From: Pseudomonas wuhanensis
GTDB taxonomy: Bacteria; Pseudomonadota; Gammaproteobacteria; Pseudomonadales; Pseudomonadaceae
Direction of reading: 5' to 3'
Length of the DNA stretch: 64,000 nucleotides
Assembly (NCBI RefSeq): GCF_030687395.1
Contig: NZ_CP117430.1
Span: 3,038,001 to 3,102,000, forward strand
The notes beneath the pieces are model-generated. The model was not told the origin of the DNA. It saw only the letters and a program-made list of their open reading frames with translations, and made no database searches. Below, in pieces: positions 1 through 64,000 of the stretch. The position numbers and the translations under genes were made by a program. Numbering within the stretch: the stretch's first letter is position 1; every line of letters begins with the position of its first letter.

Positions 1-5
1 CGTAT

Positions 6-20
6 GCACTTTTAAAGAGC
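6..20. promoter_or_regulatory. possible NtrC-type enhancer site upstream of nirB
   Basis: The sequence GCACTTTTAAAGAGC is a near-perfect palindrome, with one mismatched pair around a central T, and resembles NtrC sites of the GCAC...GTGC type. It lies about 200 bases upstream of a sigma-54 promoter, a normal distance for an enhancer. The match is loose, so this is only a candidate. Confidence 0.25.
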
Positions 21-220
21 CATGCCTGACAGCGTGCACCAGTGCGAAGCGGTTTCCTGAGCTATTCCTTCCTTCAGCTCCCACGTCCGCCCACCCGCTC
101 GCGGGGGCCTGCATAGTTGACTCGCGCCTGATGAAACCCGCCTGGGCCGCAGTCTTTATCAAATCCCCCCATCGTTCAGTAGCCGGTTTTCCAGAACTGA
201 GAAAGTCATACGCCGCGGAC

Positions 221-236
221 TGGCACAAAGGCTGCA
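221..236 (+). promoter_or_regulatory. sigma-54 (RpoN) promoter of nirBD
   Basis: TGGCACAAAGGCTGCA fits the RpoN consensus TGGCAC-N5-TTGCA with the invariant GG and GC dinucleotides in correct register; the only change in the -12 element is C for T. Transcription would start near 247, leaving about 200 bases of leader before the nirB start. Nitrogen-regulated sigma-54 control is usual for assimilatory nitrite reductase operons in pseudomonads. Confidence 0.75.
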
Positions 237-270
237 TTACCCCTTCAGCCTCATCTGAAAAAGAGGGGCA

Positions 271-407
271 GCCCCGTCGATCAACGAAGATCGACCGGCC
301 GAGCAGGTCGTGGGCAACATCGGTGGATCAGGCGAAGGCGCCAGGTCGAACACCGCGAAGAACAGGCAAAGACGCCTGGAACCGAGAGGTTTCAGGCGTT
401 TTTTTTT
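271..407 (+). promoter_or_regulatory. ANTAR-type (NasT/NasR) antitermination leader of nirBD
   Basis: Two short stems each carry a six-base loop with A at position 1 and G at position 4, the signature of the dual-hexaloop RNA bound by ANTAR antiterminators. Stem P1 is 276-282 with 289-295 (loop AACGAA at 283-288). Stem P2 is 363-367 with 374-378 (loop AAAGAC at 368-373). The 3' arm of P2 is also part of the 5' arm of an intrinsic terminator, a 12-pair stem 372-383 with 388-399, GAGA loop, then nine T residues. Folding of P2 therefore excludes the terminator. This matches the established mechanism in which NasR/NasT, activated by nitrate or nitrite, stabilises the hexaloops and allows read-through. 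The cognate nasST genes are not in this window. Confidence 0.8.
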
Positions 408-446
408 GCTTTTTTAACCGTGATTGGCTTTGGCTGGGTGCTTACT

Positions 447-3008
447 ATGAATTCCAATGTTGCCGCGTTGAACAAACTGCAAACACTGATCGTGATCGGC
501 AATGGCATGGTCGGACATCATTGTGTCGAGCAGCTCATCGAGCGCGGCGCCCTCGACCATTACCGCCTGCATGTCTTCAGCGAAGAGCCGATGCGCGCCT
601 ACGACCGGGTGCATCTGTCGGAGTATTTCGGCGGTCGCGATGCCGAGTCGCTGGCCCTGGGCGAAGCCTCTCTCTATCAGACGCCAGGCGTAACCCTGCA
701 TCTGGGCGTGCCGGTGCTGGAAATCGACCGAGCTCGACGCCAGGTGATCACTGCACAAGGTTGCGTCGCTTACGACAAACTGGTTCTGGCCACCGGTTCT
801 TATCCGTTTGTGCCGCCTATTGAAGGTGCAGAAGGCGACTCGCGCCTGGTCTATCGCACCCTTGAAGACCTCGACGCGATTCGTACCGCGGCAGCCAATG
901 CCAAGCGTGGCGTAGTAGTCGGTGGTGGCCTGCTCGGTCTGGAAGCCGCCAACGCCCTGAAAAGCCTCGGCCTGGAAGCCCATGTGGTGGAATTCGCCCC
1001 GCGCCTGATGCCGGTGCAGCTGGACGAGCAGGGTGGCTTGGCGCTGAAGGCGCAAATCGAGCGACTTGGCGTTGGCGTGCACCTGTCCCGTGGCACGCAG
1101 TCGATCAGCGCCGGCGAGCAGTACCGCTACCGGATGAATTTTGCCAATGAAGAATTCCTCGAAGCCGACCTGATCGTGTTCTCCGCCGGCATCCGCCCGC
1201 AGGATGCGCTGGCCCGCCAATGCGCGCTGGACATCGGGCCGCGTGGCGGCGTGGTGATTGACGATCAGTGCCTGACCAGCGATCCGAACATCTACGCCAT
1301 CGGCGAGTGCGCTGCCTGGAATGGCAGCCTCTTCGGTCTGGTCGCCCCCGGCTATCAAATGGCCCGTGGCGTCGCGACGCTGCTGTGCAATCAAGTGGCG
1401 GAGCCGTTTCAGGGCGCCGACATGTCGACCAAGCTCAAACTGCTTGGCGTCGATGTCGGCTCCATCGGCGATGCTCACGCCCAAACGCCGGGTGCGCGCA
1501 GTTATCAGTTCATCGATGAAGCCACGGCCAGCTACCGTCGTCTGGTGGTAGATGCCGACAGCAAGCGCGTGCTCGGCGCGGTGTTGGTTGGCGACAACAG
1601 CTATTACGACACCCTGCTGCAATACATGCAGAACGGCATTGCCTTGCCGTCGGAACCGGCCAGCCTGATTCTGCCATCGTCCACCGGCGCGCCAACCCTG
1701 GGCCCAGGCGCGTTGCCTGAGTCGGCAACGGTGTGTTCTTGCCATAACGTCACCAAGGGTTCGATCTGCTCGGCCATCGACGGCGGCTGCACCGACCTGG
1801 GCCTGCTTAAGTCGCAGACCAAGGCTTGCACCGGTTGCGGCGGTTGCGCGGGGCTGCTCAAGCAAGTGTTCGAGCATGAACTGATTGCTCGTGGCGTCAG
1901 TGTCGACAAGAGCTTGTGCGAACACTTCGCCTACACCCGTCAGGAGCTTTATGCACTGGTGCGAGTAGAAGGGGTGATCACTTTCGAAGAACTGCTGGCC
2001 AAACACGGTCGTGGGCACACCGGTTGCGATGTGTGCAAACCGGCGGTGGGCTCGATCCTCGCCTCGTGCTGGAATCAGCCGATCATGGACGCCTCGCTGG
2101 TGCCGTTACAGGACACCAACGACACCTTCATGGCCAACATGCAGAAAAACGGCACCTATTCGGTGGTGCCGCGCATCGCCGGGGGTGAGATCACGGCCGA
2201 CAAGTTGATCGCGATCGGCGTGGTGGCGAAGAAATACGACCTCTACACCAAAATCACCGGCGGCCAGCGGATCGACCTGTTCGGCGCGCAGTTGCATCAG
2301 TTGCCGGACATCTGGTCCGAGCTGATTGAGGCCGGTTTCGAAACCGGCCACGCCTACGGCAAATCGACCCGCACGGTGAAGTCTTGCGTGGGCAGCACCT
2401 GGTGCCGTTACGGCGTGCAGGACAGCGTCAAAATGGCCCTGACCCTCGAGGATCGCTACAAGGGCCTGCGCTCGCCACACAAGCTCAAATTCGCGGTCTC
2501 CGGTTGCACCCGTGAATGTGCCGAGGCACAAAGCAAGGACGTTGGCGTGATCGCCACCGAGAACGGCTGGAACCTCTATGTGGCCGGTAACGGCGGCATG
2601 CGCCCACGCCACGCCGAGCTGTTCGCCACCGATCTGGACGATGAAACCCTGATCCGTTACATCGACCGGTTCCTGATGTTCTACATCCGCACCGCCGACA
2701 AATTGCAGCGCACCTCGGTCTGGCGCGAAAGCCTGGAGGGCGGCCTGGATTACCTCAAGGACGTGATCATCAACGACAGCCTGGGGCTTGGCGCAGAACT
2801 TGAATCGCAGATGCAACTGGTGGTCAACCGCTACGAATGCGAATGGGCCAACGCCCTCAAGGATCCGGAAAAACTCAAGCGCTTCCGCACCTTCGTCAAC
2901 GATCAACGCCCGGACCCGGACATCCACTTTGTTCAGGAACGCGGTCAACGCCGGCCGATCATGGCCGCCGAACTCAACCTTATCCCTGTCACCGAGGAGA
3001 ATGCCTGA
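447..3008 (+). CDS. nirB: NADH-dependent assimilatory nitrite reductase, large subunit
   Basis: The 853-residue protein reduces nitrite to ammonium in the cytoplasm with NADH. The N-terminal half is an FAD/NADH-binding reductase module (VIGNGMVG near residue 12, VVVGGGLLGLEAA near 160). A BFD-like [2Fe-2S] module follows near residues 430-490 with a C-x-C and C-x2-C pattern (CSCHN ... CTGCGGC). The C-terminal half is the sulfite/nitrite reductase fold, with siroheme/4Fe-4S cysteines in the CVGSTWC and SGCTREC motifs. Length agrees with E. coli NirB (847). The ATG at 447 was chosen over a GTG at 420 that would overlap the leader terminator. The stop overlaps the nirD start (ATGA), indicating translational coupling. 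Nitrate-responsive antitermination upstream is inferred from the leader. Confidence 0.97.
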   Translation: MNSNVAALNKLQTLIVIGNGMVGHHCVEQLIERGALDHYRLHVFSEEPMRAYDRVHLSEYFGGRDAESLALGEASLYQTPGVTLHLGVPVLEIDRARRQVITAQGCVAYDKLVLATGSYPFVPPIEGAEGDSRLVYRTLEDLDAIRTAAANAKRGVVVGGGLLGLEAANALKSLGLEAHVVEFAPRLMPVQLDEQGGLALKAQIERLGVGVHLSRGTQSISAGEQYRYRMNFANEEFLEADLIVFSAGIRPQDALARQCALDIGPRGGVVIDDQCLTSDPNIYAIGECAAWNGSLFGLVAPGYQMARGVATLLCNQVAEPFQGADMSTKLKLLGVDVGSIGDAHAQTPGARSYQFIDEATASYRRLVVDADSKRVLGAVLVGDNSYYDTLLQYMQNGIALPSEPASLILPSSTGAPTLGPGALPESATVCSCHNVTKGSICSAIDGGCTDLGLLKSQTKACTGCGGCAGLLKQVFEHELIARGVSVDKSLCEHFAYTRQELYALVRVEGVITFEELLAKHGRGHTGCDVCKPAVGSILASCWNQPIMDASLVPLQDTNDTFMANMQKNGTYSVVPRIAGGEITADKLIAIGVVAKKYDLYTKITGGQRIDLFGAQLHQLPDIWSELIEAGFETGHAYGKSTRTVKSCVGSTWCRYGVQDSVKMALTLEDRYKGLRSPHKLKFAVSGCTRECAEAQSKDVGVIATENGWNLYVAGNGGMRPRHAELFATDLDDETLIRYIDRFLMFYIRTADKLQRTSVWRESLEGGLDYLKDVIINDSLGLGAELESQMQLVVNRYECEWANALKDPEKLKRFRTFVNDQRPDPDIHFVQERGQRRPIMAAELNLIPVTEENA

Positions 3009-3394
3009 TGAGCCAGTCCACTACCCAGCGTGTCGAAGCCCCTGAAATCGCGGCCAATGCTCAGGCCTGGCAGGCGGTGTGCAGTCAGCAGGATCTGGTC
3101 AGCAACTCCGGCGTCGTCGTCTGGCTCGACGGTGCGCAGGTGGCGCTGTTCTACCTGCCGCAGGCCGAGGGTCGCACCCTCTACGCCATCGACAACCATG
3201 ATCCGCAATCCGGCGCGAACGTCATCGGTCGCGGACTGATCGGCAGCCTCAAGGGCGATCTGGTGGTGGCGTCGCCGATCTACAAGCAGCATTTCCGTCT
3301 TGAGGACGGCAGTTGCCTGGAGTACCCGGAACAGCGCCTGCGGGTCTGGCCGGTGCGCCTGAACGCCGGCGTCGTGGAAGTCGCGGCGGCTTGA
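3008..3394 (+). CDS. nirD: nitrite reductase (NADH) small subunit
   Basis: The 128-residue protein has the Rieske-like fold of NirD, the partner of NirB in the assimilatory NADH nitrite reductase. It lacks the Cys/His cluster ligands of true Rieske proteins, as expected for this family. Recognisable parts are the LYAIDNHDP segment and GRGLIGSLKGDLVVASP, followed by the YKQHF(R)L strand. The ATG at 3008 shares its A with the nirB TGA, so the two subunits are probably made in a fixed ratio. In many pseudomonads a nitrate reductase gene follows; here a CBS-domain gene follows after about 30 bases instead. Confidence 0.95.
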   Translation: MSQSTTQRVEAPEIAANAQAWQAVCSQQDLVSNSGVVVWLDGAQVALFYLPQAEGRTLYAIDNHDPQSGANVIGRGLIGSLKGDLVVASPIYKQHFRLEDGSCLEYPEQRLRVWPVRLNAGVVEVAAA

Positions 3395-3425
3395 TTGCTG
3401 CCCTGAACCGTATCGGAGAACGTTG

Positions 3426-3866
3426 ATGAAGACAGCCGCACAGTTGCTCAAACTGAAAATCGTACAAAACCAGCAGGTGCACAGCATCGCACCGGACCAG
3501 ATGGTTCTCGATGCCCTGAAAATGATGGCCGAGAAAAACGTCGGCGCGTTGCCCGTCATTGAAGACGGGCAGGTGGTCGGCGTGATCAGCGAGCGCGACT
3601 ATGCGCGCAAGGTGGTGCTACAGGGCCGTTCTTCAGTCGGTACGCCAGTGCGCGAGATCATGAGCGCGCCGGTGGTGACCGTCGACAGTCAGCAGAGCAT
3701 CGAGCGCTGCATGGCGGTCATGACCGACAGTCATTTGCGCCATCTGCCCGTACTGGAGAGCGGCGAACTGATCGGTCTGTTGTCGATTGGCGATCTGGTC
3801 AAGGAAGCCATCGTCGAGCAGGCGGATTTGATTCGCCAGCTTGAGCACTACATTCGCGGGCATTGA
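3426..3866 (+). CDS. paired CBS-domain protein
   Basis: The 146-residue protein consists almost entirely of two CBS domains (about 10-65 and 75-135), the tandem pair that forms one Bateman module and usually binds adenosyl nucleotides. Conserved pieces are KNVGALPVIEDGQVVGVISERDYARK and SHLRHLPVLESGELIGLLSIGDLVK. No catalytic or DNA-binding domain is attached, so it is probably a small cytoplasmic regulator or energy sensor. The start at 3426 follows an AACGTTG stretch; CGGAGAACG upstream supplies the ribosome binding site. It lies 31 bases after nirD on the same strand and may be co-transcribed, but no known link to nitrite reduction is implied. Confidence 0.9.
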   Translation: MKTAAQLLKLKIVQNQQVHSIAPDQMVLDALKMMAEKNVGALPVIEDGQVVGVISERDYARKVVLQGRSSVGTPVREIMSAPVVTVDSQQSIERCMAVMTDSHLRHLPVLESGELIGLLSIGDLVKEAIVEQADLIRQLEHYIRGH

Positions 3867-3986
3867 GCCCGCGTATACCGCAGGTCGCAAAAAACGGTTT
3901 GAGTGGAAAAAAGCTTAAGTAACCGGTTGGAACAGTCGATAACCCCAACAGTTGACCATGCAAATGCCGCCAAGGGGATTCATCGA

Positions 3987-5600
3987 GTGTCCATAAAATT
4001 ACGTTTGATCTTGTTGATCGGCACCAGTTTGCTCACGGCCCTGATCGTGAGCCTGGTCAGTTATCTGGGGAATATCCGGATGGCTGAAGCGGTGAGTGAC
4101 AACGAGGTCAGCATGACCGCGCTGCGCAACCACCTCGAAGCCGACATGATGCATGATGCGCTGCGCGCGGATGTGCTGTCGGCGATGCTGGTCGGGTTGG
4201 GCAAAAGCACCAGCAGCAAGGCCGAGGTCCGTAGCTCCATCGATGAACATGCGGCGCATTTCCGTGAAGTGCTCGGTGATAACCTCAAGCTGCCGGTCAA
4301 CGACACCCTCAAGGCAGCACTGGACAAGATCAAGCCCAGCCTTGATACGTACATCAGTGCCGCCGAACGCATTGTCGGGCTGGCGCTGGAAAACCCGGAT
4401 ACCGCACAGCAGCAACTCGGCACGTTCAATACCGCGTTCAGCCAGCTGGAAGACCAGATGGGCGCTCTCAGCGAGCTGATCGAAACCAACACTCAACAGA
4501 CCAGCGCAGGCACTCAACAAGCCATCAGCAGTGCCAACTTCACCCTCGGCACCGTCCTCATCGCCAGTTTGTTACTGCTGCTCGCCCAAGGACGCTGGGT
4601 CATCCTGAGCATCATGGGGCCGTTGCAGATCGCCAGTCGCATTGCCGAGAGCATCGCCCATGGCAACTTGAGCGAACCTATTGTCGAACCCACCCGCATG
4701 GACGAAGCCAGCAACTTGATTCGCAGCCTGGCGATCATGCAGCGCGATCTGCGCGGCATGATCGAGGTGGTTCGCAGCAACGCCCATGGCGTCAGTGGCA
4801 TGAGCCAGCAATTGAGCAGCGGCTGCCATCAGGTCGCGGGCAGCAGCCAGCAACAAAGCGTCGCCGCCAGCACCATGGCCGCAGCCGCCAGTGAGATGAC
4901 CGCGAGCATCGAGGAAATCACCCGGCATGCCGAGCGCGCACTGGACATGGCCAACCAGGCCGAGGAACTGGCCAAGGACGGCGGTCGCGTGATCCATCAG
5001 GTGGTCAGCGACATGGACGGTATTGCGCGTTCGGCGCAGCAGTCGGCCCAGGTGATCCGCACCCTGGACAAAGAGTCTGAGGGGATTTTCAGCATCATTC
5101 AGGTGATCAAGGGCATCGCCGATCAAACCAACCTGCTGGCGCTTAACGCCGCCATCGAGGCCGCCCGCGCCGGTGAACAGGGCCGTGGTTTTGCCGTGGT
5201 GGCCGATGAGGTGCGCAGCCTGGCGGGCCGTACCAGCGCCTCCACCCAGGAAATCGCCGCCATGGTCGCGCGCATCCAGCAAAGTACCCGCGAGGCGGTC
5301 ACCAGCATGGAAGCGGGCGTTGCACAGGTCGACAAAGGCATGGCGGTGACCGCCGATGTCGAGCGTGCCATCCGCGAAATCCTCCAGGCCACCCTCAACA
5401 CCACTGAGTTGGTCAATGACATCAGCCGCACGATCGGTGAACAGAGCCTGGCCAGTAACGAAATCGCCCATCAGGTGGAAATGATTGCCGGCATGTCCGA
5501 AGGCAACAGCAAAGTCATCAACCAGACCGCCTCGACCACCGATGAGCTGTCCACCTTGGCGGGCCAGCTTTCGCAATCGGTGGATCGGTTTCGCCTTTGA
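3987..5600 (+). CDS. methyl-accepting chemotaxis protein
   Basis: Inner-membrane chemoreceptor of 537 residues. The first transmembrane segment spans about residues 4-27, a periplasmic helical sensor with no obvious PAS or Cache motif follows, and the second membrane segment lies near residues 185-208. A HAMP domain and a long cytoplasmic coiled coil come next. The signalling hairpin tip is clear ([20 protein letters not shown] and [12 protein letters not shown]). GTG at 3987 is preferred because AAGGGG lies nine bases upstream and the protein then begins at the first membrane helix; an in-frame GTG at 3903 would add 28 residues without a good binding site. The ligand cannot be predicted. It ends 31 bases before the convergent SDR gene. 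Confidence 0.9.
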
Positions 5601-5631
5601 AGCATTGGCTGGCCCTGTTCCTTGGGGCCAG

Positions 5632-6405
5632 TCAGCTCATCCAGTTGCCGCCATCGACGTTGTAAGTCTGCGCCACGATGTACTCGCTCTCGGCCGATGC
5701 CAAAAAAATCGCCATACCGACAAGATCATCTGCCGTGCCCAGGCGTCCGTAGGGTACTTCCTGACCCGCCAGCCTTTTCTTTTCCCCGAGCGGCCGGTTC
5801 TCATATTTGGCGAACAGCGCATCGACGCCATCCCAATGCTCGCCGTCCACCACGCCCGGCGCGATGGCGTTCACGTTGATGTTATGGGGAATGAGATTGA
5901 GACCGGCCGATTGCGTGAGGCTTATCACTGCGGCTTTGGTCGCGCAATACACCGCGACGAGCGCTTCACCGCGCCGACCGGCCTGACTGGCCATGTTGAT
6001 GATCTTGCCGCCGTGGCCCTGGCGGATCATCTGTCTGGCCGCGGCCTGTAGCGTGAACAGAGTCCCGGACACGTTGATCGAGAACAGACGTTCGTAGCTG
6101 TCGCGAGAAATCTCCGCAATCGGCGCGAGATCAAACAGTGCCGCGTTGTTGATCAGGATATCGAGCTTGCCTGTGGTAGCGATGACCGCTGCGATAGCGC
6201 CTTCGATTGATTGCTGATCAGTCACGTCCATCTCGACCGCATAAGCATTCGGCCCCAGCTCGGCCGCGGTGGCTTGCGCCCGTTCCAGGTTGATGTCTGC
6301 AATCGCGACCGTAGCGCCTTCGCGGATATAGGCCTGCGCGAACGTTCTCCCGATGCCTCTGGCAGAACCGGTGATAAGGGCGCTTTTGCCTTCTAAACGT
6401 TTCAT
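5632..6405 (-). CDS. short-chain dehydrogenase, probable sorbitol (polyol) dehydrogenase
   Basis: Classical SDR of 257 residues: nucleotide-binding TGSARGIG near residue 12, NNAA near 87, catalytic Ser ... YCATK near 153-157, and a C-terminal VDGGNW motif. The sequence resembles the polS/SDH enzymes that oxidise D-sorbitol to fructose with NAD in Pseudomonas mannitol/sorbitol operons, and the neighbouring sugar-binding protein and MtlR-like regulator support this. The ATG at 6405 has GGATGGGAACA upstream; an upstream in-frame start at 6453 lacks a binding site. A REP pair separates it from the binding-protein gene, where ABC permease and ATPase genes would normally be found. Substrate assignment is inferred. 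Confidence 0.82.
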   Translation of the reverse strand: MKRLEGKSALITGSARGIGRTFAQAYIREGATVAIADINLERAQATAAELGPNAYAVEMDVTDQQSIEGAIAAVIATTGKLDILINNAALFDLAPIAEISRDSYERLFSINVSGTLFTLQAAARQMIRQGHGGKIINMASQAGRRGEALVAVYCATKAAVISLTQSAGLNLIPHNINVNAIAPGVVDGEHWDGVDALFAKYENRPLGEKKRLAGQEVPYGRLGTADDLVGMAIFLASAESEYIVAQTYNVDGGNWMS

Positions 6406-6484
6406 TGTTCCCATCCATTCATAAGAGCTATAGAGACGCCCCGTTGAGGGCATTAAAAGCGGTCGTCCGTCTGCAAAGAACCCA

Positions 6485-6572
6485 GTGGGAGCGGGCTTGC
6501 CCGCGAAGACGGCGTGTCAGACGACATCAATGTTGAATGTGCCGGCCTCTTCGCGGGCAAGCCCGCTCCCAC
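6485..6572. repeat. REP doublet (two inverted REP units)
   Basis: GTGGGAGCGGGCTTGCCCGC opens the element and its reverse complement closes it, with a 40-base linker containing CATCAATGTTGAATGTG. It lies between the polyol SDR gene and the binding-protein gene and could form a long hairpin. The same units recur at least seven more times in the window. Confidence 0.9.
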
Positions 6573-6593
6573 AGTGATTGCGTCAAGTCGTTG

Positions 6594-7904
6594 CTACTTG
6601 GGATAACCAGCACGCTTCATCTCGCGTTCGGTGGTTTGCTGGGCCGAGGCCAGAGCCTGTTCCACCGGCATCTGCCCGGTAAGCGCCGCAGACATCAGCT
6701 TGCCGACCGACGTGCCGATGGCCTGGAACTCAGGAATGGTCACGTACTGAATACCGACGTAAGGCACGAGTTGGACTGACGGGTGCGCAGGGTCGGCGTG
6801 CTGCATCATTTTCAGCGTGACACTGGCGAAGGGCGCGGCCTGCAAGTAGGCATCGCTATAGGTGGACATCCGCGTGCCTGGCGGTACGTTGGTGATGCCA
6901 TCCTTCTCGGCGACCAATTGGATGTACTCCTTGGAGGTCGCCCACGTCACAAAGGCTTTGGCGGCCTCCTTGTGTTTGGACGTCGCCGGGATGGCCAGCG
7001 ACCAGGCATAGAGCCAGGACGAGCCCTTATCGGTGACTTGTGTGGGTGCTGCGACGAAACCGACATTGTCAGCCACTTTGCTTTGGGTTTTGTCGGTGAT
7101 GAAAGAGCCGGCGACGCTGGCATCGACCCAAATCGCGCATTTGCCGCTGTTGAACAGCGCCAGCGTCTCGTTGAAACCATTGCTCGAAACCCCCGGCGGG
7201 CCGTACTGCTTGAGGGTGTTGACGTAGAAGTTGGCGGCGGCGGTCCATTGCGGCCCGGTGAGTTGCGGCTGCCACTGCTCGTTGAACCAGCGTGCACCGA
7301 AGGCGTTGGACATGGTGGTCAGCAGGGCCATGTTTTCACCCCAACCGGCCTTGCCGCGCAGGCACATTCCATACTGCTCTTTATCCGGCTGATGCAGCTT
7401 GCCGGCGAACTCGCCGAGCTGCGTCCAGGTCGGGTGCGCGGGCATCGTCAGGCCGGCGTCCTTGAACAGGTCGGTACGGTAATAGGTGATGGTGCTTTCG
7501 CCATAAAACGGCAGGGCGTAGAGGGTGTCGTTGACCGACAGTCCCTGACGAACCGAGGGGAAAATATCCTCGAGGTCATAGCTGGCGGGCAGGTCTTTTA
7601 TCGGTTCCAGCCAATGCTTGGCGCCCCACAGCGGCGTTTCGTAAGTACCGATGGTGAGCACGTCGAATTGACCGCCCTGAGTGGCAATGTCAGTGGTCAG
7701 GCGCTGACGCAACACGTTCTCTTCGAGTACCACCCAGTTGAGCTTCACGTCAGGGTGCAGCTGTTCGAATGTTTTGGACAGCCGCTGCATGCGGATCATG
7801 TCGCTGTTGTTCACGGTGGCGATGGTCACCGTTTCGGCAGCCTGGCAGAGCAGGGCAGAGGACAGGCCGGCGGACAGAAAAAACGCGCTTGGAATGATCT
7901 TCAT
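6594..7904 (-). CDS. mtlE: polyol ABC transporter substrate-binding protein, MtlE-like
   Basis: The 436-residue protein is a family-1 extracellular solute-binding protein. A signal peptide (about 1-22, ending CQA-AE) sends it to the periplasm. The motif VTIATVNNSDMIRMQRL and the segments GQFDVLTIGTYETPLWG and NGFNETLALFNSGKCAIWVDA are close to MtlE, the mannitol/sorbitol/arabitol-binding protein of P. fluorescens. Start at 7904 is set by CGGAGAACACG. Family members work with two permeases and an ATPase, but none is encoded beside it: the next gene is the SDR, 188 bases away across a REP doublet. It therefore needs a transporter encoded elsewhere or is a remnant of a deleted operon. Expression is probably driven from the divergent promoter region shared with the AraC regulator. 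Confidence 0.85.
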   Translation of the reverse strand: MKIIPSAFFLSAGLSSALLCQAAETVTIATVNNSDMIRMQRLSKTFEQLHPDVKLNWVVLEENVLRQRLTTDIATQGGQFDVLTIGTYETPLWGAKHWLEPIKDLPASYDLEDIFPSVRQGLSVNDTLYALPFYGESTITYYRTDLFKDAGLTMPAHPTWTQLGEFAGKLHQPDKEQYGMCLRGKAGWGENMALLTTMSNAFGARWFNEQWQPQLTGPQWTAAANFYVNTLKQYGPPGVSSNGFNETLALFNSGKCAIWVDASVAGSFITDKTQSKVADNVGFVAAPTQVTDKGSSWLYAWSLAIPATSKHKEAAKAFVTWATSKEYIQLVAEKDGITNVPPGTRMSTYSDAYLQAAPFASVTLKMMQHADPAHPSVQLVPYVGIQYVTIPEFQAIGTSVGKLMSAALTGQMPVEQALASAQQTTEREMKRAGYPK

Positions 7905-8037
7905 CGTGTTCTCCGCTCTGCGCCTTGGGCGGCAGAGGCTCTTATTGTTGTTGTAATCCACGGTGCGAGTCATTGCAGCAACGGGATGACCACAGGATTA
8001 CAGCAACCCAAGCGGTGAACAAATGAACGGCATACGT

Positions 8038-8089
8038 GCCACTGATACTTTTTTAACCACGCAGGAGCATGGAAAAAAGTATCAGTGGC
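8038..8089. promoter_or_regulatory. 17-bp perfect inverted repeat between mtlE and mtlR
   Basis: GCCACTGATACTTTTTT at 8038-8054 is repeated exactly as its reverse complement at 8073-8089, with an 18-base spacer. It sits in the 323-base divergent region between the binding-protein gene and the AraC regulator. It is the best candidate for the regulator's operator, or for an RNA hairpin in one of the two leaders. It lacks the GC-rich stem and downstream T-run of a normal terminator. Confidence 0.7.
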
Positions 8090-8227
8090 CGCCATACAGC
8101 GCGCTAGGCTTACTGTCTGTTTAGGGGGAGTCTGACAACAGCGCCGTAGAGTCTCGAAGCAGCTTCGACTCGTCCCGGGCTTCGCGGTAGCCTTGATAAA
8201 ACCAACAAAAATGGAATCGCCAGGGTG

Positions 8228-9133
8228 ATGAACCATCACGTAACCGCAGACAAGCCGCCAGCGCTTGAAGTCATTCTGAACGAGCCCCAGCAAAGCTTTC
8301 GTTGGTATGAGCATGACTATCCCTTCGACCTTGCTCGCTGGAACCATCATCCGGAATTCGAGATCCACCTGATCCGCGAAGGCAGCGGCCGGCTATTGGC
8401 CGGTGACTACATTGGCCTGTTCGAGGCCGGCCACGTCGCCCTGATCGGCCCCGGTCTGCCACACGACTGGATCAGCGATCTGGGCAAAGGGGAGGTGATT
8501 GCCGGCCGCGACGTCGTGTTGCAATTCGATGGTCAGATGCTGATGCAACTGCGCGACAAGATCCCTGAACTCAGCGAATTGCAAAACCTGTTTCGCCAAG
8601 CGGCCCAGGGCATCCAGTTTCACGGCATTACCCGCAAGAAAGCGGCCCGACTGCTGGAAGACATGGGCCAGTGCCAAGGATTGCAGCGATTGTGCCTGTT
8701 CCTGTCGTTGCTGCAGTTGCTGGCATCGGCCCCCGAAAGTGAAAGACAGACGCTTGCCAGCCTACAATATGCGCCGATGCTCGACGCATTGACGGCCCAG
8801 CGCATGAGCATTGTCTTCGACTACATCCTCAACGATCTCGCGGATGAGCTGCGGATGTCCGTCATCGCCCAGCGCCTGGACATGAATGAACCGGCTTTCT
8901 CCAAATTCTTCAAGCGCGCCACTGGCCATACCTTCGTCGACCTGACGCGCAAACTGAGAGTCCAGCGTGCCTGCCGTCTTCTGGCGCAAAGCAGTTTCAG
9001 CGTTGCCGATATCTGCTTTGAAGTGGGTTACGCCAACTTGTCGAATTTCAATCGGCATTTCCGGCATGAAATGCAAGAGACGCCTAGTCAGTATCGGCAG
9101 CGGTTGCAACGGGTGGTGGCGGTCAGTCATTGA
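8228..9133 (+). CDS. mtlR: AraC-family regulator of polyol use, MtlR-like
   Basis: The 301-residue protein has an N-terminal cupin-type sensing domain (about residues 20-110, including HHPEFEIHLIREG and GPGLPHDW) and a C-terminal double helix-turn-helix of the AraC type (about 200-296; ADICFEVGYANLSNFNRHFR is the second helix-turn-helix). Overall it resembles MtlR, the activator of the mannitol/sorbitol operon in P. fluorescens. It is divergent from the mtlE-like gene, as in that operon, and a 17-bp inverted repeat lies between them. ATG 8228 follows CAGGGTG; GTG 8225 directly before it is also possible. The inducer is presumably a sugar alcohol, by inference. Confidence 0.87.
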   Translation: MNHHVTADKPPALEVILNEPQQSFRWYEHDYPFDLARWNHHPEFEIHLIREGSGRLLAGDYIGLFEAGHVALIGPGLPHDWISDLGKGEVIAGRDVVLQFDGQMLMQLRDKIPELSELQNLFRQAAQGIQFHGITRKKAARLLEDMGQCQGLQRLCLFLSLLQLLASAPESERQTLASLQYAPMLDALTAQRMSIVFDYILNDLADELRMSVIAQRLDMNEPAFSKFFKRATGHTFVDLTRKLRVQRACRLLAQSSFSVADICFEVGYANLSNFNRHFRHEMQETPSQYRQRLQRVVAVSH

Positions 9134-9427
9134 AGGGCTGCGATCTTTTTGGGGCACAAAAGCCAACACCTATCTTGCGATAGGTAGCGTTTTCTGTGGC
9201 GCTGAAGTGTTAGGCTCGAAAGCGACCGGGTATTGGGGATCGCGCATCTCGAATTATTTTTCTCCAGTTCTTGACATGCCTTTCGAACCAGTCCAGAATT
9301 GCGTCCATTCCTGCTTAGGGAACACGAAAACCCCTTAGATTTCAAAGGGTTGGATACTAGATTAGAATCTTGTTTCCAGATATGAGTTTACACGTTTGAT
9401 GTTGTGCTACTGACATCAGATGTTTGA

Positions 9428-9501
9428 GGCCGAATAGCAAAATGGTTATGCAGTGGATTGCAAATCCACCTACGCCGGTTCGATTCCGACTTCGGCCTCC
9501 A
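9428..9501 (+). tRNA. tRNA-Cys (anticodon GCA)
   Basis: The 74-base gene folds as a full cloverleaf. Acceptor stem GGCCGAA (9428-9434) pairs with TTCGGCC (9491-9497), followed by discriminator T and an encoded CCA. The anticodon stem GTGGA/TCCAC carries loop TTGCAAA, anticodon GCA. The T loop is GGTTCGATTCC. A U discriminator is normal for bacterial tRNA-Cys. The 294 bases between mtlR and this gene hold no ORF I can support; a TTGACA at about 9273 with CAGAAT 17 bases later could be its promoter. Confidence 0.97.
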
Positions 9502-9510
9502 CTTTAAACG

Positions 9511-9544
9511 AGCTCCGTAGATCCATGATCTACGGAGCTTTTTT
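9511..9544 (+). terminator. intrinsic terminator after tRNA-Cys
   Basis: AGCTCCGTAGAT and ATCTACGGAGCT form a 12-pair stem around CCATG, followed by TTTTTTATTTT. It would end transcription of tRNA-Cys, so the following tRNA-Leu is probably transcribed separately. Confidence 0.85.
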
Positions 9545-9696
9545 ATTTTCGCAACCTTGCAAGATTTAGTCTTGAAAAGGATCTTTGCGAACTTGCTTCA
9601 CCGGGGCGGGATGTATATATTTCCACCTCTGTTGCACAAGCGTCAGAACTGCCAGATCGTTATTGGTCAGTCTTCAGACTGCTTTACCGCGCTACC

Positions 9697-9783
9697 GCCC
9701 GAATGGCGAAACTGGTAGACGCATGGGACTTAAAATCCCCCGCTCGTAAGGGCGTGCCGGTTCGATTCCGGCTTCGGGCACCA
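9697..9783 (+). tRNA. tRNA-Leu (anticodon TAA)
   Basis: The 87-base gene has acceptor stem GCCCGAA/TTCGGGC, discriminator A and encoded CCA, a long variable arm (CGCTCGTAAGGGCG) as expected for leucine, and anticodon loop CTTAAAA (anticodon TAA). The 3' half is a common integration target for islands, and small orphan genes do follow, but no second copy of the tRNA end was found in the window. Confidence 0.97.
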
Positions 9784-9791
9784 TCTAAAAT

Positions 9792-9830
9792 CAAGGGTTT
9801 GCGGGCGAAAGCTAATGCAAACCCTTGTTT
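9792..9830 (+). terminator. intrinsic terminator after tRNA-Leu
   Basis: CAAGGGTTTGC (9792-9802) and GCAAACCCTTG (9817-9827) form an 11-pair stem with a 14-base loop, followed by TTTGTTTCT. Confidence 0.8.
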
Positions 9831-9865
9831 GTTTCTGGTCCGCTATTTTGGAGTTGGTCCGCAAT

Positions 9866-9961
9866 TCACTTGGTTGGCGAAGCTTTTTTGCCCTTGCGGT
9901 TGCGTATGATCTGGTGGACCAGTGGGCTGATTTGTTAGTCGTACTCATTTTCTTTGGTCAT
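9866..9961 (-). pseudogene. possible 31-codon ORF interrupted by a stop codon
   Basis: After CGAGGAATCCCC on the minus strand an ATG opens MTKENEYD, then TAA, and the same frame continues QISPLVHQIIRNRKGKKASPTK before its own TGA. Replacing the TAA by a sense codon would give one basic protein with a good ribosome binding site. It may equally be noncoding. Confidence 0.25.
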
Positions 9962-10035
9962 GGGGATTCCTCGCCCACCGACCGGCAGGCTTTATGATTT
10001 AATGGGAGTGATTCTTAAAAGGAGTGGTAGAAATT

Positions 10036-10173
10036 ATGGAAAATGCATTTAGAAAGCCGCTGTTCGTAGTAGGGATGTCACTCTTTGTCTGCGGTTTGGG
10101 TGTTGAAAGCCCTGGACTCTGGATTCCGGGAGCCGCGTTTATGTTGATCGGATGGAGTCAGCGGAGTAAGTGA
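10036..10173 (+). CDS. small membrane protein, 45 residues
   Basis: ATG at 10036 is preceded by AAAAGGAGTGGTAGAAATT, a strong ribosome binding site. The product (MENAFRKPLFVVGMSLFVCG ...) is largely hydrophobic: a first membrane-like stretch at residues 8-22, then PGLWIPGAAFMLIGW at 26-40 and a basic end SQRSK. It could be a single- or double-pass inner-membrane miniprotein. I do not recognise a family. It stands alone between the tRNA-Leu terminator and the convergent small gene at 10189. Confidence 0.6.
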   Translation: MENAFRKPLFVVGMSLFVCGLGVESPGLWIPGAAFMLIGWSQRSK

Positions 10174-10188
10174 GCTCCACTGTAATGA

Positions 10189-10344
10189 TCATGGCGTCAC
10201 CCGTCGGCCCCAGATGCAAACAGGGCCATCCTCGGCGTCGTGGATTGAAAGGATGAACCAGCCCGATTCGTTCTGAAGCATCCCGCAGCGCTCCATCACT
10301 GCGTAGATGGCCTTGTCGCTCATTTCGTTTGTCCACTCGTTCAT
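10189..10344 (-). CDS. small hypothetical protein, 51 residues
   Basis: ATG at 10344 follows AAGGAGGCTGT, a near-ideal ribosome binding site. The product begins MNEWTNEMSDKAIYAVMERC and ends WGRRVTP; it is soluble and slightly acidic. The ATG overlaps the stop of the tiny upstream ORF (10341-10424), so the two look translationally coupled. Similar short genes are frequent in prophage and island DNA, but no family is recognised. Its end faces the small membrane-protein gene 15 bases away. Confidence 0.6.
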   Translation of the reverse strand: MNEWTNEMSDKAIYAVMERCGMLQNESGWFILSIHDAEDGPVCIWGRRVTP

Positions 10345-10424
10345 ACAGCCTCCTTGGTTTCAGTTAGATCATGGGCATTTACAACCGTCATGCCGACGGC
10401 AGCGATTTTGTTTTCTGTGGGCAT
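10341..10424 (-). CDS. possible 27-residue leader-type peptide
   Basis: An ATG at 10424 with AGGACG upstream opens MPTENKIAAVGMTVVNAHDL..., ending in ATGA overlap with the 51-residue gene. The AAGGAGG that serves the next gene lies inside its last codons. It may exist mainly to couple translation. Confidence 0.35.
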   Translation of the reverse strand: MPTENKIAAVGMTVVNAHDLTETKEAV

Positions 10425-10478
10425 GGGGCGTCCTATGCCGGGTCATACCCGGGCGGTGCAAAGGTTGATTGAGGCGAG

Positions 10479-10494
10479 ATCAACTACAGTTGAT
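10479..10494. promoter_or_regulatory. palindromic operator candidate
   Basis: ATCAACTACAGTTGAT is a perfect 7+2+7 palindrome in the short divergent region between the minus-strand small ORFs and the plus-strand zinc-ribbon gene. Its position suggests a repressor or activator site controlling one or both; no regulator gene is adjacent. Confidence 0.45.
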
Positions 10495-10517
10495 AGATCA
10501 TTTAGAAGGAGGTGTGT

Positions 10518-10778
10518 ATGAGCATCACCGTCTGCGTCGTATGTGGTGATAGCGCCGAGAAAGCTTATCCAGTAGGCAGTTTTGATGAGTTTAAATGTCC
10601 GAGCTGTGGCTACTACTCAGTCGATCGGCAGTTGATTGACGAGATGGAGGCGGCAGATCAGGTCTTTGACACTGAGCGTACGCAGCAATATTTGAGGATC
10701 CACTCTCGGCCGGGCCAAGTGCCTGCGATTACACGTGACGAGACTACAAAGCATCAATTAATTTTGGAGAGCACATGA
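10518..10778 (+). CDS. small zinc-ribbon-like protein
   Basis: The 86-residue product starts at ATG 10518, with AGAAGGAGGTGTGT upstream as an excellent ribosome binding site. Two C-x2-C pairs, CVVC near residue 6 and CPSC near residue 27, are spaced like a zinc ribbon. The rest is polar, with DEMEAADQVFDTERTQQYLRIH. It could bind zinc and nucleic acid or protein, but no specific family is recognised. It belongs to the orphan-gene patch downstream of tRNA-Leu and is divergent from two small minus-strand ORFs. Confidence 0.65.
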   Translation: MSITVCVVCGDSAEKAYPVGSFDEFKCPSCGYYSVDRQLIDEMEAADQVFDTERTQQYLRIHSRPGQVPAITRDETTKHQLILEST

Positions 10779-10795
10779 CAAAGGTGAGGGGTTGG

Positions 10796-11059
10796 TCAGG
10801 CTGCCACCTGCTGCTTTTCCTGGTGAAGCGCTCCCTGTACTGCTTCGACGACTCTCCGCAGATATGTAAACTTGTGGTTTTCCTCTTTGGCACGATCGCC
10901 AGCAGGGTAGTGCCACTCTTCGCCAAATAGCTCGGTCAGCAGGTCGCTGTGGTGCCAGCATTCTTTGGCCGATGCGATGTTGCGGGTGTTTCCCGGCAGC
11001 GATGGGCAGCAAGTAACCGATGCCGCCTTTTTGATTTGGCACCTGGGTGAGGCGACCAT
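10796..11059 (-). CDS. hypothetical protein, start uncertain
   Basis: The C-terminal part (ELFGEEWHYPAGDRAKEENH and onward to EAVQGALHQEKQQ) reads like real protein: amphipathic, charged and free of low-complexity runs. The N-terminal part MVASPRCQIKKAASVTCCPS is less convincing and lies antisense to an equally plausible plus-strand ORF (10965-11174, ending GEIMAPATMSTFSS). No clear ribosome binding site marks the start; ATG at 11059, 11071 or 11155 are all possible. One of the two overlapping ORFs is probably a fragment left by rearrangement. Confidence 0.4.
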   Translation of the reverse strand: MVASPRCQIKKAASVTCCPSLPGNTRNIASAKECWHHSDLLTELFGEEWHYPAGDRAKEENHKFTYLRRVVEAVQGALHQEKQQVAA

Positions 11060-11179
11060 GCGATTGGCCATCTCTTGCGCGCCCGACGAGGGCCGGCGCC
11101 TGGTCGAGGCGTACAAGCGCATGTCGCTGGGTGAAATCATGGCACCGGCGACCATGAGTACCTTCAGCTCATAAAACAG

Positions 11180-11605
11180 CTACTTCTCCGTCCATTTCCC
11201 GCCACCGGTTTCGCAATCGATCTTGGCCTGCGGCAGGTTCTCGACGCTGTAGTAATACGTGATGACCTGGGCATTGTCGGGAATGTTCAGTGGTTTGCTG
11301 TTCTTGTCTTTGCTGATGGCTTGAGGGTTGGCCAGCGCCTCTGCAGTCAGTGTGCCCAGGCAGGTGGCCCGATAGTGATCGCCGCACTGCGCGACTTTTT
11401 TCTTGGTGCTGGTCAGCATTTCCTTGCTCTCATTGCTGCAGGACCAGTCAATAGAGTCCACAGGCATGCCTTCGTATTCATAGCAGGAGTGTGTTTCGAT
11501 CACGGGAACTGAAGGGCTTTGGGACCGGGTTTTGACGTCGCCCCCTTGCGCCATCACCCACGTGGGACACAGGCAGACGATCAGAATCAGAAGAAGTCTG
11601 TTCAT
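11180..11605 (-). CDS. secreted hypothetical protein
   Basis: The 141-residue product begins with a signal peptide (MNRLLLILIVCLCPTWVMAQ, cleavage probably after MAQ or VMA) and is predicted periplasmic. The mature part has six cysteines (in SCYEYEG, WSCSNES, AQCGDHY, ATCLGTL and DCETGGG, plus the signal's own), consistent with disulfide bonds. The second half (PDNAQVITYYYSVENLPQAK) ends in CETGGGKWTEK. ATG 11605 has GGAGGAAATACCG upstream. Function is unknown; it belongs to the same run of minus-strand small genes as the next three. Confidence 0.7.
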   Translation of the reverse strand: MNRLLLILIVCLCPTWVMAQGGDVKTRSQSPSVPVIETHSCYEYEGMPVDSIDWSCSNESKEMLTSTKKKVAQCGDHYRATCLGTLTAEALANPQAISKDKNSKPLNIPDNAQVITYYYSVENLPQAKIDCETGGGKWTEK

Positions 11606-11653
11606 CGGTATTTCCTCCACCTATAGCGCCCCGTGTGGGGATCAAGGAGTCAG

Positions 11654-11938
11654 CTACACGAATGGCTGGCCGGTAAAACCACGCGGCAGTCTTTGCAAAC
11701 CGGGCATTTCGATCAGCCGCTGAGTCCAGGCCGCGCGCCAGTCATTGGCGGTGTGGCTGGCTTTGGCCTTGCGTGCGGCCCGACGTGCAGCGTTGCGTTC
11801 GGCTTTGCGTGCTTCTTTGAACGCATCGGTATTGCGGCAGCTTCTGCATTTGACGCGGGTCAGTATGCTGCTTGAAGTCAGGTTGCTGCCTTTGTGTCCA
11901 CAGGCCAGGTGCCCGCCGATTTTGAAGTGAGTGACCAT
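11654..11938 (-). CDS. small basic protein with CxC/CxxC cysteines
   Basis: The 94-residue product opens MVTHFKIGGHLACGHKG and contains CGHK and KCRSCRN (C-x2-C), which together could hold one zinc. An arginine/alanine-rich helix follows (ARKAERNAARRAARKAK). A zinc-binding nucleic-acid-binding protein is plausible. ATG 11938 has GAAGGAGATACCCC in front. No named family is recognised. Confidence 0.65.
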   Translation of the reverse strand: MVTHFKIGGHLACGHKGSNLTSSSILTRVKCRSCRNTDAFKEARKAERNAARRAARKAKASHTANDWRAAWTQRLIEMPGLQRLPRGFTGQPFV

Positions 11939-12239
11939 GGGGTATCTCCTTCGTGATGTGTAATCGTTCGACAGGCGGGCGAGGGCGTTCGTTCGTTATA
12001 TAGCAGGCAAAAAAAGGCCCGCATGCGGGCGGGCCAGGGGATTTCTTGAAAGGAGTGGGTGCACTGTAAAGGGGGAATTGTGAAGACGGTGTGAAATGGC
12101 AAAGGGCACAACAAAAAAAGCCCGGCAAACCTGGCCGGGTGGGTGTGTAGCGCAGACAGGAATAAGCCTGGTGACGATAATGTCACCGATCAGGCGTCCT
12201 GACTCGGGCTCTGTCCCTGGTTTGAGTACCTTGGTCGAC
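11939..12239. other. noncoding stretch with two minus-strand terminators
   Basis: I see no supportable gene here. On the minus strand CCCGGC...GCCGGG followed by seven T residues (about 12113-12140) and GGCCCGCATGCGGGCC followed by seven T residues (about 12010-12030) form two intrinsic terminators downstream of the 12240-12470 gene. The long minus-strand reading frame across them is low-complexity and probably spurious. Confidence 0.6.
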
Positions 12240-12470
12240 TCATCTGAAACGAGGCAGCGGCGGCTCGACAGGTTTGAGTGAAGACAGCGCGCTGCGAATC
12301 TGCGGCGTGTCTTTCTCGATGTCATTCAGACGATCGCGAATCCTGAGGGCTGTCGGATGCCCCCCTTGATTATCGACCCAATCGGCGATTTCCTTGCACG
12401 CTGCGGCAAGGCGCGCCTGACGGGAGTCAAGCAGGGTGAGCAGGGTGGTGATGGACTCTTTCTCGGACAT
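12240..12470 (-). CDS. small helical hypothetical protein
   Basis: The 76-residue product (MSEKESITTLLTLLDSRQAR ...) is predicted mostly helical, with a central TALRIRDRLNDIEKD and a proline-rich end. It has no membrane segment. GGAGGTGTATGTC lies in front of ATG 12470; a GTG at 12479 falls inside that binding site and is rejected. It is followed by two terminators. Function unknown. Confidence 0.6.
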   Translation of the reverse strand: MSEKESITTLLTLLDSRQARLAAACKEIADWVDNQGGHPTALRIRDRLNDIEKDTPQIRSALSSLKPVEPPLPRFR

Positions 12471-12600
12471 GACATACACCTCCGTTCAAAGAAATCGGGT
12501 AAAGGGCAACAAAAAGCCCGCGGGGAGCGAGCTTTCTGCCGATGGGTCGCTGATCCTTCAGCTCCTTTGAGTATAGACCCGGAAATAAAACAGGTCAGCT

Positions 12601-12858
12601 TCAGGCCTGCCGGGACTTTGGCGAGCTGACCGCGTTAAGCCGCCGACACTCGCGGGCGGCATCTTCTTCAAGATCGAAGCCGTCACCGATGAAGCCGCGA
12701 GTGCGGGTATCGGCGATGCGATACCAGACGGCAGCGTCGGGTGGTGGGTGATCGGGTTCTCCAGCCCGGCGACCATGAACAATGATCTTGTTGCAGCGTT
12801 TCACAACGAAAATGTCTTCCATGGCGTCACCGAAGCTATTCGTATTCAGATCAAGCAT
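12601..12858 (-). CDS. small hypothetical protein
   Basis: The 85-residue product begins MLDLNTNSFGDAMEDIFVVK and contains DAAVWYRIADTRTRGFIGDG and EEDAARECRRLNA. It reads like a mixed alpha/beta small protein with a helical end. The ribosome binding site (AAAGGGCTTCT) is weak, and ATG 12822 is an alternative start. It ends the run of orphan genes before the core gene for topoisomerase IB. No family is recognised. Confidence 0.5.
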   Translation of the reverse strand: MLDLNTNSFGDAMEDIFVVKRCNKIIVHGRRAGEPDHPPPDAAVWYRIADTRTRGFIGDGFDLEEDAARECRRLNAVSSPKSRQA

Positions 12859-12927
12859 AGAAGCCCTTTGCAATCACGCAAAAAAAGGGCAGGTCAGTTC
12901 GTCGGTTTAGTTCGCCTCGAAGAGGTC

Positions 12928-13965
12928 TTACGGTGTTTCCGCCGTCTCGATAAGTTTATCCAGAAGCACTGCCAGCGCGACTTCTTCGGCCCTGAGCCTT
13001 TTACGCCCCCTCGATCGCGGCAGTTCGGATAATGCGCCCTGCATAAAACCATCGACCACCGCCGGGTGGATGTAGCACTTGCGGCAAACCGCCGGGGTAT
13101 TGCCCAGTTGCCGGGCGACGCTCTTGACCATTTCCACCACATGCCGCTTCGCGTCGGCTTCCGATTCCCACTGCAACTTGCGCAGCACCGCCAACGCCAG
13201 CGCACTGCCGGCCCAGGTGCGGTAGTCCTTGGCGGTGAAATCGGCACCGGTCAGCGTCTGCAAGTAGGCGTTGACGTCGGAGGAACTGATGGTGTGCCGC
13301 TCGCCGTTTTCGTCCAGATACTGAAAGAGGTTTTGCCCGGGGATTTCCAGGCAACGCTTGATGATCCGCGCCAGCCGCCTGTCTTTTACGGTGATCTGGT
13401 GCTCGATGCCGCTCTTGCCACGAAACTGGAACAGGATCGCGCTGCCGTTGACCTCGACATGACGGTTGCGCAGGGTCGTCAGGCCATAGGAGCGATTGTC
13501 CCGGGCGTATTGCGTATTGCCGACCCGGATCAGCGTCGCATCGAGCAACGTAATCACCGTGGCCATGACTTTGTCGCGGCTGAAGCCGGGCGCGGCCAGC
13601 AGCGCTTCCAGCTGTTTACGCAGTTTCGGCAGGGCCAGGCCGAAGTCCCGCAAGCGCGAGTATTTGTCGGCATCGCGCACTTCCCGCCAGCGCGGGTGAT
13701 AACGGTATTGCTTGCGGCCGCGAGCGTCGCGGCCGGTGGCTTGCAGATGACCGCGCGGGTCGGGGCAAATCCACACATCGGTGTAGGCGGGCGGCACCGC
13801 AAGTGCATTGATGCGTTTGACTTCATCCGGATCGGTAATGCGCTGACCCGCCGGGTCGAAGTAGCAAAACTTGCCACGCAGGATCTTGCGGCTGATGCCG
13901 GGCTGGCTGTCATCGACGTAATGCAGGTCGGACGGCAGAACATCAGGCAACGCGGTATCTGGCAT
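12928..13965 (-). CDS. DNA topoisomerase IB (poxvirus-like)
   Basis: The 345-residue cytoplasmic enzyme relaxes DNA supercoils through a transient 3'-phosphotyrosine. The N-terminal domain contains YFDPAGQRITDPDEVKRINA and the PPAYTDVWICP segment. The catalytic domain carries the RVGNTQYARDN and FRGKSGIEH motifs (active-site Arg and Lys) and ends with CRKCYIHPAVV, where the nucleophilic tyrosine lies. Size fits the bacterial type IB family. ATG 13965 has AGGA nine bases upstream; ATG 13992 adds nine residues. It is transcribed toward the orphan-gene patch. Confidence 0.93.
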   Translation of the reverse strand: MPDTALPDVLPSDLHYVDDSQPGISRKILRGKFCYFDPAGQRITDPDEVKRINALAVPPAYTDVWICPDPRGHLQATGRDARGRKQYRYHPRWREVRDADKYSRLRDFGLALPKLRKQLEALLAAPGFSRDKVMATVITLLDATLIRVGNTQYARDNRSYGLTTLRNRHVEVNGSAILFQFRGKSGIEHQITVKDRRLARIIKRCLEIPGQNLFQYLDENGERHTISSSDVNAYLQTLTGADFTAKDYRTWAGSALALAVLRKLQWESEADAKRHVVEMVKSVARQLGNTPAVCRKCYIHPAVVDGFMQGALSELPRSRGRKRLRAEEVALAVLLDKLIETAETP

Positions 13966-14052
13966 GACGGGCAATCCTGGGCGACGAATCATGGGGCGTT
14001 AAGCCATTGACCGCGCACTGTTGCCGGGGTGCCTAAAGAGTGCCGACAGATT

Positions 14053-15132
14053 TTATGCCAGCACCGCCACCGCTTTGATTTGCGCCCAGAGTTGCTGTCC
14101 GGGGTGCACGCCCAATTGATCCCGCGAATAGCGGGTAATCCGCGCCAACAGCGGTGTACCGGCCGCGTTCAGGCGGATCAGTACGTGAGCGGCGTTATCG
14201 GCGCCGATTTCACTGATCACCGTGACCGGCAGACGATTGAGAATGCTGCTGTGCTCGACACCTTGCAGGCTCAGGCTGACATCCCGCGCCTGGACCTTGC
14301 AGCGCAGTGCCTGGCCTTCAGCCATCGGCGAATGGGCGACCCGAATGCTTAGCTCCGTGTTGGGCAGTTGCAAGGTCAACAACTGGTAGTCGGCGTCATA
14401 GGCGCTGACGTGCCCTTCGATCACCACGCCAGCGTCGTCGCCCAGCGCCAGCGGCAGATCGAGCCGGGCCAGGGTTTCGCCGATGGGGGCGCTGGCCAAA
14501 GCCTTGCCGTTGCTGAGCAGGACAAGGTGGTCGGCGAGCCGCGCGACTTCATCCTGGGAATGGCTGACGTACAGTACGGGGATGTCCAGTTCATCGTGCA
14601 GCCGTTGCAGGTAAGGCAGTATTTCGTTTTTACGCTGGGTATCGAGCGCCGCCAGCGGTTCGTCCATCAACAAGAGTTTCGGGCTGGTAAGCAGGGCGCG
14701 AGCGATGCCGATCCGCTGGCGTTCGCCGCCAGAAAGGTTCTGCGGATCACGGCCCAGCAAATGACCAATCCCCAGCAACTCGGTGGCATGGGTCATGTCG
14801 ACCCGGCGCTGTTGGCGAGGGATGCGCCGGAGGCCGAACTCAAGATTGGCCCGCACCGACAGATGTGGAAAAAGGCTGGCTTCCTGGAAGACGTAACCCA
14901 AGGCGCGTTTATGTGGCGGGACGAAAATCCCTTTGTCACTGTCCTGCCAGACTTCATCGTTGACCTGAATAAAACCCTGCTCGGCCTGTTCCAGACCGGC
15001 GATGCAGCGCAGGCAGGTGGTTTTGCCCGAGCCGGAATGGCCGTACAGCGCCGTCACTCCGCGGCCGGGCAGTTGCAGGTCCACATCCAGGGAGAATCCC
15101 GAATAATTCAGTTTCAAGCGCGTATGAATCAT
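14053..15132 (-). CDS. modC: molybdate ABC transporter ATP-binding protein
   Basis: The 359-residue ATPase powers molybdate import. Walker [10 protein letters not shown] is near residue 31, the signature LSGGERQR near 130, Walker [13 protein letters not shown] near 150, and the switch histidine in SHSQDEV. A C-terminal MOP/TOBE-type oxyanion-binding domain (about 285-355; [29 protein letters not shown]) is typical of ModC. It follows modB by three bases, with GGAGCTGATCG as its binding site, and ends the modABC operon. Regulation by molybdate-bound ModE is inferred from the operator before modA. Confidence 0.96.
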
Positions 15133-15135
15133 CGA

Positions 15136-15816
15136 TCAGCTCCAGACCGCTTTGGTTTTACGGCTGGAGTAGAGCGCCAGCAATACTGCAAAAGAAAACA
15201 CCAACATCGCCCCGGCCAGCCAATGAGCCTGGGCGTATTCCATGGCTTCGACGTGATCGTAGATCTGCACCGAAACCACGCGGGTCTTGTCGGGAATGTT
15301 GCCGCCGATCATCAGCACCACACCAAACTCGCCGACGGTGTGGGCAAAACCGAGAATGGCCGCGGTGATGAAACCGGGGCGGGCCAGCGGCACAATCACG
15401 CTGAAGAACGTGTCCCAGGGATTGGCGCGCAAGGTGGCAGCCACTTCCAGTGGGCGAGTGCCGATGGCAGAAAAAGCATTTTGCAGTGGCTGGACCACGA
15501 ACGGCATCGAGTACAGCACCGAGCCGATCACCAGCCCCGCAAAACTGAAGGTCAGGGTGCCAAGGCCCAGCGATTGGGTGAACTGACCGATCCAGCCGTT
15601 CGGGCCGAGCGCCAGCAACAAATAAAAGCCGATCACTGTGGGCGGTAGCACCAGGGGCAGGGCGACGATCGCCCCGACCGGGCCGCGCAGCCAGGAGCGG
15701 GTGCGCGACAGCCATAACGCAATCGGAGTGCCGATGACCAATAGGATCACGGTCGTCAGGGACGCCAGTTTGAGGGTCAGCCAGATGGCGGAATAATCGG
15801 CACTCGATAGCGTCAT
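15136..15816 (-). CDS. modB: molybdate ABC transporter permease
   Basis: The 226-residue inner-membrane protein has about five or six transmembrane helices. The EAA-type cytoplasmic loop that contacts ModC is [25 protein letters not shown]. It forms the homodimeric channel of the molybdate transporter. Its start is directly next to the modA stop, so the two are tightly coupled. The length is normal for ModB. Confidence 0.95.
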
Positions 15817-16627
<811 letters not shown>

Positions 16628-16699
16628 GATTGCCTGTAAACGGAACTTGCCGAATGCAGAGAGCAGGCTGGCACCGGATTTGTGGTAAGGAGGGCTACT

Positions 16700-16744
16700 T
16701 GTGGCTAGAGGGGCTTCCTGTGGCGAGGGAGCCCCCTAGCCACA
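16700..16744. terminator. hairpin downstream of the nitronate monooxygenase gene
   Basis: TGTGGCTAG (16700-16708) pairs with CTAGCCACA at 16736-16744, and inner GGGGCT pairs with AGCCCC, forming a long hairpin. On the minus strand it lies downstream of the gene ending at 16764, without a clear T-run; on the plus strand it is followed by GGTTTTTG. It may be a terminator or another repeat family. Confidence 0.5.
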
Positions 16745-16763
16745 GGTTTTTGTTGGTCGCTGT

Positions 16764-17828
16764 TTAGCGATGAGTCAGTTTGGCCAACGCCTCATCCGCC
16801 AACCGCCGGGTCAACTCTGCCGAACTCATTTCAACGCCCAGCGTAAACGCCTGCCCCGCCCAAAGGTTGCTGAAATCCGCTTCCCCTTTGGCCCGCAACG
16901 GCATCAACGCACCGCCCGCCAAGGGAAAGGCCGGCGCTTTGTCACACATCGGCCCCAGTTCACGCATCACCCGATTAAGAATCCCGCGTGCCGGGCGCCC
17001 GGTGAAAATGTTGGTGACCGCCGTCTCGCTTTCCTTGGCCGTGCGCAACGCCTTCTGGTGAGACGCGCTGACCTTGGCCTCGGGCGTGAACAAATAAGCC
17101 GTACCCACCTGGACCGCCGAAGCGCCCAGCAGAAAAGCCGCCGCGACGCCCCGCGCATCTCCAATCCCGCCCGCTGCAATCACGGGCACGTTCACCGCAT
17201 CGACGATCTGTGGCACCAGGGCAAAGGTCCCCACCTGGCTACTCAGGTCATCACTGAGGAACATCCCCCGGTGGCCGCCAGCTTCGTAACCCATGGCGAT
17301 GATCGCGTCGCAACCATGCTGTTCCAGCCAGACGGCTTCTTCGACCGTAGTCGCCGAGGAAAGGATTTTCGCTCCGGTGGCTTTTACCCGATCCAACAGG
17401 GACTTTTCCGGCAGGCCGAAGTGAAAACTCACCACTTCAGGACGAAACTCTTCGAGCACTTCGCAGGCCGCATTATCGAACGGTGCACGATTGGACACCG
17501 GCGTCGGTGCGTCGAAATCGACACCCAATTCCCGATAGTACGGTTCCAGCAGGTTCTTCCAGTCCCGGGCACGTTGCTCATCGGGCGGTGGAGGTTGATG
17601 GCAGAAAAAATTGACGTTGAACGGGCGCTGGGTGTGTTGGCGAATCGTTTTCAGCTCCTCGCGCAACTGCTCGATGCTCAGCATCGCGGCGGGCATCGAG
17701 CCCAGGCCGCCAGCGTTGCTTGCCGCAATCACCATGGCCGACGTCGTCGCGCCAGCCAGAGGGGCCTGAATGATCGGCAGTTCGATCCCGAGCAGGTCAA
17801 GAATGCGGGTGTCTGGCCATTGACTCAT
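16764..17828 (-). CDS. nitronate monooxygenase-like flavoprotein
   Basis: The 354-residue TIM-barrel FMN enzyme belongs to the nitronate monooxygenase/2-nitropropane dioxygenase family. Signs are the N-terminal PIIQAPLAGATTSAMVIAAS, the FMN-binding MGYEAGGHRG and VIAAGGIGDARGVAAAFLLG, and ASAVQVGTAYLFTPEA. Members oxidise nitronates such as propionate 3-nitronate, a detoxification role. ATG 17828 is preceded by CGGAGAACACTGCAC; an upstream in-frame ATG at 17885 gives an unlikely extension. It is divergent from the AcuI-like gene. The exact substrate cannot be read from the sequence. Confidence 0.9.
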   Translation of the reverse strand: MSQWPDTRILDLLGIELPIIQAPLAGATTSAMVIAASNAGGLGSMPAAMLSIEQLREELKTIRQHTQRPFNVNFFCHQPPPPDEQRARDWKNLLEPYYRELGVDFDAPTPVSNRAPFDNAACEVLEEFRPEVVSFHFGLPEKSLLDRVKATGAKILSSATTVEEAVWLEQHGCDAIIAMGYEAGGHRGMFLSDDLSSQVGTFALVPQIVDAVNVPVIAAGGIGDARGVAAAFLLGASAVQVGTAYLFTPEAKVSASHQKALRTAKESETAVTNIFTGRPARGILNRVMRELGPMCDKAPAFPLAGGALMPLRAKGEADFSNLWAGQAFTLGVEMSSAELTRRLADEALAKLTHR

Positions 17829-17987
17829 GTGCAGTGTTCTCCGACATCGGTAGAGGCGAATTTGTATCAGTAATGACTGACGCAAGGCCAGTCGAGTTTG
17901 AGGATTGACTTAAAGTCGGCTACGGCGATGTGTTTTCATGTGTTATTCAACAGCACGACAACTGAGCGATTCCATCGGGAGGCAGTG

Positions 17988-18971
17988 ATGTTCAAAGGCA
18001 TTTTGATCGACAAGGACGACAGCAGTTACCGGGCCACCCTGCAAGAGATCAATGACGATCAATTGCCTGAAGGCGATGTGACCGTGCGTGTGGCGTACAG
18101 CACGCTGAACTTCAAGGATGGCCTGGCGATCACCGGCAGCAGCCCGGTGGTGCGCAAATTCCCGATGGTGCCGGGGATCGATCTGGCGGGCACTGTCGAA
18201 GTCAGCGGTCATCCGGACTACAAGGCCGGTGATCAAGTCCTGCTCAATGGCTGGGGCGCGGGCGAAGGACATTGGGGCGGATTGGCGCAGAAAGCTCGCC
18301 TGAATGGCGACTGGCTGATCCCGTTGCCCAAAGCATTCACCGCCGCGCAAGCGATGGCCATTGGCACGGCCGGTTACACGGCGATGCTGAGCATCCTGGC
18401 GCTGGAGCACAACGGCGTGAACCCCGACCAAGGCGAAGTGCTGGTGACGGGCGCCAACGGTGGCGTAGGCAGTTTCGCCATCACACTGCTGAGCAAACTC
18501 GGGTACCGCGTGGTGGCATCCACCGGTCGCACCGCCGAGCACGAATACCTCAAGCAACTGGGCGCCAGCGAAATCATCGACCGTGCCACGTTGTCGGAGC
18601 CGGGCAAACCGCTGACCAAGGAACGTTGGGCGGCGGTGATCGATTCGGTCGGCAGCCACACGCTGGCCAACGCTTGCGCAAGCACTCGGGCCAACGGCAC
18701 CGTCGCCGCCTGCGGTCTGGCCCAAGGCATGGACTTTCCGGCCTCCGTCGCGCCGTTCATTTTGCGCGGTGTGACCCTGGCCGGCATCAACAGCGTGACC
18801 CAGCCCAAAGCCAAGCGGATAGTGGCCTGGAATCGCCTGGCCAAGGATCTGGACTTCGCCTTGCTGCCGCTGATCAGTCACGAAATCGGCTTGAGTGAAA
18901 CCATCGATGCGGCGCGGCGTTTGCTCGCCGGCCAGTTGCGCGGCCGGGTAGTGGTCGACGTCAATCGTTGA
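17988..18971 (+). CDS. acuI: acrylyl-CoA reductase-type quinone oxidoreductase (YhdH/AcuI)
   Basis: The 327-residue zinc-free medium-chain dehydrogenase matches the YhdH/AcuI family: GALAI-type start MFKGILIDKDDSSYRATLQ, YSTLNFKDGLAITG, VPGIDLAGTVEVS, the NADPH-binding VLVTGANGGVGSFAITLLSK, and C-terminal AGQLRGRVVVDV. AcuI reduces toxic acryloyl-CoA to propionyl-CoA with NADPH. GGGAGGCAGTG precedes ATG 17988. The next gene on the same strand is 40 bases away. Confidence 0.9.
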   Translation: MFKGILIDKDDSSYRATLQEINDDQLPEGDVTVRVAYSTLNFKDGLAITGSSPVVRKFPMVPGIDLAGTVEVSGHPDYKAGDQVLLNGWGAGEGHWGGLAQKARLNGDWLIPLPKAFTAAQAMAIGTAGYTAMLSILALEHNGVNPDQGEVLVTGANGGVGSFAITLLSKLGYRVVASTGRTAEHEYLKQLGASEIIDRATLSEPGKPLTKERWAAVIDSVGSHTLANACASTRANGTVAACGLAQGMDFPASVAPFILRGVTLAGINSVTQPKAKRIVAWNRLAKDLDFALLPLISHEIGLSETIDAARRLLAGQLRGRVVVDVNR

Positions 18972-19011
18972 TCGTCTCGGCACACATCAGATAGAGAAGG
19001 AAGTATCAGTA

Positions 19012-19500
19012 ATGGATGTAAAGCTGCGTGAAGTGCTGCCCTTTAGCGTCTCGGGTTTGCAGGTGCGAACCCTCAATGCCGCAGAACAGCAGCCCGATAC
19101 CGCGCGTATCGGCCCTATGTGGGAACAATTTTTCGTTGAGGACGTTTTCGACAAGATCGCCGACAAACAGCCGGATTCCTTTATGTACGGCGTCTATTCC
19201 AACTACGAGTCCGACGCTTCTGGCCACTTCGATGTGACCGCGGGTGCAGCGGTCACCGCGCCCTCGGAGGACTTTGCGCAGATTCAAATTGAAGGTGGTG
19301 ATTACCTGGTGTTCAGCGCCAAAGGGCCGATGCCCGACAGCGTCATTCAGACGTGGGGCCTGATCTGGGCTTACTTCGAGGATAACCCGCAGGTTCGCCG
19401 CAAGTTCGCCACGGATTTCGAGGTCTACACCGGCCCGGAGACCGTGGCGGTCTATATCGGCATTCAGGATTCAGCCGCGCTCTCGCGTTCAAGCAACTGA
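19012..19500 (+). CDS. GyrI-like effector-binding protein
   Basis: The 162-residue protein is a single GyrI-like/AraC effector-binding domain: N-terminal VSGLQVRTLNAAEQ, a central MYGVYSNYESDASGHFDVTAGA, and a C-terminal DFEVYTGPETVAVYIGI strand. Such stand-alone domains bind small hydrophobic molecules and some protect against gyrase-directed compounds. Its end overlaps the convergent ada gene by 37 bases. It follows the AcuI-like gene and may be co-transcribed with it. Ligand unknown. Confidence 0.82.
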   Translation: MDVKLREVLPFSVSGLQVRTLNAAEQQPDTARIGPMWEQFFVEDVFDKIADKQPDSFMYGVYSNYESDASGHFDVTAGAAVTAPSEDFAQIQIEGGDYLVFSAKGPMPDSVIQTWGLIWAYFEDNPQVRRKFATDFEVYTGPETVAVYIGIQDSAALSRSSN

Positions 19501-20537
19501 CGCTTGCGCTCCACGCCCCAGCGATAGCCCGACAGGTTGCCATCGCTGCGCACCACTCGATGGCAAGGGATCGCCACCGCCAGGCTGTTCGCGCCACAGG
19601 CCTGGGCCACGGCGCGCACGGCTTTCGGTGCGCCGATGCGCTGAGCGATATCGGCATAACTGGCGGTGCTGCCGGCGGGAATCTCCCGTAGGGCTTGCCA
19701 CACCCGCTCCTGAAACGCCGTGCCGCGTACGTCCAGCGGCAGGTCCAGGCCGAGGGCCGGGGCTTCGATAAAACCCACCACTTTGGCAATCAACTGCTCG
19801 AACTCATGATCGGCGCCAATCAGATTGGCGCGCCTAAACTTGTCCTGCAGATCACAGACCAATTGATGCGGGTCGTCCCCCAACAGAATCGCGCAGACGC
19901 CGCGCTCACTTTGCGCCACCAGAATCGCTCCCAGAGAACACTGGCCGACGGCAAAACGAATGTCGTTGTTCTGCCCGGCCGCCCGGTAATCGCCGGGCTT
20001 CATGCCCAGCAGTTGATCCGCTGCTTCATAGAAACGGCTGTTGGAGTTGAATCCTGCGTCATACAGCGCATCGGTGACCGTGCCTCCATCCGCCAGGCGT
20101 TCGCGAACTTTGCGTGAACGATGGGCGGTGGCGTAGCCCTTGGGCGTCAGACCGGTAATGGCCTTGAACACGCGATGGAAGTGGAAACTGCTCAGACCGG
20201 CAGCGTCCGCCAGTTCATTCAGCGCGGGCAAGGTCTCGGCGGATTCGATGTGACGGCATGCGGCGGCTACGGTCGTGGCGTGTTGTGCGGCGATGTCGCT
20301 TTGATCTTTCGCCGCTCGTTTGCTGGGGCGATAACCCGCCGCCTGAGCTTGTTCGGCGGTGTCGAAGAACTCGACATTCTGCGGCTTCGGCAAACGCGCC
20401 AGGCTGCTGGGGCGGCAGTAGATACCGGTGGTTTTCACCGCATACACAAACTGCCCGTCGGCGCGGGGATCGCGCGCGACCACGGCGGCCCAGCGAGGAT
20501 CGTTTTCGGTGGCGATATTTTTCGAATGAGTTGTCAT
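19464..20537 (-). CDS. ada: Ada: alkylation-response regulator and O6-methylguanine-DNA methyltransferase
   Basis: The 357-residue protein has the Ada layout: an N-terminal methylphosphotriester domain (about 10-75), an AraC-type helix-turn-helix pair (about 85-180; SSFHFHRVFKAITGLTPKGY), and a C-terminal methyltransferase (about 195-350) with the active-site motif AIPCHRVVRSDGNLSGYRWG. In the N-terminal domain the acceptor cysteine of TTGIYCRPSS is present, but the other three zinc ligands of E. coli Ada are Ser, Ser and Ala here (CRPSS and RPSKRAA instead of CRPSC and RPCKRC). The methyltransferase domain looks intact. Two Ada-box-like sites lie upstream of this gene and of the alkB pair. 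ATG 20537 is preferred; ATG 20564 is also possible. Confidence 0.92.
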   Translation of the reverse strand: MTTHSKNIATENDPRWAAVVARDPRADGQFVYAVKTTGIYCRPSSLARLPKPQNVEFFDTAEQAQAAGYRPSKRAAKDQSDIAAQHATTVAAACRHIESAETLPALNELADAAGLSSFHFHRVFKAITGLTPKGYATAHRSRKVRERLADGGTVTDALYDAGFNSNSRFYEAADQLLGMKPGDYRAAGQNNDIRFAVGQCSLGAILVAQSERGVCAILLGDDPHQLVCDLQDKFRRANLIGADHEFEQLIAKVVGFIEAPALGLDLPLDVRGTAFQERVWQALREIPAGSTASYADIAQRIGAPKAVRAVAQACGANSLAVAIPCHRVVRSDGNLSGYRWGVERKRQLLERESAAES

Positions 20538-20603
20538 GGCTTCATGTCCGTTGACCCGTTTCATGCAGATTAACCAGCCGCCATAGACACCACACTCCGG
20601 GTC

Positions 20604-20616
20604 TTGCGGTCGAATT
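20604..20616 (-). promoter_or_regulatory. Ada-box-like operator upstream of ada
   Basis: On the minus strand this reads AAT-TCGACC-GCAA, the same AAT-N6-GCAA layout as the E. coli ada promoter box. It lies within a 29-base segment (20594-20622) that recurs almost unchanged at 22069-22097 before the oxygenase-alkB pair. It is 67 bases upstream of ada. Confidence 0.65.
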
Positions 20617-20624
20617 CAACGGTT

Positions 20625-21290
20625 TCATTCCGCGGTACGAAAGGTGAAGTTGATCCGCTGTTCGCCCAACTGAGGGTGATAACCCTCCTTGATCGGCAAT
20701 ACGCCGTGATAACGCAAACGATCGACGCCGCCCCAGACCACGATGTCGCCGTGCAACAGCGGCACGCGTTGGCTTTTGGCGCTGCGTTCGAAGCCACCGA
20801 ACAGGAACGTCGCGGGCAATCCCAAGGACACCGACACGATAGGGGCTGCGTAGGAACCTTCATTCTTGTCCTGATGCAATGACATCCTGGCACCGGGAAT
20901 ATAGCGGTTGATCAGGCAGGAATCGGGTACGAAATCCGTAAACCCTGCCTCTCGCGCCGCCGCCTGCGCCAGCTCGAAAAACACCTCGGGCATTTCAGGC
21001 CAGGGCAGGCCGGTCTGCGGATCGTTGCGAGTGTACTTGTAGCCGCTGCGGTCGGTGGTCCAGCCCCAGGTGCCGCAACTGCTCAAGGCCACCGACATGG
21101 TAAAGCCGCCGGGTGTGACCATTTGCCGAAAGGGCGCCGCTGCCAGAACCGCCTCCAATGCCGGCAGTAACCGGTCAAGCCAGGGCAGGGCGAAGCCTCT
21201 AAGCACGCAGGATTGTTCGCCGATTTGCTCGCGCCGGGGTTGCTGCTCGGGTTCGACATCGGCAAACAAATCGAGGGTAATCGGGCTCAT
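20625..21290 (-). CDS. alkB: AlkB-type DNA/RNA demethylase
   Basis: The 221-residue 2-oxoglutarate/Fe(II) dioxygenase removes 1-methyladenine and 3-methylcytosine. Motifs visible are the substrate region WGWTTDRSGYKYTRNDPQTG, the iron ligands H-x-D in SLHQDKNEG and His in RLRYHGVLP, and the 2OG-binding RINFTFR near the end. ATG 21290 comes four bases after the stop of the upstream oxygenase gene, so the two are coupled; an earlier ATG at 21305 overlaps that gene. It precedes ada on the same strand by 87 bases. Confidence 0.93.
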   Translation of the reverse strand: MSPITLDLFADVEPEQQPRREQIGEQSCVLRGFALPWLDRLLPALEAVLAAAPFRQMVTPGGFTMSVALSSCGTWGWTTDRSGYKYTRNDPQTGLPWPEMPEVFFELAQAAAREAGFTDFVPDSCLINRYIPGARMSLHQDKNEGSYAAPIVSVSLGLPATFLFGGFERSAKSQRVPLLHGDIVVWGGVDRLRYHGVLPIKEGYHPQLGEQRINFTFRTAE

Positions 21291-21294
21291 GGGG

Positions 21295-22005
21295 TCATAG
21301 CGCATCGTGAAAGATGATTCCAAGGGTATGCCGTTTTCCACTGTGCAGGCGACTCACCCCGTGACGCAGGGTCACTCGGTAATAGCCGCGAACGCCTTTT
21401 ACCGGGCGCTGATTCACGGCAAAAATCAACGCATCGCCTTTCTTCAGACCGATGACTTGCGGGCGCGACTGCATCCGTGGGCGTTGTTCGGTCAGCACAA
21501 ATTCACCGCCGGTGAAATCTTCCCCCGGTGCTGACAGAAGAATCGCCACTTGCAGCGGGAAAACGTGTTCGCCGTACAGATCCTGATGCAAACAGTTGTA
21601 GTCCTGCGGGCCATATTGCAGCAACAAAGGCGTGGGGCGCTCCTGACCGGCGGCATGACAGCGTTGCAAAAATGCTTCGTGCGATTCGGGGAAACGGGTC
21701 GGCAGGTCCATGCATTCGTACCAGCGATTGGCGATTGGAACCAGTCGAGGGTAGAGCGCGCTACGCAACCGGGCCACCGGATCCGGCAGCGGGTACTTGA
21801 AGTACTTGTACTCACCACGGCCAAAACCGTGGCGAGCCATCACCACTTTCGAGCGAAAGGGTTCGGGCCGGTCGTACAGGGCGCTTATTTCATCGCAGGT
21901 CTCAGGGCTTAAAAACGACCGGATTAGCGCGCAGCCATCCTGATCGAGTTGCTGCTCCAGTACGGTCCAGTCGAGGGCATCGTTTTGAATCGGGTCGGTA
22001 AACAA
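21295..22005 (-). CDS. 2OG-Fe(II) oxygenase of alkylated-DNA-repair type
   Basis: The 236-residue protein resembles the 2OG-Fe(II) oxygenase family found next to alkB and ada in proteobacteria and assigned to oxidative repair of damaged DNA. Visible motifs are YNCLHQDLYGEHVFP (iron ligands H-x-D), DFTGGEFVLTEQRPR, and the later His in VTLRHGVSRLHSGKRH with Arg for 2OG. A TTG at 22005 is preferred because AAGGAG lies nine bases before it; the earlier TTG at 22026 starts inside that region. It is the first gene of the alkylation-repair set, 74 bases downstream of an Ada box. Confidence 0.85.
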   Translation of the reverse strand: MFTDPIQNDALDWTVLEQQLDQDGCALIRSFLSPETCDEISALYDRPEPFRSKVVMARHGFGRGEYKYFKYPLPDPVARLRSALYPRLVPIANRWYECMDLPTRFPESHEAFLQRCHAAGQERPTPLLLQYGPQDYNCLHQDLYGEHVFPLQVAILLSAPGEDFTGGEFVLTEQRPRMQSRPQVIGLKKGDALIFAVNQRPVKGVRGYYRVTLRHGVSRLHSGKRHTLGIIFHDAL

Positions 22006-22078
22006 GGGTTCTGACTCCTTGACCAAAAGGTCGAGGCGGCCAGTTTAGTGAGCGTTGCGGGAGCAAGCACTCCGGCGC

Positions 22079-22091
22079 TTGCGGTCGAATT
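22079..22091 (-). promoter_or_regulatory. Ada-box-like operator upstream of the oxygenase-alkB pair
   Basis: Identical to the ada-proximal site: AAT-TCGACC-GCAA on the minus strand, within a 29-base near-copy of that region. A TAAACT hexamer further downstream (near 22045) could serve as a -10 element. Confidence 0.65.
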
Positions 22092-22132
22092 CGACAGGGG
22101 AGCAGACGTCCATGTTGTCGCTCCAGGTCGAA

Positions 22133-22309
22133 TTACAGCGCTTTACTCACGCTGATCTCGCTGATGACATCCTCAGTCTGGCCATGAATAACGTCCAGAG
22201 CAGCCTTGGCTTCTTCTTCGGTGCCGTTTTCAAGCTGGGCGAATTCGAAGCGGCGCTCGCCGTTGAGTTTGTATTTGATGACGTACTTGGTCGTCTGGGC
22301 CACGGTCAT
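22133..22309 (-). CDS. small hypothetical protein, 58 residues
   Basis: ATG 22309 follows ACAGGCAGGT and opens MTVAQTTKYVIKYKLNGERR. The acidic product then reads FEFAQLENGTEEEAKAALDV and ends SVSKAL. It looks like a compact beta-beta-alpha fold. It follows the DUF1883 gene by 22 bases on the same strand and probably shares its transcript. Too short for a 60-residue cutoff. Function unknown. Confidence 0.7.
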   Translation of the reverse strand: MTVAQTTKYVIKYKLNGERRFEFAQLENGTEEEAKAALDVIHGQTEDVISEISVSKAL

Positions 22310-22331
22310 ACCTGCCTGTTTTGGTGTGGGC

Positions 22332-22634
22332 TCAGCTCAGTTTCGAGCTGGAGCGGCGGATGATCTTGATCGAGTGTGTCAGGGTCGGTTTGCGGGTCAC
22401 GCTGATCGGCCGGCGATTGACCGTGTCGATGGTGATGTTCCAGAAACCGGTGCTCGGCGCGGTGATCCGGGCCGGGAAAGTGTCGAATGCGCCGCCGTGG
22501 TAGGTATGACGGCCGCCATTCTTGAAGCTGCGGAAGTTGGCGTCGTTCATCAAGCGGATGTTGCACATTTGGGAGCACTGGATGACGACGATGTCGTCTT
22601 CGTTGAGGTGCTCGCGCTGGTGGATAAATTTCAT
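22332..22634 (-). CDS. DUF1883-domain protein
   Basis: The 100-residue protein matches DUF1883: MKFIHQREHLNEDDIVVIQC, NIRLMNDANFRSFKNGGRHT and WNITIDTVNRRP. It is small, soluble and probably all beta. GGAGGCGCCCC in front of ATG 22634 is a good ribosome binding site. The family is found alone and fused to TIR domains in other bacteria, with no established activity. The 58-residue gene follows in the same direction. Confidence 0.8.
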   Translation of the reverse strand: MKFIHQREHLNEDDIVVIQCSQMCNIRLMNDANFRSFKNGGRHTYHGGAFDTFPARITAPSTGFWNITIDTVNRRPISVTRKPTLTHSIKIIRRSSSKLS

Positions 22635-22846
22635 GGGGCGCCTCCAGAAGGGCTTTTTCTACAAAATCAAAACGATAGCATGGGCGATTGGCGCAGTTTA
22701 TCAGCCCGAACAGGTTATTATCCGGCTGTCGAGGTCCGCTTTGACAATTAAAAACAGTTATTCGGAATTCTATGAGCGATAAAAGCAATGAGCCTCGGAG
22801 AAAAACAGTATTTGTGCTGTCGGAGGGTCTTTATCGGAGGTTATGT

Positions 22847-23203
22847 ATGAAGTGGGGTGTTCTGGTCGTGCCGTTGGCGTTGGCAGTGGGTGGATGTGCG
22901 AGTGTCTCGGACATCAATGAGACACTGCCCACCATGAGTGTGATTTCAGGCAAGAAGCCCCATGAGTACGCGCAGTGCCTGGTCCAAAAGCTGGCCGATA
23001 GCCGTGGAGCCCTGCAAGTCGAGCCGCAGAAGGAGGGCGTGCGGGTTATCGTGCCGCAGAAGTTCTCGTCGGGGCCGGCAGCGGTGTTTGACATCGAAGA
23101 CCGTTCCGGCGGCAGCAGCATCAAGCTGCATGAACGCATCTCCAATGTGCCTTTGCGCCCATGGGATGTGCGCAATGCCGCCACCGCGTGCATATCAGGC
23201 TGA
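22847..23203 (+). CDS. small lipoprotein
   Basis: The 118-residue product has a lipoprotein signal, MKWGVLVVPLALAVGGCAS, with lipobox AVGGC and Ala-Ser after the cysteine, suggesting outer-membrane sorting. The mature domain (KKPHEYAQCLVQKLADSRGA, GPAAVFDIEDRSGGSSIKLHE) is a small alpha/beta fold with two further cysteines. TCGGAGG precedes ATG 22847; in-frame starts from 22772 would give an implausible N-terminus. Function unknown. Confidence 0.78.
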   Translation: MKWGVLVVPLALAVGGCASVSDINETLPTMSVISGKKPHEYAQCLVQKLADSRGALQVEPQKEGVRVIVPQKFSSGPAAVFDIEDRSGGSSIKLHERISNVPLRPWDVRNAATACISG

Positions 23204-23275
23204 TAAACTACCCCCAGTCAGCATCGATGCCGTCAAAGTCGCGCTTTGACGGCATTGTCATTTCTGGAGTTGAGC

Positions 23276-23506
23276 ATGAAGCGAGAGCAGGTGCGGGAGC
23301 GCCATGCAGAGGGTCATATCTCTGCCACCCACGTGATTCAGAACCCGGCGAATTCGGGGGAGTGGATCGTGTTTTTCAAGAAAAGCGCCGGGCGCAGTTT
23401 TTTTCTGGTGGATGACAACGATGAAGTCGAGTCCTTCAGTCGCCTCGACGATTTAATCGAGACCGTGCGCGGGCTCGGGATCAAATTCGCCGAAATTCAT
23501 ATGTAG
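23276..23506 (+). CDS. small hypothetical protein
   Basis: The 76-residue product opens MKREQVRERHAEGHISATHV and has a beta-hairpin-like WIVFFKKSAGRSFFLVDDND followed by a helix (FSRLDDLIETVRGLGIKFAE). TGGAGTTGAGC precedes ATG 23276; the upstream in-frame start at 23246 has no binding site. It appears cytoplasmic and may be a small regulatory or stress protein. No family is recognised. A REP doublet follows its stop. Confidence 0.65.
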   Translation: MKREQVRERHAEGHISATHVIQNPANSGEWIVFFKKSAGRSFFLVDDNDEVESFSRLDDLIETVRGLGIKFAEIHM

Positions 23507-23520
23507 GGCAAACGCAGAGC

Positions 23521-23613
23521 CTGTGGGAGCGTGGCTTGCCCGCGAAGAATGCACCGCGTTTTTTCAGGTATTTCGCGTCATCGTTCATCGCGGGCAAGCC
23601 ACGCTCCCACAGG
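23521..23613. repeat. REP doublet, variant core
   Basis: Inverted units of CTGTGGGAGCGTGGCTTGCC and its complement enclose a 45-base linker. The core has GTGGCTTGCC instead of GGGCTTGCC, and both arms carry the matching change, so base pairing has been preserved. Confidence 0.88.
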
Positions 23614-23638
23614 ATTTGTGTGGCCCAGGTTGGAAGCA

Positions 23639-23920
23639 CTACTTGCAGACCACCACCACGCTGCGGTTTTTGTAGTTGCCGACGTCGACGCCCAGGGTCT
23701 TGTCGCTTTCCTGGGGCGAAGGTGTGCCGTCGGTACCGACAATCCGATAACCGGTGCCGGCACAAGAGGCATCGGCTTTTTCGTAGCAGGTGGCCCAAGC
23801 GTTGGCTTCCCCGGAGCAGTCGATGCTCAGGCCTTGCTCGCCATTTTTCAGGTAAGTCGTTTCGGACGTGGCGCAGCCGCTCAAGGCCAGGACTGCAATC
23901 AGTGGCAATAATTTATTCAT
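23639..23920 (-). CDS. small lipoprotein, YecR-like
   Basis: The 93-residue product has lipobox LALSGC after MNKLLPLIAV and a mature part with four further cysteines (SIDCSGE, ATCYEKA, ASCAGTG, VVVCK). The TTYLKNGEQGLSIDCSGEAN and CAGTGYRIVG segments recall the YecR-like lipoprotein family. It should be anchored in the outer membrane facing the periplasm. Start 23920 is chosen because the lipoprotein signal begins there. Confidence 0.75.
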   Translation of the reverse strand: MNKLLPLIAVLALSGCATSETTYLKNGEQGLSIDCSGEANAWATCYEKADASCAGTGYRIVGTDGTPSPQESDKTLGVDVGNYKNRSVVVVCK

Positions 23921-24012
23921 GTCGTGAGGGTCGTCTGTGATGGTGGCTAAATGCTGTGACCGCGGCCGCATCGAAAGGTTGTAGCGAATGGCCACTTCGT
24001 TGCAGATAATCA

Positions 24013-24040
24013 CAAAAAAGCCCTGCACAAAGGCAGGGCT
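24013..24040 (-). terminator. intrinsic terminator of the 62-residue gene
   Basis: AGCCCTGC and GCAGGGCT form the stem on the minus strand, with TTTTTTGTG after it. It lies 20 bases beyond the stop of the gene at 24060-24248. Confidence 0.8.
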
Positions 24041-24059
24041 GTGTCATTTCAGGTTCAGC

Positions 24060-24248
24060 TCAAGGCTTGTCCTTGCCACGCCGCTTGGGGGCTGCGGGTT
24101 GATCTTGCAACACAGATGCCACTTCAATCGCCAGCGCTTCTGTCGGGAACGGCCCGGCAATATTCTCGCCGCCGGCGCTGTCTACCCACCACTGGCCGTC
24201 TTTTGCCTGATTGATCAGGTACCCGTTAACGCTTTTTGCTGCCGACAT
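24060..24248 (-). CDS. small hypothetical protein, 62 residues
   Basis: MSAAKSVNGYLINQAKDGQW then WVDSAGGENIAGPFPTEALA, with a basic tail PKRRGKDKP. The aromatic/glycine pattern suggests a small beta-sheet protein. It has its own terminator. The 280 bases between it and galU hold no gene I can support. Function unknown. Confidence 0.6.
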   Translation of the reverse strand: MSAAKSVNGYLINQAKDGQWWVDSAGGENIAGPFPTEALAIEVASVLQDQPAAPKRRGKDKP

Positions 24249-24528
24249 CTATCTGCCTCGTTGGCTGGTTCAATCGCGCAATGATAGCGCCAAATGCCCT
24301 CAACAGGTGCCGATGGTGTAGGGTGGGGCGGATTGTCTTTCGGATGATGGCCGCGCAGATCTGCCGATCTCTGCTATCTATAAGGGGTTGTGCAATGTAT
24401 CTGCGGAACTATCCATCAGAATATTTCTCTATGATGGCATCGGTTAGCCAGCGCTGGGCATTGTAAGGTGCCTGCCGCCTGATTAGACTGCGCCGAAACT
24501 CGAACACACAGCCCTTTCAAGGACTTAT

Positions 24529-25368
24529 ATGATCAAGAAATGCTTGTTCCCAGCAGCCGGTTACGGTACTCGCTTCCTGCCAGCGACTAAAGCCATGCCC
24601 AAAGAAATGCTGCCGGTGGTAAACAAGCCACTGATCCAGTACGGCGTCGAAGAAGCACTGGACGCCGGGTTGACCGAAATCTCCATCGTCACCGGTCGCG
24701 GCAAGCGTGCTCTGGAAGACCACTTCGATATCAGCTACGAGCTGGAAAACCAGATCAAGGGCACCGACAAGGAAAAATACCTGGTCGGTATCCGTAAACT
24801 GCTCGACGAGTGCTCGTTCTCCTACACTCGTCAGACCGAAATGAAAGGCTTGGGCCACGCGATTCTGACGGGCCGTCCGCTGATCGGCGACGAACCTTTC
24901 GCCGTGGTACTGGCGGATGACTTGTGCGTCAACCTCGAAGGCGATGGCGTACTGACCCAGATGGTCAAGCTGTACAAGCAGTTCCGCTGCTCGATCGTGG
25001 CCATTCAGGAAGTCGATCCACAAGAAACCAACAAGTACGGCGTGATTGCCGGTGAGATGATCCGCGACGACATCTACCGCGTTCACAGCATGGTCGAGAA
25101 GCCAAAGCCTGAAGACGCACCGTCGAACCTGGCGATCATCGGCCGTTACATCCTGACTCCGGACATCTTCGACCTGATCGAACAAACCGAGCCAGGCAAG
25201 GGCGGCGAAATCCAGATCACCGACGCCCTGATGAAGCAGGCACAAAACGGCTGCGTCATGGCCTACAAGTTCAAAGGCAAGCGTTTCGACTGCGGTGGCG
25301 CCGAAGGCTACATCGACGCGACCAACTTCTGCTTCGAGAACTTCTATAAGACTGGTAAGGCTTACTGA
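24529..25368 (+). CDS. galU: UTP-glucose-1-phosphate uridylyltransferase
   Basis: The 279-residue cytoplasmic enzyme makes UDP-glucose from UTP and glucose 1-phosphate, feeding lipopolysaccharide and exopolysaccharide synthesis. The nucleotidyltransferase signature AGYGTRFLPATKAMPKEMLP is at the N-terminus, with FAVVLADDL near residue 125, MVEKPKPEDAPSNLAIIGRY near 185 and the C-terminal KGKRFDCGGAEGYI. Length matches bacterial GalU. A strong terminator follows. Confidence 0.96.
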   Translation: MIKKCLFPAAGYGTRFLPATKAMPKEMLPVVNKPLIQYGVEEALDAGLTEISIVTGRGKRALEDHFDISYELENQIKGTDKEKYLVGIRKLLDECSFSYTRQTEMKGLGHAILTGRPLIGDEPFAVVLADDLCVNLEGDGVLTQMVKLYKQFRCSIVAIQEVDPQETNKYGVIAGEMIRDDIYRVHSMVEKPKPEDAPSNLAIIGRYILTPDIFDLIEQTEPGKGGEIQITDALMKQAQNGCVMAYKFKGKRFDCGGAEGYIDATNFCFENFYKTGKAY

Positions 25369-25396
25369 TAGCGGTCTGAGCTGCTTGACACAAACA

Positions 25397-25425
25397 AAAA
25401 CCCCGACTCGTTCGGGGTTTTTTTT
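25397..25425 (+). terminator. intrinsic terminator of galU
   Basis: AAAACCCCGA and TCGGGGTTTT form the stem, followed by TTTTT. It separates galU from the MFS gene. Confidence 0.9.
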
Positions 25426-25601
25426 GTCTATTCAAAGGCAATTTGTTTCCGCCAAGAAATATATTTCCTGTTGCCCAATTGATTAGGCGTTGTCATTAAT
25501 GAAATCGACTGGACCCCGGCAAGGGAGTGCCCAAGGTTTGGTCCGCGGCAGCATTGCTGAATGCCCCGTGAATTTTTTGGCGGTGACAGGGAGTTTGGCT
25601 A

Positions 25602-27131
25602 TTGACGTTAATAAATGAGGCGATTCATAGCGGAGCAAGATCAAAACGTTGGTTAGGCCTAAGCGTGCTGATGCTGCCTGTATTGCTGGTGACAGTTGAC
25701 AATACAGTGCTTGGATTCGCGCTACCAAAAATTGCGGAGGCCCTGCGTCCGAGCGCTAGCCAGCAGTTGTGGATGATCGATGCTTATTCGCTGGTATTGG
25801 CGGGATTGCTGGTGTCGATGGGTAGTCTGGGAGATCGAATCGGTCATCGTAAGTTGTTGTTGGTCGGGTCTTTGGGTTTTGCCATTGTGTCGGTGCTAAC
25901 CGCGTATTCCGATACCGCCACGCAACTGATTGCCGGGCGAGCTTGTATGGGCGTTTTCGGGGCGATGCTAATGCCCTCAACGTTGGCGTTGATACGTTCG
26001 GTGTTCGAGGATCGAGAAGAACGCAGGCTAGCAGTCGCGATCTGGGCAACGACGTTGACGGTCGGCTCGGCACTCGGTCCTTTGGTGGGCGGGGTGTTGC
26101 TGGAATTCTTCAGTTGGGGGTCGATTTTTCTGTTGGCGGTGCCCGTGTTGGTGCCCCTGCTGGTATTGGGGCCATTGTTGTTGCCCGAATCCGAGCGAGA
26201 TGCTTCAGGACCCTTGGATCCGATAAGCATCCTGCAATCGATGGCAGCCCTTGGTGCCATTGTCTATGGCATTAAACACAGCGCCAGTAATGGTATCGAC
26301 TGGATGGCGCTTACAACATTTACAGTAGGCGCAGTTGCGGGCTGGATGTTCGTGCGTCGACAGTTACGTCTGCCAGTGCCGCTGATGGACCTGAGTCTGT
26401 TCCGCAGTGGCACCTTTAGCGGCTCTGTCGCGATCAATTTGATGAGTCTCGCGTTTCTCGTCGGCTTCGTATTCTTTACCACTCAGTTCCTGCAGATCGT
26501 TCTTCAGATGTCGCCCTTGAGTGCTAGCCTCGCGTTGGTCCCTGGTCAGATCATGGCGATCGTAGTGGGGATGGCGGTCGTGCCTGTCGCACAGCGATTA
26601 CCGGTGCATGTGCTGATACCGATTTTGATGGCGTTTGCTGGAGCGGCGTTTTTGCTGGTCGCCAGCATGGGCAGTAGCCTGATCGTTCTAGTGGTGGCTT
26701 TTGCCTTGCTGAACATTGGCGTGGGTGCGATCGCAACGGTGTCCAATGATGTGATTTTGTCAGCCGCACCACCGGCAAAGGCGGGCGCTGCGTCAGCCAT
26801 TAGCGAAACGGCCTATGAGGTGGGTGTGGTTTTGGGGACGACTGTGTTCGGCGGTGTCGTCACCGCCTACTATCGCGGTGCATTGCAGCTTCCGGGGTTT
26901 CTGAGCGAAGTGCAGATGATGCTGGCGAGTGAGACGCTGTCTGGCGCCCATCATGTGGCGGCAGACTTGTCGGGTGACCAGGCAAGGGAATTGATGACGC
27001 AGGCGGGAAGGGCATTCGAAGGTGGGATCGGTTTGGTTTCGTGGGTGACGTTCGGCCTGGCACTCATGGCGATTTTGATTGCTTGGCGCACTCTGCGGAC
27101 ACCGAAAGCGCAATCTGCAGAGGGGCATTGA
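25602..27131 (+). CDS. MFS multidrug exporter, EmrB/QacA (SmvA-like) type
   Basis: The 509-residue inner-membrane protein has about 14 hydrophobic segments, as in the DHA2 branch of the major facilitator superfamily. Motif D1 near the start ([20 protein letters not shown]), motif [15 protein letters not shown] and motif [21 protein letters not shown] are clear. It most resembles SmvA/QacA-type exporters of quaternary cations. TTG 25602 is taken as start because it gives a normal N-terminus and GGGAG lies upstream. It sits between galU and gor with its own promoter and codons less GC-rich than both neighbours, which hints at later arrival. Confidence 0.88.
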
Positions 27132-27237
27132 TCGAAAGCGAAGGTTGGGCCGCGCATCGCACGGCCCGAGGATTTCAGCGCAATGCTTGCTCAACGGCCG
27201 CCCGCAGGTATGCTGGTGGCCTGCCGAGGAGACAGAA

Positions 27238-28596
27238 ATGGCCTACGATTTTGACCTATATGTGATTGGTGCCGGTTCCGGCGGTGTTCGGGCTGCGCGG
27301 TTTGCGGCCGGTTTTGGCGCGAAAGTCGCGGTGGCCGAGAGCCGCTATCTGGGTGGTACGTGTGTGAACGTCGGCTGCGTGCCGAAAAAATTGCTGGTCT
27401 ACGGCGCGCACTTCGCCGAAGACTTCGAGCAGTCGCAAGGTTTCGGCTGGACTCCGGGTGAGGCGAAGTTCGACTGGGCGACGCTGATCGCCAACAAGGA
27501 TCGCGAGATCAATCGCCTGAACGGCATCTATCGCAACCTGCTGGTCAACAGCGGCGTGACCTTGCATGAAGGTCACGCGAAAATCGTCGATCCGCATACC
27601 GTCGAGTTCGATGGCAAACGCTACACCGCCAAAAACATCCTGATCGCTACCGGTGGCTGGCCGCAGATCCCGGAGATTCCGGGGCAGGAGCACGCGATCA
27701 GTTCCAACCAGGCGTTCTTCCTTAAAGAGCTGCCCAAGCGTGTTCTGGTGGTCGGTGGTGGTTACATTGCGGTGGAGTTTGCCGGGATTTTCCACGGGCT
27801 CGGGGCCGAGACCACGTTGCTGTATCGCGGTGATCTGTTCCTGCGTGGTTTCGACGGTGCGGTGCGCAAACATCTGCAGGAAGAGCTGACCAAGCGCGGC
27901 ATGAACCTGCAATTCAATGCCGACATCGAGCGTATCGACAAGCAAGCCGATGGCAGCCTGAAAGCAACCCTCAAGGATGGGCGCGAGCTGGAGGCGGACT
28001 GCGTGTTCTACGCCACCGGTCGGCGTCCGATGCTCGACAATCTGGGGCTGGAAAACACCGGCGTCAAACTCGACAAGAAAGGCTTTGTCGAGGTCGATGA
28101 GCAGTATCAAACCGCAGAGCCATCGATCCTGGCCCTTGGCGACGTGATCGGTCGGGTACAGCTCACGCCGGTCGCGCTGGCCGAAGGCATGGCCGTGGCG
28201 CGGCGTTTGTTCAAGCCCGAGCAGTATCGCCCGGTGGATTACAAGATGATCCCGACCGCCGTGTTCAGTTTGCCGAACATTGGCACTGTCGGCCTGACCG
28301 AAGAAGAGGCGCGAGAGGCCGGGCACGATGTGGTGATCTTCGAAAGCCGTTTCCGGCCGATGAAGCTGACCCTGACCGAGTGCCAGGAACGCACCTTGAT
28401 GAAGCTGGTGGTGGACGCCAAGACCGACAAGGTCTTGGGCTGCCACATGGTCGGCCCGGATGCCGGTGAGATTGTTCAGGGGTTGGCGATTGCGCTGAAG
28501 GCGGGCGCGACCAAGCGTGATTTCGACGAAACCATCGGCGTGCATCCTACGGCCGCCGAAGAGTTCGTCACCATGCGTACACCGGTCGCGGGTTAA
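27238..28596 (+). CDS. gor: glutathione-disulfide reductase
   Basis: The 452-residue flavoenzyme regenerates reduced glutathione with NADPH in the cytoplasm. It has FAD-binding [16 protein letters not shown], the redox disulfide in [18 protein letters not shown]-binding [13 protein letters not shown], and C-terminal [11 protein letters not shown] bearing the catalytic His. CGAGGAGACAGAA precedes ATG 27238. Its stop overlaps the convergent KfrA-like gene by four bases. Confidence 0.96.
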
Positions 28597-29612
28597 TCGT
28601 CCTTACGCGAGGCTGATGGGGCTGGCGCTGTCGCAACGACAGCGCCCAGGCGCGCGCTTTCATCCAGGCTTGCCTGCAACTTGATCAGTTCAACTTCCAA
28701 CGCTTTGTTGATGTGCGACTGTTCGTCGATGTTCTGCTTGAGTGACTGGCTTTCCAGCATGGCAATGCGCAAGCGTTCCTGGAGGAGGGTGCGCTCGCTG
28801 TCGATGCGGTTGACCTGTTCCAGCAGTTGATCCTGTCGGCTGTTGGTGTGCTTGAGTTGCTCTTGCGACAGGCTCAGTTCCCGCAGCGTTCCGCGGTTTT
28901 CCGTCAGTAAACGCTCGTTGTCGCGATGCAGTTGGGTGATTTCATCTTGGCGAACCAGTGCGCTTTGCTGCGCCTGACGCAACTCCATCTGAATCTGCTG
29001 CACCTGGCCTTCGTGGCGGCGCTGCTCCTGCTCGCGTTGGTCTTTGACGGCGTTGCGGTAGTGTTCCAGTGCCTCGCGAGCGTGCAGGTGCTTTTCTTCC
29101 AGCGAGCGGATCTGCTCGTCCTTGTCCTGCAAGCGTAATTCGAAATCTGCCAACGCCTGATTCAGTCCGGCGTTGCGGGTTTGCTCTGTTTGCAGCATGG
29201 AGCGAGTGTCATGCAACTCTGCAGATTCCTGGGTCAGCGCCAGGCTTTGAATTTCGTATTGCTGGTGCAATTCGGTATTGGCCTCGCGGGCCTCGTGCAG
29301 TTGGGTTTCCAGCTCTTTTCGTTGTTGCTCGAACTGTGCGCGTGCCTGGTCGATAGGCTCTTGCGCCTGTTCTTTCAGGCGTTGCGCCAGCCGCGCCACT
29401 AGGGCTGAAAGCTCATCATCGATCGGTTCGCAAGGTGCTTGCGCAGGTTCGGCGCCGTCATCGAGTTCCTTCAGATAGCGATGGATTGTGGTTTTTGAGC
29501 CGGTATTGCCCATCTCGATCCGCACCGCGTCGATACTCGGGTGTTCGCCCCGGGCGAGGATTGCTGAGCGTGCCGCCTGCACCAGTGCCTTGTTTACGCC
29601 GCCACGTGCCAT
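28593..29612 (-). CDS. KfrA-like DNA-binding coiled-coil protein
   Basis: The 339-residue protein starts with a KfrA-type DNA-binding domain (about 1-60: [20 protein letters not shown], then [13 protein letters not shown] helix-turn-helix). The rest, about 80-320, is a long glutamine- and glutamate-rich coiled coil ([20 protein letters not shown] and similar). This layout is that of plasmid KfrA, a repressor and nucleoid-like filament protein. It is divergent from a tyrosine recombinase gene, and a palindrome lies in the region between. A role in regulating the recombinase or in local DNA organisation is inferred. Confidence 0.88.
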
Positions 29613-29635
29613 GTGTTCTCCTACGATTTGATACT

Positions 29636-29649
29636 GTGGTACGTACCAC
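29636..29649. promoter_or_regulatory. palindromic operator candidate between kfrA-like and recombinase genes
   Basis: GTGGTACGTACCAC is a perfect 14-base palindrome, 24 bases upstream of the KfrA-like start; GTACCATGATAC nearby repeats half of it. Autoregulation by the KfrA-like protein would fit the position. Confidence 0.5.
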
Positions 29650-29789
29650 TAATATACGCAATGTACCATGATACGGATAAAGTTAGAATCATGTGATTTA
29701 TCATACGGGATATACTGGTATTACCCCGTGTGATGCGCTGTAATCCGGGTTTCACCCGCCACAGCGGTACGTTTTCGAGAACCGAGCCC

Positions 29790-30728
29790 ATGACCGAGCT
29801 GGATCGCTACCTGCAAGCCGCCACACGCGACAACACCCGTCGCAGCTATCGCGCGGCCATCGAGCATTTCGAAGTCAGTTGGGGCGGGTTCCTGCCGGCG
29901 ACCGGCGATAGCGTGGCGCGCTATCTCGTGGCCCACGCAGGCGTACTGTCGATTAACACCTTGAAGTTGCGTTTGTCCGCGTTGGCGCAGTGGCACAACA
30001 GTCAGGGGTTCGCTGATCCCACCAAGGCGCCCGTAGTGCGCAAAGTGTTCAAGGGCATTCGCGCGCTGCACCCGGCGCAGGAGAAACAGGCCGAGCCGTT
30101 GCAGCTTCAGCATCTGGAGCAAGTGGTGGCCTGGCTGGAGCAGGAGGCGCAAACCGCCAAGGCGCAGGGCGATCAGCCGGGATTGCTGCGGGCCAGGCGC
30201 GACACGGCGTTGATCCTGCTGGGCTTCTGGCGTGGTTTCCGCAGCGATGAGTTGTGCCGGGTACAGATTGAACATGTGCGGGCCAGCGCCGGCTCAGGCA
30301 TCACCCTCTACTTGCCTCGCAGCAAGAGCGATCGCGAAAACCTCGGCCAGACGTACCAGACGCCAGCCTTGCAGCGCCTGTGTCCGGTGCAGGCCTATAT
30401 CGAATGGATCACTGAAGCGGCGTTGGTCCGCGGGCCGGTGTTCCGGGGTATCGATCGCTGGGGCCATTTGAGCGAGGAGGGCTTGCACGCCAATAGTGTG
30501 ATCCCGTTGTTGCGCCAGGCCTTGGAGCGCGCCGGCATTCCGGCCGAGCACTACACCAGTCACTCCTTGCGGCGTGGCTTTGCGACCTGGGCTCATCAGA
30601 GCGGTTGGGATTTGAAGTCGTTGATGAATTACGTGGGCTGGAAGGATATGAAGTCCGCCATGCGCTATGTTGAAGCCAGCCCGTTTCTCGGTATGACCCG
30701 AATCGCTGAAAAGCCGTTGGCGCCGTAG
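29790..30728 (+). CDS. tyrosine recombinase / site-specific integrase
   Basis: The 312-residue protein has an N-terminal SAM-like core-binding domain (about 1-90) and a catalytic domain with the family residues in order: Arg in WRGFRSDEL, Lys in LPRSKSDREN, H-x-x-R in SHSLRRGFAT, Trp in place of the second His in YVGWKDMKSAM, and the nucleophile in AMRYVEAS. ATG 29790 is preceded by GAGAACCGAGCCC. No element ends or cargo are visible, and the genes on both sides are core. It therefore looks like a resident chromosomal recombinase paired with the KfrA-like gene rather than a phage integrase. Confidence 0.9.
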   Translation: MTELDRYLQAATRDNTRRSYRAAIEHFEVSWGGFLPATGDSVARYLVAHAGVLSINTLKLRLSALAQWHNSQGFADPTKAPVVRKVFKGIRALHPAQEKQAEPLQLQHLEQVVAWLEQEAQTAKAQGDQPGLLRARRDTALILLGFWRGFRSDELCRVQIEHVRASAGSGITLYLPRSKSDRENLGQTYQTPALQRLCPVQAYIEWITEAALVRGPVFRGIDRWGHLSEEGLHANSVIPLLRQALERAGIPAEHYTSHSLRRGFATWAHQSGWDLKSLMNYVGWKDMKSAMRYVEASPFLGMTRIAEKPLAP

Positions 30729-30866
30729 ATCACGTTTTCTTCTATTAATACTGTCGGTTAATAGCGAAAACCAATCAGCAGCATCAGGTTTGCCAATGAG
30801 CCAGCCGGCGATCGACTGGGTAGGATTCACCCCATCAACTTCTTAACCCCTGACGGAGAGTCATCG

Positions 30867-31430
30867 ATGCCTATCATCAACAGCCAAGTTAAACCGTTCA
30901 AAGCTGACGCCTTCAAAAATGGCGACTTCGTAAAAGTGTCGGACGCTGACCTGAAAGGCAAGTGGTCTGTCGTGTTCTTCTACCCAGCTGACTTCACCTT
31001 CGTTTGCCCGACCGAACTGGAAGACCTGGCTGACAACTACGCCGAGTTCCAGAAGCTGGGCGTCGAAATCTACAGCGTTTCCACCGATACCCACTTTGCC
31101 CACGCTGCCTGGCACAACACTTCGCCAGCCATCGGCAAAATCCAGTACACCATGATCGGCGACCCGACTCACGCTATCTCCCGCAACTTCGATGTGCTGA
31201 TCGAAGAAGCGGGTCTGGCTGACCGTGGCACCTTCGTGATCAACCCGGAAGGCCAGATCAAAATCGTTGAACTCAACGACGGCGGTGTAGGTCGTGACGC
31301 TTCCGAGCTGCTGCGCAAAATCAAGGCTGCTCAGTACGTTGCTGCTCACCCAGGCCAGGTTTGCCCAGCCAAGTGGAAAGAAGGCGAGGCCACTCTGGCT
31401 CCGTCCCTGGACCTGGTCGGCAAGATCTAA
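30867..31430 (+). CDS. ahpC: alkyl hydroperoxide reductase, peroxiredoxin subunit
   Basis: The 187-residue typical 2-Cys peroxiredoxin reduces hydrogen peroxide and organic peroxides. The peroxidatic cysteine is in [14 protein letters not shown] and the resolving cysteine in [10 protein letters not shown]; the C-terminal tail that locks on the partner subunit is present. GGAGAGTCATCG precedes ATG 30867. AhpF follows on the same strand beyond a terminator, so ahpC can be made in excess. An OxyR site is expected but none is clear. Confidence 0.97.
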
Positions 31431-31496
31431 GTCTGTGACGCGCTTCATCAGGGCGGCACTCCGCACCTCCTAAGTAAGCTGCACCGCCCTCAAAAA

Positions 31497-31530
31497 ACGC
31501 CCGGGCGAGATTCGCTCGGGCGTTTTTTTT
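31497..31530 (+). terminator. intrinsic terminator between ahpC and ahpF
   Basis: ACGCCCGGGCGA and TCGCTCGGGCGT form a stem with one mismatch, followed by TTTTTTTT. Partial read-through could set the ahpC to ahpF ratio. A shorter GGGCGG...CCGCCC inverted repeat lies just upstream. Confidence 0.85.
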
Positions 31531-31566
31531 CGACTTCTTTTTATCAAATACATGGAAATCGCCCGT

Positions 31567-33129
31567 ATGTTGGACGCCAATCTTAAAGCCCAGTTGAAAT
31601 CGTACCTGGAACGGGTCACCCAGCCGATCGAGATCGTTGCCTCCCTCGACGACGGTGCGAAATCCCAGGAAATGCTCGCATTACTCAAAGACGTTGCCAG
31701 TCTTTCCACCCAGATTACGTTGCTCGACAACGGTAACGATGCGCGTAAACCATCGTTCTCGATCAACCGCCCAGGCGCCGATATCAGCCTGCGTTTTGCC
31801 GGCATCCCGATGGGCCACGAATTCACTTCGCTGGTGCTGGCCCTGCTGCAAGTCGGTGGCCACCCTTCGAAGGCCAGTATCGAAGTGATCGAACAGATCC
31901 GCTCGCTCAAAGGCGAGTTCAACTTCGAGACTTACTTCTCGCTGTCGTGCCAGAACTGCCCGGACGTGGTCCAGGCCTTGAACCTGATGGCTGTGCTGAA
32001 CCCGAACATTCGCCACGTCGCCATAGACGGCGCGCTGTTTCAGGCTGAAGTCGACGAGCGCCAGATCATGGCCGTCCCAAGCATTTACCTGAACGGCGTT
32101 AACTTCGGCCAGGGCCGCATGGGTCTGGAAGAAATGCTCGCCAAGATCGACACCAGTGGCATCGAGCGTCAGGCCGAGAAAATCAGCGCCAAAGAAGCCT
32201 TTGACGTGCTGGTCGTCGGCGGTGGCCCGGCCGGTGCTTCGGCGGCGATCTACGCTGCTCGTAAAGGCATTCGCACCGGTGTGGCGGCGGAACGTTTTGG
32301 TGGTCAGGTGCTCGACACCATGGCCATCGAGAACTTCATCTCGGTGCAGGAAACCGAAGGGCCGAAACTGGCCGTGGCGCTTGAAGAACACGTCAAGCAG
32401 TACGACGTGGACATCATGAACCTGCAACGCGCCGACAAACTGGTACCGGGTAAAAATGGCGAACTGCACGAAATCCATTTCGCCAGCGGCGCCTCCTTGA
32501 AAGCCAGGACCGTAATTTTGGCGACCGGTGCCCGGTGGCGTGAAATGAACGTTCCCGGTGAGCAGCAATACCGCAACAAAGGCGTGGCGTACTGCCCGCA
32601 CTGTGACGGTCCTCTGTTCAAAGGCAAGCGTGTGGCGGTGATCGGCGGCGGTAACTCCGGCGTCGAAGCGGCTATCGACCTGGCCGGTATCGTGTCTCAC
32701 GTGACCCTGTTGGAGTTCGACGTACAACTGCGCGCCGATGCGGTGTTGCAGCGCAAGTTGCACAGCCTGCCGAACGTTACGGTGATCACCAGTGCGCAAA
32801 CCACTGAAGTGACCGGCGATGGCCAAAAGGTCAACGGCCTGCGCTACAAGGATCGCCAGTCGGACGAATTGCGCACGGTCGAGCTGGAAGGGATCTTCGT
32901 GCAGATCGGTCTGTTGCCTAACACCGATTGGCTCAAAGGCACCATCGAGCTGTCGCCGCGCGGCGAGATCATCGTCGATGCCCGCGGTGAAACGTCGATG
33001 CCTGGCGTGTTCGCGGCCGGTGACGTGACCACCGTGCCGTACAAGCAGATCGTGATTGCGGTAGGCGAGGGCGCCAAGGCTTCCCTGAGCGCATTCGATC
33101 ATTTGATCCGTACCTCGGCACCGGCATAA
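31567..33129 (+). CDS. ahpF: alkyl hydroperoxide reductase, flavoprotein subunit
   Basis: The 520-residue NADH:peroxiredoxin reductase recycles AhpC. The N-terminal domain (1-200) is a tandem thioredoxin fold with disulfide LSCQNCPD. The rest is thioredoxin-reductase-like: FAD site [24 protein letters not shown] site [18 protein letters not shown], and the second disulfide [11 protein letters not shown] 31567 ([10 protein letters not shown]) matches the E. coli AhpF start; an in-frame ATG at 31552 would add five residues. A terminator follows the stop. Confidence 0.96.
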
Positions 33130-33148
33130 ACGCTGACGCTGAAAACAC

Positions 33149-33177
33149 AAAACCCCGTGAGTGATCATGGGGTTTTT
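33149..33177 (+). terminator. intrinsic terminator of ahpF
   Basis: AAAACCCC...TGA and TCA...GGGGTTTT form the stem, followed by TTTTTGTG. Confidence 0.85.
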
Positions 33178-33189
33178 TGTGTCTTGCAC

Positions 33190-33299
33190 TGATCGTTCCC
33201 TCGCTCTGCGTGGGAATGCAGCCCGGGACGCTCCGCGTCCCAAAAGCGTGACGCAGAGCGTCACAGGAGGCGTTACCACGCAGAGCGTGGGAACGATCA
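33190..33299. repeat. second palindromic repeat family, copy 1
   Basis: The element begins TGATCGTTCCC.CGCTCTGCGTGG and ends in its inverse GTGGGAACGATCA, with an inner GACGCTCCGCGTC and GACGCAGAGCGTC. A relative lies at 44116-44228. It differs from the GTGGGAGCGGGCTTGCC family and is a common intergenic repeat of this genus in my experience. Confidence 0.8.
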
Positions 33300-33313
33300 A
33301 GGCTGCGATTTTT

Positions 33314-33835
33314 TTACATCGGTGCAGGCTGAATAATTTCGACCCAGTAACCATCCGGATCCTTGATGAAGGCCAGGCTCTTCATGCGACCGTCGTTCAG
33401 GCGTTTCTGGAAATCGCAGCCCAGCGCTTCGAAGCGTTCGCACGCCGCGCGAATATCTGGCACCGAAATGCAGATATGGCCGAAGCCGCGTGGGTCGGTG
33501 TTGCCATTGTGGTAGGCGAATTCGGTGTCGTTCTCGGTACCGTGGTTGTGAGTCAGTTCGAGAATGCCGGGGATCGATTTCATCCACTCGGTGCGAGCCG
33601 CGGCATCGGCCGGGATCTGGTTTTTATCGACCAGCGCCAGGAAATACAAGCTGAACTCGGCTTCCGGAAAATCGCGTTTTTCCACCAGCGAGAACCCCAG
33701 GACGCGGGTGTAGAAATCCAGCGACTGGGTGATGTCCTTGACCCGCAACATGGTGTGGTTGAAAACGAACTTCTGGGTGGCGGTGTCGGGTTGGGCGGTC
33801 ACACCTGGAAATGTATTGAGTTCGTGCAGGCTCAT
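33314..33835 (-). CDS. gloA: lactoylglutathione lyase (glyoxalase I)
   Basis: The 173-residue metalloenzyme converts the methylglyoxal-glutathione hemithioacetal to S-lactoylglutathione. The metal-binding positions of the family are visible in FNHTMLRVKD, LELTHNHGTE, FGHICISVPD and YWVEIIQP. The long form with an N-terminal extension of about 20 residues resembles the plant and Pseudomonas GloA class that is usually zinc dependent. Start 33835 gives this N-terminus. It ends directly beside a palindromic repeat. Confidence 0.93.
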   Translation of the reverse strand: MSLHELNTFPGVTAQPDTATQKFVFNHTMLRVKDITQSLDFYTRVLGFSLVEKRDFPEAEFSLYFLALVDKNQIPADAAARTEWMKSIPGILELTHNHGTENDTEFAYHNGNTDPRGFGHICISVPDIRAACERFEALGCDFQKRLNDGRMKSLAFIKDPDGYWVEIIQPAPM

Positions 33836-33976
33836 GGGCCCTCCGGAAATAAGTGGGGCTAAGTATGTTCTCAATGATACGCAAGGGCTCCGGCATCGCC
33901 AAACCAAAACCGCAGGCTTGCCTGACAGCCGGGTGAGGCTCAGACTTTACGGCTCAATTTGTGAGTGTTCATTGCA

Positions 33977-34501
33977 ATGACCCGATTCTGTCAATTGATG
34001 TTCGTCCTGATGTGTCTGCTTTCAGGTGTTACCCCCGCTCATGCAGAGGCTCCGGTAGTGACCTGGCCAAGTGGATGGACCGTCGAGGTCATTCCGCAAG
34101 ACGAAGTCAAACCGCAGGTTTCCCGGCAACGCGCGGTAAAAAACGATCAGGAAGGTACACCGGTGATGGTGATGGAGTTGACCATGACTCAAGTGGAAAG
34201 TGGTCACCAGGTGAATCTGGAAGGCGTGCTGCTGGAAATGCGCAAGTCGGTGCAAAAGGATTTTTTCGAGGGTGGGTATCAGAGCGTTTGCACTAAAATT
34301 CACCCGACTACCTTGAGCCGATTATCGGCGCTGGAAACTACCTGCACGATTACGCAGAACGGTCGACATGTGCTGTCTCAAACATTGGTCGCTGCGGTAG
34401 ACGCCGATAACGCCTATGTTCTTTCCTATGCGGGACAGGCCGAGGTTTATAAGGCAAGTCAGGACGACATAGCGGCGGCTCGAAACAGCTTGAAACTTTA
34501 G
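33977..34501 (+). CDS. DUF4946-type secreted protein
   Basis: The 174-residue product has a signal peptide (MTRFCQLMFVLMCLLSGVTP then AHAEAP, cleavage after AHA). The mature VVTWPSGWTVEVIPQDEVKP and TCTITQNGRHVLSQTLVAAV segments agree with DUF4946 proteins, which occur mainly in Pseudomonas. It is predicted periplasmic with a disulfide (VCTK ... TTCT). ATG 33977 is more likely than GTG 33965. It is divergent from gloA. Function unknown. Confidence 0.75.
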   Translation: MTRFCQLMFVLMCLLSGVTPAHAEAPVVTWPSGWTVEVIPQDEVKPQVSRQRAVKNDQEGTPVMVMELTMTQVESGHQVNLEGVLLEMRKSVQKDFFEGGYQSVCTKIHPTTLSRLSALETTCTITQNGRHVLSQTLVAAVDADNAYVLSYAGQAEVYKASQDDIAAARNSLKL

Positions 34502-34632
34502 TTTAAGGTTTGCGTATCAGTAGATTTCAGCGTGTTCGGCATTTTTTAGATAGCCAAAGGGATTAAGCATAAAGTGGGTCGGTATATAACGAGTTGATCG
34601 GCGACTATCGTTGCATTTAGACACCATCCATG

Positions 34633-34662
34633 AAAAAGCCCTGCATAGGCAGGGCTTTTTTT
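34633..34662. terminator. bidirectional terminator between DUF4946 and mvaT-family genes
   Basis: AAAAAGCCCTGC and GCAGGGCTTTTTTT form an 8-12 pair stem usable on both strands. It serves the convergent genes on either side. Confidence 0.88.
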
Positions 34663-34676
34663 ATGATCGCGAGTGC

Positions 34677-35042
34677 TTAGCCACGCAGCCAGGAATCAAC
34701 GGTGGCAGCACCGTATTGTTCCTTCCAGGCTTTCAGGCCGCGGTGGTTGCCACCCTTGGTTTCAATCAGTTCACCGGTGTGCGGGTTCTGATAGACCTTG
34801 ACCACGCGAGCGCGGCGGGTTTTAGGCGCTGTTGCCTGCTGCAGGCCGGATTTCGCCGGGTTCGGATCGAGGATGGCGATGATGTCGCGCAAGCTCTTGC
34901 CGTAGGTTTTCATCAGCCCCTGGAGCTTTTCTTCGAATTCGATTTCTTTCTTGAGCCCGGCATCGTTCTTCAGCGATTCCAACTGCTTGAGCTGTTCTTG
35001 AAGGGCCTTTTCAGCTGCACGGAATTCAGCGAGTCTGGACAA
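34677..35042 (-). CDS. MvaT/MvaU-family H-NS-like xenogeneic silencer
   Basis: The 121-residue protein is an H-NS functional analogue of Pseudomonas. It begins MSRLAEFRAAEKALQEQLKQ, a helical oligomerisation region of about 60 residues. The C-terminal DNA-binding half has KTRRARVVKVYQNPHTGELI, ETKGGNHRGLKAWKEQYG. The sequence is closer to MvaU/MvaV than to MvaT. The start is TTG at 35042, with GGAGTAAAGATA upstream; no ATG gives the conserved N-terminus. It silences AT-rich acquired DNA, which makes the low-GC region at 57-64 kb a natural target. Confidence 0.93.
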   Translation of the reverse strand: MSRLAEFRAAEKALQEQLKQLESLKNDAGLKKEIEFEEKLQGLMKTYGKSLRDIIAILDPNPAKSGLQQATAPKTRRARVVKVYQNPHTGELIETKGGNHRGLKAWKEQYGAATVDSWLRG

Positions 35043-35289
35043 TATCTTTACTCCAATAGTGTGTTTGGCTGATACCAACCGCAAACAAAGCTATAAGCCA
35101 AGAGCCTTGAAGCGACTCGGTGATAATGGCTCACCTGCGAGTTCTGCACAGGTATGAAAAATTGTAGTAGTTAATTGGCCAAGAGTAAATCCTGACTTTT
35201 TCTTCATGTAACGAGAGTAGTCTTTTGATTCAATCTGGTGCGTATCGATCATGATCTCGGTGCTTAAAGTGGTTAGTTAATGATCACTT

Positions 35290-35690
35290 AATGCTCTAAT
35301 GAAATCGGCACCGGGCATCGGCCGGCCAAACAGATAACCTTACAGGAAGTTCACGCCGTGGGCCGTCAGATAGTCACTTTGTTCCGTAGTTTCCACACCT
35401 TCGGCGACGATACCCAGGTCGAGTTTGGCCGAGAGCTCGATGATGCTGTCCAGAATGTGCCGGGAGAGGCGTCGACACCGATCATGGCGACAAAGCTCTG
35501 GTCGATTTTCAGGAAGTTCAGCTCCAGTACCAGGTTGATGCTACCCGGGGCGAAAACGCTGAGGAACTCACGACAGTCCTCGACCAGCTCCAGATCCCGG
35601 CAGTGACTGGCGGTGATGTTGATGCCAATGTGAAACGGCCGCTCTCAAAGGCTGGCAGGACGATGTGCCTCCTTAAAGAGTTCAGCCATG
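35290..35690 (-). pseudogene. remnant of an EAL-domain cyclic-di-GMP phosphodiesterase
   Basis: On the minus strand one frame reads HIGINITASHCRDLELVEDC then LVLELNFLKIDQSFVAMIG. The about 50 residues that normally lie between the ELTE motif and the LKIDQSFV strand, including DDFGTG, are missing. After GVDA the frame shifts to one giving LGIVAEGVETTEQSDYLTAH, and a TAA replaces the Gln codon before GYLFGRPMPGADF. Catalytic motifs are thus lost and the gene cannot make an active enzyme. The N-terminal sensor is absent. The 250 bases between it and the mvaT-family gene hold no other ORF. Confidence 0.85.
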
Positions 35691-35717
35691 ATAGTTGGCT
35701 GACAGCACTTACGCTGT

Positions 35718-36590
35718 TCAATGACCATTCAGGCTCGAAGCCAGTTTGATAAAGGCCAGTGTCGCAGGTGATGACTGACGCTGATCAAGCACCGCCAGAC
35801 CGACCTGGCGGCTGACCGGTGGCGACAGCGGTTTTTTCACGTAGCGGTAGTCGTTGTCGTCAGGCAATGAGCCTTCGGCAACAACGGTCAGGGCATCGCC
35901 ACGGCCGACGGTGTCCAGCGTGCTGAGCAACTGCGAGCAGCGATAGCGAATGTTCGGCGTCAACCGCGCCGCATTGAACAAGCGCGACACCAGTTCCGAA
36001 GAGCCTGCTTCGGTCAGCACAAAAGGGTCGTGGCATAAATCGCTCAGGCTCAAGCTGTCGCGGCCGGCCAACACATGATTGGCAGGCAGCAGCGCGACCA
36101 TTTGGTCTTCGATCAGCATAAAAGTGTCGAAACGTTCCTGGGGCAACACCACGAAGCCGATATCGATACGCCGTTCTTCCAGCCACTGGATCACCTGGCG
36201 ATCCGGCCCTTCGTCGATATGAACCTCGATACCCGGGTGTGCTGCGCGGTAATGCTGCAGGATCCTCGGCAGCAATTTGATCGATGAGGTCGGGCCGAAC
36301 GAGCCGATGCGCAGGGTGCCACGTTTCATTCCACGAGCATCGGCCGCTTCCTGGCGCAACGTGTTGGCCAGCCCGAGCATCGCCCGAGCGCGCAGCAATA
36401 GCTGTTGGCCGATGTCACTCAGCTCGACCTGGGACTGATGCCGACGCAGCAGTTCTACGCCCAATTCCTGTTCCAGCGATTTAAGCGCGTGAGAGACCGC
36501 GGATTGGGAAATCTCCAAACGATTGGCCGCCGCCGTGAAGCCGCGCAGTTCGGCCACCAGCGAGAAAATCTCGAGTTGAGTCAGGGTCAT
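35718..36590 (-). CDS. LysR-family transcriptional regulator
   Basis: The 290-residue protein has the N-terminal winged helix-turn-helix (AAANRLEISQSAVSHALKSL, about 18-38) and a periplasmic-binding-like sensing domain (about 90-285). It is divergent from an EamA transporter gene 78 bases away, the usual arrangement for a regulator and the gene it controls. The inducer is unknown. Its stop follows shortly after the EAL pseudogene. Confidence 0.92.
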   Translation of the reverse strand: MTLTQLEIFSLVAELRGFTAAANRLEISQSAVSHALKSLEQELGVELLRRHQSQVELSDIGQQLLLRARAMLGLANTLRQEAADARGMKRGTLRIGSFGPTSSIKLLPRILQHYRAAHPGIEVHIDEGPDRQVIQWLEERRIDIGFVVLPQERFDTFMLIEDQMVALLPANHVLAGRDSLSLSDLCHDPFVLTEAGSSELVSRLFNAARLTPNIRYRCSQLLSTLDTVGRGDALTVVAEGSLPDDNDYRYVKKPLSPPVSRQVGLAVLDQRQSSPATLAFIKLASSLNGH

Positions 36591-36668
36591 GAGTATTTAC
36601 TCATTTTACGATGATCGGGGATTAGTCGAATGATACGTCATGTGCCCGATTTCTGATGGTGGAGACTT

Positions 36669-37616
36669 ATGACTACGTGTGAACAGACCCTGGCGAATTC
36701 CTCGGATGTACCGGTTTATCTAAAACTGGCAGCGGTCACCATGATCTGGGGCGGGACGTTTGTCGCCGGGCGGTTCCTGGCCGACAGCCTCAGTCCGTTA
36801 TTGGCCGCGAGCCTGCGGTTCTTGCTGGCGAGCGTGGCGTTGCTGCTATTTCTGTTGTTGGCGCGCGTGCCTTTAGTGCGACCCAGCCCTCGGCAATGGC
36901 TGCAACTGACGCTGCTGGGTTTTTTCGGGATCTTCTTCTACAACCTGTGCTTCTTTTATGGGCTGCATTACATCAACGCATCACGGGCGTCGTTGATCGT
37001 AGCGTTGAATCCGGCGGTGATCGGCCTGGCGTCGTGGCTGTTGTTCAAGGAGCGACTGAGCGGGGCGAAAGTGGCGGGTATCGCGATCTGCATTGCCGGC
37101 GCCAGTCTGGTGATCGTCAGCCGCAATCCGCAATTGTTGGCCGGTGGTACTGACGCCTGGATCGGCGATCTGTTGATCTTCGGCTGTGTGCTCGGCTGGG
37201 GCATTTATTCGCTGTTCTCCAAAGGCTTGAATCAGACGCTGGGGCCGGTGCAGACGGTGACGTACTCAATTCTGCTGGGCACGCTGATGCTCTGGGTGAC
37301 CAGTGCCGTGCGTGGCGAGCTGAGTGTCGCGGCGCTGGCCGAACTCGGCACGCAACAATGGTTGAGCCTGATGTACTTGGGCGTGCTGGGTTCGGCATTG
37401 GCTTATATTGGTTATTACGACGGTATCCGCAAAATCGGTGCGACACGTTCGGGGGTGTTTATCGCCTTGAACCCGCTGACCGCCGTTCTTTTTGGCGCGT
37501 TGTTGCTGGGTGAGCAATTGACCCTGGTGATGTGCCTGGGCGGTGGGCTGATCCTGGCGGGGATTTTTCTGTGCAACAAACCGCTTGCACAGGCTGCGAA
37601 AAGGGGGATTTTATAA
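36669..37616 (+). CDS. EamA/DMT-family transporter
   Basis: The 315-residue inner-membrane protein has about ten transmembrane helices in two EamA repeats (about 20-155 and 165-300), with the typical AAVTMIWGGTFVAGRFLADS start and YLGVLGSALAYIGYYDGIRK in the second repeat. Members export amino acids or metabolites. GTGGAGACTT precedes ATG 36669. It is probably controlled by the divergent LysR gene. Confidence 0.92.
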   Translation: MTTCEQTLANSSDVPVYLKLAAVTMIWGGTFVAGRFLADSLSPLLAASLRFLLASVALLLFLLLARVPLVRPSPRQWLQLTLLGFFGIFFYNLCFFYGLHYINASRASLIVALNPAVIGLASWLLFKERLSGAKVAGIAICIAGASLVIVSRNPQLLAGGTDAWIGDLLIFGCVLGWGIYSLFSKGLNQTLGPVQTVTYSILLGTLMLWVTSAVRGELSVAALAELGTQQWLSLMYLGVLGSALAYIGYYDGIRKIGATRSGVFIALNPLTAVLFGALLLGEQLTLVMCLGGGLILAGIFLCNKPLAQAAKRGIL

Positions 37617-37862
37617 GAAGGATGGACAACTTATTTACGCTGTGTAGAATCGGGTTACGCATATAAGAATAATCGTCTTCTGGCAGCAGAAGCCTCGCCC
37701 GTAAGAGCCTTGGGTCGACAATGAAGATATTTGGGTTTCAATTGATCTACGGTGATTTCCTCGCCCGCAGCGTGCGGGGCATCTCCTGCGCGCCACCCGC
37801 CGGTCTCAGCATTGCTAGCAACTAACGATCCGTTAATTGATAAGAAATGATGAGGCGCCAAA

Positions 37863-38939
37863 ATGGCAGATTTATACGAAAACCCAATGGGCCTGATGGG
37901 CTTTGAGTTCATCGAATTCGCATCGCCGACCCCTAACACCCTGGAGCCGATCTTCGAGATCATGGGCTTCAGCAAGGTCGCGACCCACCGTTCCAAAGAC
38001 GTGCACCTGTATCGCCAGGGCGCGATCAACCTGATCCTCAACAACGAACCCAACAGCGTGGCGTCGTATTTCGCGGCCGAGCACGGTCCGTCGGTGTGCG
38101 GCATGGCGTTCCGCGTCAAGGATTCGCAAAAGGCTTACAAACGTGCCCTGGAACTCGGCGCCCAACCGATCCACATCGAAACCGGCCCGATGGAACTGCA
38201 CCTGCCAGCGATCAAAGGCATCGGCGGCGCGCCGCTGTACCTGATCGACCGTTTTGGCGAAGGCAGCTCGATCTATGACATCGACTTCGTGTTCATCGAA
38301 GGCGTTGACCGCAACCCGGTCGGGGCCGGCCTGAAGATCATCGATCACCTGACCCACAACGTGTATCGCGGTCGCATGGCCTACTGGGCCAACTTCTACG
38401 AGAAGCTGTTCAACTTCCGTGAAATCCGCTACTTCGACATCAAAGGCGAATACACCGGCCTGACCTCCAAGGCCATGACTGCCCCGGACGGCATGATCCG
38501 TATCCCGCTGAACGAAGAGTCGTCCAAGGGGGCCGGGCAGATCGAAGAATTCCTGATGCAGTTCAACGGCGAGGGCATCCAGCATGTGGCATTCCTCAGC
38601 GATGACCTGATCAAGACCTGGGATCACTTGAAAAGCATCGGCATGCGTTTCATGACGCCGCCGCCGGACACCTACTATGAAATGCTCGAAGGCCGTCTGC
38701 CGAACCACGGCGAGCCGGTCAACGAATTGCAAGCGCGGGGCATTTTGCTGGATGGTTCGTCCGAGTCGGGCGACAAGCGTCTGCTGCTGCAGATCTTCTC
38801 GGAAACCCTGATGGGCCCGGTGTTCTTCGAATTCATCCAGCGTAAAGGCGACGATGGTTTCGGTGAAGGCAACTTCAAGGCGCTGTTCGAATCCATCGAG
38901 CGTGATCAGGTTCGTCGGGGTGTGCTCTCCACCGATTAA
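37863..38939 (+). CDS. hppD: 4-hydroxyphenylpyruvate dioxygenase
   Basis: The 358-residue Fe(II) enzyme converts 4-hydroxyphenylpyruvate to homogentisate in tyrosine breakdown. Iron ligands are His in [11 protein letters not shown], His in GIQHVAFLS and Glu in [10 protein letters not shown]. It has the two vicinal-oxygen-chelate halves and the length of the Pseudomonas enzyme (357-358). A GATGAGGCGCCAAA stretch precedes ATG 37863. A strong terminator follows. The 246 bases upstream contain no supportable gene. Confidence 0.96.
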
Positions 38940-38956
38940 CCTGTTTCAGGCGTGAG

Positions 38957-38994
38957 AAAGCCCGGTCAGCAGCAATGTTGGCCGGGCTTTTTTT
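38957..38994 (+). terminator. intrinsic terminator of hppD
   Basis: AAAGCCCGGTCA and TGGCCGGGCTTT pair around a loop of about 12 bases, followed by TTTTGG. Confidence 0.88.
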
Positions 38995-39005
38995 GGATCA
39001 TGCAA

Positions 39006-39893
39006 TTACATCGGCCGGCGTCGTTGCCGGACCAAATGCTTGAACCCTTCAAACACCAACACCAACACCGCCAACCAGATCGGAATATAAGTCAGCCATT
39101 CGCCGGCCTTGATACTTTCCCCCAGCAGCAACGCCACGCCGAGCAACAGCACCGGCTCGACGTAACTCAGCAACCCGAACAGGCTGAACGGCAGCAGCCG
39201 GCTGGCAATGATGTAGACCACCAGCGCCGAAGCGCTGATCACGCCGAGCAGCGGAATCAGCAGCGACAGCCACGGATACTGGTCGAAAACGCCAAAACCT
39301 TGCTCACCGCCCTGCACGAACCAGAACGCCACCGGCAGCATCAACGCCATGTCCAGCCAGAGCCCGCCAAGGTTGTCCGTCGCCAGGCGTTTGCGCAGGA
39401 TGAAATAAATCGGATAACCGACCACCACCAGCAAGGTCGCCCAGGAAAAACCGCCGACCTGATACAGCTCGTTGAGCACACCGAGGCTGGCGAAGAACAC
39501 GGCTATTTTCTGCAGATAGGAAAGGCGCTCGCCATAGACGATTCGCCCGGTCAGGACCATGGACAGCGGCAACAGGAAATACCCCAGCGACACGTCAAGG
39601 CTATAACCATTGAGCGGTGCCCACATGAACAACCAGAGTTGCAGGCCCAGCAGCACTGCCGAGCCAATCAGCCCGACAATCAGCTTCGGCTTGCCGGCCA
39701 GCCGCCGAACAATCTCGACCACGCGCGTCCATTCACCGGACACCACCATGAACACAGTCATGCACGGCGCGGTCAGCAGCATCCGCCAACCGAAAATCTC
39801 CACGCCGCTCAAGGGTGAGAGCAACGAGGTGTAGTAATACATGACGGCAAACAACACCGAGGCCGAAACCGATAAAGCGATACCTTTAGACAA
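39006..39893 (-). CDS. rarD: RarD-type DMT transporter
   Basis: The 295-residue inner-membrane protein has about ten helices and matches RarD: MSKGIALSVSASVLFAVMYY at the start and LQLWLFMWAPLNGYSLDVSLGYFLLPL in the middle. RarD proteins are DMT-superfamily transporters of unproven substrate, related to chloramphenicol-sensitive protein. The start is taken as TTG 39893, with GAGGG four bases ahead, because the family begins here; an ATG at 39974 would add 27 unlikely residues. Confidence 0.87.
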   Translation of the reverse strand: MSKGIALSVSASVLFAVMYYYTSLLSPLSGVEIFGWRMLLTAPCMTVFMVVSGEWTRVVEIVRRLAGKPKLIVGLIGSAVLLGLQLWLFMWAPLNGYSLDVSLGYFLLPLSMVLTGRIVYGERLSYLQKIAVFFASLGVLNELYQVGGFSWATLLVVVGYPIYFILRKRLATDNLGGLWLDMALMLPVAFWFVQGGEQGFGVFDQYPWLSLLIPLLGVISASALVVYIIASRLLPFSLFGLLSYVEPVLLLGVALLLGESIKAGEWLTYIPIWLAVLVLVFEGFKHLVRQRRRPM

Positions 39894-40066
39894 ACTGCCC
39901 TCGCGAGGTTGAACGTGAAACGGGTGCGGAGGATACGTGGTTTTCGAAGCGAATATTGTCCGAACGATCAACACTCATCGAGTGTGGCAGAAGCACAGGC
40001 AAAGGGTGGATGCAAAACCGCCATCGCGGGCAATCAACTGTAGATCTGGCGGTCCACACAAAACCC

Positions 40067-40157
40067 CTGTGGGAGCGGGCTTGCTCGCGAAAGCGGTCTG
40101 CCAGCCAATATCAATGTTGAATGTGAAACCGTCTTCGCGAGCAAGCCCGCTCCCACA
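40067..40157. repeat. REP doublet (GCTCGC variant)
   Basis: CTGTGGGAGCGGGCTTGCTC opens and GAGCAAGCCCGCTCCCACA closes the element. Both arms carry the CTCGCGA/TCGCGAG variant. The linker contains ATCAATGTTGAATGTGAAAC, like the linker at 6485-6572. Confidence 0.9.
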
Positions 40158-40201
40158 TTTGGCCGGTGTCGTACACAATATTTGCGGTCGACCTAGATCC
40201 C

Positions 40202-40224
40202 CGTGGGAGCGGGCTTGCCCGCGA
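40202..40224. repeat. single REP unit
   Basis: CGTGGGAGCGGGCTTGCCCG without an inverted partner, seven bases upstream of the stop-codon end of the aldo-keto reductase gene. Confidence 0.8.
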
Positions 40225-40230
40225 TAAATC

Positions 40231-41244
40231 TCAAGCCGTACGCGGTTTACGCCCCGACACAAAATGGCTCACGTCATTGAACCCCGGCGTCGACGCATGC
40301 CCCGGTGTCACCAGCGAATCAATGAACGCCTCGTCTTCAGCCGTGATCCTCACCGCCAGCGCCTTGGTGTAGGCATCCCACTGTTGCTCAGTCCGAGGCC
40401 CGACGATGGCCGAAGTCACCGCGCCATTGTTCAGCACCCAGGCAATCGCGAACTCGACGATGCCCACGCCACGGTCCCGGGTGTATTGCTGGATCTGCTG
40501 GGCAATGCGCAGCGACTCAACCCGCCATTCGGTTTCCAGGATGCGTTTGTCCTGGCGACCGGCGCGGCTGTTGGCGTCCGGTGTCACATCCGGCGCGTAC
40601 TTGCCGCTGAGCACACCGCGCGCCAGCGGACTGTAGGGCACCACGCCAAGGCCATAGTTTTGCGCGGCAGTGATCTGCTCGGTTTCCGCCTGACGATTGA
40701 CGATGTTGTACAGCGGCTGGCTGATGACCGGTCTATCGACACCGAGTTTGTCGGCCACACGAATCACTTCAGCGATGCGCCAGCCACGGTAGTTCGACAG
40801 GCCCCAATAGCGAATCTTGCCCTGACGGATCAAATCGCCAATGGCCGACACCGTGACTTCCAGCGGCGTGTCGTGGTCTTCGCGGTGCAGGTAATAGATG
40901 TCCAGATAATCGGTGCCCAAGCGCGTCAGGCTGGCGTCGATGCCGTTGAACAGGTGCTTGCGGTTCAGGCCGCTACGGTTCGGCACGCCGTCCACCGGGC
41001 CGAAACCGACCTTGGTCGCCAGCACCCATTCGTGGCGGTTGCCGGCAATCGCTTCGCCGACGATCTCTTCGGAGCGGCCGTTGGTGTACACGTCCGCGGT
41101 GTCGATGAAATTGATGCCCTGGTCCCAGGCCTTGTCGATGATTCGCAGGGAATCTTCGGTGCTGGTCTGTTCGCCGAACATCATGGTGCCCAATGTGAGG
41201 GTCGACACCTGCAAACCCGAATGACCCAGCGTGCGATAGCTCAT
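40231..41244 (-). CDS. aldo/keto reductase
   Basis: The 337-residue NADPH-dependent reductase has the family's TIM barrel: catalytic Asp-Tyr in FIDTADVYTNGRSEE, Lys in ATKVGFG, and His in YYLHREDHDTP, with GKIRYWGLSNYRGWRI and the coenzyme-binding AIVGPRTEQQWDAY near the end. It belongs to the potassium-channel beta/YajO-like group. It is encoded next to a LysR gene on the same strand. Substrate unknown. Confidence 0.92.
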   Translation of the reverse strand: MSYRTLGHSGLQVSTLTLGTMMFGEQTSTEDSLRIIDKAWDQGINFIDTADVYTNGRSEEIVGEAIAGNRHEWVLATKVGFGPVDGVPNRSGLNRKHLFNGIDASLTRLGTDYLDIYYLHREDHDTPLEVTVSAIGDLIRQGKIRYWGLSNYRGWRIAEVIRVADKLGVDRPVISQPLYNIVNRQAETEQITAAQNYGLGVVPYSPLARGVLSGKYAPDVTPDANSRAGRQDKRILETEWRVESLRIAQQIQQYTRDRGVGIVEFAIAWVLNNGAVTSAIVGPRTEQQWDAYTKALAVRITAEDEAFIDSLVTPGHASTPGFNDVSHFVSGRKPRTA

Positions 41245-41313
41245 GACGAAATCCTTTTACCGGTGAGAAAGCTTCAATCAAATACCAAGAACCGCCGCGC
41301 GGAGCAATCTGAA

Positions 41314-42213
41314 TTATCGACGCAGTGCCTCACAACGCTCCTGCAAAAACGCTTGCAGCACCTTGACCCGTTCCGACACCTGCAACCGATGCGGGCACAG
41401 CAAATTGAACGGCACGCTTTCGCCTTGCCAGTCATCGAACAGCGTCACCAGGCGCCCGGCCTGCACATCGGCGACGACGTCGAGCCAAGCCTTGTAGGCG
41501 ATGCCATGCCCGGCCAGGGCCCAGCGGCGGGCAACTTCGCCGTCGTCGCTGAGGTAGTCGCCGTGCACCTGAACCTCCATCACTTCATCGCCACGGCTGA
41601 AACGCCATTGGTTGTAGGGCCTGCCATCGCGCAGGTAGAGCAGGGCGCTGTATTCGCTCAGTTCCGCCGGGGTTAACGGCACGCCGCACCGGGCCAGGTA
41701 CTCGGGGCTGGCGCAGGCCACGCGGCGATGCTGCGGCAGAATCGGCAGCGCCACCAACGTCGAGTCACTCGGCACACCGAAGCGCAGAGCCACATCGACC
41801 GTCTCGCGGAACAGATCGGCATGGCGATCGTTGAGCAGTAGCTGAAATTGAATGTGCGGATGTTCTCGTTTGAAGTCGTCGAGCCACGGCAACAGCACGT
41901 TGCGCCCGAAGTCCGATGGCGCGGCCAGTTGCAGCACACCACTCAAGCCTTGGGTTTGTTGCTTGAGCGCCTGCTCACCTTCGGCCAGCGCGGCGAGCGC
42001 CAGTCGCACACTTTCCAGATAACGCCGGCCTTCTTCGGTCAGGCGCATGCTTCGCGTGGAACGGGCCAGCAAGCGGATGCCGAGGCGGGTTTCCAGGCGT
42101 TTGAGGGCGATGCTGGCCGCCGCCGGGGTCAGCTCCAGGGCGCGAGCAGCAGCGGAAATGCTGCCGTAGTCGGCGGTGCGAACGAAGATCTCCAGGTCGA
42201 GAATCGAGCTCAT
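41314..42213 (-). CDS. LysR-family transcriptional regulator (CrgA-like)
   Basis: The 299-residue protein has a helix-turn-helix at about 17-37 (ISAAARALELTPAAASIALK) and the substrate-binding-like domain typical of the single-LysR group with DFGRNVLLPWLDDF. It is divergent from an SDR gene, with about 100 bases between the two starts, and probably controls that operon. A GCTCATTGG region precedes the start on the minus strand. Confidence 0.92.
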   Translation of the reverse strand: MSSILDLEIFVRTADYGSISAAARALELTPAAASIALKRLETRLGIRLLARSTRSMRLTEEGRRYLESVRLALAALAEGEQALKQQTQGLSGVLQLAAPSDFGRNVLLPWLDDFKREHPHIQFQLLLNDRHADLFRETVDVALRFGVPSDSTLVALPILPQHRRVACASPEYLARCGVPLTPAELSEYSALLYLRDGRPYNQWRFSRGDEVMEVQVHGDYLSDDGEVARRWALAGHGIAYKAWLDVVADVQAGRLVTLFDDWQGESVPFNLLCPHRLQVSERVKVLQAFLQERCEALRR

Positions 42214-42313
42214 TGGTAAAAATCCTTTAAAGATCCTTCTGATTTACCGGGATTTTTCTTCGATTGACAACCGGAGAAGATTGAATCTCCCTAACCCGAC
42301 CGGAGATCGGCTC

Positions 42314-43030
42314 ATGACACAACTCAACGCTTCCTTGCACAATCAGACTGTAGTGGTGATCGGTGGCCGCAGCGGAATAGGCGCAGCCGTCGCCCGGGCC
42401 GCAGCCGAGCGTGAGGCCCGTGTGGTAGCGGTGAGTCGCCGCCAGCCAGCGGTTGACCATGATGCAAAGATTCGACACGAAGCGGCGGACGTCACCGATG
42501 AAGCGTCGTTGCAACAGCTGTTCGAGCGCATCGGCCCTTTCGATCATCTGGTGATCACGGCCGGTCCGAGTGTGAGTGCCAAACTGCTGGCTGACAGCGA
42601 TTTGCAGCACGCCCAACAGGCCTTCGATGTCAAATTCTGGGGCACGCTGCGGGCGATCCAGGTCGCGCTGCCATACTTGAGCGCACGTGGCAGCATCACC
42701 CTGACCTCGGGTCTGTTGTCGCGCAAATTCGTCGCCGGGCAGTTCATCAAAACCACCTTGAATGCGGCGCTGGAGGCCTTGGGCAAACAACTGGCCAAGG
42801 AACTGGCACCGCGCCGGGTCAACGTTGTAAGCCCTGGCGTGACCGACACTGAGGCTTACGCCGGCATGGACGAAGCGCAACGCGCTGCGATGTTTGCCCG
42901 TACCGCCGCCGCATTGCCGGTGGGCCGGGTCGGCACCCCGCAAGATCTGGCGGCCGCGTTTATTCTGGCCATGGAAAACGGCTTTATCAGCGGCACCGTC
43001 ATCGATGTCGACGGAGGAGGGTTGTTATGA
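42314..43030 (+). CDS. short-chain dehydrogenase
   Basis: The 238-residue SDR has cofactor motif VVIGGRSGIGAAVARAAAER, an ITAGPS variant of the NNAG motif, the catalytic region LTSGLLSRKF followed by FIKTTLNAALEALGKQLAKE, and the C-terminal ISGTVIDVDGGG. The catalytic Tyr of YxxxK is not obvious: the position reads FIKTT, as in a divergent SDR subgroup. GGAGATCGGCTC precedes ATG 42314. Its stop overlaps the VOC gene start (ATGA), so the two form an operon. Confidence 0.88.
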   Translation: MTQLNASLHNQTVVVIGGRSGIGAAVARAAAEREARVVAVSRRQPAVDHDAKIRHEAADVTDEASLQQLFERIGPFDHLVITAGPSVSAKLLADSDLQHAQQAFDVKFWGTLRAIQVALPYLSARGSITLTSGLLSRKFVAGQFIKTTLNAALEALGKQLAKELAPRRVNVVSPGVTDTEAYAGMDEAQRAAMFARTAAALPVGRVGTPQDLAAAFILAMENGFISGTVIDVDGGGLL

Positions 43031-43401
43031 GTTGGCACTTTGATCATCTGGCCTTCAACACCCCCGACGGGCAACCGTTGCAGGAGGCCTTCGGTTCGTT
43101 GCTGGGATTGGTGCCGGGACGCCGTCCGCCATTCCCGTTCCCCGGCCGCTGGTTGTATCAGGATGCGCAGGCGCTGGTGCATGTGATCGAACAGCCGACG
43201 TTCGATGAGACGGTGTTGAGCCACATTGCCTTTCGCACCGATGAGGACGCTGCCACGGTGTTGCGGCGGGTGCAGGCCAGCGGTTTGCCGTATCAGGTGG
43301 CGCAGGTGCCGGAGGATGGGATCTGGCAGATTTTCGTGCGGATGCCGGGTGGGCTGGTGATTGAGCTGGATGCCAAGGCGGGGAGTCTGGAGTGTGTTTA
43401 A
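43027..43401 (+). CDS. VOC-fold (glyoxalase/dioxygenase-like) protein
   Basis: The 124-residue protein is a single VOC domain: MSWHFDHLAFNTPDGQPLQE, YQDAQALVHVIEQPTF, LSHIAFRTDEDAA and a closing GLVIELDA with the usual metal-ligand Glu. GGAGGAGGGTT lies at the end of the SDR gene and serves as its binding site. Coupled to the SDR. Substrate unknown. Confidence 0.87.
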   Translation: MSWHFDHLAFNTPDGQPLQEAFGSLLGLVPGRRPPFPFPGRWLYQDAQALVHVIEQPTFDETVLSHIAFRTDEDAATVLRRVQASGLPYQVAQVPEDGIWQIFVRMPGGLVIELDAKAGSLECV

Positions 43402-43520
43402 CGGCGATGTTTAAAAGACATTTCCAGATACTCACTGAGGCTACATATTCTTGCGCCGTTACCTACGACTGCGCCAGAATCCGCCGGCTAGTGCGCCTTG
43501 AGCCCGGGCTGTATCGTTTT

Positions 43521-43747
43521 CCCCGTCGCTGAAAAACAGCGATGGGGTTTGGTAGCCCCGGGTTATGCAAGGTGAAAGCATCACTATTTGCGGCGATTTC
43601 TCGTCTCTGCTTTATGGTGGTCATGCACAGGGCGCTTTCGAGCGCGCCGGTCTCCTTGCATCCCGGTCTACCAACCTGCGCATGGCCGCCACCCACCGTT
43701 TGGTAGCGAGGGTGATGGCTCCTTTTTACGATGCAAGGAGTTCCATC
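43521..43747 (+). promoter_or_regulatory. structured 5' leader with alternative pairings before the DUF6124 gene
   Basis: A stable hairpin (43521-43531 with 43537-43547, loop AAAAA) opens the leader. A central strand holds CTCCTTGCATC (43652-43662) and CTACCAA (43668-43674). Downstream, GATGCAAGGAG (43730-43740), which contains the gene's Shine-Dalgarno, is the exact complement of CTCCTTGCATC, and TTTGGTAG (43699-43706) complements CTACCAA. Upstream, TTTGGTAG (43548-43555) and ATGCAAGG (43565-43572) are second copies of both targets. The central strand can therefore pair upstream, freeing the ribosome binding site, or downstream, hiding it. GGCGC/GCGCC and CACCC/GGGTG hairpins fill the space between. 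No ligand or protein partner is known to me. Confidence 0.72.
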
Positions 43748-43748
43748 T

Positions 43749-44108
43749 ATGTTCAAACCAACACCCAATCCACCGGCACCCGACGACGTTTCCCCCTACG
43801 AATCCCTCGATTCAAAAAAACTCCACGAAGCCGCCGACCGCGCCCTCGACCACTACCTCAAACCGCCCACCCTCAAAGACACCAAGCGCAAACCCAGCAC
43901 CATTTACCATGTCGGTGAAAAGGTCGATAACGAAACCCTGCTGGTCAACGCCTGCGAAACCCTGGCGTCAGCGAGCATGATGCTCACTGAATTCGCCGGG
44001 CTGATGGAGATGCCGCATCGCAACATGATGCTGGGGATTCAATCGGTGGTCATGCTTGGGGAACTGGCCGTCAACCGGGTGCTGGATAACCTCGACCCGC
44101 AAGGCTAG
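43749..44108 (+). CDS. DUF6124-family protein
   Basis: The 119-residue protein starts MFKPTPNPPAPDDVSPYESL and continues SKKLHEAADRALDHYLKPP, the hallmark of DUF6124, a family seen mostly in Pseudomonas. The C-terminal half (LLVNACETLASASMMLTEFA, NMMLGIQSVVMLGELAVNRV) is predicted helical. AAGGAG lies eight bases before the ATG and is embedded in a perfect anti-Shine-Dalgarno pairing in the leader. Function is unknown; expression is likely controlled at translation, by inference. Confidence 0.82.
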   Translation: MFKPTPNPPAPDDVSPYESLDSKKLHEAADRALDHYLKPPTLKDTKRKPSTIYHVGEKVDNETLLVNACETLASASMMLTEFAGLMEMPHRNMMLGIQSVVMLGELAVNRVLDNLDPQG

Positions 44109-44115
44109 CGAGAAT

Positions 44116-44228
44116 TGATCGTTCCCACGCTCTGCGTGGGAATGCCTCAACGGACGCTCCGCGTTCGGCTCTGGAAGGGACGCGGAGCGTCCCGGGCTGC
44201 ATTCCCACGCGGAGCGTGGGAACGATCA
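44116..44228. repeat. second palindromic repeat family, copy 2
   Basis: TGATCGTTCCCACGCTCTGC opens the element and GGAGCGTGGGAACGATCA closes it, with inner GGACGCTCCGCG and CGCGGAGCGTCC arms. It is related to the copy at 33190-33299 and lies between DUF6124 and the convergent transporter gene. Confidence 0.85.
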
Positions 44229-44260
44229 CCCGAGAGGGCCGTTTTTGTTTTCGCTGAACC

Positions 44261-45571
44261 TTAAACCCGCAATGTCCGCGTCATGCGCAACGCCAGCAAA
44301 CTCCCACAAACAATCACACCCGCCAGCAGATAAAGCGCCGCATCAGTCGACCCGGTGCTGTCCTTGACCCAACCCACCAGATACGGACTAAGAAAACCCG
44401 CCATCTGCCCCATCGAGTTGATCAACGCCAACCCACCGGCCGCCGCACCCGCACTCAGCATGGCCGTCGGCACCGGCCAGAACATCGGCAGGCCGGTGAG
44501 GGCGCCCATGGTGGCGAGGGTCAGGCCGAGGATGGCGAGGGCCGGGTTGGCGGCGAAGTTCACCGCAATCAACAGGCCCACCGCGCCCATCAGCATCGGC
44601 ACCACCAAGTGCCAGCGGCGTTCTTTGCGCAGGTCCGCCGAGCGACCGACCATCAACATGAACACCGCCGCCAGCAGATACGGAATCGCACTGAGCCAAC
44701 CAATCACCAGGTTATCGCTGAAACCCAGGTTCTTGATGATCGACGGCAACCAGAAGTTGATCGCGTAGACACCGCTCTGGATGCAGAAATAGATCAGGCC
44801 GAAGGCCCAGATCGCCGGGTTCTTGAACACCGCCAACAGGGAATCAGTGGCGGTTTTCGGTTTGCTGGCCAGGTCTTCAGCGTGATCGGCCTCAAGCACC
44901 GAACGCTCGTAAGGGGTCAGCCACTTGGCGTTGGCGTAACTGTCGCTGAGCAGGAAGTAGGCGAGGGCACCGAGGATCACCGTCGGAATGCCTTGCAGCA
45001 AAAACATCCACTGCCAGCCCGCTAAACCGCCTTGGCCAGCGGCGAAGTGGTTGAGGATCCAGCCGGAAAACGGGCTGCCGAGCAGGCCGGACACCGGGAT
45101 CGCCGACATGAACAGCGCCATGATGCGACCACGACGGAACGTCGGGAACCACTGCGAGAGGTACAGCACCACACCGGGGAAGAACCCGGCTTCGGCCGCA
45201 CCGGTAAACAGGCGCAGGGTGTAGAACTCGGTCGGTGTGGTGACGAACAGCAGGCAGGTCGACAGCGTGCCCCAGGTAATCATCATCAGCGCGATCCAGC
45301 GTCGCGGGCCGAATTTGGTCAGGGCCAGGTTGCTCGGTACGCCGCACAGTACGTAGCCGATGAAGAAGATCCCGGCGCCGAGGCCGTACACGGTTTCGCT
45401 GAATTTCAGTGCGTCGAGCATCTGCAGTTTGGCAAACCCGACGTTCACCCGGTCGAGGTAGTTGAACAGGTAGCAGATGAAGATGAAGGGGATCAAACGC
45501 AGGGTAATGCGCTTGTAGACGGCATTCTTGTCGTCAGCGTTGGCCAGGGTAGCTGTGGCGCTCTGTGACAT
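44261..45571 (-). CDS. MFS transporter of the anion:cation symporter family
   Basis: The 436-residue inner-membrane protein has 12 predicted helices. ACS-family features are LNYLDRVNVGFA-type FNYLDRVNVGFAKLQM near residue 36, the loop GPRRWIALMMITWG and RLFTGAAEAGFFPGVVLYLS. Relatives move tartrate, glucarate/galactarate or phthalate. It is divergent from a CdaR-type regulator and near a glycerate kinase gene, so a sugar diacid, tartrate or glycerate substrate is likely. ATG 45571 gives the normal N-terminus. Confidence 0.88.
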   Translation of the reverse strand: MSQSATATLANADDKNAVYKRITLRLIPFIFICYLFNYLDRVNVGFAKLQMLDALKFSETVYGLGAGIFFIGYVLCGVPSNLALTKFGPRRWIALMMITWGTLSTCLLFVTTPTEFYTLRLFTGAAEAGFFPGVVLYLSQWFPTFRRGRIMALFMSAIPVSGLLGSPFSGWILNHFAAGQGGLAGWQWMFLLQGIPTVILGALAYFLLSDSYANAKWLTPYERSVLEADHAEDLASKPKTATDSLLAVFKNPAIWAFGLIYFCIQSGVYAINFWLPSIIKNLGFSDNLVIGWLSAIPYLLAAVFMLMVGRSADLRKERRWHLVVPMLMGAVGLLIAVNFAANPALAILGLTLATMGALTGLPMFWPVPTAMLSAGAAAGGLALINSMGQMAGFLSPYLVGWVKDSTGSTDAALYLLAGVIVCGSLLALRMTRTLRV

Positions 45572-45639
45572 GGCGGGCTCTCTCTTTATTATGATTTTTT
45601 GCGACGCAAGGGTAACGTTGATCGCCCAGTGAGTCTCGG

Positions 45640-45675
45640 CCACCCCTTGGGTGGTTGTCTTTGTGCCTGAGCACA
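45640..45675. promoter_or_regulatory. palindromes in the transporter/cdaR divergent region
   Basis: CCACCCCTTGGGTGG (45640-45654) and TGTGCCTGAGCACA (45662-45675) are two short inverted repeats between the divergent starts. Either could be a CdaR operator. No consensus was available to test them. Confidence 0.35.
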
Positions 45676-45740
45676 GGGTTTACGACCAAGGCCTGTGCGG
45701 GTGAACAACCCGTTCCATCACGTTTTCAAGGAACCGCGCT

Positions 45741-46862
45741 ATGTTCGAACTCGATCACGACCTGGCCCAGGACATCGTCGACCGGGCGATGGCCATCCTG
45801 CCGTACAACGTCAATGTCATGGACAGCCAGGGGCTGATTCTTGGCAGCGGCGAGCCGGAACGCATCAATACCCGTCACGAAGGCGCGCAATTGGTGCTGG
45901 CCAACGGGCGCGTGGTGGAGATCGACGCGCAAACCGCGATTCACCTCAAAGGCGTGCAGCCGGGTATCAACCTGCCGCTGTTGCTCGATCAGCGTTTGAT
46001 TGGTGTGCTGGGCATCACCGGCGAACCCGAGCAATTGCGCACTTACGCCGAACTGGTGCGCATGACCGCCGAGATGCTGGTGGGCCAGCGCAATCAGCAA
46101 GCCGAACAGCAATGGCGGCGCCAGCGTTGCGATGATCTGCTGGCGCTGCTGCTCAGCGAGGCGGGGGATTCGCCGCGGTTGCTGGACGAAGCGCAGCAAC
46201 TGGGGCTCAAACCGCAATTGACGCGGGTGCCGTACCTGTTCGAGTTGGGCATGGAACACGGCCCGGGGCAGACCGTCGAAGCGCTCAGCGCCTGGTTGAT
46301 GTCGCGTTATCCGGACAGTTGGTGCGTGAGCTCGGCCAAGTCCTCGTTGCTGTGGTGCCGACCGGCGACGCCTGCGATCGAAAATGATCGGCTGCTGGAG
46401 AAGCTCGATGGCCTCGGCTGGAATATTTTGCGCATCGCCGTGGGCGGGCAGGCCGATGGATTGTCGGGGTTGCGCCGCTGCTATCGGCGCGTCGGTGATT
46501 TGCTGGCCTATGGACGCGATGTGTTACCGCATTCGCGCTTGCTGACCCTGAACCGTTATCGGCTGCCGGTGATGCTCTGGCGGCACCGCAACGACGATGC
46601 GCTGGATGAACTGCTGCGGCCGTTGCGCAAAGTCATCGCCAAGGACGGCAACGGCCAACTGCTGGCGACCCTGCGCAGTTGGTGCGAACACGACGGCCAG
46701 AGCCAGGCCTGTGCCGATGCCTTGGGCATCCATCGCAACAGTTTGCGTTACCGCATGGAGCGGATTGCCGAACTCAGCGGCGTCGACCCGCTAAAGCTGG
46801 ACGGAATGCTCGCGCTCTACCTTGGCGTCCAGCTGCTCCCCCAGGCAGACGCCAACCCATGA
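45741..46862 (+). CDS. cdaR: CdaR-type sugar diacid regulator
   Basis: The 373-residue regulator has an N-terminal diacid-binding domain (about 3-135: LAQDIVDRAMAILPYNVNVM, GLILGSGEPERINTRHEGA), a middle GGDEF-like region, and a C-terminal PucR-type helix-turn-helix (QACADALGIHRNSLRYRMER). CdaR activates uptake and breakdown of glucarate, galactarate and glycerate in E. coli. The divergent transporter and downstream glycerate kinase are its likely targets. Start at 45741 has CAAGGAACCGCG in front. Confidence 0.92.
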   Translation: MFELDHDLAQDIVDRAMAILPYNVNVMDSQGLILGSGEPERINTRHEGAQLVLANGRVVEIDAQTAIHLKGVQPGINLPLLLDQRLIGVLGITGEPEQLRTYAELVRMTAEMLVGQRNQQAEQQWRRQRCDDLLALLLSEAGDSPRLLDEAQQLGLKPQLTRVPYLFELGMEHGPGQTVEALSAWLMSRYPDSWCVSSAKSSLLWCRPATPAIENDRLLEKLDGLGWNILRIAVGGQADGLSGLRRCYRRVGDLLAYGRDVLPHSRLLTLNRYRLPVMLWRHRNDDALDELLRPLRKVIAKDGNGQLLATLRSWCEHDGQSQACADALGIHRNSLRYRMERIAELSGVDPLKLDGMLALYLGVQLLPQADANP

Positions 46863-46869
46863 ATCACAT

Positions 46870-46973
46870 AATTCCCTGTGGGAGCGGGCTTGCCCGCGAT
46901 GGCGGTGTGTCAGTCACCATTCATGTTGGACGTGATGGCCTCTTCGCGGGCAAGCCCGCTCCCACAGGGAATT
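46870..46973. repeat. REP doublet with extended outer palindrome
   Basis: AATTCCCTGTGGGAGCGGGC opens and its reverse complement ends the element, so the symmetry extends beyond the usual REP core by at least six bases on each side. Confidence 0.9.
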
Positions 46974-47025
46974 GTGGTGGTGCACAGATTTGTGAACGAC
47001 GCTGCTCCCGCCGGGTTTTGTGGAA

Positions 47026-47078
47026 ATGAACAATAATCCTCATGCCCGCTTGTGCAGCGGACCGGCGTTATTGTTCAT
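47026..47078. promoter_or_regulatory. 11-bp inverted repeat upstream of the glycerate kinase gene
   Basis: ATGAACAATAA (47026-47036) and TTATTGTTCAT (47068-47078) are perfect complements, 31 bases apart, ending 41 bases before the garK start. It may be a regulator site or an mRNA hairpin. Confidence 0.5.
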
Positions 47079-47119
47079 GGCGGCTGGCAGCATGGACGCA
47101 TTGGAACTGGAGAATTCGC

Positions 47120-48262
47120 ATGAAAATCGTCATCGCCCCCGATTCGTTCAAGGACAGCCTGAGTGCCCAGGGTGTGGCCGAGGCCATTGCGCTGGGGTTG
47201 GCCGAAGTCTGGCCGGATGCACACTTGCTCAAGTGCCCGATGGCTGACGGCGGGGAAGGCACGGTCGAATCGATTTTGGCCGCGTGCGACGGCGAACTGC
47301 GCCGCACCCATGTTCGCGGGCCGCTGGGTGCCACGGTCGATGCCGCGTGGGGGTGGTTGCCACAGAGTCACACCGCGATCATCGAAATGGCCGAGGCCAG
47401 TGGCCTGCAACTGGTTCCGCCGAACCTGCGCGATGCCTGCACCAGCAGCACCTACGGCACCGGTGAGTTGATCCGCGCCGCGCTGGATGCCGGCGCGCAA
47501 CGGGTGATCCTGGCGATTGGCGGCAGCGCCACCAACGACGGCGGCGCCGGGGCGATGCAGGCCTTGGGTGTGAAACTGCTGGATGCTCAGGACCAAACCC
47601 TGGTGCCGGGCGGTCTGGCCTTGGCGCAATTGGCCCGCATCGATCTGAGTGAGATCGATCCGCGCCTGGCCAAGGTGCGCTTCGACATCGCCGCCGACGT
47701 CAATAACCCGCTGTGCGGCCCTCACGGCGCTTCAGCGATTTTCGGCCCGCAGAAAGGTGCGTCACGTGAGCAAGTCGAGCAACTGGACCACGCTCTCGGG
47801 CATTTTGCCGAACGCTGCGCGCAAGCCTTGGACAAAGACGTGCGCGATGAGCCGGGCAGCGGCGCGGCGGGCGGCTTGGGTTTTGCCGCCAAGGCGTTTC
47901 TCGGTGCGCAATTTCAGGCCGGAGTGGAAGTGGTCGCCGAACTGGTGGGGCTGGCCGAAGCGGTCAAAGGCGCCGATCTGGTGATCACGGGCGAAGGTCG
48001 TTTCGATGCCCAGACGTTGCGCGGCAAAACCCCGTTTGGCGTGGCGCGCATTGCACGGCAGCACGGCGTGCCGGTCATCGTCATCGCCGGCACGTTGGGC
48101 GAGGGGTATCAGGCGCTGTACGAGCATGGCATCGATGCGGCCTTTGCCTTGGCCAGCGGGCCGATGACACTGGAGCAGGCCTGCGCCGAAGCGCCGCGAT
48201 TGTTGCGTGAGCGGGCCCTTGATATCGCGCGGGTGTGGCGAGTGGCCGCCTGCAAGGCCTGA
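47120..48262 (+). CDS. garK: glycerate kinase
   Basis: The 380-residue type I glycerate kinase (GarK/GlxK family) phosphorylates D-glycerate to 2-phosphoglycerate. It begins MKIVIAPDSFKDSLSAQGVA and has CPMADGGEGTVES, IGGSATNDGGAGAMQALG, FGPQKGAS and TGEGRFDAQTLRGKTPFGVA. This closes a route from sugar diacids or glyoxylate to central metabolism, matching the CdaR gene upstream. GGAGAATTCGC precedes ATG 47120. A REP doublet follows. Confidence 0.94.
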   Translation: MKIVIAPDSFKDSLSAQGVAEAIALGLAEVWPDAHLLKCPMADGGEGTVESILAACDGELRRTHVRGPLGATVDAAWGWLPQSHTAIIEMAEASGLQLVPPNLRDACTSSTYGTGELIRAALDAGAQRVILAIGGSATNDGGAGAMQALGVKLLDAQDQTLVPGGLALAQLARIDLSEIDPRLAKVRFDIAADVNNPLCGPHGASAIFGPQKGASREQVEQLDHALGHFAERCAQALDKDVRDEPGSGAAGGLGFAAKAFLGAQFQAGVEVVAELVGLAEAVKGADLVITGEGRFDAQTLRGKTPFGVARIARQHGVPVIVIAGTLGEGYQALYEHGIDAAFALASGPMTLEQACAEAPRLLRERALDIARVWRVAACKA

Positions 48263-48286
48263 CTCAATCCTCAGCAGAAAGAAATC

Positions 48287-48380
48287 CCTGTGGGAGCGGG
48301 CTTGCCCGCGAAAGCGGTGTGTCAGGCACCGCCAATGTTGACTGTGCCGCCGCCTTCGCGGGCAAGCCCGCTCCCACAGG
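48287..48380. repeat. REP doublet
   Basis: CCTGTGGGAGCGGGCTTGCC and its inverse CTCCCACAGG bracket a linker with CACCGCCAATGTTGACTGTG. It lies 24 bases after garK. Confidence 0.9.
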
Positions 48381-48399
48381 TTCTGCGCTTTAGCTAACC

Positions 48400-48421
48400 A
48401 GTGTTTCACCGCTGAAACACT
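48400..48421. promoter_or_regulatory. 9-bp perfect inverted repeat upstream of a chemoreceptor gene
   Basis: AGTGTTTCA-CCGC-TGAAACACT is a perfect palindrome about 180 bases upstream of the chemoreceptor start. TGTTTCA-N4-TGAAACA resembles enhancer-type or LacI-type operators; the regulator is unknown. Nothing else is seen in 48422-48604 beyond a normal leader. Confidence 0.45.
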
Positions 48422-48604
48422 CCAGCCTCCCTCGAAAAATATTTCTCCAACCCCTGCAAAAAACCTCAACCCCGGCCGATACAGCTAACAGGCGCACACA
48501 AACCAACTACAACAGTGGCGCCAAGCTGAAAGGGTGCGCGCCATCGCCCGCCCGACAGTGATCACCGCAAGGATGCTCGCCGCCTCAATTACCGAGATCA
48601 TCCT

Positions 48605-50230
48605 ATGTCATTGCGTAATCTGAAAATCGCGCCTCGAGCTTTCCTCGGTTTCGCCTTCATTGCCATGCTGGTCATCGTGCTCGGCGTGTTTGCCGTGAAC
48701 CGCATGTCGATCATCCGCCAGGCCTCTGTCGATATGGAAATGACGCAGTTACCCAGCATCGGGTTTCTGGGCAACGTGACGGAAAACGTTCTGCGTCTGC
48801 GGATTCTCTCGTTCCGCGTGCTGGTTAACCGTGACCCGGCGGCGTTGCAGGAAGCCCAGACCCGCATCGGCGTGCTCGTCGACAAGGTGCGCAGCGCCCA
48901 AGCCAGTTATGCCGCCTTGCCGGCCAGCCCTGAAGAAGCCGCGCTGTACAAAACCTTCGCGACTACCCTCGACAACTACATGCAGGCCCAGAGCCAAATG
49001 CTGGAACTGTCGCGGCAGAACAAACTGGAGGAGATGCGCGCCCTGATCAATACGCGGATCAAGGAAGGCACCGATCAGATGGGCGAGCAACTGAACAAAC
49101 TGGTAGCGCTCAACGCCGCCGATGCCAAAGCTGCGTCGGCCAAGGCGGGCGAGCATTACAGCGAAGCCTTTACCGGCATCGTGACGGTGGCGGTGATGGC
49201 TTCGTTGCTGACCGTGCTGCTGGCCTGGCTGTTGACCCGCAGCATCCTCACACCGCTAAACCGTGCGGTGCTCGCCGCCGAAACCATTGCCGGCGGCAAC
49301 CTGAGCAAGGTCATCGAAGTCGACGGCAACGACGAACCGGCGCGTTTGCTGGGTGCCTTGTCCGCCATGCAGCTCAACCTGCGTAAAACCATCGAACAGA
49401 TCGCCGGCTCCGCGACGCAACTGGGCGCCGCCGCTGAAGAGCTCAGCACCGTGACGCAAGAAGCGTCCCGTGGCCTGCAACAGCAAAACAACGAAATCGA
49501 ACAGGCGGCCACCGCCGTCAACGAAATGACCGCCGCCGTGGAAGAAGTGGCGCGCAATGCGGTATCGACCTCCGAAGCCTCGAACCAGTCGACCCAAGCG
49601 GCCCGCGAAGGTCGTGACCGGGTGGTGGAAACCGTCGACGCGATCCAGACTATGACCCATGACGTGCAGAACACGGCGTTGATGATCGAAGGCCTGGCGA
49701 CTCAGGGCCGCGACATCGGCAAAGTGCTGGACGTGATCCGCGCCATCGCCGAGCAGACCAACCTGCTGGCCCTCAACGCCGCGATCGAAGCCGCCCGTGC
49801 AGGAGAGGCCGGACGTGGCTTTGCGGTGGTGGCGGATGAGGTTCGGGCGTTGGCCCATCGCACCGCGCAATCGACCCAGGAAATCGAGAAAATGGTCGCC
49901 GGCATTCAGAACGGCACCGGCGAAGCGGTCTCGTCGATGCAACAAAGCAATCAACGTACCCAAAGTACCCTGGAAATGGCCCGTGCGGCGGGTGTCGCCC
50001 TGGAGCAGATCACTCAATCGATTCAACTGATCAACGAGCGTAACCTGGTGATCGCCAGCGCCTCGGAAGAACAGGCTCAAGTGTCCCGTGAAGTCGACCG
50101 CAATCTGGTGAATATTCGCGACTTGGCTACTCAGTCCGCCGCCGGTGCCAACCAGACCAGCGCCGCCACCCACGAACTGTCACGATTGGCGGTTGATTTG
50201 AATGCGATGGTGGCGCGTTTCGTGATTTGA
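48605..50230 (+). CDS. methyl-accepting chemotaxis protein
   Basis: The 541-residue chemoreceptor has membrane segments at about 13-33 ([20 protein letters not shown]) and 193-213, enclosing a periplasmic four-helix-bundle-type sensor. A HAMP domain follows (to about 265) and then the signalling coiled coil with hairpin tip [20 protein letters not shown] and [12 protein letters not shown]. The ATG at 48605 has GAGATCATCCT before it. The aminotransferase gene follows after 40 bases, which could suggest an amino-acid ligand, but that is only positional. Confidence 0.93.
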
Positions 50231-50270
50231 GATAGGGTTGAAACTGGAACCCGCGCGTTAGGAGAAGTAC

Positions 50271-51458
50271 ATGCGCTATTCAGCCTTGACCCAACGAATC
50301 GACGGTGACGGAGCGGCAGCCTGGAAGATTCACGATCGAGCGCTGGAATTGCGCGAGCAGGGCGTCGACGTGCTGCTGCTATCGGTCGGCGATCCGGATT
50401 TCGACACGCCGCTGCCCATCGTCCACGCCGCCATCGACAGCCTGTTGGCCGGTGACACTCATTACTCGGATGTACGCGGCACCCGCACACTACGCACCAG
50501 CATCGCCAGCCGTCATCAGCGGCGCTGCGGTCAGGAGGTGGATGCCGACCATGTGATCGTGCTGCCCGGTGCGCAGTGCGCGGTGTATTCGGTCGCCCAA
50601 TGCTTGCTCGATCCGGGTGATGAAGTGATCGTCGCCGAACCGATGTACGTGACCTATGAAGGTGTGTTCGGCGCCTGCGGAGCCAGCGTGGTGCCGGTGG
50701 CGGTGCGTCCGGAGAATGGCTTTCAGGTCGAACCGGCGGATGTAGCGGCGCTGATTACCCCAAAAACCCGCGTCATCCTGCTCAACAGCCCGAATAATCC
50801 CTCTGGCGCCAGCCTGTCGTTGAAGAGCTGGCAAGCGCTGGCGGCGCTGTGTGTGCGGCATGACCTCTGGCTGATCAGCGACGAGGTCTACAGCGACCTG
50901 TTGTATGAGGGCGAGCACATTAGCCCGGCCAGTCTGCCGGGCATGGCCGAGCGCACCGCGACCCTCAACAGTTTGTCCAAATCCCATGCCATGAGCGGCT
51001 GGCGGGTGGGCTGGATGATCGGCCCGAAACCGCTGGCTGAACACTTGATGCACCTGTCGCTGTGCATGCTGTTCGGCCTTCCGGATTTCGTCCAGAAAGC
51101 CGCGCAAGTGGCGCTCGATAAAGACTTGCCGGAAGTGGCGCTGATGCGTGAGGAATATCGCCAGCGTCGCGATCTGGTGTGCGCGAGGCTAAGTGGTTGC
51201 CCGGGCATCCGGCCGATCAAACCCGATGGCGGAATGTTCGTGATGGTCGATGTGCGCCAGACCGGGCTTGGGGCCCAGGATTTTGCCGAGCGGTTGCTTG
51301 AAGTGTATGGCGTGTCGGTGTTGGCCGGCGAAGCTTTCGGGCCGAGCGCGGCGGGGCATATTCGCATTGGGTTGGTGGTGGATCAGGTGAGGCTGGCGGA
51401 TGCGTGCCAGCGGATTGCGTCGTGTGCAGCGCAGTTGCTGCAGGTGCGGCGGGCTTGA
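50271..51458 (+). CDS. aruH: arginine-pyruvate transaminase-like aminotransferase
   Basis: The 395-residue PLP enzyme of class I/II closely resembles AruH, which starts the arginine transaminase pathway by moving the amino group of arginine to pyruvate. MRYSALTQRIDGDGAAAWKI at the start, LNSPNNPSGASLS, LISDEVYSDLLYEGEHISPA, the PLP lysine in LNSLSKSHAMSGWRVGW, and AGEAFGPSAAGHIRIGL are visible. The other aru genes are not in the window. TTAGGAGAAGTAC precedes ATG 50271. Confidence 0.88.
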   Translation: MRYSALTQRIDGDGAAAWKIHDRALELREQGVDVLLLSVGDPDFDTPLPIVHAAIDSLLAGDTHYSDVRGTRTLRTSIASRHQRRCGQEVDADHVIVLPGAQCAVYSVAQCLLDPGDEVIVAEPMYVTYEGVFGACGASVVPVAVRPENGFQVEPADVAALITPKTRVILLNSPNNPSGASLSLKSWQALAALCVRHDLWLISDEVYSDLLYEGEHISPASLPGMAERTATLNSLSKSHAMSGWRVGWMIGPKPLAEHLMHLSLCMLFGLPDFVQKAAQVALDKDLPEVALMREEYRQRRDLVCARLSGCPGIRPIKPDGGMFVMVDVRQTGLGAQDFAERLLEVYGVSVLAGEAFGPSAAGHIRIGLVVDQVRLADACQRIASCAAQLLQVRRA

Positions 51459-51484
51459 TGGATTTGTGTTGTATCGGCCGGCCC

Positions 51485-51560
51485 CATCGCGGGCAAGCCC
51501 GCTCCCACAGGTTTTTGTGAACGCCATAGATCCCTGTGGGAGCGGGCTTGCCCGCGATGG
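51485..51560. repeat. REP pair, tail-to-tail
   Basis: CATCGCGGGCAAGCCCGCTC and the reverse unit ending GGGCTTGCCCGCGATG are separated by TTTTTGTGAACGCCATAGATC, a linker that recurs in the cluster at 55.8 kb. It lies between convergent aruH and kguD. Confidence 0.9.
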
Positions 51561-51583
51561 CTGCCTGACAAACGCAAAATTTC

Positions 51584-52582
51584 TTAAACCCGCCACGCTC
51601 CGACATTCACCAAATTAGCCGGTCGCTCCCCAGCCAAAGCCGCCAACAGATTATCCACCGCACACGTCGCCATCGCCTCCCGCGTCTCGTGCGTCGCCGA
51701 CCCAATATGCGGCGTCGCCACCACATTATTCAACTGCAGCAACGGCGAGTCATACCCCAGTGGCTCACGCTCGAACACATCCAGCCCCGCCGCGCGAATC
51801 CGCTTTTGTTGCAACGCTTCGATCAGCGCTGGCTCATCCACCACCTTGCCCCGGGAAATGTTGATGAAGATCGTCTCGGGACGCATCAGGGCGAACTGTT
51901 CAGCGCCAATCAACCCCTCGGTTTCAGCAGTCAGGGGCAACGTCAGGCAAACGAAATCGGCCTGCTGCAGCAGTTCGGTCAGGCTGCGGTATTGCGCATT
52001 GAATCGCTGCTCCACCGCCGGTTTCGGTGAATGGCTGTGATACAGAACCGGCATGCCAAAACCGAAATGCCCGCGCTGCGCCAATGCCTCGCCAATCCGC
52101 CCCATGCCGATGATTCCCAGCGTCTTGCCATGCACATCGCTGCCGAAATGCGTCGGCCCGATGTTGCGGTTCCACTGGCCGGCGCGAACCATGTTGGCCA
52201 GTTCCACCACACGCCGGGCGGTGGCCAGGATCAGCGCGAAACCGGTGTCGGCGGTGGTTTCGGTCAACACGTCGGGGGTGTTGCTGAGCAGGATCCGCCG
52301 CTCGGTCAGGTAGTCGATGTCGTAGTTGTCGACGCCGACGGACACGCTGGCAATGGCTTCCAGGTTTGGCGCCAGATCCAATAACCCGGCGTCCAGTTTC
52401 AGGCTGGCGCCGAGCAACCCTTGGGCGCGGGGCAGGGCCTGGCGCAGCTTTGCCAGACCCTCGGCGTCGAGGCTTTCGATCAGCGTCACCTCAGTCTGCT
52501 CATGCAAGCGAGCCATCAGTAGTGGCGAGAGTTTCTTGTACAGCACAACCTGCTTTTTCATCGTCGTCATATCAACATCCAT
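51584..52582 (-). CDS. kguD: 2-ketogluconate-6-phosphate reductase
   Basis: The up to 332-residue D-2-hydroxyacid dehydrogenase reduces 2-keto-6-phosphogluconate to 6-phosphogluconate. The NAD(P)-binding TLGIIGMGRIGEALAQRG, the catalytic Arg in NISRGKVVDEPAL, Glu in LDVFEREPLG and His in ATPHIGSATHETR are present. It is the last gene of kguEKTD. The ATG at 52582 immediately follows the kguT stop; internal ATGs at 52570 or 52561 may be the true start. Confidence 0.93.
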   Translation of the reverse strand: MDVDMTTMKKQVVLYKKLSPLLMARLHEQTEVTLIESLDAEGLAKLRQALPRAQGLLGASLKLDAGLLDLAPNLEAIASVSVGVDNYDIDYLTERRILLSNTPDVLTETTADTGFALILATARRVVELANMVRAGQWNRNIGPTHFGSDVHGKTLGIIGMGRIGEALAQRGHFGFGMPVLYHSHSPKPAVEQRFNAQYRSLTELLQQADFVCLTLPLTAETEGLIGAEQFALMRPETIFINISRGKVVDEPALIEALQQKRIRAAGLDVFEREPLGYDSPLLQLNNVVATPHIGSATHETREAMATCAVDNLLAALAGERPANLVNVGAWRV

Positions 52583-53881
52583 TCAGGAATGAGCCCCAGC
52601 CGGCCGAGGCGTCGCAGCCTTGGCCACCACCCGGTCACTGGCGCCGGGCTTGAGGAAAATCGTCAGCACCACCGACAGCAGCAAGGCGCCGCTCATCAGC
52701 AGGTAAGACGCACCGGGCGATCCGGTGGAGCTGTTCAGGTAACCCACCAGATAAGAACCGCCAAACGAACCGAGTGCGCCCATGCTGTTGATCAACGCCA
52801 TGGCGCCACCCGCGACGTTGGCCGGGAGGATCTCCGGGACGATGGCGAAAAACGGCCCGTACGGGGCGTACATGCAGGCGCCGGCGATCACTAGCAGCGT
52901 GTAGGACCACCAGAAATGTTCCGCGCCCAAGGCGTAGGAGCCATAAAACGCAATCGAGGCGATCAACAGCGGTGGCCAGACGAAGCGTTTGCGCTTTTGC
53001 AGTTTGTCCGAACCCCAGGACACCAGCAGCATGGCGATCACTGCGGCCAGGTACGGCAATGACGACAGCCAACCGGCTTCGATCATGTCCATCTGCGCGC
53101 CGGCCTTGAGGATCGATGGCAGCCACAACACGAAACCGTAGACACCGATGCTCCAGCAGAAGAACTGCAAGGCGAGGATGATCACCTTTGGCGAACGGAA
53201 GGCTTCGGCGTAGTTTTTCACCGCTTTGATGCCCACCTGTTCGGCGGCCAGGGCGCTCTCCAGGTCCTGTTTCTCCTGGTCGTTGAGCCACTTGGCCTGA
53301 GCCGGACGATCATCGGCCAGGCGCCACCAGATAAACGCCCACAGCACCGCCGGCAATCCTTCGATGATGAACATCCAGCGCCAGCTGAAATGCTGGATCA
53401 GGTAGCCCGACACCACCGACATCCAAAGCATGGTCACCGGGTTGCCGAGGATCAGGAAGGTGTTGGCGCGTGAGCGTTCGGCCCGGGTGAACCAGTGGCA
53501 CAGGTACACCAGCATCGCCGGCATCACCGCGGCTTCGACCACGCCGAGCATGAAGCGAATCACGATCAGCCAGTAGGCGTTGGAGACGATCCCGGTCAAG
53601 GTCGCCAGGCCGCCCCAGAGGATCAGGCTGACGAAAATCAGCTTCTTCACGCTGTGCTTCTGGGCGTAAATCGCTCCGGGGATCTGGAAGAAGAAATAAC
53701 CGAGGAAGAACAGCGCGCCGAGCAGGGAGGACAGGCCTGGGGTGATCATCAGGTCCGCCGCCATCCCGGAGGCGGCGGCAAATCCATAGTTGGCGCGGTC
53801 CAGATACGCCAGGCTGTAGGTGATGAACACGATCGGCATGATGTACCACCAGCGGCGGGTGGCCAGTGTTGCGGTTTTCAT
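52583..53881 (-). CDS. kguT: 2-ketogluconate transporter (MFS)
   Basis: The 432-residue inner-membrane protein has 12 predicted helices and the ACS-type SLAYLDRANYGFAAASGMAA signature near residue 24. Its place between kguK and kguD identifies it as KguT, the proton-coupled importer of 2-ketogluconate. The stop abuts the kguD start. ATG 53881 has AGGAGCATCACT in front. Confidence 0.93.
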   Translation of the reverse strand: MKTATLATRRWWYIMPIVFITYSLAYLDRANYGFAAASGMAADLMITPGLSSLLGALFFLGYFFFQIPGAIYAQKHSVKKLIFVSLILWGGLATLTGIVSNAYWLIVIRFMLGVVEAAVMPAMLVYLCHWFTRAERSRANTFLILGNPVTMLWMSVVSGYLIQHFSWRWMFIIEGLPAVLWAFIWWRLADDRPAQAKWLNDQEKQDLESALAAEQVGIKAVKNYAEAFRSPKVIILALQFFCWSIGVYGFVLWLPSILKAGAQMDMIEAGWLSSLPYLAAVIAMLLVSWGSDKLQKRKRFVWPPLLIASIAFYGSYALGAEHFWWSYTLLVIAGACMYAPYGPFFAIVPEILPANVAGGAMALINSMGALGSFGGSYLVGYLNSSTGSPGASYLLMSGALLLSVVLTIFLKPGASDRVVAKAATPRPAGAHS

Positions 53882-53942
53882 AGTGATGCTCCTGAGCTTG
53901 TTGTTTTTGTCGCAGCAGGTAACGATTTTAAATCTTCAGTGA

Positions 53943-54962
53943 CTATTCGGGCCTCATCGCGGGCAAGCCCGCTCCCACAGGATTTGCGCCGATCCCTGTG
54001 GGAGCGGGCTTGCCCGCGATGGTGGCTTCAAACTCGACGGACATTTCCAGCCTGTTGGGCAACCCCTCCATATCCCCACGGCTCTGCACCGCGCGGCTGC
54101 CGATCCAGTTGGCACGCTGCACGGCGTGGGCAACGCTGTGGTTTTCCAGCAGGGCGCTGATCAGGCCGACGGCAAACCCGTCACCGGCACCGACCGTATC
54201 GACCACTGTCTCCACCGGCACGCCTGCAACGAAACCTTCATCCAGAGGGGTTCGGTAATACGCGCCGTGCGGCCCGAGCTTGATCGCCACGGCTTCAACG
54301 CCCTGGTCGAGGTAAAACGCGGCGATGTCGGCGGGGTCTTCGAAACCGGTGAGCAAACGCCCTTCGCTCAAACCCGGCAGCACCCAATGGGCGAGGGCGG
54401 CGAGACGGTTGATTTCGGTGATCATCTGTTGCTCGCTGGCCCACAGACTCGGGCGCAGGTTAGGGTCGAACGACACGCTGCGCCCGGCATTGCGCATGCG
54501 GGTCATCAGCTCGAAGGACATTTCCCGGGCCGATGCCGACAACGCCGGAGGAATGCCCGTGGCGTGCAAGTGCCCAGCCTTGAGCAATTGCGGCTTGATG
54601 GACTGCACCGACAAATGACTGGCCGCCGAGCCACGACGGAAATACTCAACAACCGGATCGCTGCCATCATCGGCGCGGGACTTGAGTTGAAACCCGGTGG
54701 GGTGCGCCGGGTCGATGTCGACATGAGTGCAATCCAGGCCTTCTTTCTCAAGCGTATCGATGACGAACCTGCCGAGCGAGTCCGCGCCAACCCGGCTCAG
54801 CCAGGCGACGTTAAACCCCAACCGCGACAAGCCAATGGCGACATTGCTGTCGGCCCCGGCAATGCGTTTGTGGAACTGGCCGACGTCGGCCAACTCACCG
54901 TTCTGCTCGGCAACGAACATCGCCATGGTTTCACCGAACGACAGAATATCGATCTCAGACAT
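53943..54962 (-). CDS. kguK: 2-ketogluconate kinase (PfkB family)
   Basis: The 339-residue sugar kinase phosphorylates 2-ketogluconate. It has [20 protein letters not shown] at the start, [15 protein letters not shown], and the catalytic PfkB signature [22 protein letters not shown] 54962 overlaps the kguE stop by eight bases. The last about 26 residues (ending [18 protein letters not shown]) are encoded by an inserted REP pair at 53954-54021, an extension not expected for the family; the native end was probably near residue 314. Confidence 0.92.
53954..54021. repeat. REP pair forming the 3' end of kguK
   Basis: TCATCGCGGGCAAGCCCGCT and the reverse unit CTGTGGGAGCGGGCTTGCCC lie inside the kguK reading frame and supply its final codons and nearly its stop. 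Confidence 0.9.
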
Positions 54963-55737
54963 GAGCAGACTCCAGGCGGGATTGACCGAGGTGGGCGAGG
55001 GCGGCGACATGCTCGGAGGTCAACTGCACCAAGTCATCGCCTTGCAGCGGATACTCCGCTGCACGCATCACGTCGTGATCCATGTGCCGCAGCAATTGGC
55101 CCCACAGATGCAGGTCGCTGGCGGCCGGTGGCACCGCCACCAGTTTGCCGTCGGCCCGGCGCGCCACTGCTTTACAGTGCACGTAACCGACATGTCGACC
55201 GAGCAACCGCGCGGCGCTGGCGGCGGATTGGTCCTGCCATTGCCAGTTGCCGATATCGAAGGTCATTTTGATCGGCAGCTGATGTTGTTCGATGTCGGCG
55301 AAGAAACGCTGAAACGGTTCGATTCGGCCGCCGTGCAGCGTCTGGTCGTTTTCCACCAGCAGATGCACCGGGCTCTGTTGCAACTGCAGCGCCAGGGTTT
55401 GCAGATCGTTGTTGTCGGTGAAATAACCCAGGGAGACTTTCAGCCATCTGGCGCCGAATGCCTCGGCGCGCTTCAGGGTCGAGAGCAGTTCAGGATTGGG
55501 TGCCGATTGCCCGGCCAACCACAATTCCATCGGTGAGGAATAAATGCTTTCCAGGCCTTGGGATTGCGTGGCATCAGCCAGTTGCGCGGGGTCTTCGAGG
55601 GTCAATAGTTCTTCGCGCCATTCGATGTGCGTGGCACCGGCAGCGGCCAGCACCTCGACAAAACTGCCTTGGCCGCGTTGGCGGACAAGCTCCGCGCCGT
55701 AGCTGGAAAGGCTGATGGAAACGGGTGGTTTGTTCAT
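54955..55737 (-). CDS. kguE: 2-ketogluconate operon epimerase-like TIM-barrel protein
   Basis: The 260-residue protein is a sugar phosphate isomerase/epimerase-type TIM barrel (xylose-isomerase-like fold): [51 protein letters not shown] and YVHCKAV hold the usual metal-ligand Glu, Asp and His. As KguE it is the first gene of kguEKTD, with an undefined role in 2-ketogluconate use. A PtxS operator lies 14 bases upstream of its ATG at 55737. Confidence 0.92.
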
Positions 55738-55750
55738 TGTTATTCACCTC

Positions 55751-55764
55751 TGAAACCGGTTTCA
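55751..55764. promoter_or_regulatory. PtxS operator before kguE
   Basis: TGAAACCGGTTTCA is a perfect 14-base palindrome and the established PtxS recognition sequence. Binding of 2-ketogluconate releases PtxS. Confidence 0.92.
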
Positions 55765-55812
55765 TTTTTGTTCAAAAAAAATGGCTGCTTTAAGGATGTG
55801 TTGTTCTTTCGG

Positions 55813-55987
55813 GCCCCATCGCGGGCAAGCCCGCTCCCACAGGTTTTGTGAACGCCACAGATCGCTGTGATTTGGCAAAAAAATATTGATGTTGAGTTGT
55901 GGGGTTTTTAGGGCCCCATAGCGGGCAAGCCCACACAGATTTTGTGAACGCCACAGATCCCTGTGGGAGCGGGCTTGCCCGCGATGG
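55813..55987. repeat. cluster of three REP units with conserved linkers
   Basis: Units at about 55816-55842, 55917-55937 and 55961-55986 are separated by linkers with TTTTGTGAACGCCACAGATC in two copies. The block GGGCCCCAT-REP-linker is a tandem duplication of about 60 bases; the middle REP has lost GCTCC from its 3' arm and should no longer form the full hairpin. Confidence 0.88.
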
Positions 55988-55998
55988 GGCCCGAACAT

Positions 55999-57024
55999 TC
56001 ACCGAAGATTCCCCAGGGTGGACCCCCGCACAATCAACCGAGCCGAAAAATCCAACGTCCGCACCGGCCCATCATCCCCACGCAGTCGCTTGAGCAAACA
56101 TTCAAACGCACTCGCGCCAATTTCCTCAGTCGGCTGGGCGAGGGCGGTAATCCCACTGCCCACCAACGGATACCAATCCAGATCATCCAGGGCGATCAGC
56201 CCGACATCCTCGAACAGATTGCACTTCAACTCACGCAACGAATGGGTGCTGGCCAGCGCGGCAATACCGTTGGCACAAAACAGCGCTTTCGGGCCAGGAC
56301 CGGGAGTTTGCAAAAAGGTGTTCAAGCGAGCAGTCAAATCGCCGCCAGTTTCAACCACCGCGCCCGAGAACGCCGGACGCTGCGCGACCTGCGCCTTGAA
56401 ACTGCTGACCCGTTCGATCCGCGAACTGGTGCCGTCATACGGCTCGGTGACCATCAGCACATCGCGATAACCGCGTTCTTCAAGGTGGGCAATGGCCATC
56501 TCGACAGCGGCCGGATTATCCAGCCCCACCAGATCGCTATCGAGCTGCTCGACCTTGCGATCCACCAGCACCATGGGCATTTCCTGACGCAACTCGCGCA
56601 GTTCATCGCGGTGATGACCGAGGGTGTTCACGATCAAGCCTTCGATGTTGTAGGAACGCAGCAACGCCAGGTGCTGACGTTCCTGCTCATCATCGCGGTC
56701 GGTATTGCACACCACCAGGCTGTAGCCGTGCTGACGGCAAGCGGTTTCCACCCCGTGCATCACGGCAATCGAATAAGGGTTACGGATATCGGCCACCAAC
56801 ATGCCGATCAGGCGGGTGCGCCCACGTTTCAGGCCGCGGGCCATTTGATTCGGGCGATAGCCCAACTCGCTGATCGCCTGCTCGATGCGCGAGGCAATGG
56901 CATCGGAGAGCAGGGCGCGATCTTCGCCGATGAAGCGCGAGACACTGGCCTTGGAGACCCCGGCGTGTTCGGCGACGTCGAGCATGGTGACGCGGCTGCG
57001 TTGGGCGGCGGAGAAGTCGTTCAT
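55999..57024 (-). CDS. ptxS: LacI-family repressor PtxS
   Basis: The 341-residue repressor has the LacI helix-turn-helix near residues 13-33 (TMLDVAEHAGVSKASVSRFI) with hinge helix PNQMARGLKRG and a periplasmic-binding-like effector domain (VDRKVEQLDSDLVGLDN, ALFCANGIAALAS). It represses kguEKTD and itself, with 2-ketogluconate as effector, as known in P. aeruginosa and P. putida. It is upstream of the operon on the same strand, separated by REP units, with its own operator at 57067. Confidence 0.95.
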   Translation of the reverse strand: MNDFSAAQRSRVTMLDVAEHAGVSKASVSRFIGEDRALLSDAIASRIEQAISELGYRPNQMARGLKRGRTRLIGMLVADIRNPYSIAVMHGVETACRQHGYSLVVCNTDRDDEQERQHLALLRSYNIEGLIVNTLGHHRDELRELRQEMPMVLVDRKVEQLDSDLVGLDNPAAVEMAIAHLEERGYRDVLMVTEPYDGTSSRIERVSSFKAQVAQRPAFSGAVVETGGDLTARLNTFLQTPGPGPKALFCANGIAALASTHSLRELKCNLFEDVGLIALDDLDWYPLVGSGITALAQPTEEIGASAFECLLKRLRGDDGPVRTLDFSARLIVRGSTLGNLR

Positions 57025-57066
57025 GGTGGGCGACCTTGTTATTGGGATAGTTCACACAAAGGGTCC

Positions 57067-57080
57067 TGAAACCGATTTCA
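57067..57080. promoter_or_regulatory. PtxS operator before ptxS
   Basis: TGAAACCGATTTCA differs from the kguE operator in one base and lies 43 bases upstream of the ptxS start, consistent with autoregulation. Confidence 0.88.
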
Positions 57081-57263
57081 GGAAACATCATTACGCAAAT
57101 GCCGTCAAGGTTGCTGTCATTCAAAAATGTAGGAATAAGCGACGAACGGTAGTAAGACCTGTCAGATATGACAGTAGCCAGTCGATTGACTTTGGCGCCT
57201 AATTTAACTCAGCAACCACATCAATCCGGGAATATACACGCCAGCATGATGAGGGCTCATTAC

Positions 57264-58067
57264 ATGTCCCCTATACCGATTTATGAACCTCCAAAGGTGA
57301 TCGGAGTGGCCGATCCCGATGTTGATCCCGCAGGCAATATTCCTTATGAATTGCTGCTAAAAGGTATTGATGTTGTTGTTCCTCTTTGGAAAAACTACGC
57401 ATCAAAACCAGATGAGCGGGATATCCTTGTCGTGTTCTTTGAGCAGCCAGAATTGGAACTGCCTCCGGTGCGGATAGAAAGTATATACTTGCCAGCAGAT
57501 ATCAAGCCGGAATTTATAATTCATATTTCTCCAAAGTATTTGCAGCATAATGGGCCTGGCAATTTGTGGTATGAAGTTTTCGATACTGCTAATAATCCGG
57601 CTTACTCGTTTCGACGAACGCTTACTATCGATCATACTCCTGTTCAGACAGACCTTCCCGCTGCTGAGTTTCCCCACGCCGATAAGTACGGGTATCTCAA
57701 CTGCACAACCGAACCGCCGCTGTGGAACGGTGTAACTGTGAAGTTTCCGCCTCTCCCAAGCTTTGAAGTAGGGGATGTATTTAATATTTTTTGGAGTGCT
57801 TATACCTCTCTTAATGGGAGTGGCCTGCAATTGACAAGGGCGCGCAAAGTAATTAAGCATGACATTTTGACTGAAGAAGATCTCCGCAATGGATTTGTCG
57901 AGGTGGTCACGCCATACGACATTCATATAAAGCCGATGGTCAGTAATGCATCTGCGCTGGTTAGTTATAAAGTGTATCGCGGATCCAGACTCATAGGGAA
58001 ATCAAAGGTCGGGCTGGTAAGGATAGATAGGGTCATACCAGGAGAGGAACTTCCGTGCGGACCTTGA
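57264..58067 (+). CDS. beta-rich hypothetical protein, smaller paralogue
   Basis: The 267-residue product starts MSPIPIYEPPKVIGVADPDV. It has no signal peptide or membrane segment. Alternating hydrophobic strands suggest one or two Ig-like sandwiches; the C-terminal module (GDVFNIFWSAYTS, then VSYKVYRGSRLIGKSKVGLV, RIDRVIPGE) has a counterpart in the next gene (IKFSYKMFRGVREIAASDVD). TGAGGGCTCATTAC precedes ATG 57264; an in-frame ATG at 57168 is less likely. Base composition is visibly more AT-rich than the kgu genes. Related Pseudomonas proteins seem unnamed. Function unknown. Confidence 0.7.
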   Translation: MSPIPIYEPPKVIGVADPDVDPAGNIPYELLLKGIDVVVPLWKNYASKPDERDILVVFFEQPELELPPVRIESIYLPADIKPEFIIHISPKYLQHNGPGNLWYEVFDTANNPAYSFRRTLTIDHTPVQTDLPAAEFPHADKYGYLNCTTEPPLWNGVTVKFPPLPSFEVGDVFNIFWSAYTSLNGSGLQLTRARKVIKHDILTEEDLRNGFVEVVTPYDIHIKPMVSNASALVSYKVYRGSRLIGKSKVGLVRIDRVIPGEELPCGP

Positions 58068-58173
58068 AAGAGCAGTGAGTTATATGTGTAGTCATATAAG
58101 TGAGAGCGTGCATCAGGTGGTCGTTCGTTGAAACCGGTGCGCTATCGATTGCTAAGACATGGAGAAAACCAGA

Positions 58174-60195
58174 ATGAACGCAATAGTTGAAAAGGCCGTA
58201 TTGTCCAGAATGGCAGTGCTTCAAGAAAGAACCTTCAGGTCAGGCGATACACTCGCTGATCCTCCCAAGGCAGTTACTATTCTGGCGCAAACATTGTTGC
58301 CCGACTTGCGAATACCCATCGCAGACTTGCTGTCGCCCTTGAAGTACCTCGTTCCCAAGCCATTGCTTGAAGACGATGATGATTTTCTACAGCCTCAGAT
58401 TCGCAAAATAGGAGATCCAGCCTGGACAGATATTGCCCCCGGCCAATTTATTGAGCTGGGTCCAGTGGCTGACAGGGATTGGACTGTGCCGTTTGAGATT
58501 GCGGTCAGCTTCTTGAAAGAAGAACTCACCCCTGAGCCCCCTACTGAATATGAGATGCGATACATTTATTGGGCTGGAGGAACGAACGACGGTATATCGG
58601 AGAGCACCCTGTACACGATTGACCTGACAGCGCCCTACAAAGTGAAAAATCCGCCATCGGACCGTACGCCGGGCGCACCCACGTGGCCTGCCGATCTGGC
58701 GCCGACCTCACCGATCGATGAAGCTTATCTCGATGGCAAGCCTGGGATTCCCGTCAAGCCAGCAGTCTCCCCAACCTATCACCTGAGTGACATTTACAGT
58801 TTTTACTGGGGGCCCGCACCTGATCCGGCTCGCGATACGCCAGTGTTTGAAGATGTATTGAATGCTGCAGGGGAGGCGTTAATTCCTGCCGACGCATTTA
58901 AGAATGGGGAGGAGGGGCCTAATCAGCTTATTTATGTAGCGAGAGACTTGCCAGGAAATAAAGGGCGCAGATCAAATCCCAGCCAGCGCACTGTGGTCTT
59001 TTTGCCTGACCCTGATCCTGCCACGGTCTTGCCGCCAGTGCTTCCTTTGGCGAATGGTGAAAGTGGCGATAATCTGATTGATCTGCCTGATACTCAATTT
59101 GATACAAGAGGTGTGCAAATTAATGTTTGGGTGCCGACGCCCAACGCACCCGGTGACACAATCATTTGTTTTTGTGGAGGAAAGCCTGTTGGTCCAGAGC
59201 AAAGAGTACGAACCGAAGTCGAATTAATATTTTTTGCTATGTATGATCTTATAAAAGAAGTTTATGGCGATACCGATGGAATAGTACCCATAAAATTTAG
59301 CTATAAAATGTTTCGTGGTGTCCGTGAGATTGCTGCAAGTGATGTCGACATAGATGTGGATATTTCATTCATTGGTCCGGATCCGATTCTTATTGGGTTG
59401 GATGCGCCCCGGCTGACAACAACGGCGGGTAACAACGATGAGGTATTGGAAGGGGACTTCAACGACAATGGTATAAAAATCTTCATTGACCTATTTACTA
59501 CTCCTCCTACTGAAGAAGGTTGGTTGATTGATGTTTCTTATGGCGGTGTAAAAATCGGTCCGACCATTGCTTTGACAACAGGACAAGAAGGCACCACGAT
59601 TCCTGTGTCGCTGCCTTGGGCAACTGTACTTTCCCAAGGCAGCGGAACCAAGGTTTTGAGTTGCAAATTGTATACGCTGACCGGGGTCAATCCGACTGAA
59701 TCCAGGCCAAAGGATATTCTCGTAGAAGCATTTCCAATCGAAATGGCCGCGCCGGAAGTATTAAAGCTTGCAGGTCCACTTAAACGAATTGGCTGCTCTA
59801 CATTGAACTTCCCTTCAGCGTTGGATCCAGGGGATGGTACGTCTAGACGAAATCTGCTGGTGCGCGTACTGAAAAATGCATACACAGTTGACGGTGAAAC
59901 AATCACTCTGAACTACTATGCATACGTCACTGACCCTGCAGTTCCAATTGCTGGTACAGAGGCCGAAGCTACTTACGACATTGTTGGCGATTATCCTGAA
60001 GCCGGCGTCCTCATTAGTATTGGCGATTACATGGAGGACTTCAGGCCGGCACACAATGCAAATGGCAGGGTTACCTATACTATTTCGCGCGGAGGTACAG
60101 GTACTCCAACGCCTGAATCACTACCTGCTGTTCATCGGTTGGATCTGGACAACAGTGAGGGCCAATTCTGTGAAGAGGTGCATCCTCTTCCATAG
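58174..60195 (+). CDS. large beta-rich protein with Ig-like repeats
   Basis: The 673-residue product begins MNAIVEKAVLSRMAVLQERT and has no signal peptide. At least three modules of 120-150 residues repeat a pattern of a linker ending in LPPVLPLANGESGDNLIDLP, a strand like RGVQINVWVPTPNAPGDTII, and a strand pair ending in GPDPI.IGLDAPRL. This is the layout of bacterial Ig-like or adhesin-like domains. GGAG nine bases before ATG 58174 sets the start. It follows its smaller paralogue by 106 bases and precedes an autotransporter gene. AT-rich composition suggests acquisition. No catalytic motif is seen. Confidence 0.72.
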   Translation: MNAIVEKAVLSRMAVLQERTFRSGDTLADPPKAVTILAQTLLPDLRIPIADLLSPLKYLVPKPLLEDDDDFLQPQIRKIGDPAWTDIAPGQFIELGPVADRDWTVPFEIAVSFLKEELTPEPPTEYEMRYIYWAGGTNDGISESTLYTIDLTAPYKVKNPPSDRTPGAPTWPADLAPTSPIDEAYLDGKPGIPVKPAVSPTYHLSDIYSFYWGPAPDPARDTPVFEDVLNAAGEALIPADAFKNGEEGPNQLIYVARDLPGNKGRRSNPSQRTVVFLPDPDPATVLPPVLPLANGESGDNLIDLPDTQFDTRGVQINVWVPTPNAPGDTIICFCGGKPVGPEQRVRTEVELIFFAMYDLIKEVYGDTDGIVPIKFSYKMFRGVREIAASDVDIDVDISFIGPDPILIGLDAPRLTTTAGNNDEVLEGDFNDNGIKIFIDLFTTPPTEEGWLIDVSYGGVKIGPTIALTTGQEGTTIPVSLPWATVLSQGSGTKVLSCKLYTLTGVNPTESRPKDILVEAFPIEMAAPEVLKLAGPLKRIGCSTLNFPSALDPGDGTSRRNLLVRVLKNAYTVDGETITLNYYAYVTDPAVPIAGTEAEATYDIVGDYPEAGVLISIGDYMEDFRPAHNANGRVTYTISRGGTGTPTPESLPAVHRLDLDNSEGQFCEEVHPLP

Positions 60196-60210
60196 ATAAA
60201 GGCTGGCTTG

Positions 60211-60247
60211 CAACAGTGCGACGGGAGAAAGCCCCGTCGCACTGTTG
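60211..60247 (+). terminator. hairpin terminator after the large beta-rich gene
   Basis: CAACAGTGCGACGGG (60211-60225) and CCCGTCGCACTGTTG (60233-60247) form a 15-pair stem with an AGAAAGC-type loop. There is no T-run, so it may act as an mRNA 3'-end stabiliser. Confidence 0.65.
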
Positions 60248-60423
60248 TAATGCATTGATATACGTTTTTAAGAGAAATTCTGAAGGAGTTTTCGCTTATT
60301 AAATAAGGATAAATCCTACAGAACTTTGTGAAACTCCCAGATAGCCTAGCGACCCTCAAATGGCTGGCCTCGCTCATCTCCGAGAGTGCCGGCGCTCGAG
60401 TTTTTTTCAGGTAGGTGTCTACT

Positions 60424-62676
60424 ATGCGAGGCAAATTTTCATTTTTTCCCAGGAGTGCGTCCAGGTGTACGTTGCTGTGCCCCTCGCTACTGGCGTGCTT
60501 CACTTCATTTGCAACCGCTGCGCCCGTCATTGGGGGGAATGTAACTATTAATGGCGGCACACCGGAAAGCTGGGACCTTAGCCAGAATGCGACGCTGACG
60601 GTTAATGGCGCGCAGACGCTCAGTATCACCTCCGACAGTTCGACACTCAATGTAAACACCGGTGGCACGACTCAGCAGATTTCGGCCAGCAATGGCTCGA
60701 GCGTCAATCTGAGCGGGGCGACCGTTTCAGGCATCGGCGGCCTTGCAGCTGTCTTGCTGAGCAACAGTGACGCCACTATCGATAACAGCACCATTACCGG
60801 TAATCGTGTAGGACTGCAGGCGGTTCGCAATGCTGCTACTCAGACCGGCTCCAAGGTTACTGTGACAGGTAACAGCACCATTACCGGTGTATTGGGTGGT
60901 GCCTTGGTCAGTGCCTACAGCACCCTGGATGTTACCGATTCAACCATTCAAGGCACTGGTGCCACGAGTTACGGGATTCGGTTGCGCAGTGGCCAGGCTA
61001 CGGCCAGGAGCAGCACAATCGTTGGCGGGCAAAACGGTGTACTCATTGACCTTGACCCGAATGACGTTCAACCCGCCGTATTGGCCATTGAAAACACCAC
61101 AGTTCAGGGGCATTCCGGTTCGGCGATCCTGGTGGACTTCGCCAATGGAGCGACTTCGACAGCGACCATCTCCTTGAGCAATTCCCGATTGCTGGCAGGC
61201 AACGATACGCTGCTGGATGTGAGAGGCGGTGCCAACACCTCCATGACCGTTAATGGCAGTACGTTGACCGGTAACATCGTTACCGAGCAAGGCAGTACCA
61301 CCCAACTGATCCTGCAGAACGATTCAGTCTTGACCGGCCGCCTGGAAAATGTGGCCAGCACCACCATTAATGACAGTTCCAAATGGGTACTGGTGGATAA
61401 CAGTAACGTTGACAAACTCACGCTCAACAATGGTGGGGCGGTGATATTCGGTGCTGATAACGCCTTCTACCAATTGAACGTGACCACGCTGTCGGGCAAT
61501 GGCCGGTTCGTGATGGGCACAGATTTCGCCACGGGCCAGACCGATTTGCTAAATGTCACAGGGACCGCCAGTGGCAATCATGAATTGTTGATTGCCAGCA
61601 GTGGTGTTGACCCTGCCGCCGGCCAACCGATTCGCGTGGTTCAAACCGCCGCTGGCGATGCGCAGTTTTCTCTGGTCAACGGCGCGGTCGATCTTGGGAC
61701 CTATTCCTACGGGCTGGCAAAAAGTGGCAATGACTGGGTACTCGATCCGAGTACTCGCACGGTCAGTCCGGGCACACGCTCGGTACTTGCTCTATTCAAT
61801 ACCGCATCGACCGTATGGTTAGGCGAGTTGACCTCATTGCGCACTCGCATGGGGGAACTGCGTTTCAATGGCGGCAAGGCGGGCGCCTGGGGCCGCACAT
61901 ACGCCAACAAGTACAACATCGCCGATGGCTCGGGTGTCGGTTACCAACAAACCCAGCAAGGTTTCACGTTGGGCGCAGATGCGCCGCTGCCTGTCGGAGA
62001 TGGCCAATGGCTGGTGGGTGTGATGGCCGGTCAGAGTAAATCCGACCTTGACCTGAAGGCTGGCACCTCAGGGCGTGTAGCTAGCTACTATCTGGGCACA
62101 TACGTCACCTGGCTTGACTCACGGACCGGTTATTATTTCGACGGCGTGTTAAAGGCGAACCGTTTTCGCAATGAAGCGAAAGTCGGTTTGAGCGATGGCG
62201 CCCGGGCCAAGGGCGACTATGACAATTCGGGCCTGGGAGGCTCCATCGAGTTTGGACGCCATATCAGCTTCGCCAATGGAAACTTCCTTGAACCCTTCAC
62301 TCAATGGTCCGCGGTGGTCATTCAGGGCAAGGACTTTTCCCTGGACAACGATTTGCAAGCTGAAGGGGATCGCACGCGTTCCTTTATCGGTAAGGTGGGG
62401 GCTACCGCAGGGCGAAATATCCCGCTCGAACAGGGGCGTGTGATACAGCCATACCTGCGGGCCGCCTGGGCTCACGAGTTCGCGAAGAGCAATGAGGTTC
62501 AGGTCAACAACAATGTCTTTAATAATGATCTGTCCGGTTCTCGAGTTGAGTTGGGTACTGGGGTTGCCGTCGCCATGACGAAAAAACTCCATATGCACGC
62601 TGACTTCGACTACGGCAGTGGTCGAAATTTTGAACAGCCTTTTGGGTTCAACTTTGGCGTTCGTTACGAGTGGTAA
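60424..62676 (+). CDS. type Va autotransporter, pertactin-like
   Basis: The 750-residue product has an N-terminal signal region (MRGKFSFFPRSASRCTLLCP, cleavage near FATAAP), a repetitive threonine/serine/asparagine-rich passenger (about 40-450) with beta-helix rungs such as NVTINGGTPESWDLSQNATL, and a C-terminal barrel (about 480-750: GRTYANKYNIADGSGVGYQQ to FGVRYEW ending in an aromatic residue). Together these indicate self-secretion with the passenger displayed on the surface. The passenger resembles pertactin-type rather than enzyme-type autotransporters; no protease or lipase motif is seen. ATG 60424 is preferred over GTG 60415. Confidence 0.9.
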   Translation: MRGKFSFFPRSASRCTLLCPSLLACFTSFATAAPVIGGNVTINGGTPESWDLSQNATLTVNGAQTLSITSDSSTLNVNTGGTTQQISASNGSSVNLSGATVSGIGGLAAVLLSNSDATIDNSTITGNRVGLQAVRNAATQTGSKVTVTGNSTITGVLGGALVSAYSTLDVTDSTIQGTGATSYGIRLRSGQATARSSTIVGGQNGVLIDLDPNDVQPAVLAIENTTVQGHSGSAILVDFANGATSTATISLSNSRLLAGNDTLLDVRGGANTSMTVNGSTLTGNIVTEQGSTTQLILQNDSVLTGRLENVASTTINDSSKWVLVDNSNVDKLTLNNGGAVIFGADNAFYQLNVTTLSGNGRFVMGTDFATGQTDLLNVTGTASGNHELLIASSGVDPAAGQPIRVVQTAAGDAQFSLVNGAVDLGTYSYGLAKSGNDWVLDPSTRTVSPGTRSVLALFNTASTVWLGELTSLRTRMGELRFNGGKAGAWGRTYANKYNIADGSGVGYQQTQQGFTLGADAPLPVGDGQWLVGVMAGQSKSDLDLKAGTSGRVASYYLGTYVTWLDSRTGYYFDGVLKANRFRNEAKVGLSDGARAKGDYDNSGLGGSIEFGRHISFANGNFLEPFTQWSAVVIQGKDFSLDNDLQAEGDRTRSFIGKVGATAGRNIPLEQGRVIQPYLRAAWAHEFAKSNEVQVNNNVFNNDLSGSRVELGTGVAVAMTKKLHMHADFDYGSGRNFEQPFGFNFGVRYEW

Positions 62677-62697
62677 ATACCCCTGCCAAGTCATGTA

Positions 62698-62728
62698 AAA
62701 AGGAAGCTAGCGCTTCCTTTTTTTACTA
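62698..62728. terminator. bidirectional terminator after the autotransporter
   Basis: AAAGGAAGC and GCTTCCTTT pair around TAGC, with T-runs in both directions (TTTTTTT on plus, TTTTTAC on minus). It separates the convergent genes. Confidence 0.88.
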
Positions 62729-62747
62729 TCACTGTTTTATCAATCGG

Positions 62748-63251
62748 TTACGCAGCTACCGCGCGGGCGCGCAAACTGCTGGAGAGTGCGCTATTTTTCC
62801 TCACCGAAAATTTCACATCAATCGTTAATGCCTTAGGTTCGTCATCGTCGTGGTTTTCAACAACAGCGCCCTTCAATGTTCCGTAAAAAACCCCGGTGAC
62901 GGCATTATATTCCCACACGGCCGTTCCCCCGCTTTGGGTGTAAATAACAGGTTTGGCGGGATTACTATTGTCAGCGTAGGTAAGCCGGACATTATGCGCT
63001 AGCGGCGTCAACTCGTAGGTGCCATTGATTAACCCCTCTTTTGAAAAGGAGAGTGTGATTTCTTTCGTCGTATAATTCGGTTCTCCGGAGCGTTGCCGCG
63101 CAAACATTACGTAAGCGGCGTTATGTTCTGGTGGAAAAGCTTCCTCCTTGAGCTCCACCAGACCTGCGTTAAACTCTTCCGTGGTGTTGATCGTCCCGAT
63201 ACAGGTATTGGCGTTCACTGATTGTCTGAATTTTTGCGTGATCATATTCAT
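62748..63251 (-). CDS. hypothetical protein, paralogue of the gene at the right edge
   Basis: The 167-residue product (MNMITQKFRQSVNANTCIGT ...) is predicted beta-rich and soluble. The second half, ITLSFSKEGLINGTYELTPL, VWEYNAVTGVFYGTLKGAVV and ALTIDVKFSVRKN, lines up with the partial protein at 63568 (HAEGTLIANFIE, KKILVNGEFNIEDN). GGAGACCTTATTG precedes ATG 63251. I recognise no family. It is convergent with the autotransporter gene. Confidence 0.65.
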   Translation of the reverse strand: MNMITQKFRQSVNANTCIGTINTTEEFNAGLVELKEEAFPPEHNAAYVMFARQRSGEPNYTTKEITLSFSKEGLINGTYELTPLAHNVRLTYADNSNPAKPVIYTQSGGTAVWEYNAVTGVFYGTLKGAVVENHDDDEPKALTIDVKFSVRKNSALSSSLRARAVAA

Positions 63252-63526
63252 CAATAAGGTCTCCATAGTCATGACAAGATATCCCGCTATTAAAGACAAC
63301 TTCCGGGATGACGTATCAAAGCGCTAATGGGTCTGCCCTGTAAACTCACAGACTTGCTAGTTTACAAAGCCCGATTAATGTGAATTTTATCTGGGGCTTG
63401 GGTTGACGCTGATCAGGTAGCTGAAATGTGCGCGTAGGGTTTCGATGCCTGGGTCGGCGTCCTGGGGTCAGGTCGATCCGGTTGTGATTGGGCATGGGAA
63501 TCCTGAGTTTATGCGGGGAAGGGCAA
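63252..63526. other. intergenic stretch with a decayed short ORF
   Basis: No intact gene is visible. On the minus strand MPNHNRIDLTPG starts at about 63497 and, after a one-base frameshift, continues DADPGIETLRAHFSYLISVN, which looks like the remains of a small coding sequence. Confidence 0.4.
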
Positions 63527-63555
63527 AACCGTCAGCCTGGGGCTGACGGTTTATT
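63526..63555 (-). terminator. intrinsic terminator of the right-edge gene
   Basis: AAACCGTCAGCC and GGCTGACGGTTT form a 12-pair stem with a three-base loop; TTTTGCCC follows on the minus strand. Confidence 0.8.
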
Positions 63556-63567
63556 GAGCGATGGGCA

Positions 63568-64000
63568 TCAAAATTCGTTGTCTTCAATATTGAACTCGCC
63601 GTTTACCAGAATCTTCTTCTCATTCTCGATGAAATTCGCAATCAACGTACCCTCGGCATGACCTGTTCCGGGCAGCGATGTGAACGAGAGCCTACCCTCG
63701 ATCGCATGAAAGATACCACCGTGGTCTGGCCTGAAGTAAGTGACCCAAACGTCTTTGTTGTCCTTTAACTGGTGTTCTTTCCCCTCCACGTTTTCGTTGA
63801 TAAATAGCGCGATATGGGATCGGGTCGGTGGAAGCTCGTTATCCATGCGGCCGACAATCTCCCAATAACCGACCGGATCAACGGGAATTTTTTTACATTC
63901 AATGCTCACATCGTTGGCATTGAAGGAACCCCATTCCTTGCTGGTGGCCTTGAACGTTCCGCTATCGGTGAACGTGCCATTGTGCTTGACGCCGTCGGTG
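63568..64000 (-). CDS. hypothetical protein, partial at the window edge
   Basis: The reading frame is open to the last base of the window, so the N-terminus is missing; about 143 residues are visible. An internal GTG at 63909 is not the start because the frame continues upstream as KHNGTFTDSGTFKATSKEWG. The C-terminal half (HIALFINENVEGKEHQLKDN, HAEGTLIANFIENEKKILVN) resembles the neighbouring paralogue. Beta-rich, no family recognised. Confidence 0.65.
   Translation of the reverse strand, partial: TDGVKHNGTFTDSGTFKATSKEWGSFNANDVSIECKKIPVDPVGYWEIVGRMDNELPPTRSHIALFINENVEGKEHQLKDNKDVWVTYFRPDHGGIFHAIEGRLSFTSLPGTGHAEGTLIANFIENEKKILVNGEFNIEDNEF

Follow-up and report, generated by a model that had tools for sequence, protein, structure and literature searches.

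A probable C4 antisense RNA cassette upstream of a DUF6124 gene in Pseudomonas wuhanensis, and its many relatives on Pseudomonas chromosomes

The leader of a DUF6124 gene on the chromosome of Pseudomonas wuhanensis is very probably a C4 antisense RNA cassette, made up of a promoter-like element, a hairpin with the target copies a1 and b1, the C4 RNA, the targets a2 and b2, and the DUF6124 gene, whose translation C4 would repress. We found it in a stretch of 64,000 nucleotides (positions 3,038,001 to 3,102,000 of NZ_CP117430.1), the whole of which is called the window here. Many similar loci are present in this and in other Pseudomonas genomes, and taken together they are best read as a chromosomal form of a known RNA family, multicopy and near-orthogonal, that controls proteins of unknown function.

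An Rfam scan of the whole window identified the C4 RNA (RF01695) with 81.1 bits, against a gathering score of 45 (E 2.5e-14). The match covers the entire structure of the model, and the C4 loop and junction are complementary to the Shine-Dalgarno sequence and to the upstream tag, respectively, of the gene behind, as in members of this family. Folded by itself, the C4 segment reaches -41.7 kcal/mol (z -4.44). Upstream of it, positions 43512-43563 match RF03163, the model of the "a1, b1 targets of C4 antisense RNA", with 35.4 bits (E 6.8e-8). The c4-a1b1 RNA described by Weinberg et al. 2010 (PMC2864571) has the same layout: upstream of C4, a first hairpin precedes a second, small one that carries the a1 tag. 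In the window a1 and b1 are complementary to the C4 that follows over runs of 7 and 8 nucleotides. However, the score of the window element lies under the curated cut-off of 46.7 bits, and we therefore say that this element works like a1/b1 and do not call it a member of RF03163. No riboswitch or other leader family was found in the window, where only C4 and two tRNAs reach Rfam gathering scores. A weak isrK match (27 bits, gathering score 50) covers the region of the leader hairpin at 43525-43589; isrK and C4 are listed side by side in Xylella fastidiosa.

The features of the cassette are collected in Table 1. Read directly from the sequence, the anti-b strand is an exact complement of b2 over 11 nucleotides, and the anti-a junction is an exact complement of TTGGTAG (43700-43706) over 7. 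Copies of both targets stand upstream of C4 in the same order as downstream of it. In 20,000 dinucleotide shuffles of the 228-nucleotide leader, the observed exact runs of b2 (11 nucleotides), a2 (7), b1 (8) and a1 (7) were reached singly 1, 20, 51 and 61 times, and all four were never reached jointly. The leader fold is more stable than all of 200 shuffles (z -4.95). This confirms that the four pairings are present and lie beyond chance.

Table 1. Elements of the C4 cassette and the gene behind it, in window positions
Feature	Position	Strand	Basis and remarks
Promoter-like element TAGTGC-N17-TATCGT	43489..43517	+	sequence; directly 5' of the leader hairpin
Stable leader hairpin, c4-a1b1 type	43521..43547	+	fold
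a1, upstream copy of the a target, TTTGGTAG	43548..43555	+	sequence; place corresponds to a1 of P1
b1, upstream copy of the b target, ATGCAAGG	43565..43572	+	sequence
C4 antisense RNA	43610..43696	+	RF01695, full length 1-87
anti-b (anti-Shine-Dalgarno), CTCCTTGCATC, in the 12-nt hairpin loop of C4	43652..43662	+	sequence and Rfam structure line
anti-a, CTACCAA, 7-nt junction of C4	43668..43674	+	sequence and Rfam structure line
a2, downstream target tag, TTTGGTAG	43699..43706	+	complement of anti-a over TTGGTAG; place corresponds to a2 of P1
b2, downstream target with the Shine-Dalgarno sequence, GATGCAAGGAG	43730..43740	+	11-nt exact complement of anti-b
DUF6124 gene, 119 aa, start codon ATG	43749..44108	+	PF19619

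The same parts are annotated in phage P1 (AF234172), where a putative a1 (48255-48261) and b1 (48269-48276) are followed by C4 (48343-48419), a2 (48423-48429), b2 (48452-48459) and icd, which starts at 48470; the annotation notes repression of icd-ant translation for a2/b2. The two Rfam models match the P1 record with 68.8 and 51 bits. As in the immI operon (c4-icd-ant) of P1 and P7, the order in the window is a1, b1, C4, a2, b2, start codon, the targets are placed around the start of the gene behind, and C4 lies inside the transcript that it would repress. With the first base of the C4 model as reference, a2 starts at +86 in P1 and at +90 in the window, and the start codon is at +133 and +139. 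The a1 tag is at -82 in P1 and at -61 in the window, where the upstream tags are thus about 20 nucleotides closer to C4.

A preliminary description of this leader, made from the window sequence, had proposed that a central strand pairs with a downstream Shine-Dalgarno target and tag, that copies of both targets lie upstream in matching order, and that a stable hairpin organises the remainder, and had held that no such element was described. Since the same parts occur in the same order in P1, and are represented in Rfam by RF01695 and RF03163, the claim of a new kind of leader falls. The pairing scheme itself stands, including the two sets of complementary targets and the hairpin.

There are nevertheless clear differences from the phage system. 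Here C4 is chromosomal, this genome having 48 matches and the richest of the counted genomes 55, and the gene behind it is a DUF6124 gene and not icd, with Bro-N (ant-like) genes following only two of the 46 scanned loci. With DUF6124 behind C4 and Icd unrelated to it, the locus falls outside the P1-type c4-icd-ant immunity operon. We considered P1 Icd as an ancestor of DUF6124 and rejected it, as the two have no profile similarity.

The P. wuhanensis genome (6.59 Mb, one contig) has 46 C4 matches over the cut-off and two below it, whereas 14 control genomes have none. It also has 39 DUF6124 matches, 33 of which have a C4 RNA on the same strand within 600 nucleotides upstream and six of which have none in that distance. 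A Pfam scan of the proteins behind C4 covered 46 of the 48 loci, the locus of the window (L007) among them and a locus with no open reading frame by our rule (L009) and an orphan C4 (L025) left out, and gave 33 DUF6124, two DUF3077 and two Bro-N proteins and nine with no match at 0.001; the reading frames were picked by rule, and those of L004, L033 and L045 may be wrong. In a genus-wide sample with the best 27 candidates per genome scored, C4 is present in 138 of 149 genomes and reaches at least 20 matches in 55 of them. Among 38 of these genomes, hand-picked to include low, zero and high counts, 33 have C4 (at most 55 copies) and 27 have DUF6124. C4 is present in all 27 genomes with DUF6124 and in six that lack it, and the two counts increase together (Spearman 0.955). 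Outside the genus the RNA is sparse: in a class-wide sample with the best 22 candidates per genome scored, C4 was detected in seven of 185 genomes including this one, with one to three copies in the others. On named Pseudomonas contigs, 79 of 80 DUF6124 genes, the best 80 of at least 528 matches, have a C4 RNA within 350 nucleotides upstream. The impression recorded in the preliminary description, that leaders of this kind are repeated in front of small Pseudomonas genes, is thus borne out by the searches of this genome, the genus and the named contigs.

DUF6124 genes are scarce in the phage and plasmid records searched. In a tblastn search with the window protein, a single one of 50,697 phage records matched, and none of the plasmid records did. 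The phage-record gene (L269, EU982300.1, 52-405) lies near the repressor gene prtR, at one edge of a prophage record from Pseudomonas fluorescens. For a syntenic comparison with empty sites, matching flanking genes were found in three of 19 relatives, the genome itself included, which is too few for such a comparison.

The window protein matches PF19619 with 71 bits (E 5.3e-20). Its AlphaFold2 model has helices at residues 61-83 and 90-114, with pLDDT 93-95 over residues 71-110, while the first 60 residues, which include a short helix, have pLDDT 52-66; the confident part of the model is a predicted C-terminal two-helix hairpin. A fold comparison of the model with the PDB gave no match at E 0.001, and the protein matched no known defence, phage or NCBIfam family. 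Among the 33 DUF6124 paralogues, three touch phrog_6327 (best E 0.0006) and one phrog_2114 (E 0.0015), neither of which has a given function. Five further C4-led proteins of 97-107 residues (L008, L043, L044, L046 and L048) have no Pfam family over the cut-off. A joint profile of these and the two DUF3077 proteins was compared with DUF6124, and the resulting hhalign probability of 54% is suggestive only; we did not accept the two groups as one superfamily.

Several loci depart from the common arrangement. The C4 RNA of L025 (G000:C1:6338349-6338435) is an orphan with no recognisable target or gene behind it. L049, L050 and the second DUF6124 gene in L002 keep the a1-type hairpin and have lost C4, and the DUF6124 gene of L052 has a truncated C4. 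In L006 (G000:C1:248501-248588) and L047 (G000:C1:5417431-5417520), the latter with a C4 score under the Rfam cut-off, C4 leads Bro-N antirepressor-like genes, an arrangement nearer to that of the phages.

Across the 48 loci of this genome, the targets change together with C4. For counts element by element, the register was fixed by position in C4. The loci carry 28 different anti-a 7-mers and 48 different anti-b loops, and these are tracked by a1, a2, b1 and b2. The a2 tag is an exact complement of its own junction in 30 of 48 loci and has at most one mismatch in 46; for a1 the numbers are 30 and 44. Among non-cognate pairs with a different junction, exact matches make up only 0.6% (a2) and 0.3% (a1), and matches with at most one mismatch 12.8% and 14.5%. 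A run of at least 7 nucleotides joins the loop to b2 in 34 of 48 loci (2.0% of non-cognate pairs) and to b1 in 26 (1.2%), leaving 14 and 22 loci, respectively, with no such run. When the C4 pairing scores are summed, the own downstream target is strictly the best of the 48 in 33 loci and the own upstream stretch in 28. With a register-free score, none of 10,000 permutations reached the observed mean for either the upstream or the downstream partner; the loci are related by descent, and permutation counts of this kind are not exact probabilities. A comparison of whole-window energies gave no clear preference for cognate partners (downstream best in 11 of 48 loci, upstream in 22). Over long windows, pairing among the conserved stem sequences obscures such energies, and the register-aware tests took the place of this comparison.

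The same covariation is observed in other species. In 79 loci on named contigs, drawn from the best 80 of at least 528 matches, runs of at least 7 nucleotides were found for b2 in 51 (3.9% of non-cognate pairs) and for b1 in 34 (3.4%), and none of 5,000 permutations each reached the values for b2 and b1. The corresponding numbers are 31 and 11 of 47 loci in genome G062, and 35 and 22 of 52 in genome G049, for which 53 of 55 matches were retrieved and all of these but one (L267, not orientable) analysed; a further genome, G018, was searched and its sequences are not included. In each of the three genomes, fewer loci keep b1 than b2. The upstream partner is real but less well kept than the downstream one, b1 above all. 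Covarying pairs in both alternative helices and repeated placement before DUF6124 genes, which the preliminary description had named as the support to look for, are thus both found, among paralogues and in other species, and the two pairings that would hide or free the Shine-Dalgarno sequence both exist and covary with the central strand.

For the mode of action we draw on phage P1. According to Weiss et al. 2016 (PMC5320573), RNase P releases P1 C4 from a longer transcript as an antisense RNA of about 77 nucleotides, which then binds the mRNA that it targets; the b' loop of C4 partly covers ribosome-binding sites, and the a' stretch gives specificity. By analogy, the transcript in Pseudomonas would contain its own antisense RNA. 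The C4 loop would pair with b2 and its Shine-Dalgarno sequence and the junction with a2, and translation of DUF6124 would be blocked. RNase P probably excises C4, which would then act on other copies of the same transcript, and pairing within a single transcript may also take place. The ends of the RNA fit putative RNase P processing to about 77 nucleotides: GG stands at the position of the P1 cut in 47 of 48 loci and CCA within the last 12 nucleotides in 42. The upstream copies a1 and b1 could occupy C4 instead, which would delay or weaken repression. We infer that the gene is repressed by default, with a1/b1 tuning or delaying this repression. A promoter-like element related to that of the window, TTGTGC-N17-TATCGT, occurs at 29 of the 48 C4 loci and in three of 48 control stretches, by an expression that was written after looking at the sequences, and 28 of the 29 elements sit 88-110 nucleotides before C4. 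A scan of the window stretch with a stricter standard consensus found no promoter.

The preliminary description had pictured a two-state leader acting in cis, in which C4 is never released and pairs within one transcript either upstream (gene on) or downstream (gene off). We consider this rather unlikely. In favour of such a switch, a1/b1 and a2/b2, each covarying with C4, are in competition for the same strands, and the mean pairing energies of loop and junction over the 48 loci are of the same order (-21.6 kcal/mol downstream and -20.0 upstream; -27.3 and -22.2 in the window). However, the P1 RNA is released as an antisense RNA according to PMC5320573, and the RNase-P-like ends are kept here. 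The downstream partner is also the stronger in 30 of 48 loci (p 0.009), and the off state of a switch would therefore tend to dominate. Nothing was found that points to a signal for flipping the fold.

In the antisense reading, the codes by which each C4 recognises its target can be compared between loci. We defined a strong match as a2 with at most one mismatch together with a b2 run of at least 7. Cognate pairs are strong in 34 of 48, 30 of 47 and 34 of 52 loci of the three genomes, whereas strong off-target pairs number only 6 of 2,256, 5 of 2,162 and 5 of 2,652 (0.2 to 0.3%). The anti-Shine-Dalgarno loops are all distinct within each genome (48 of 48, 47 of 47 and 52 of 52 analysed). Judged by complementarity, each C4 matches mostly its own target only. 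This scarcity of off-target pairs makes it improbable that the loci form a network in trans, in which the C4 RNA of one locus regulates the DUF6124 genes of others, even though some DUF6124 genes have lost their own C4 and a few candidate pairs exist. The orphan C4 of L025 matches the target of L028 with a 10-nucleotide loop run and a junction with one mismatch, and it may act on that target in trans; an exact-pattern search of the genome for a target of this RNA found none. Weaker matches, with 7 nucleotides of loop and a one-mismatch junction in stretches of 160-200 nucleotides, link the C4 of L019 to L049 and that of L001 to L050.

The codes differ even between close paralogues. In 28 paralogue pairs of this genome with at least 80% protein identity, mean identity is 91% for the protein, 77% for the C4 scaffold and 55% for the loop, and the loops are no more alike than the background of all pairs (52%). 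In the three genomes, among 133 of 147 loci (those with a small reading frame), pairs with at least 60% protein identity have identical loops in 0 of 268 cases within genomes and 7 of 336 between genomes (Fisher p 0.019), and near-identical loops in 2 of 268 and 16 of 336 (Fisher p 0.003); these pairs are not independent, and those between genomes mix orthologues and paralogues. At like protein identity, mean loop identity between and within genomes is 0.55 and 0.52, 0.56 and 0.55, and 0.58 and 0.56. Values so nearly equal mean that similar proteins from different genomes, too, mostly have different codes, which speaks against a strong reading of the contrast. What emerges is that paralogues differ and that a small number of codes are retained by descent, and the data alone do not prove selection for difference. 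A more speculative and less likely reading is that many Pseudomonas chromosomes carry an array of about 20 to 50 autonomous cassettes with private codes, most of them with a small protein controlled by its own C4 RNA, whose specificities have been driven apart within one genome and each of which would silence only itself. The codes of plasmid antisense copy control diversify in a parallel manner. Such an array would amount to self/non-self recognition at the level of RNA: a cassette with a resident specificity would be silenced on arrival or duplication, and only copies with a new code would be expressed and kept.

It is very doubtful that the loci are decaying phage-derived repeats with no function. 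Behind two of the C4 copies lie genes for Bro-N antirepressor-like proteins, as in phages, some copies have a lost or truncated C4, L001 is shortened, and L009 has no open reading frame of at least 35 codons by our rule. Against this, an open reading frame is kept in 47 of 48 loci by the same rule, and as many as five elements of a locus show compensatory changes, at dozens of loci and in several species, which contradicts decay. A metabolite riboswitch or thermometer that merely resembles C4 in shape would also be a leader with alternative structures before a gene, and it is the least credible reading of all, with C4 at 81 bits, no riboswitch over the cut-off, and, in the 28 close paralogue pairs, variable pairing loops on a better kept scaffold, the reverse of a ligand pocket.

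The closest precedent for C4-like RNAs in many copies is in Acinetobacter baumannii. As with the Pseudomonas loci, the Group 1 sRNAs described there are numerous in one genome, have a variable specificity region and are apparently processed, according to Weiss et al. 2016 (PMC5320573). There the targets of this multicopy family are proposed and not established, whereas in Pseudomonas a complementary target and a gene stand directly behind most C4 loci. The same source states that the 2010 study predicted C4 in Pseudomonadales. Among the titles and abstract openings that our literature search gave, none concerned multicopy C4 loci in Pseudomonas, with most subscription journals and the supplement of the 2010 study outside its range, and an earlier mention may exist; the search found no paper on DUF6124. 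The scale of C4 copies on one chromosome, most of them directly before DUF6124 genes, did not appear in the literature searched.

C4 has been known as a phage immunity RNA; here 48 matches are found on one chromosome, most with a complementary target and a gene directly behind. The loci provide a regulatory context for DUF6124, a family of unknown function, and a test bed for the evolution of antisense specificity after duplication. Dozens of them are also candidates for orthogonal translation switches, a natural collection that may be usable as a toolkit.
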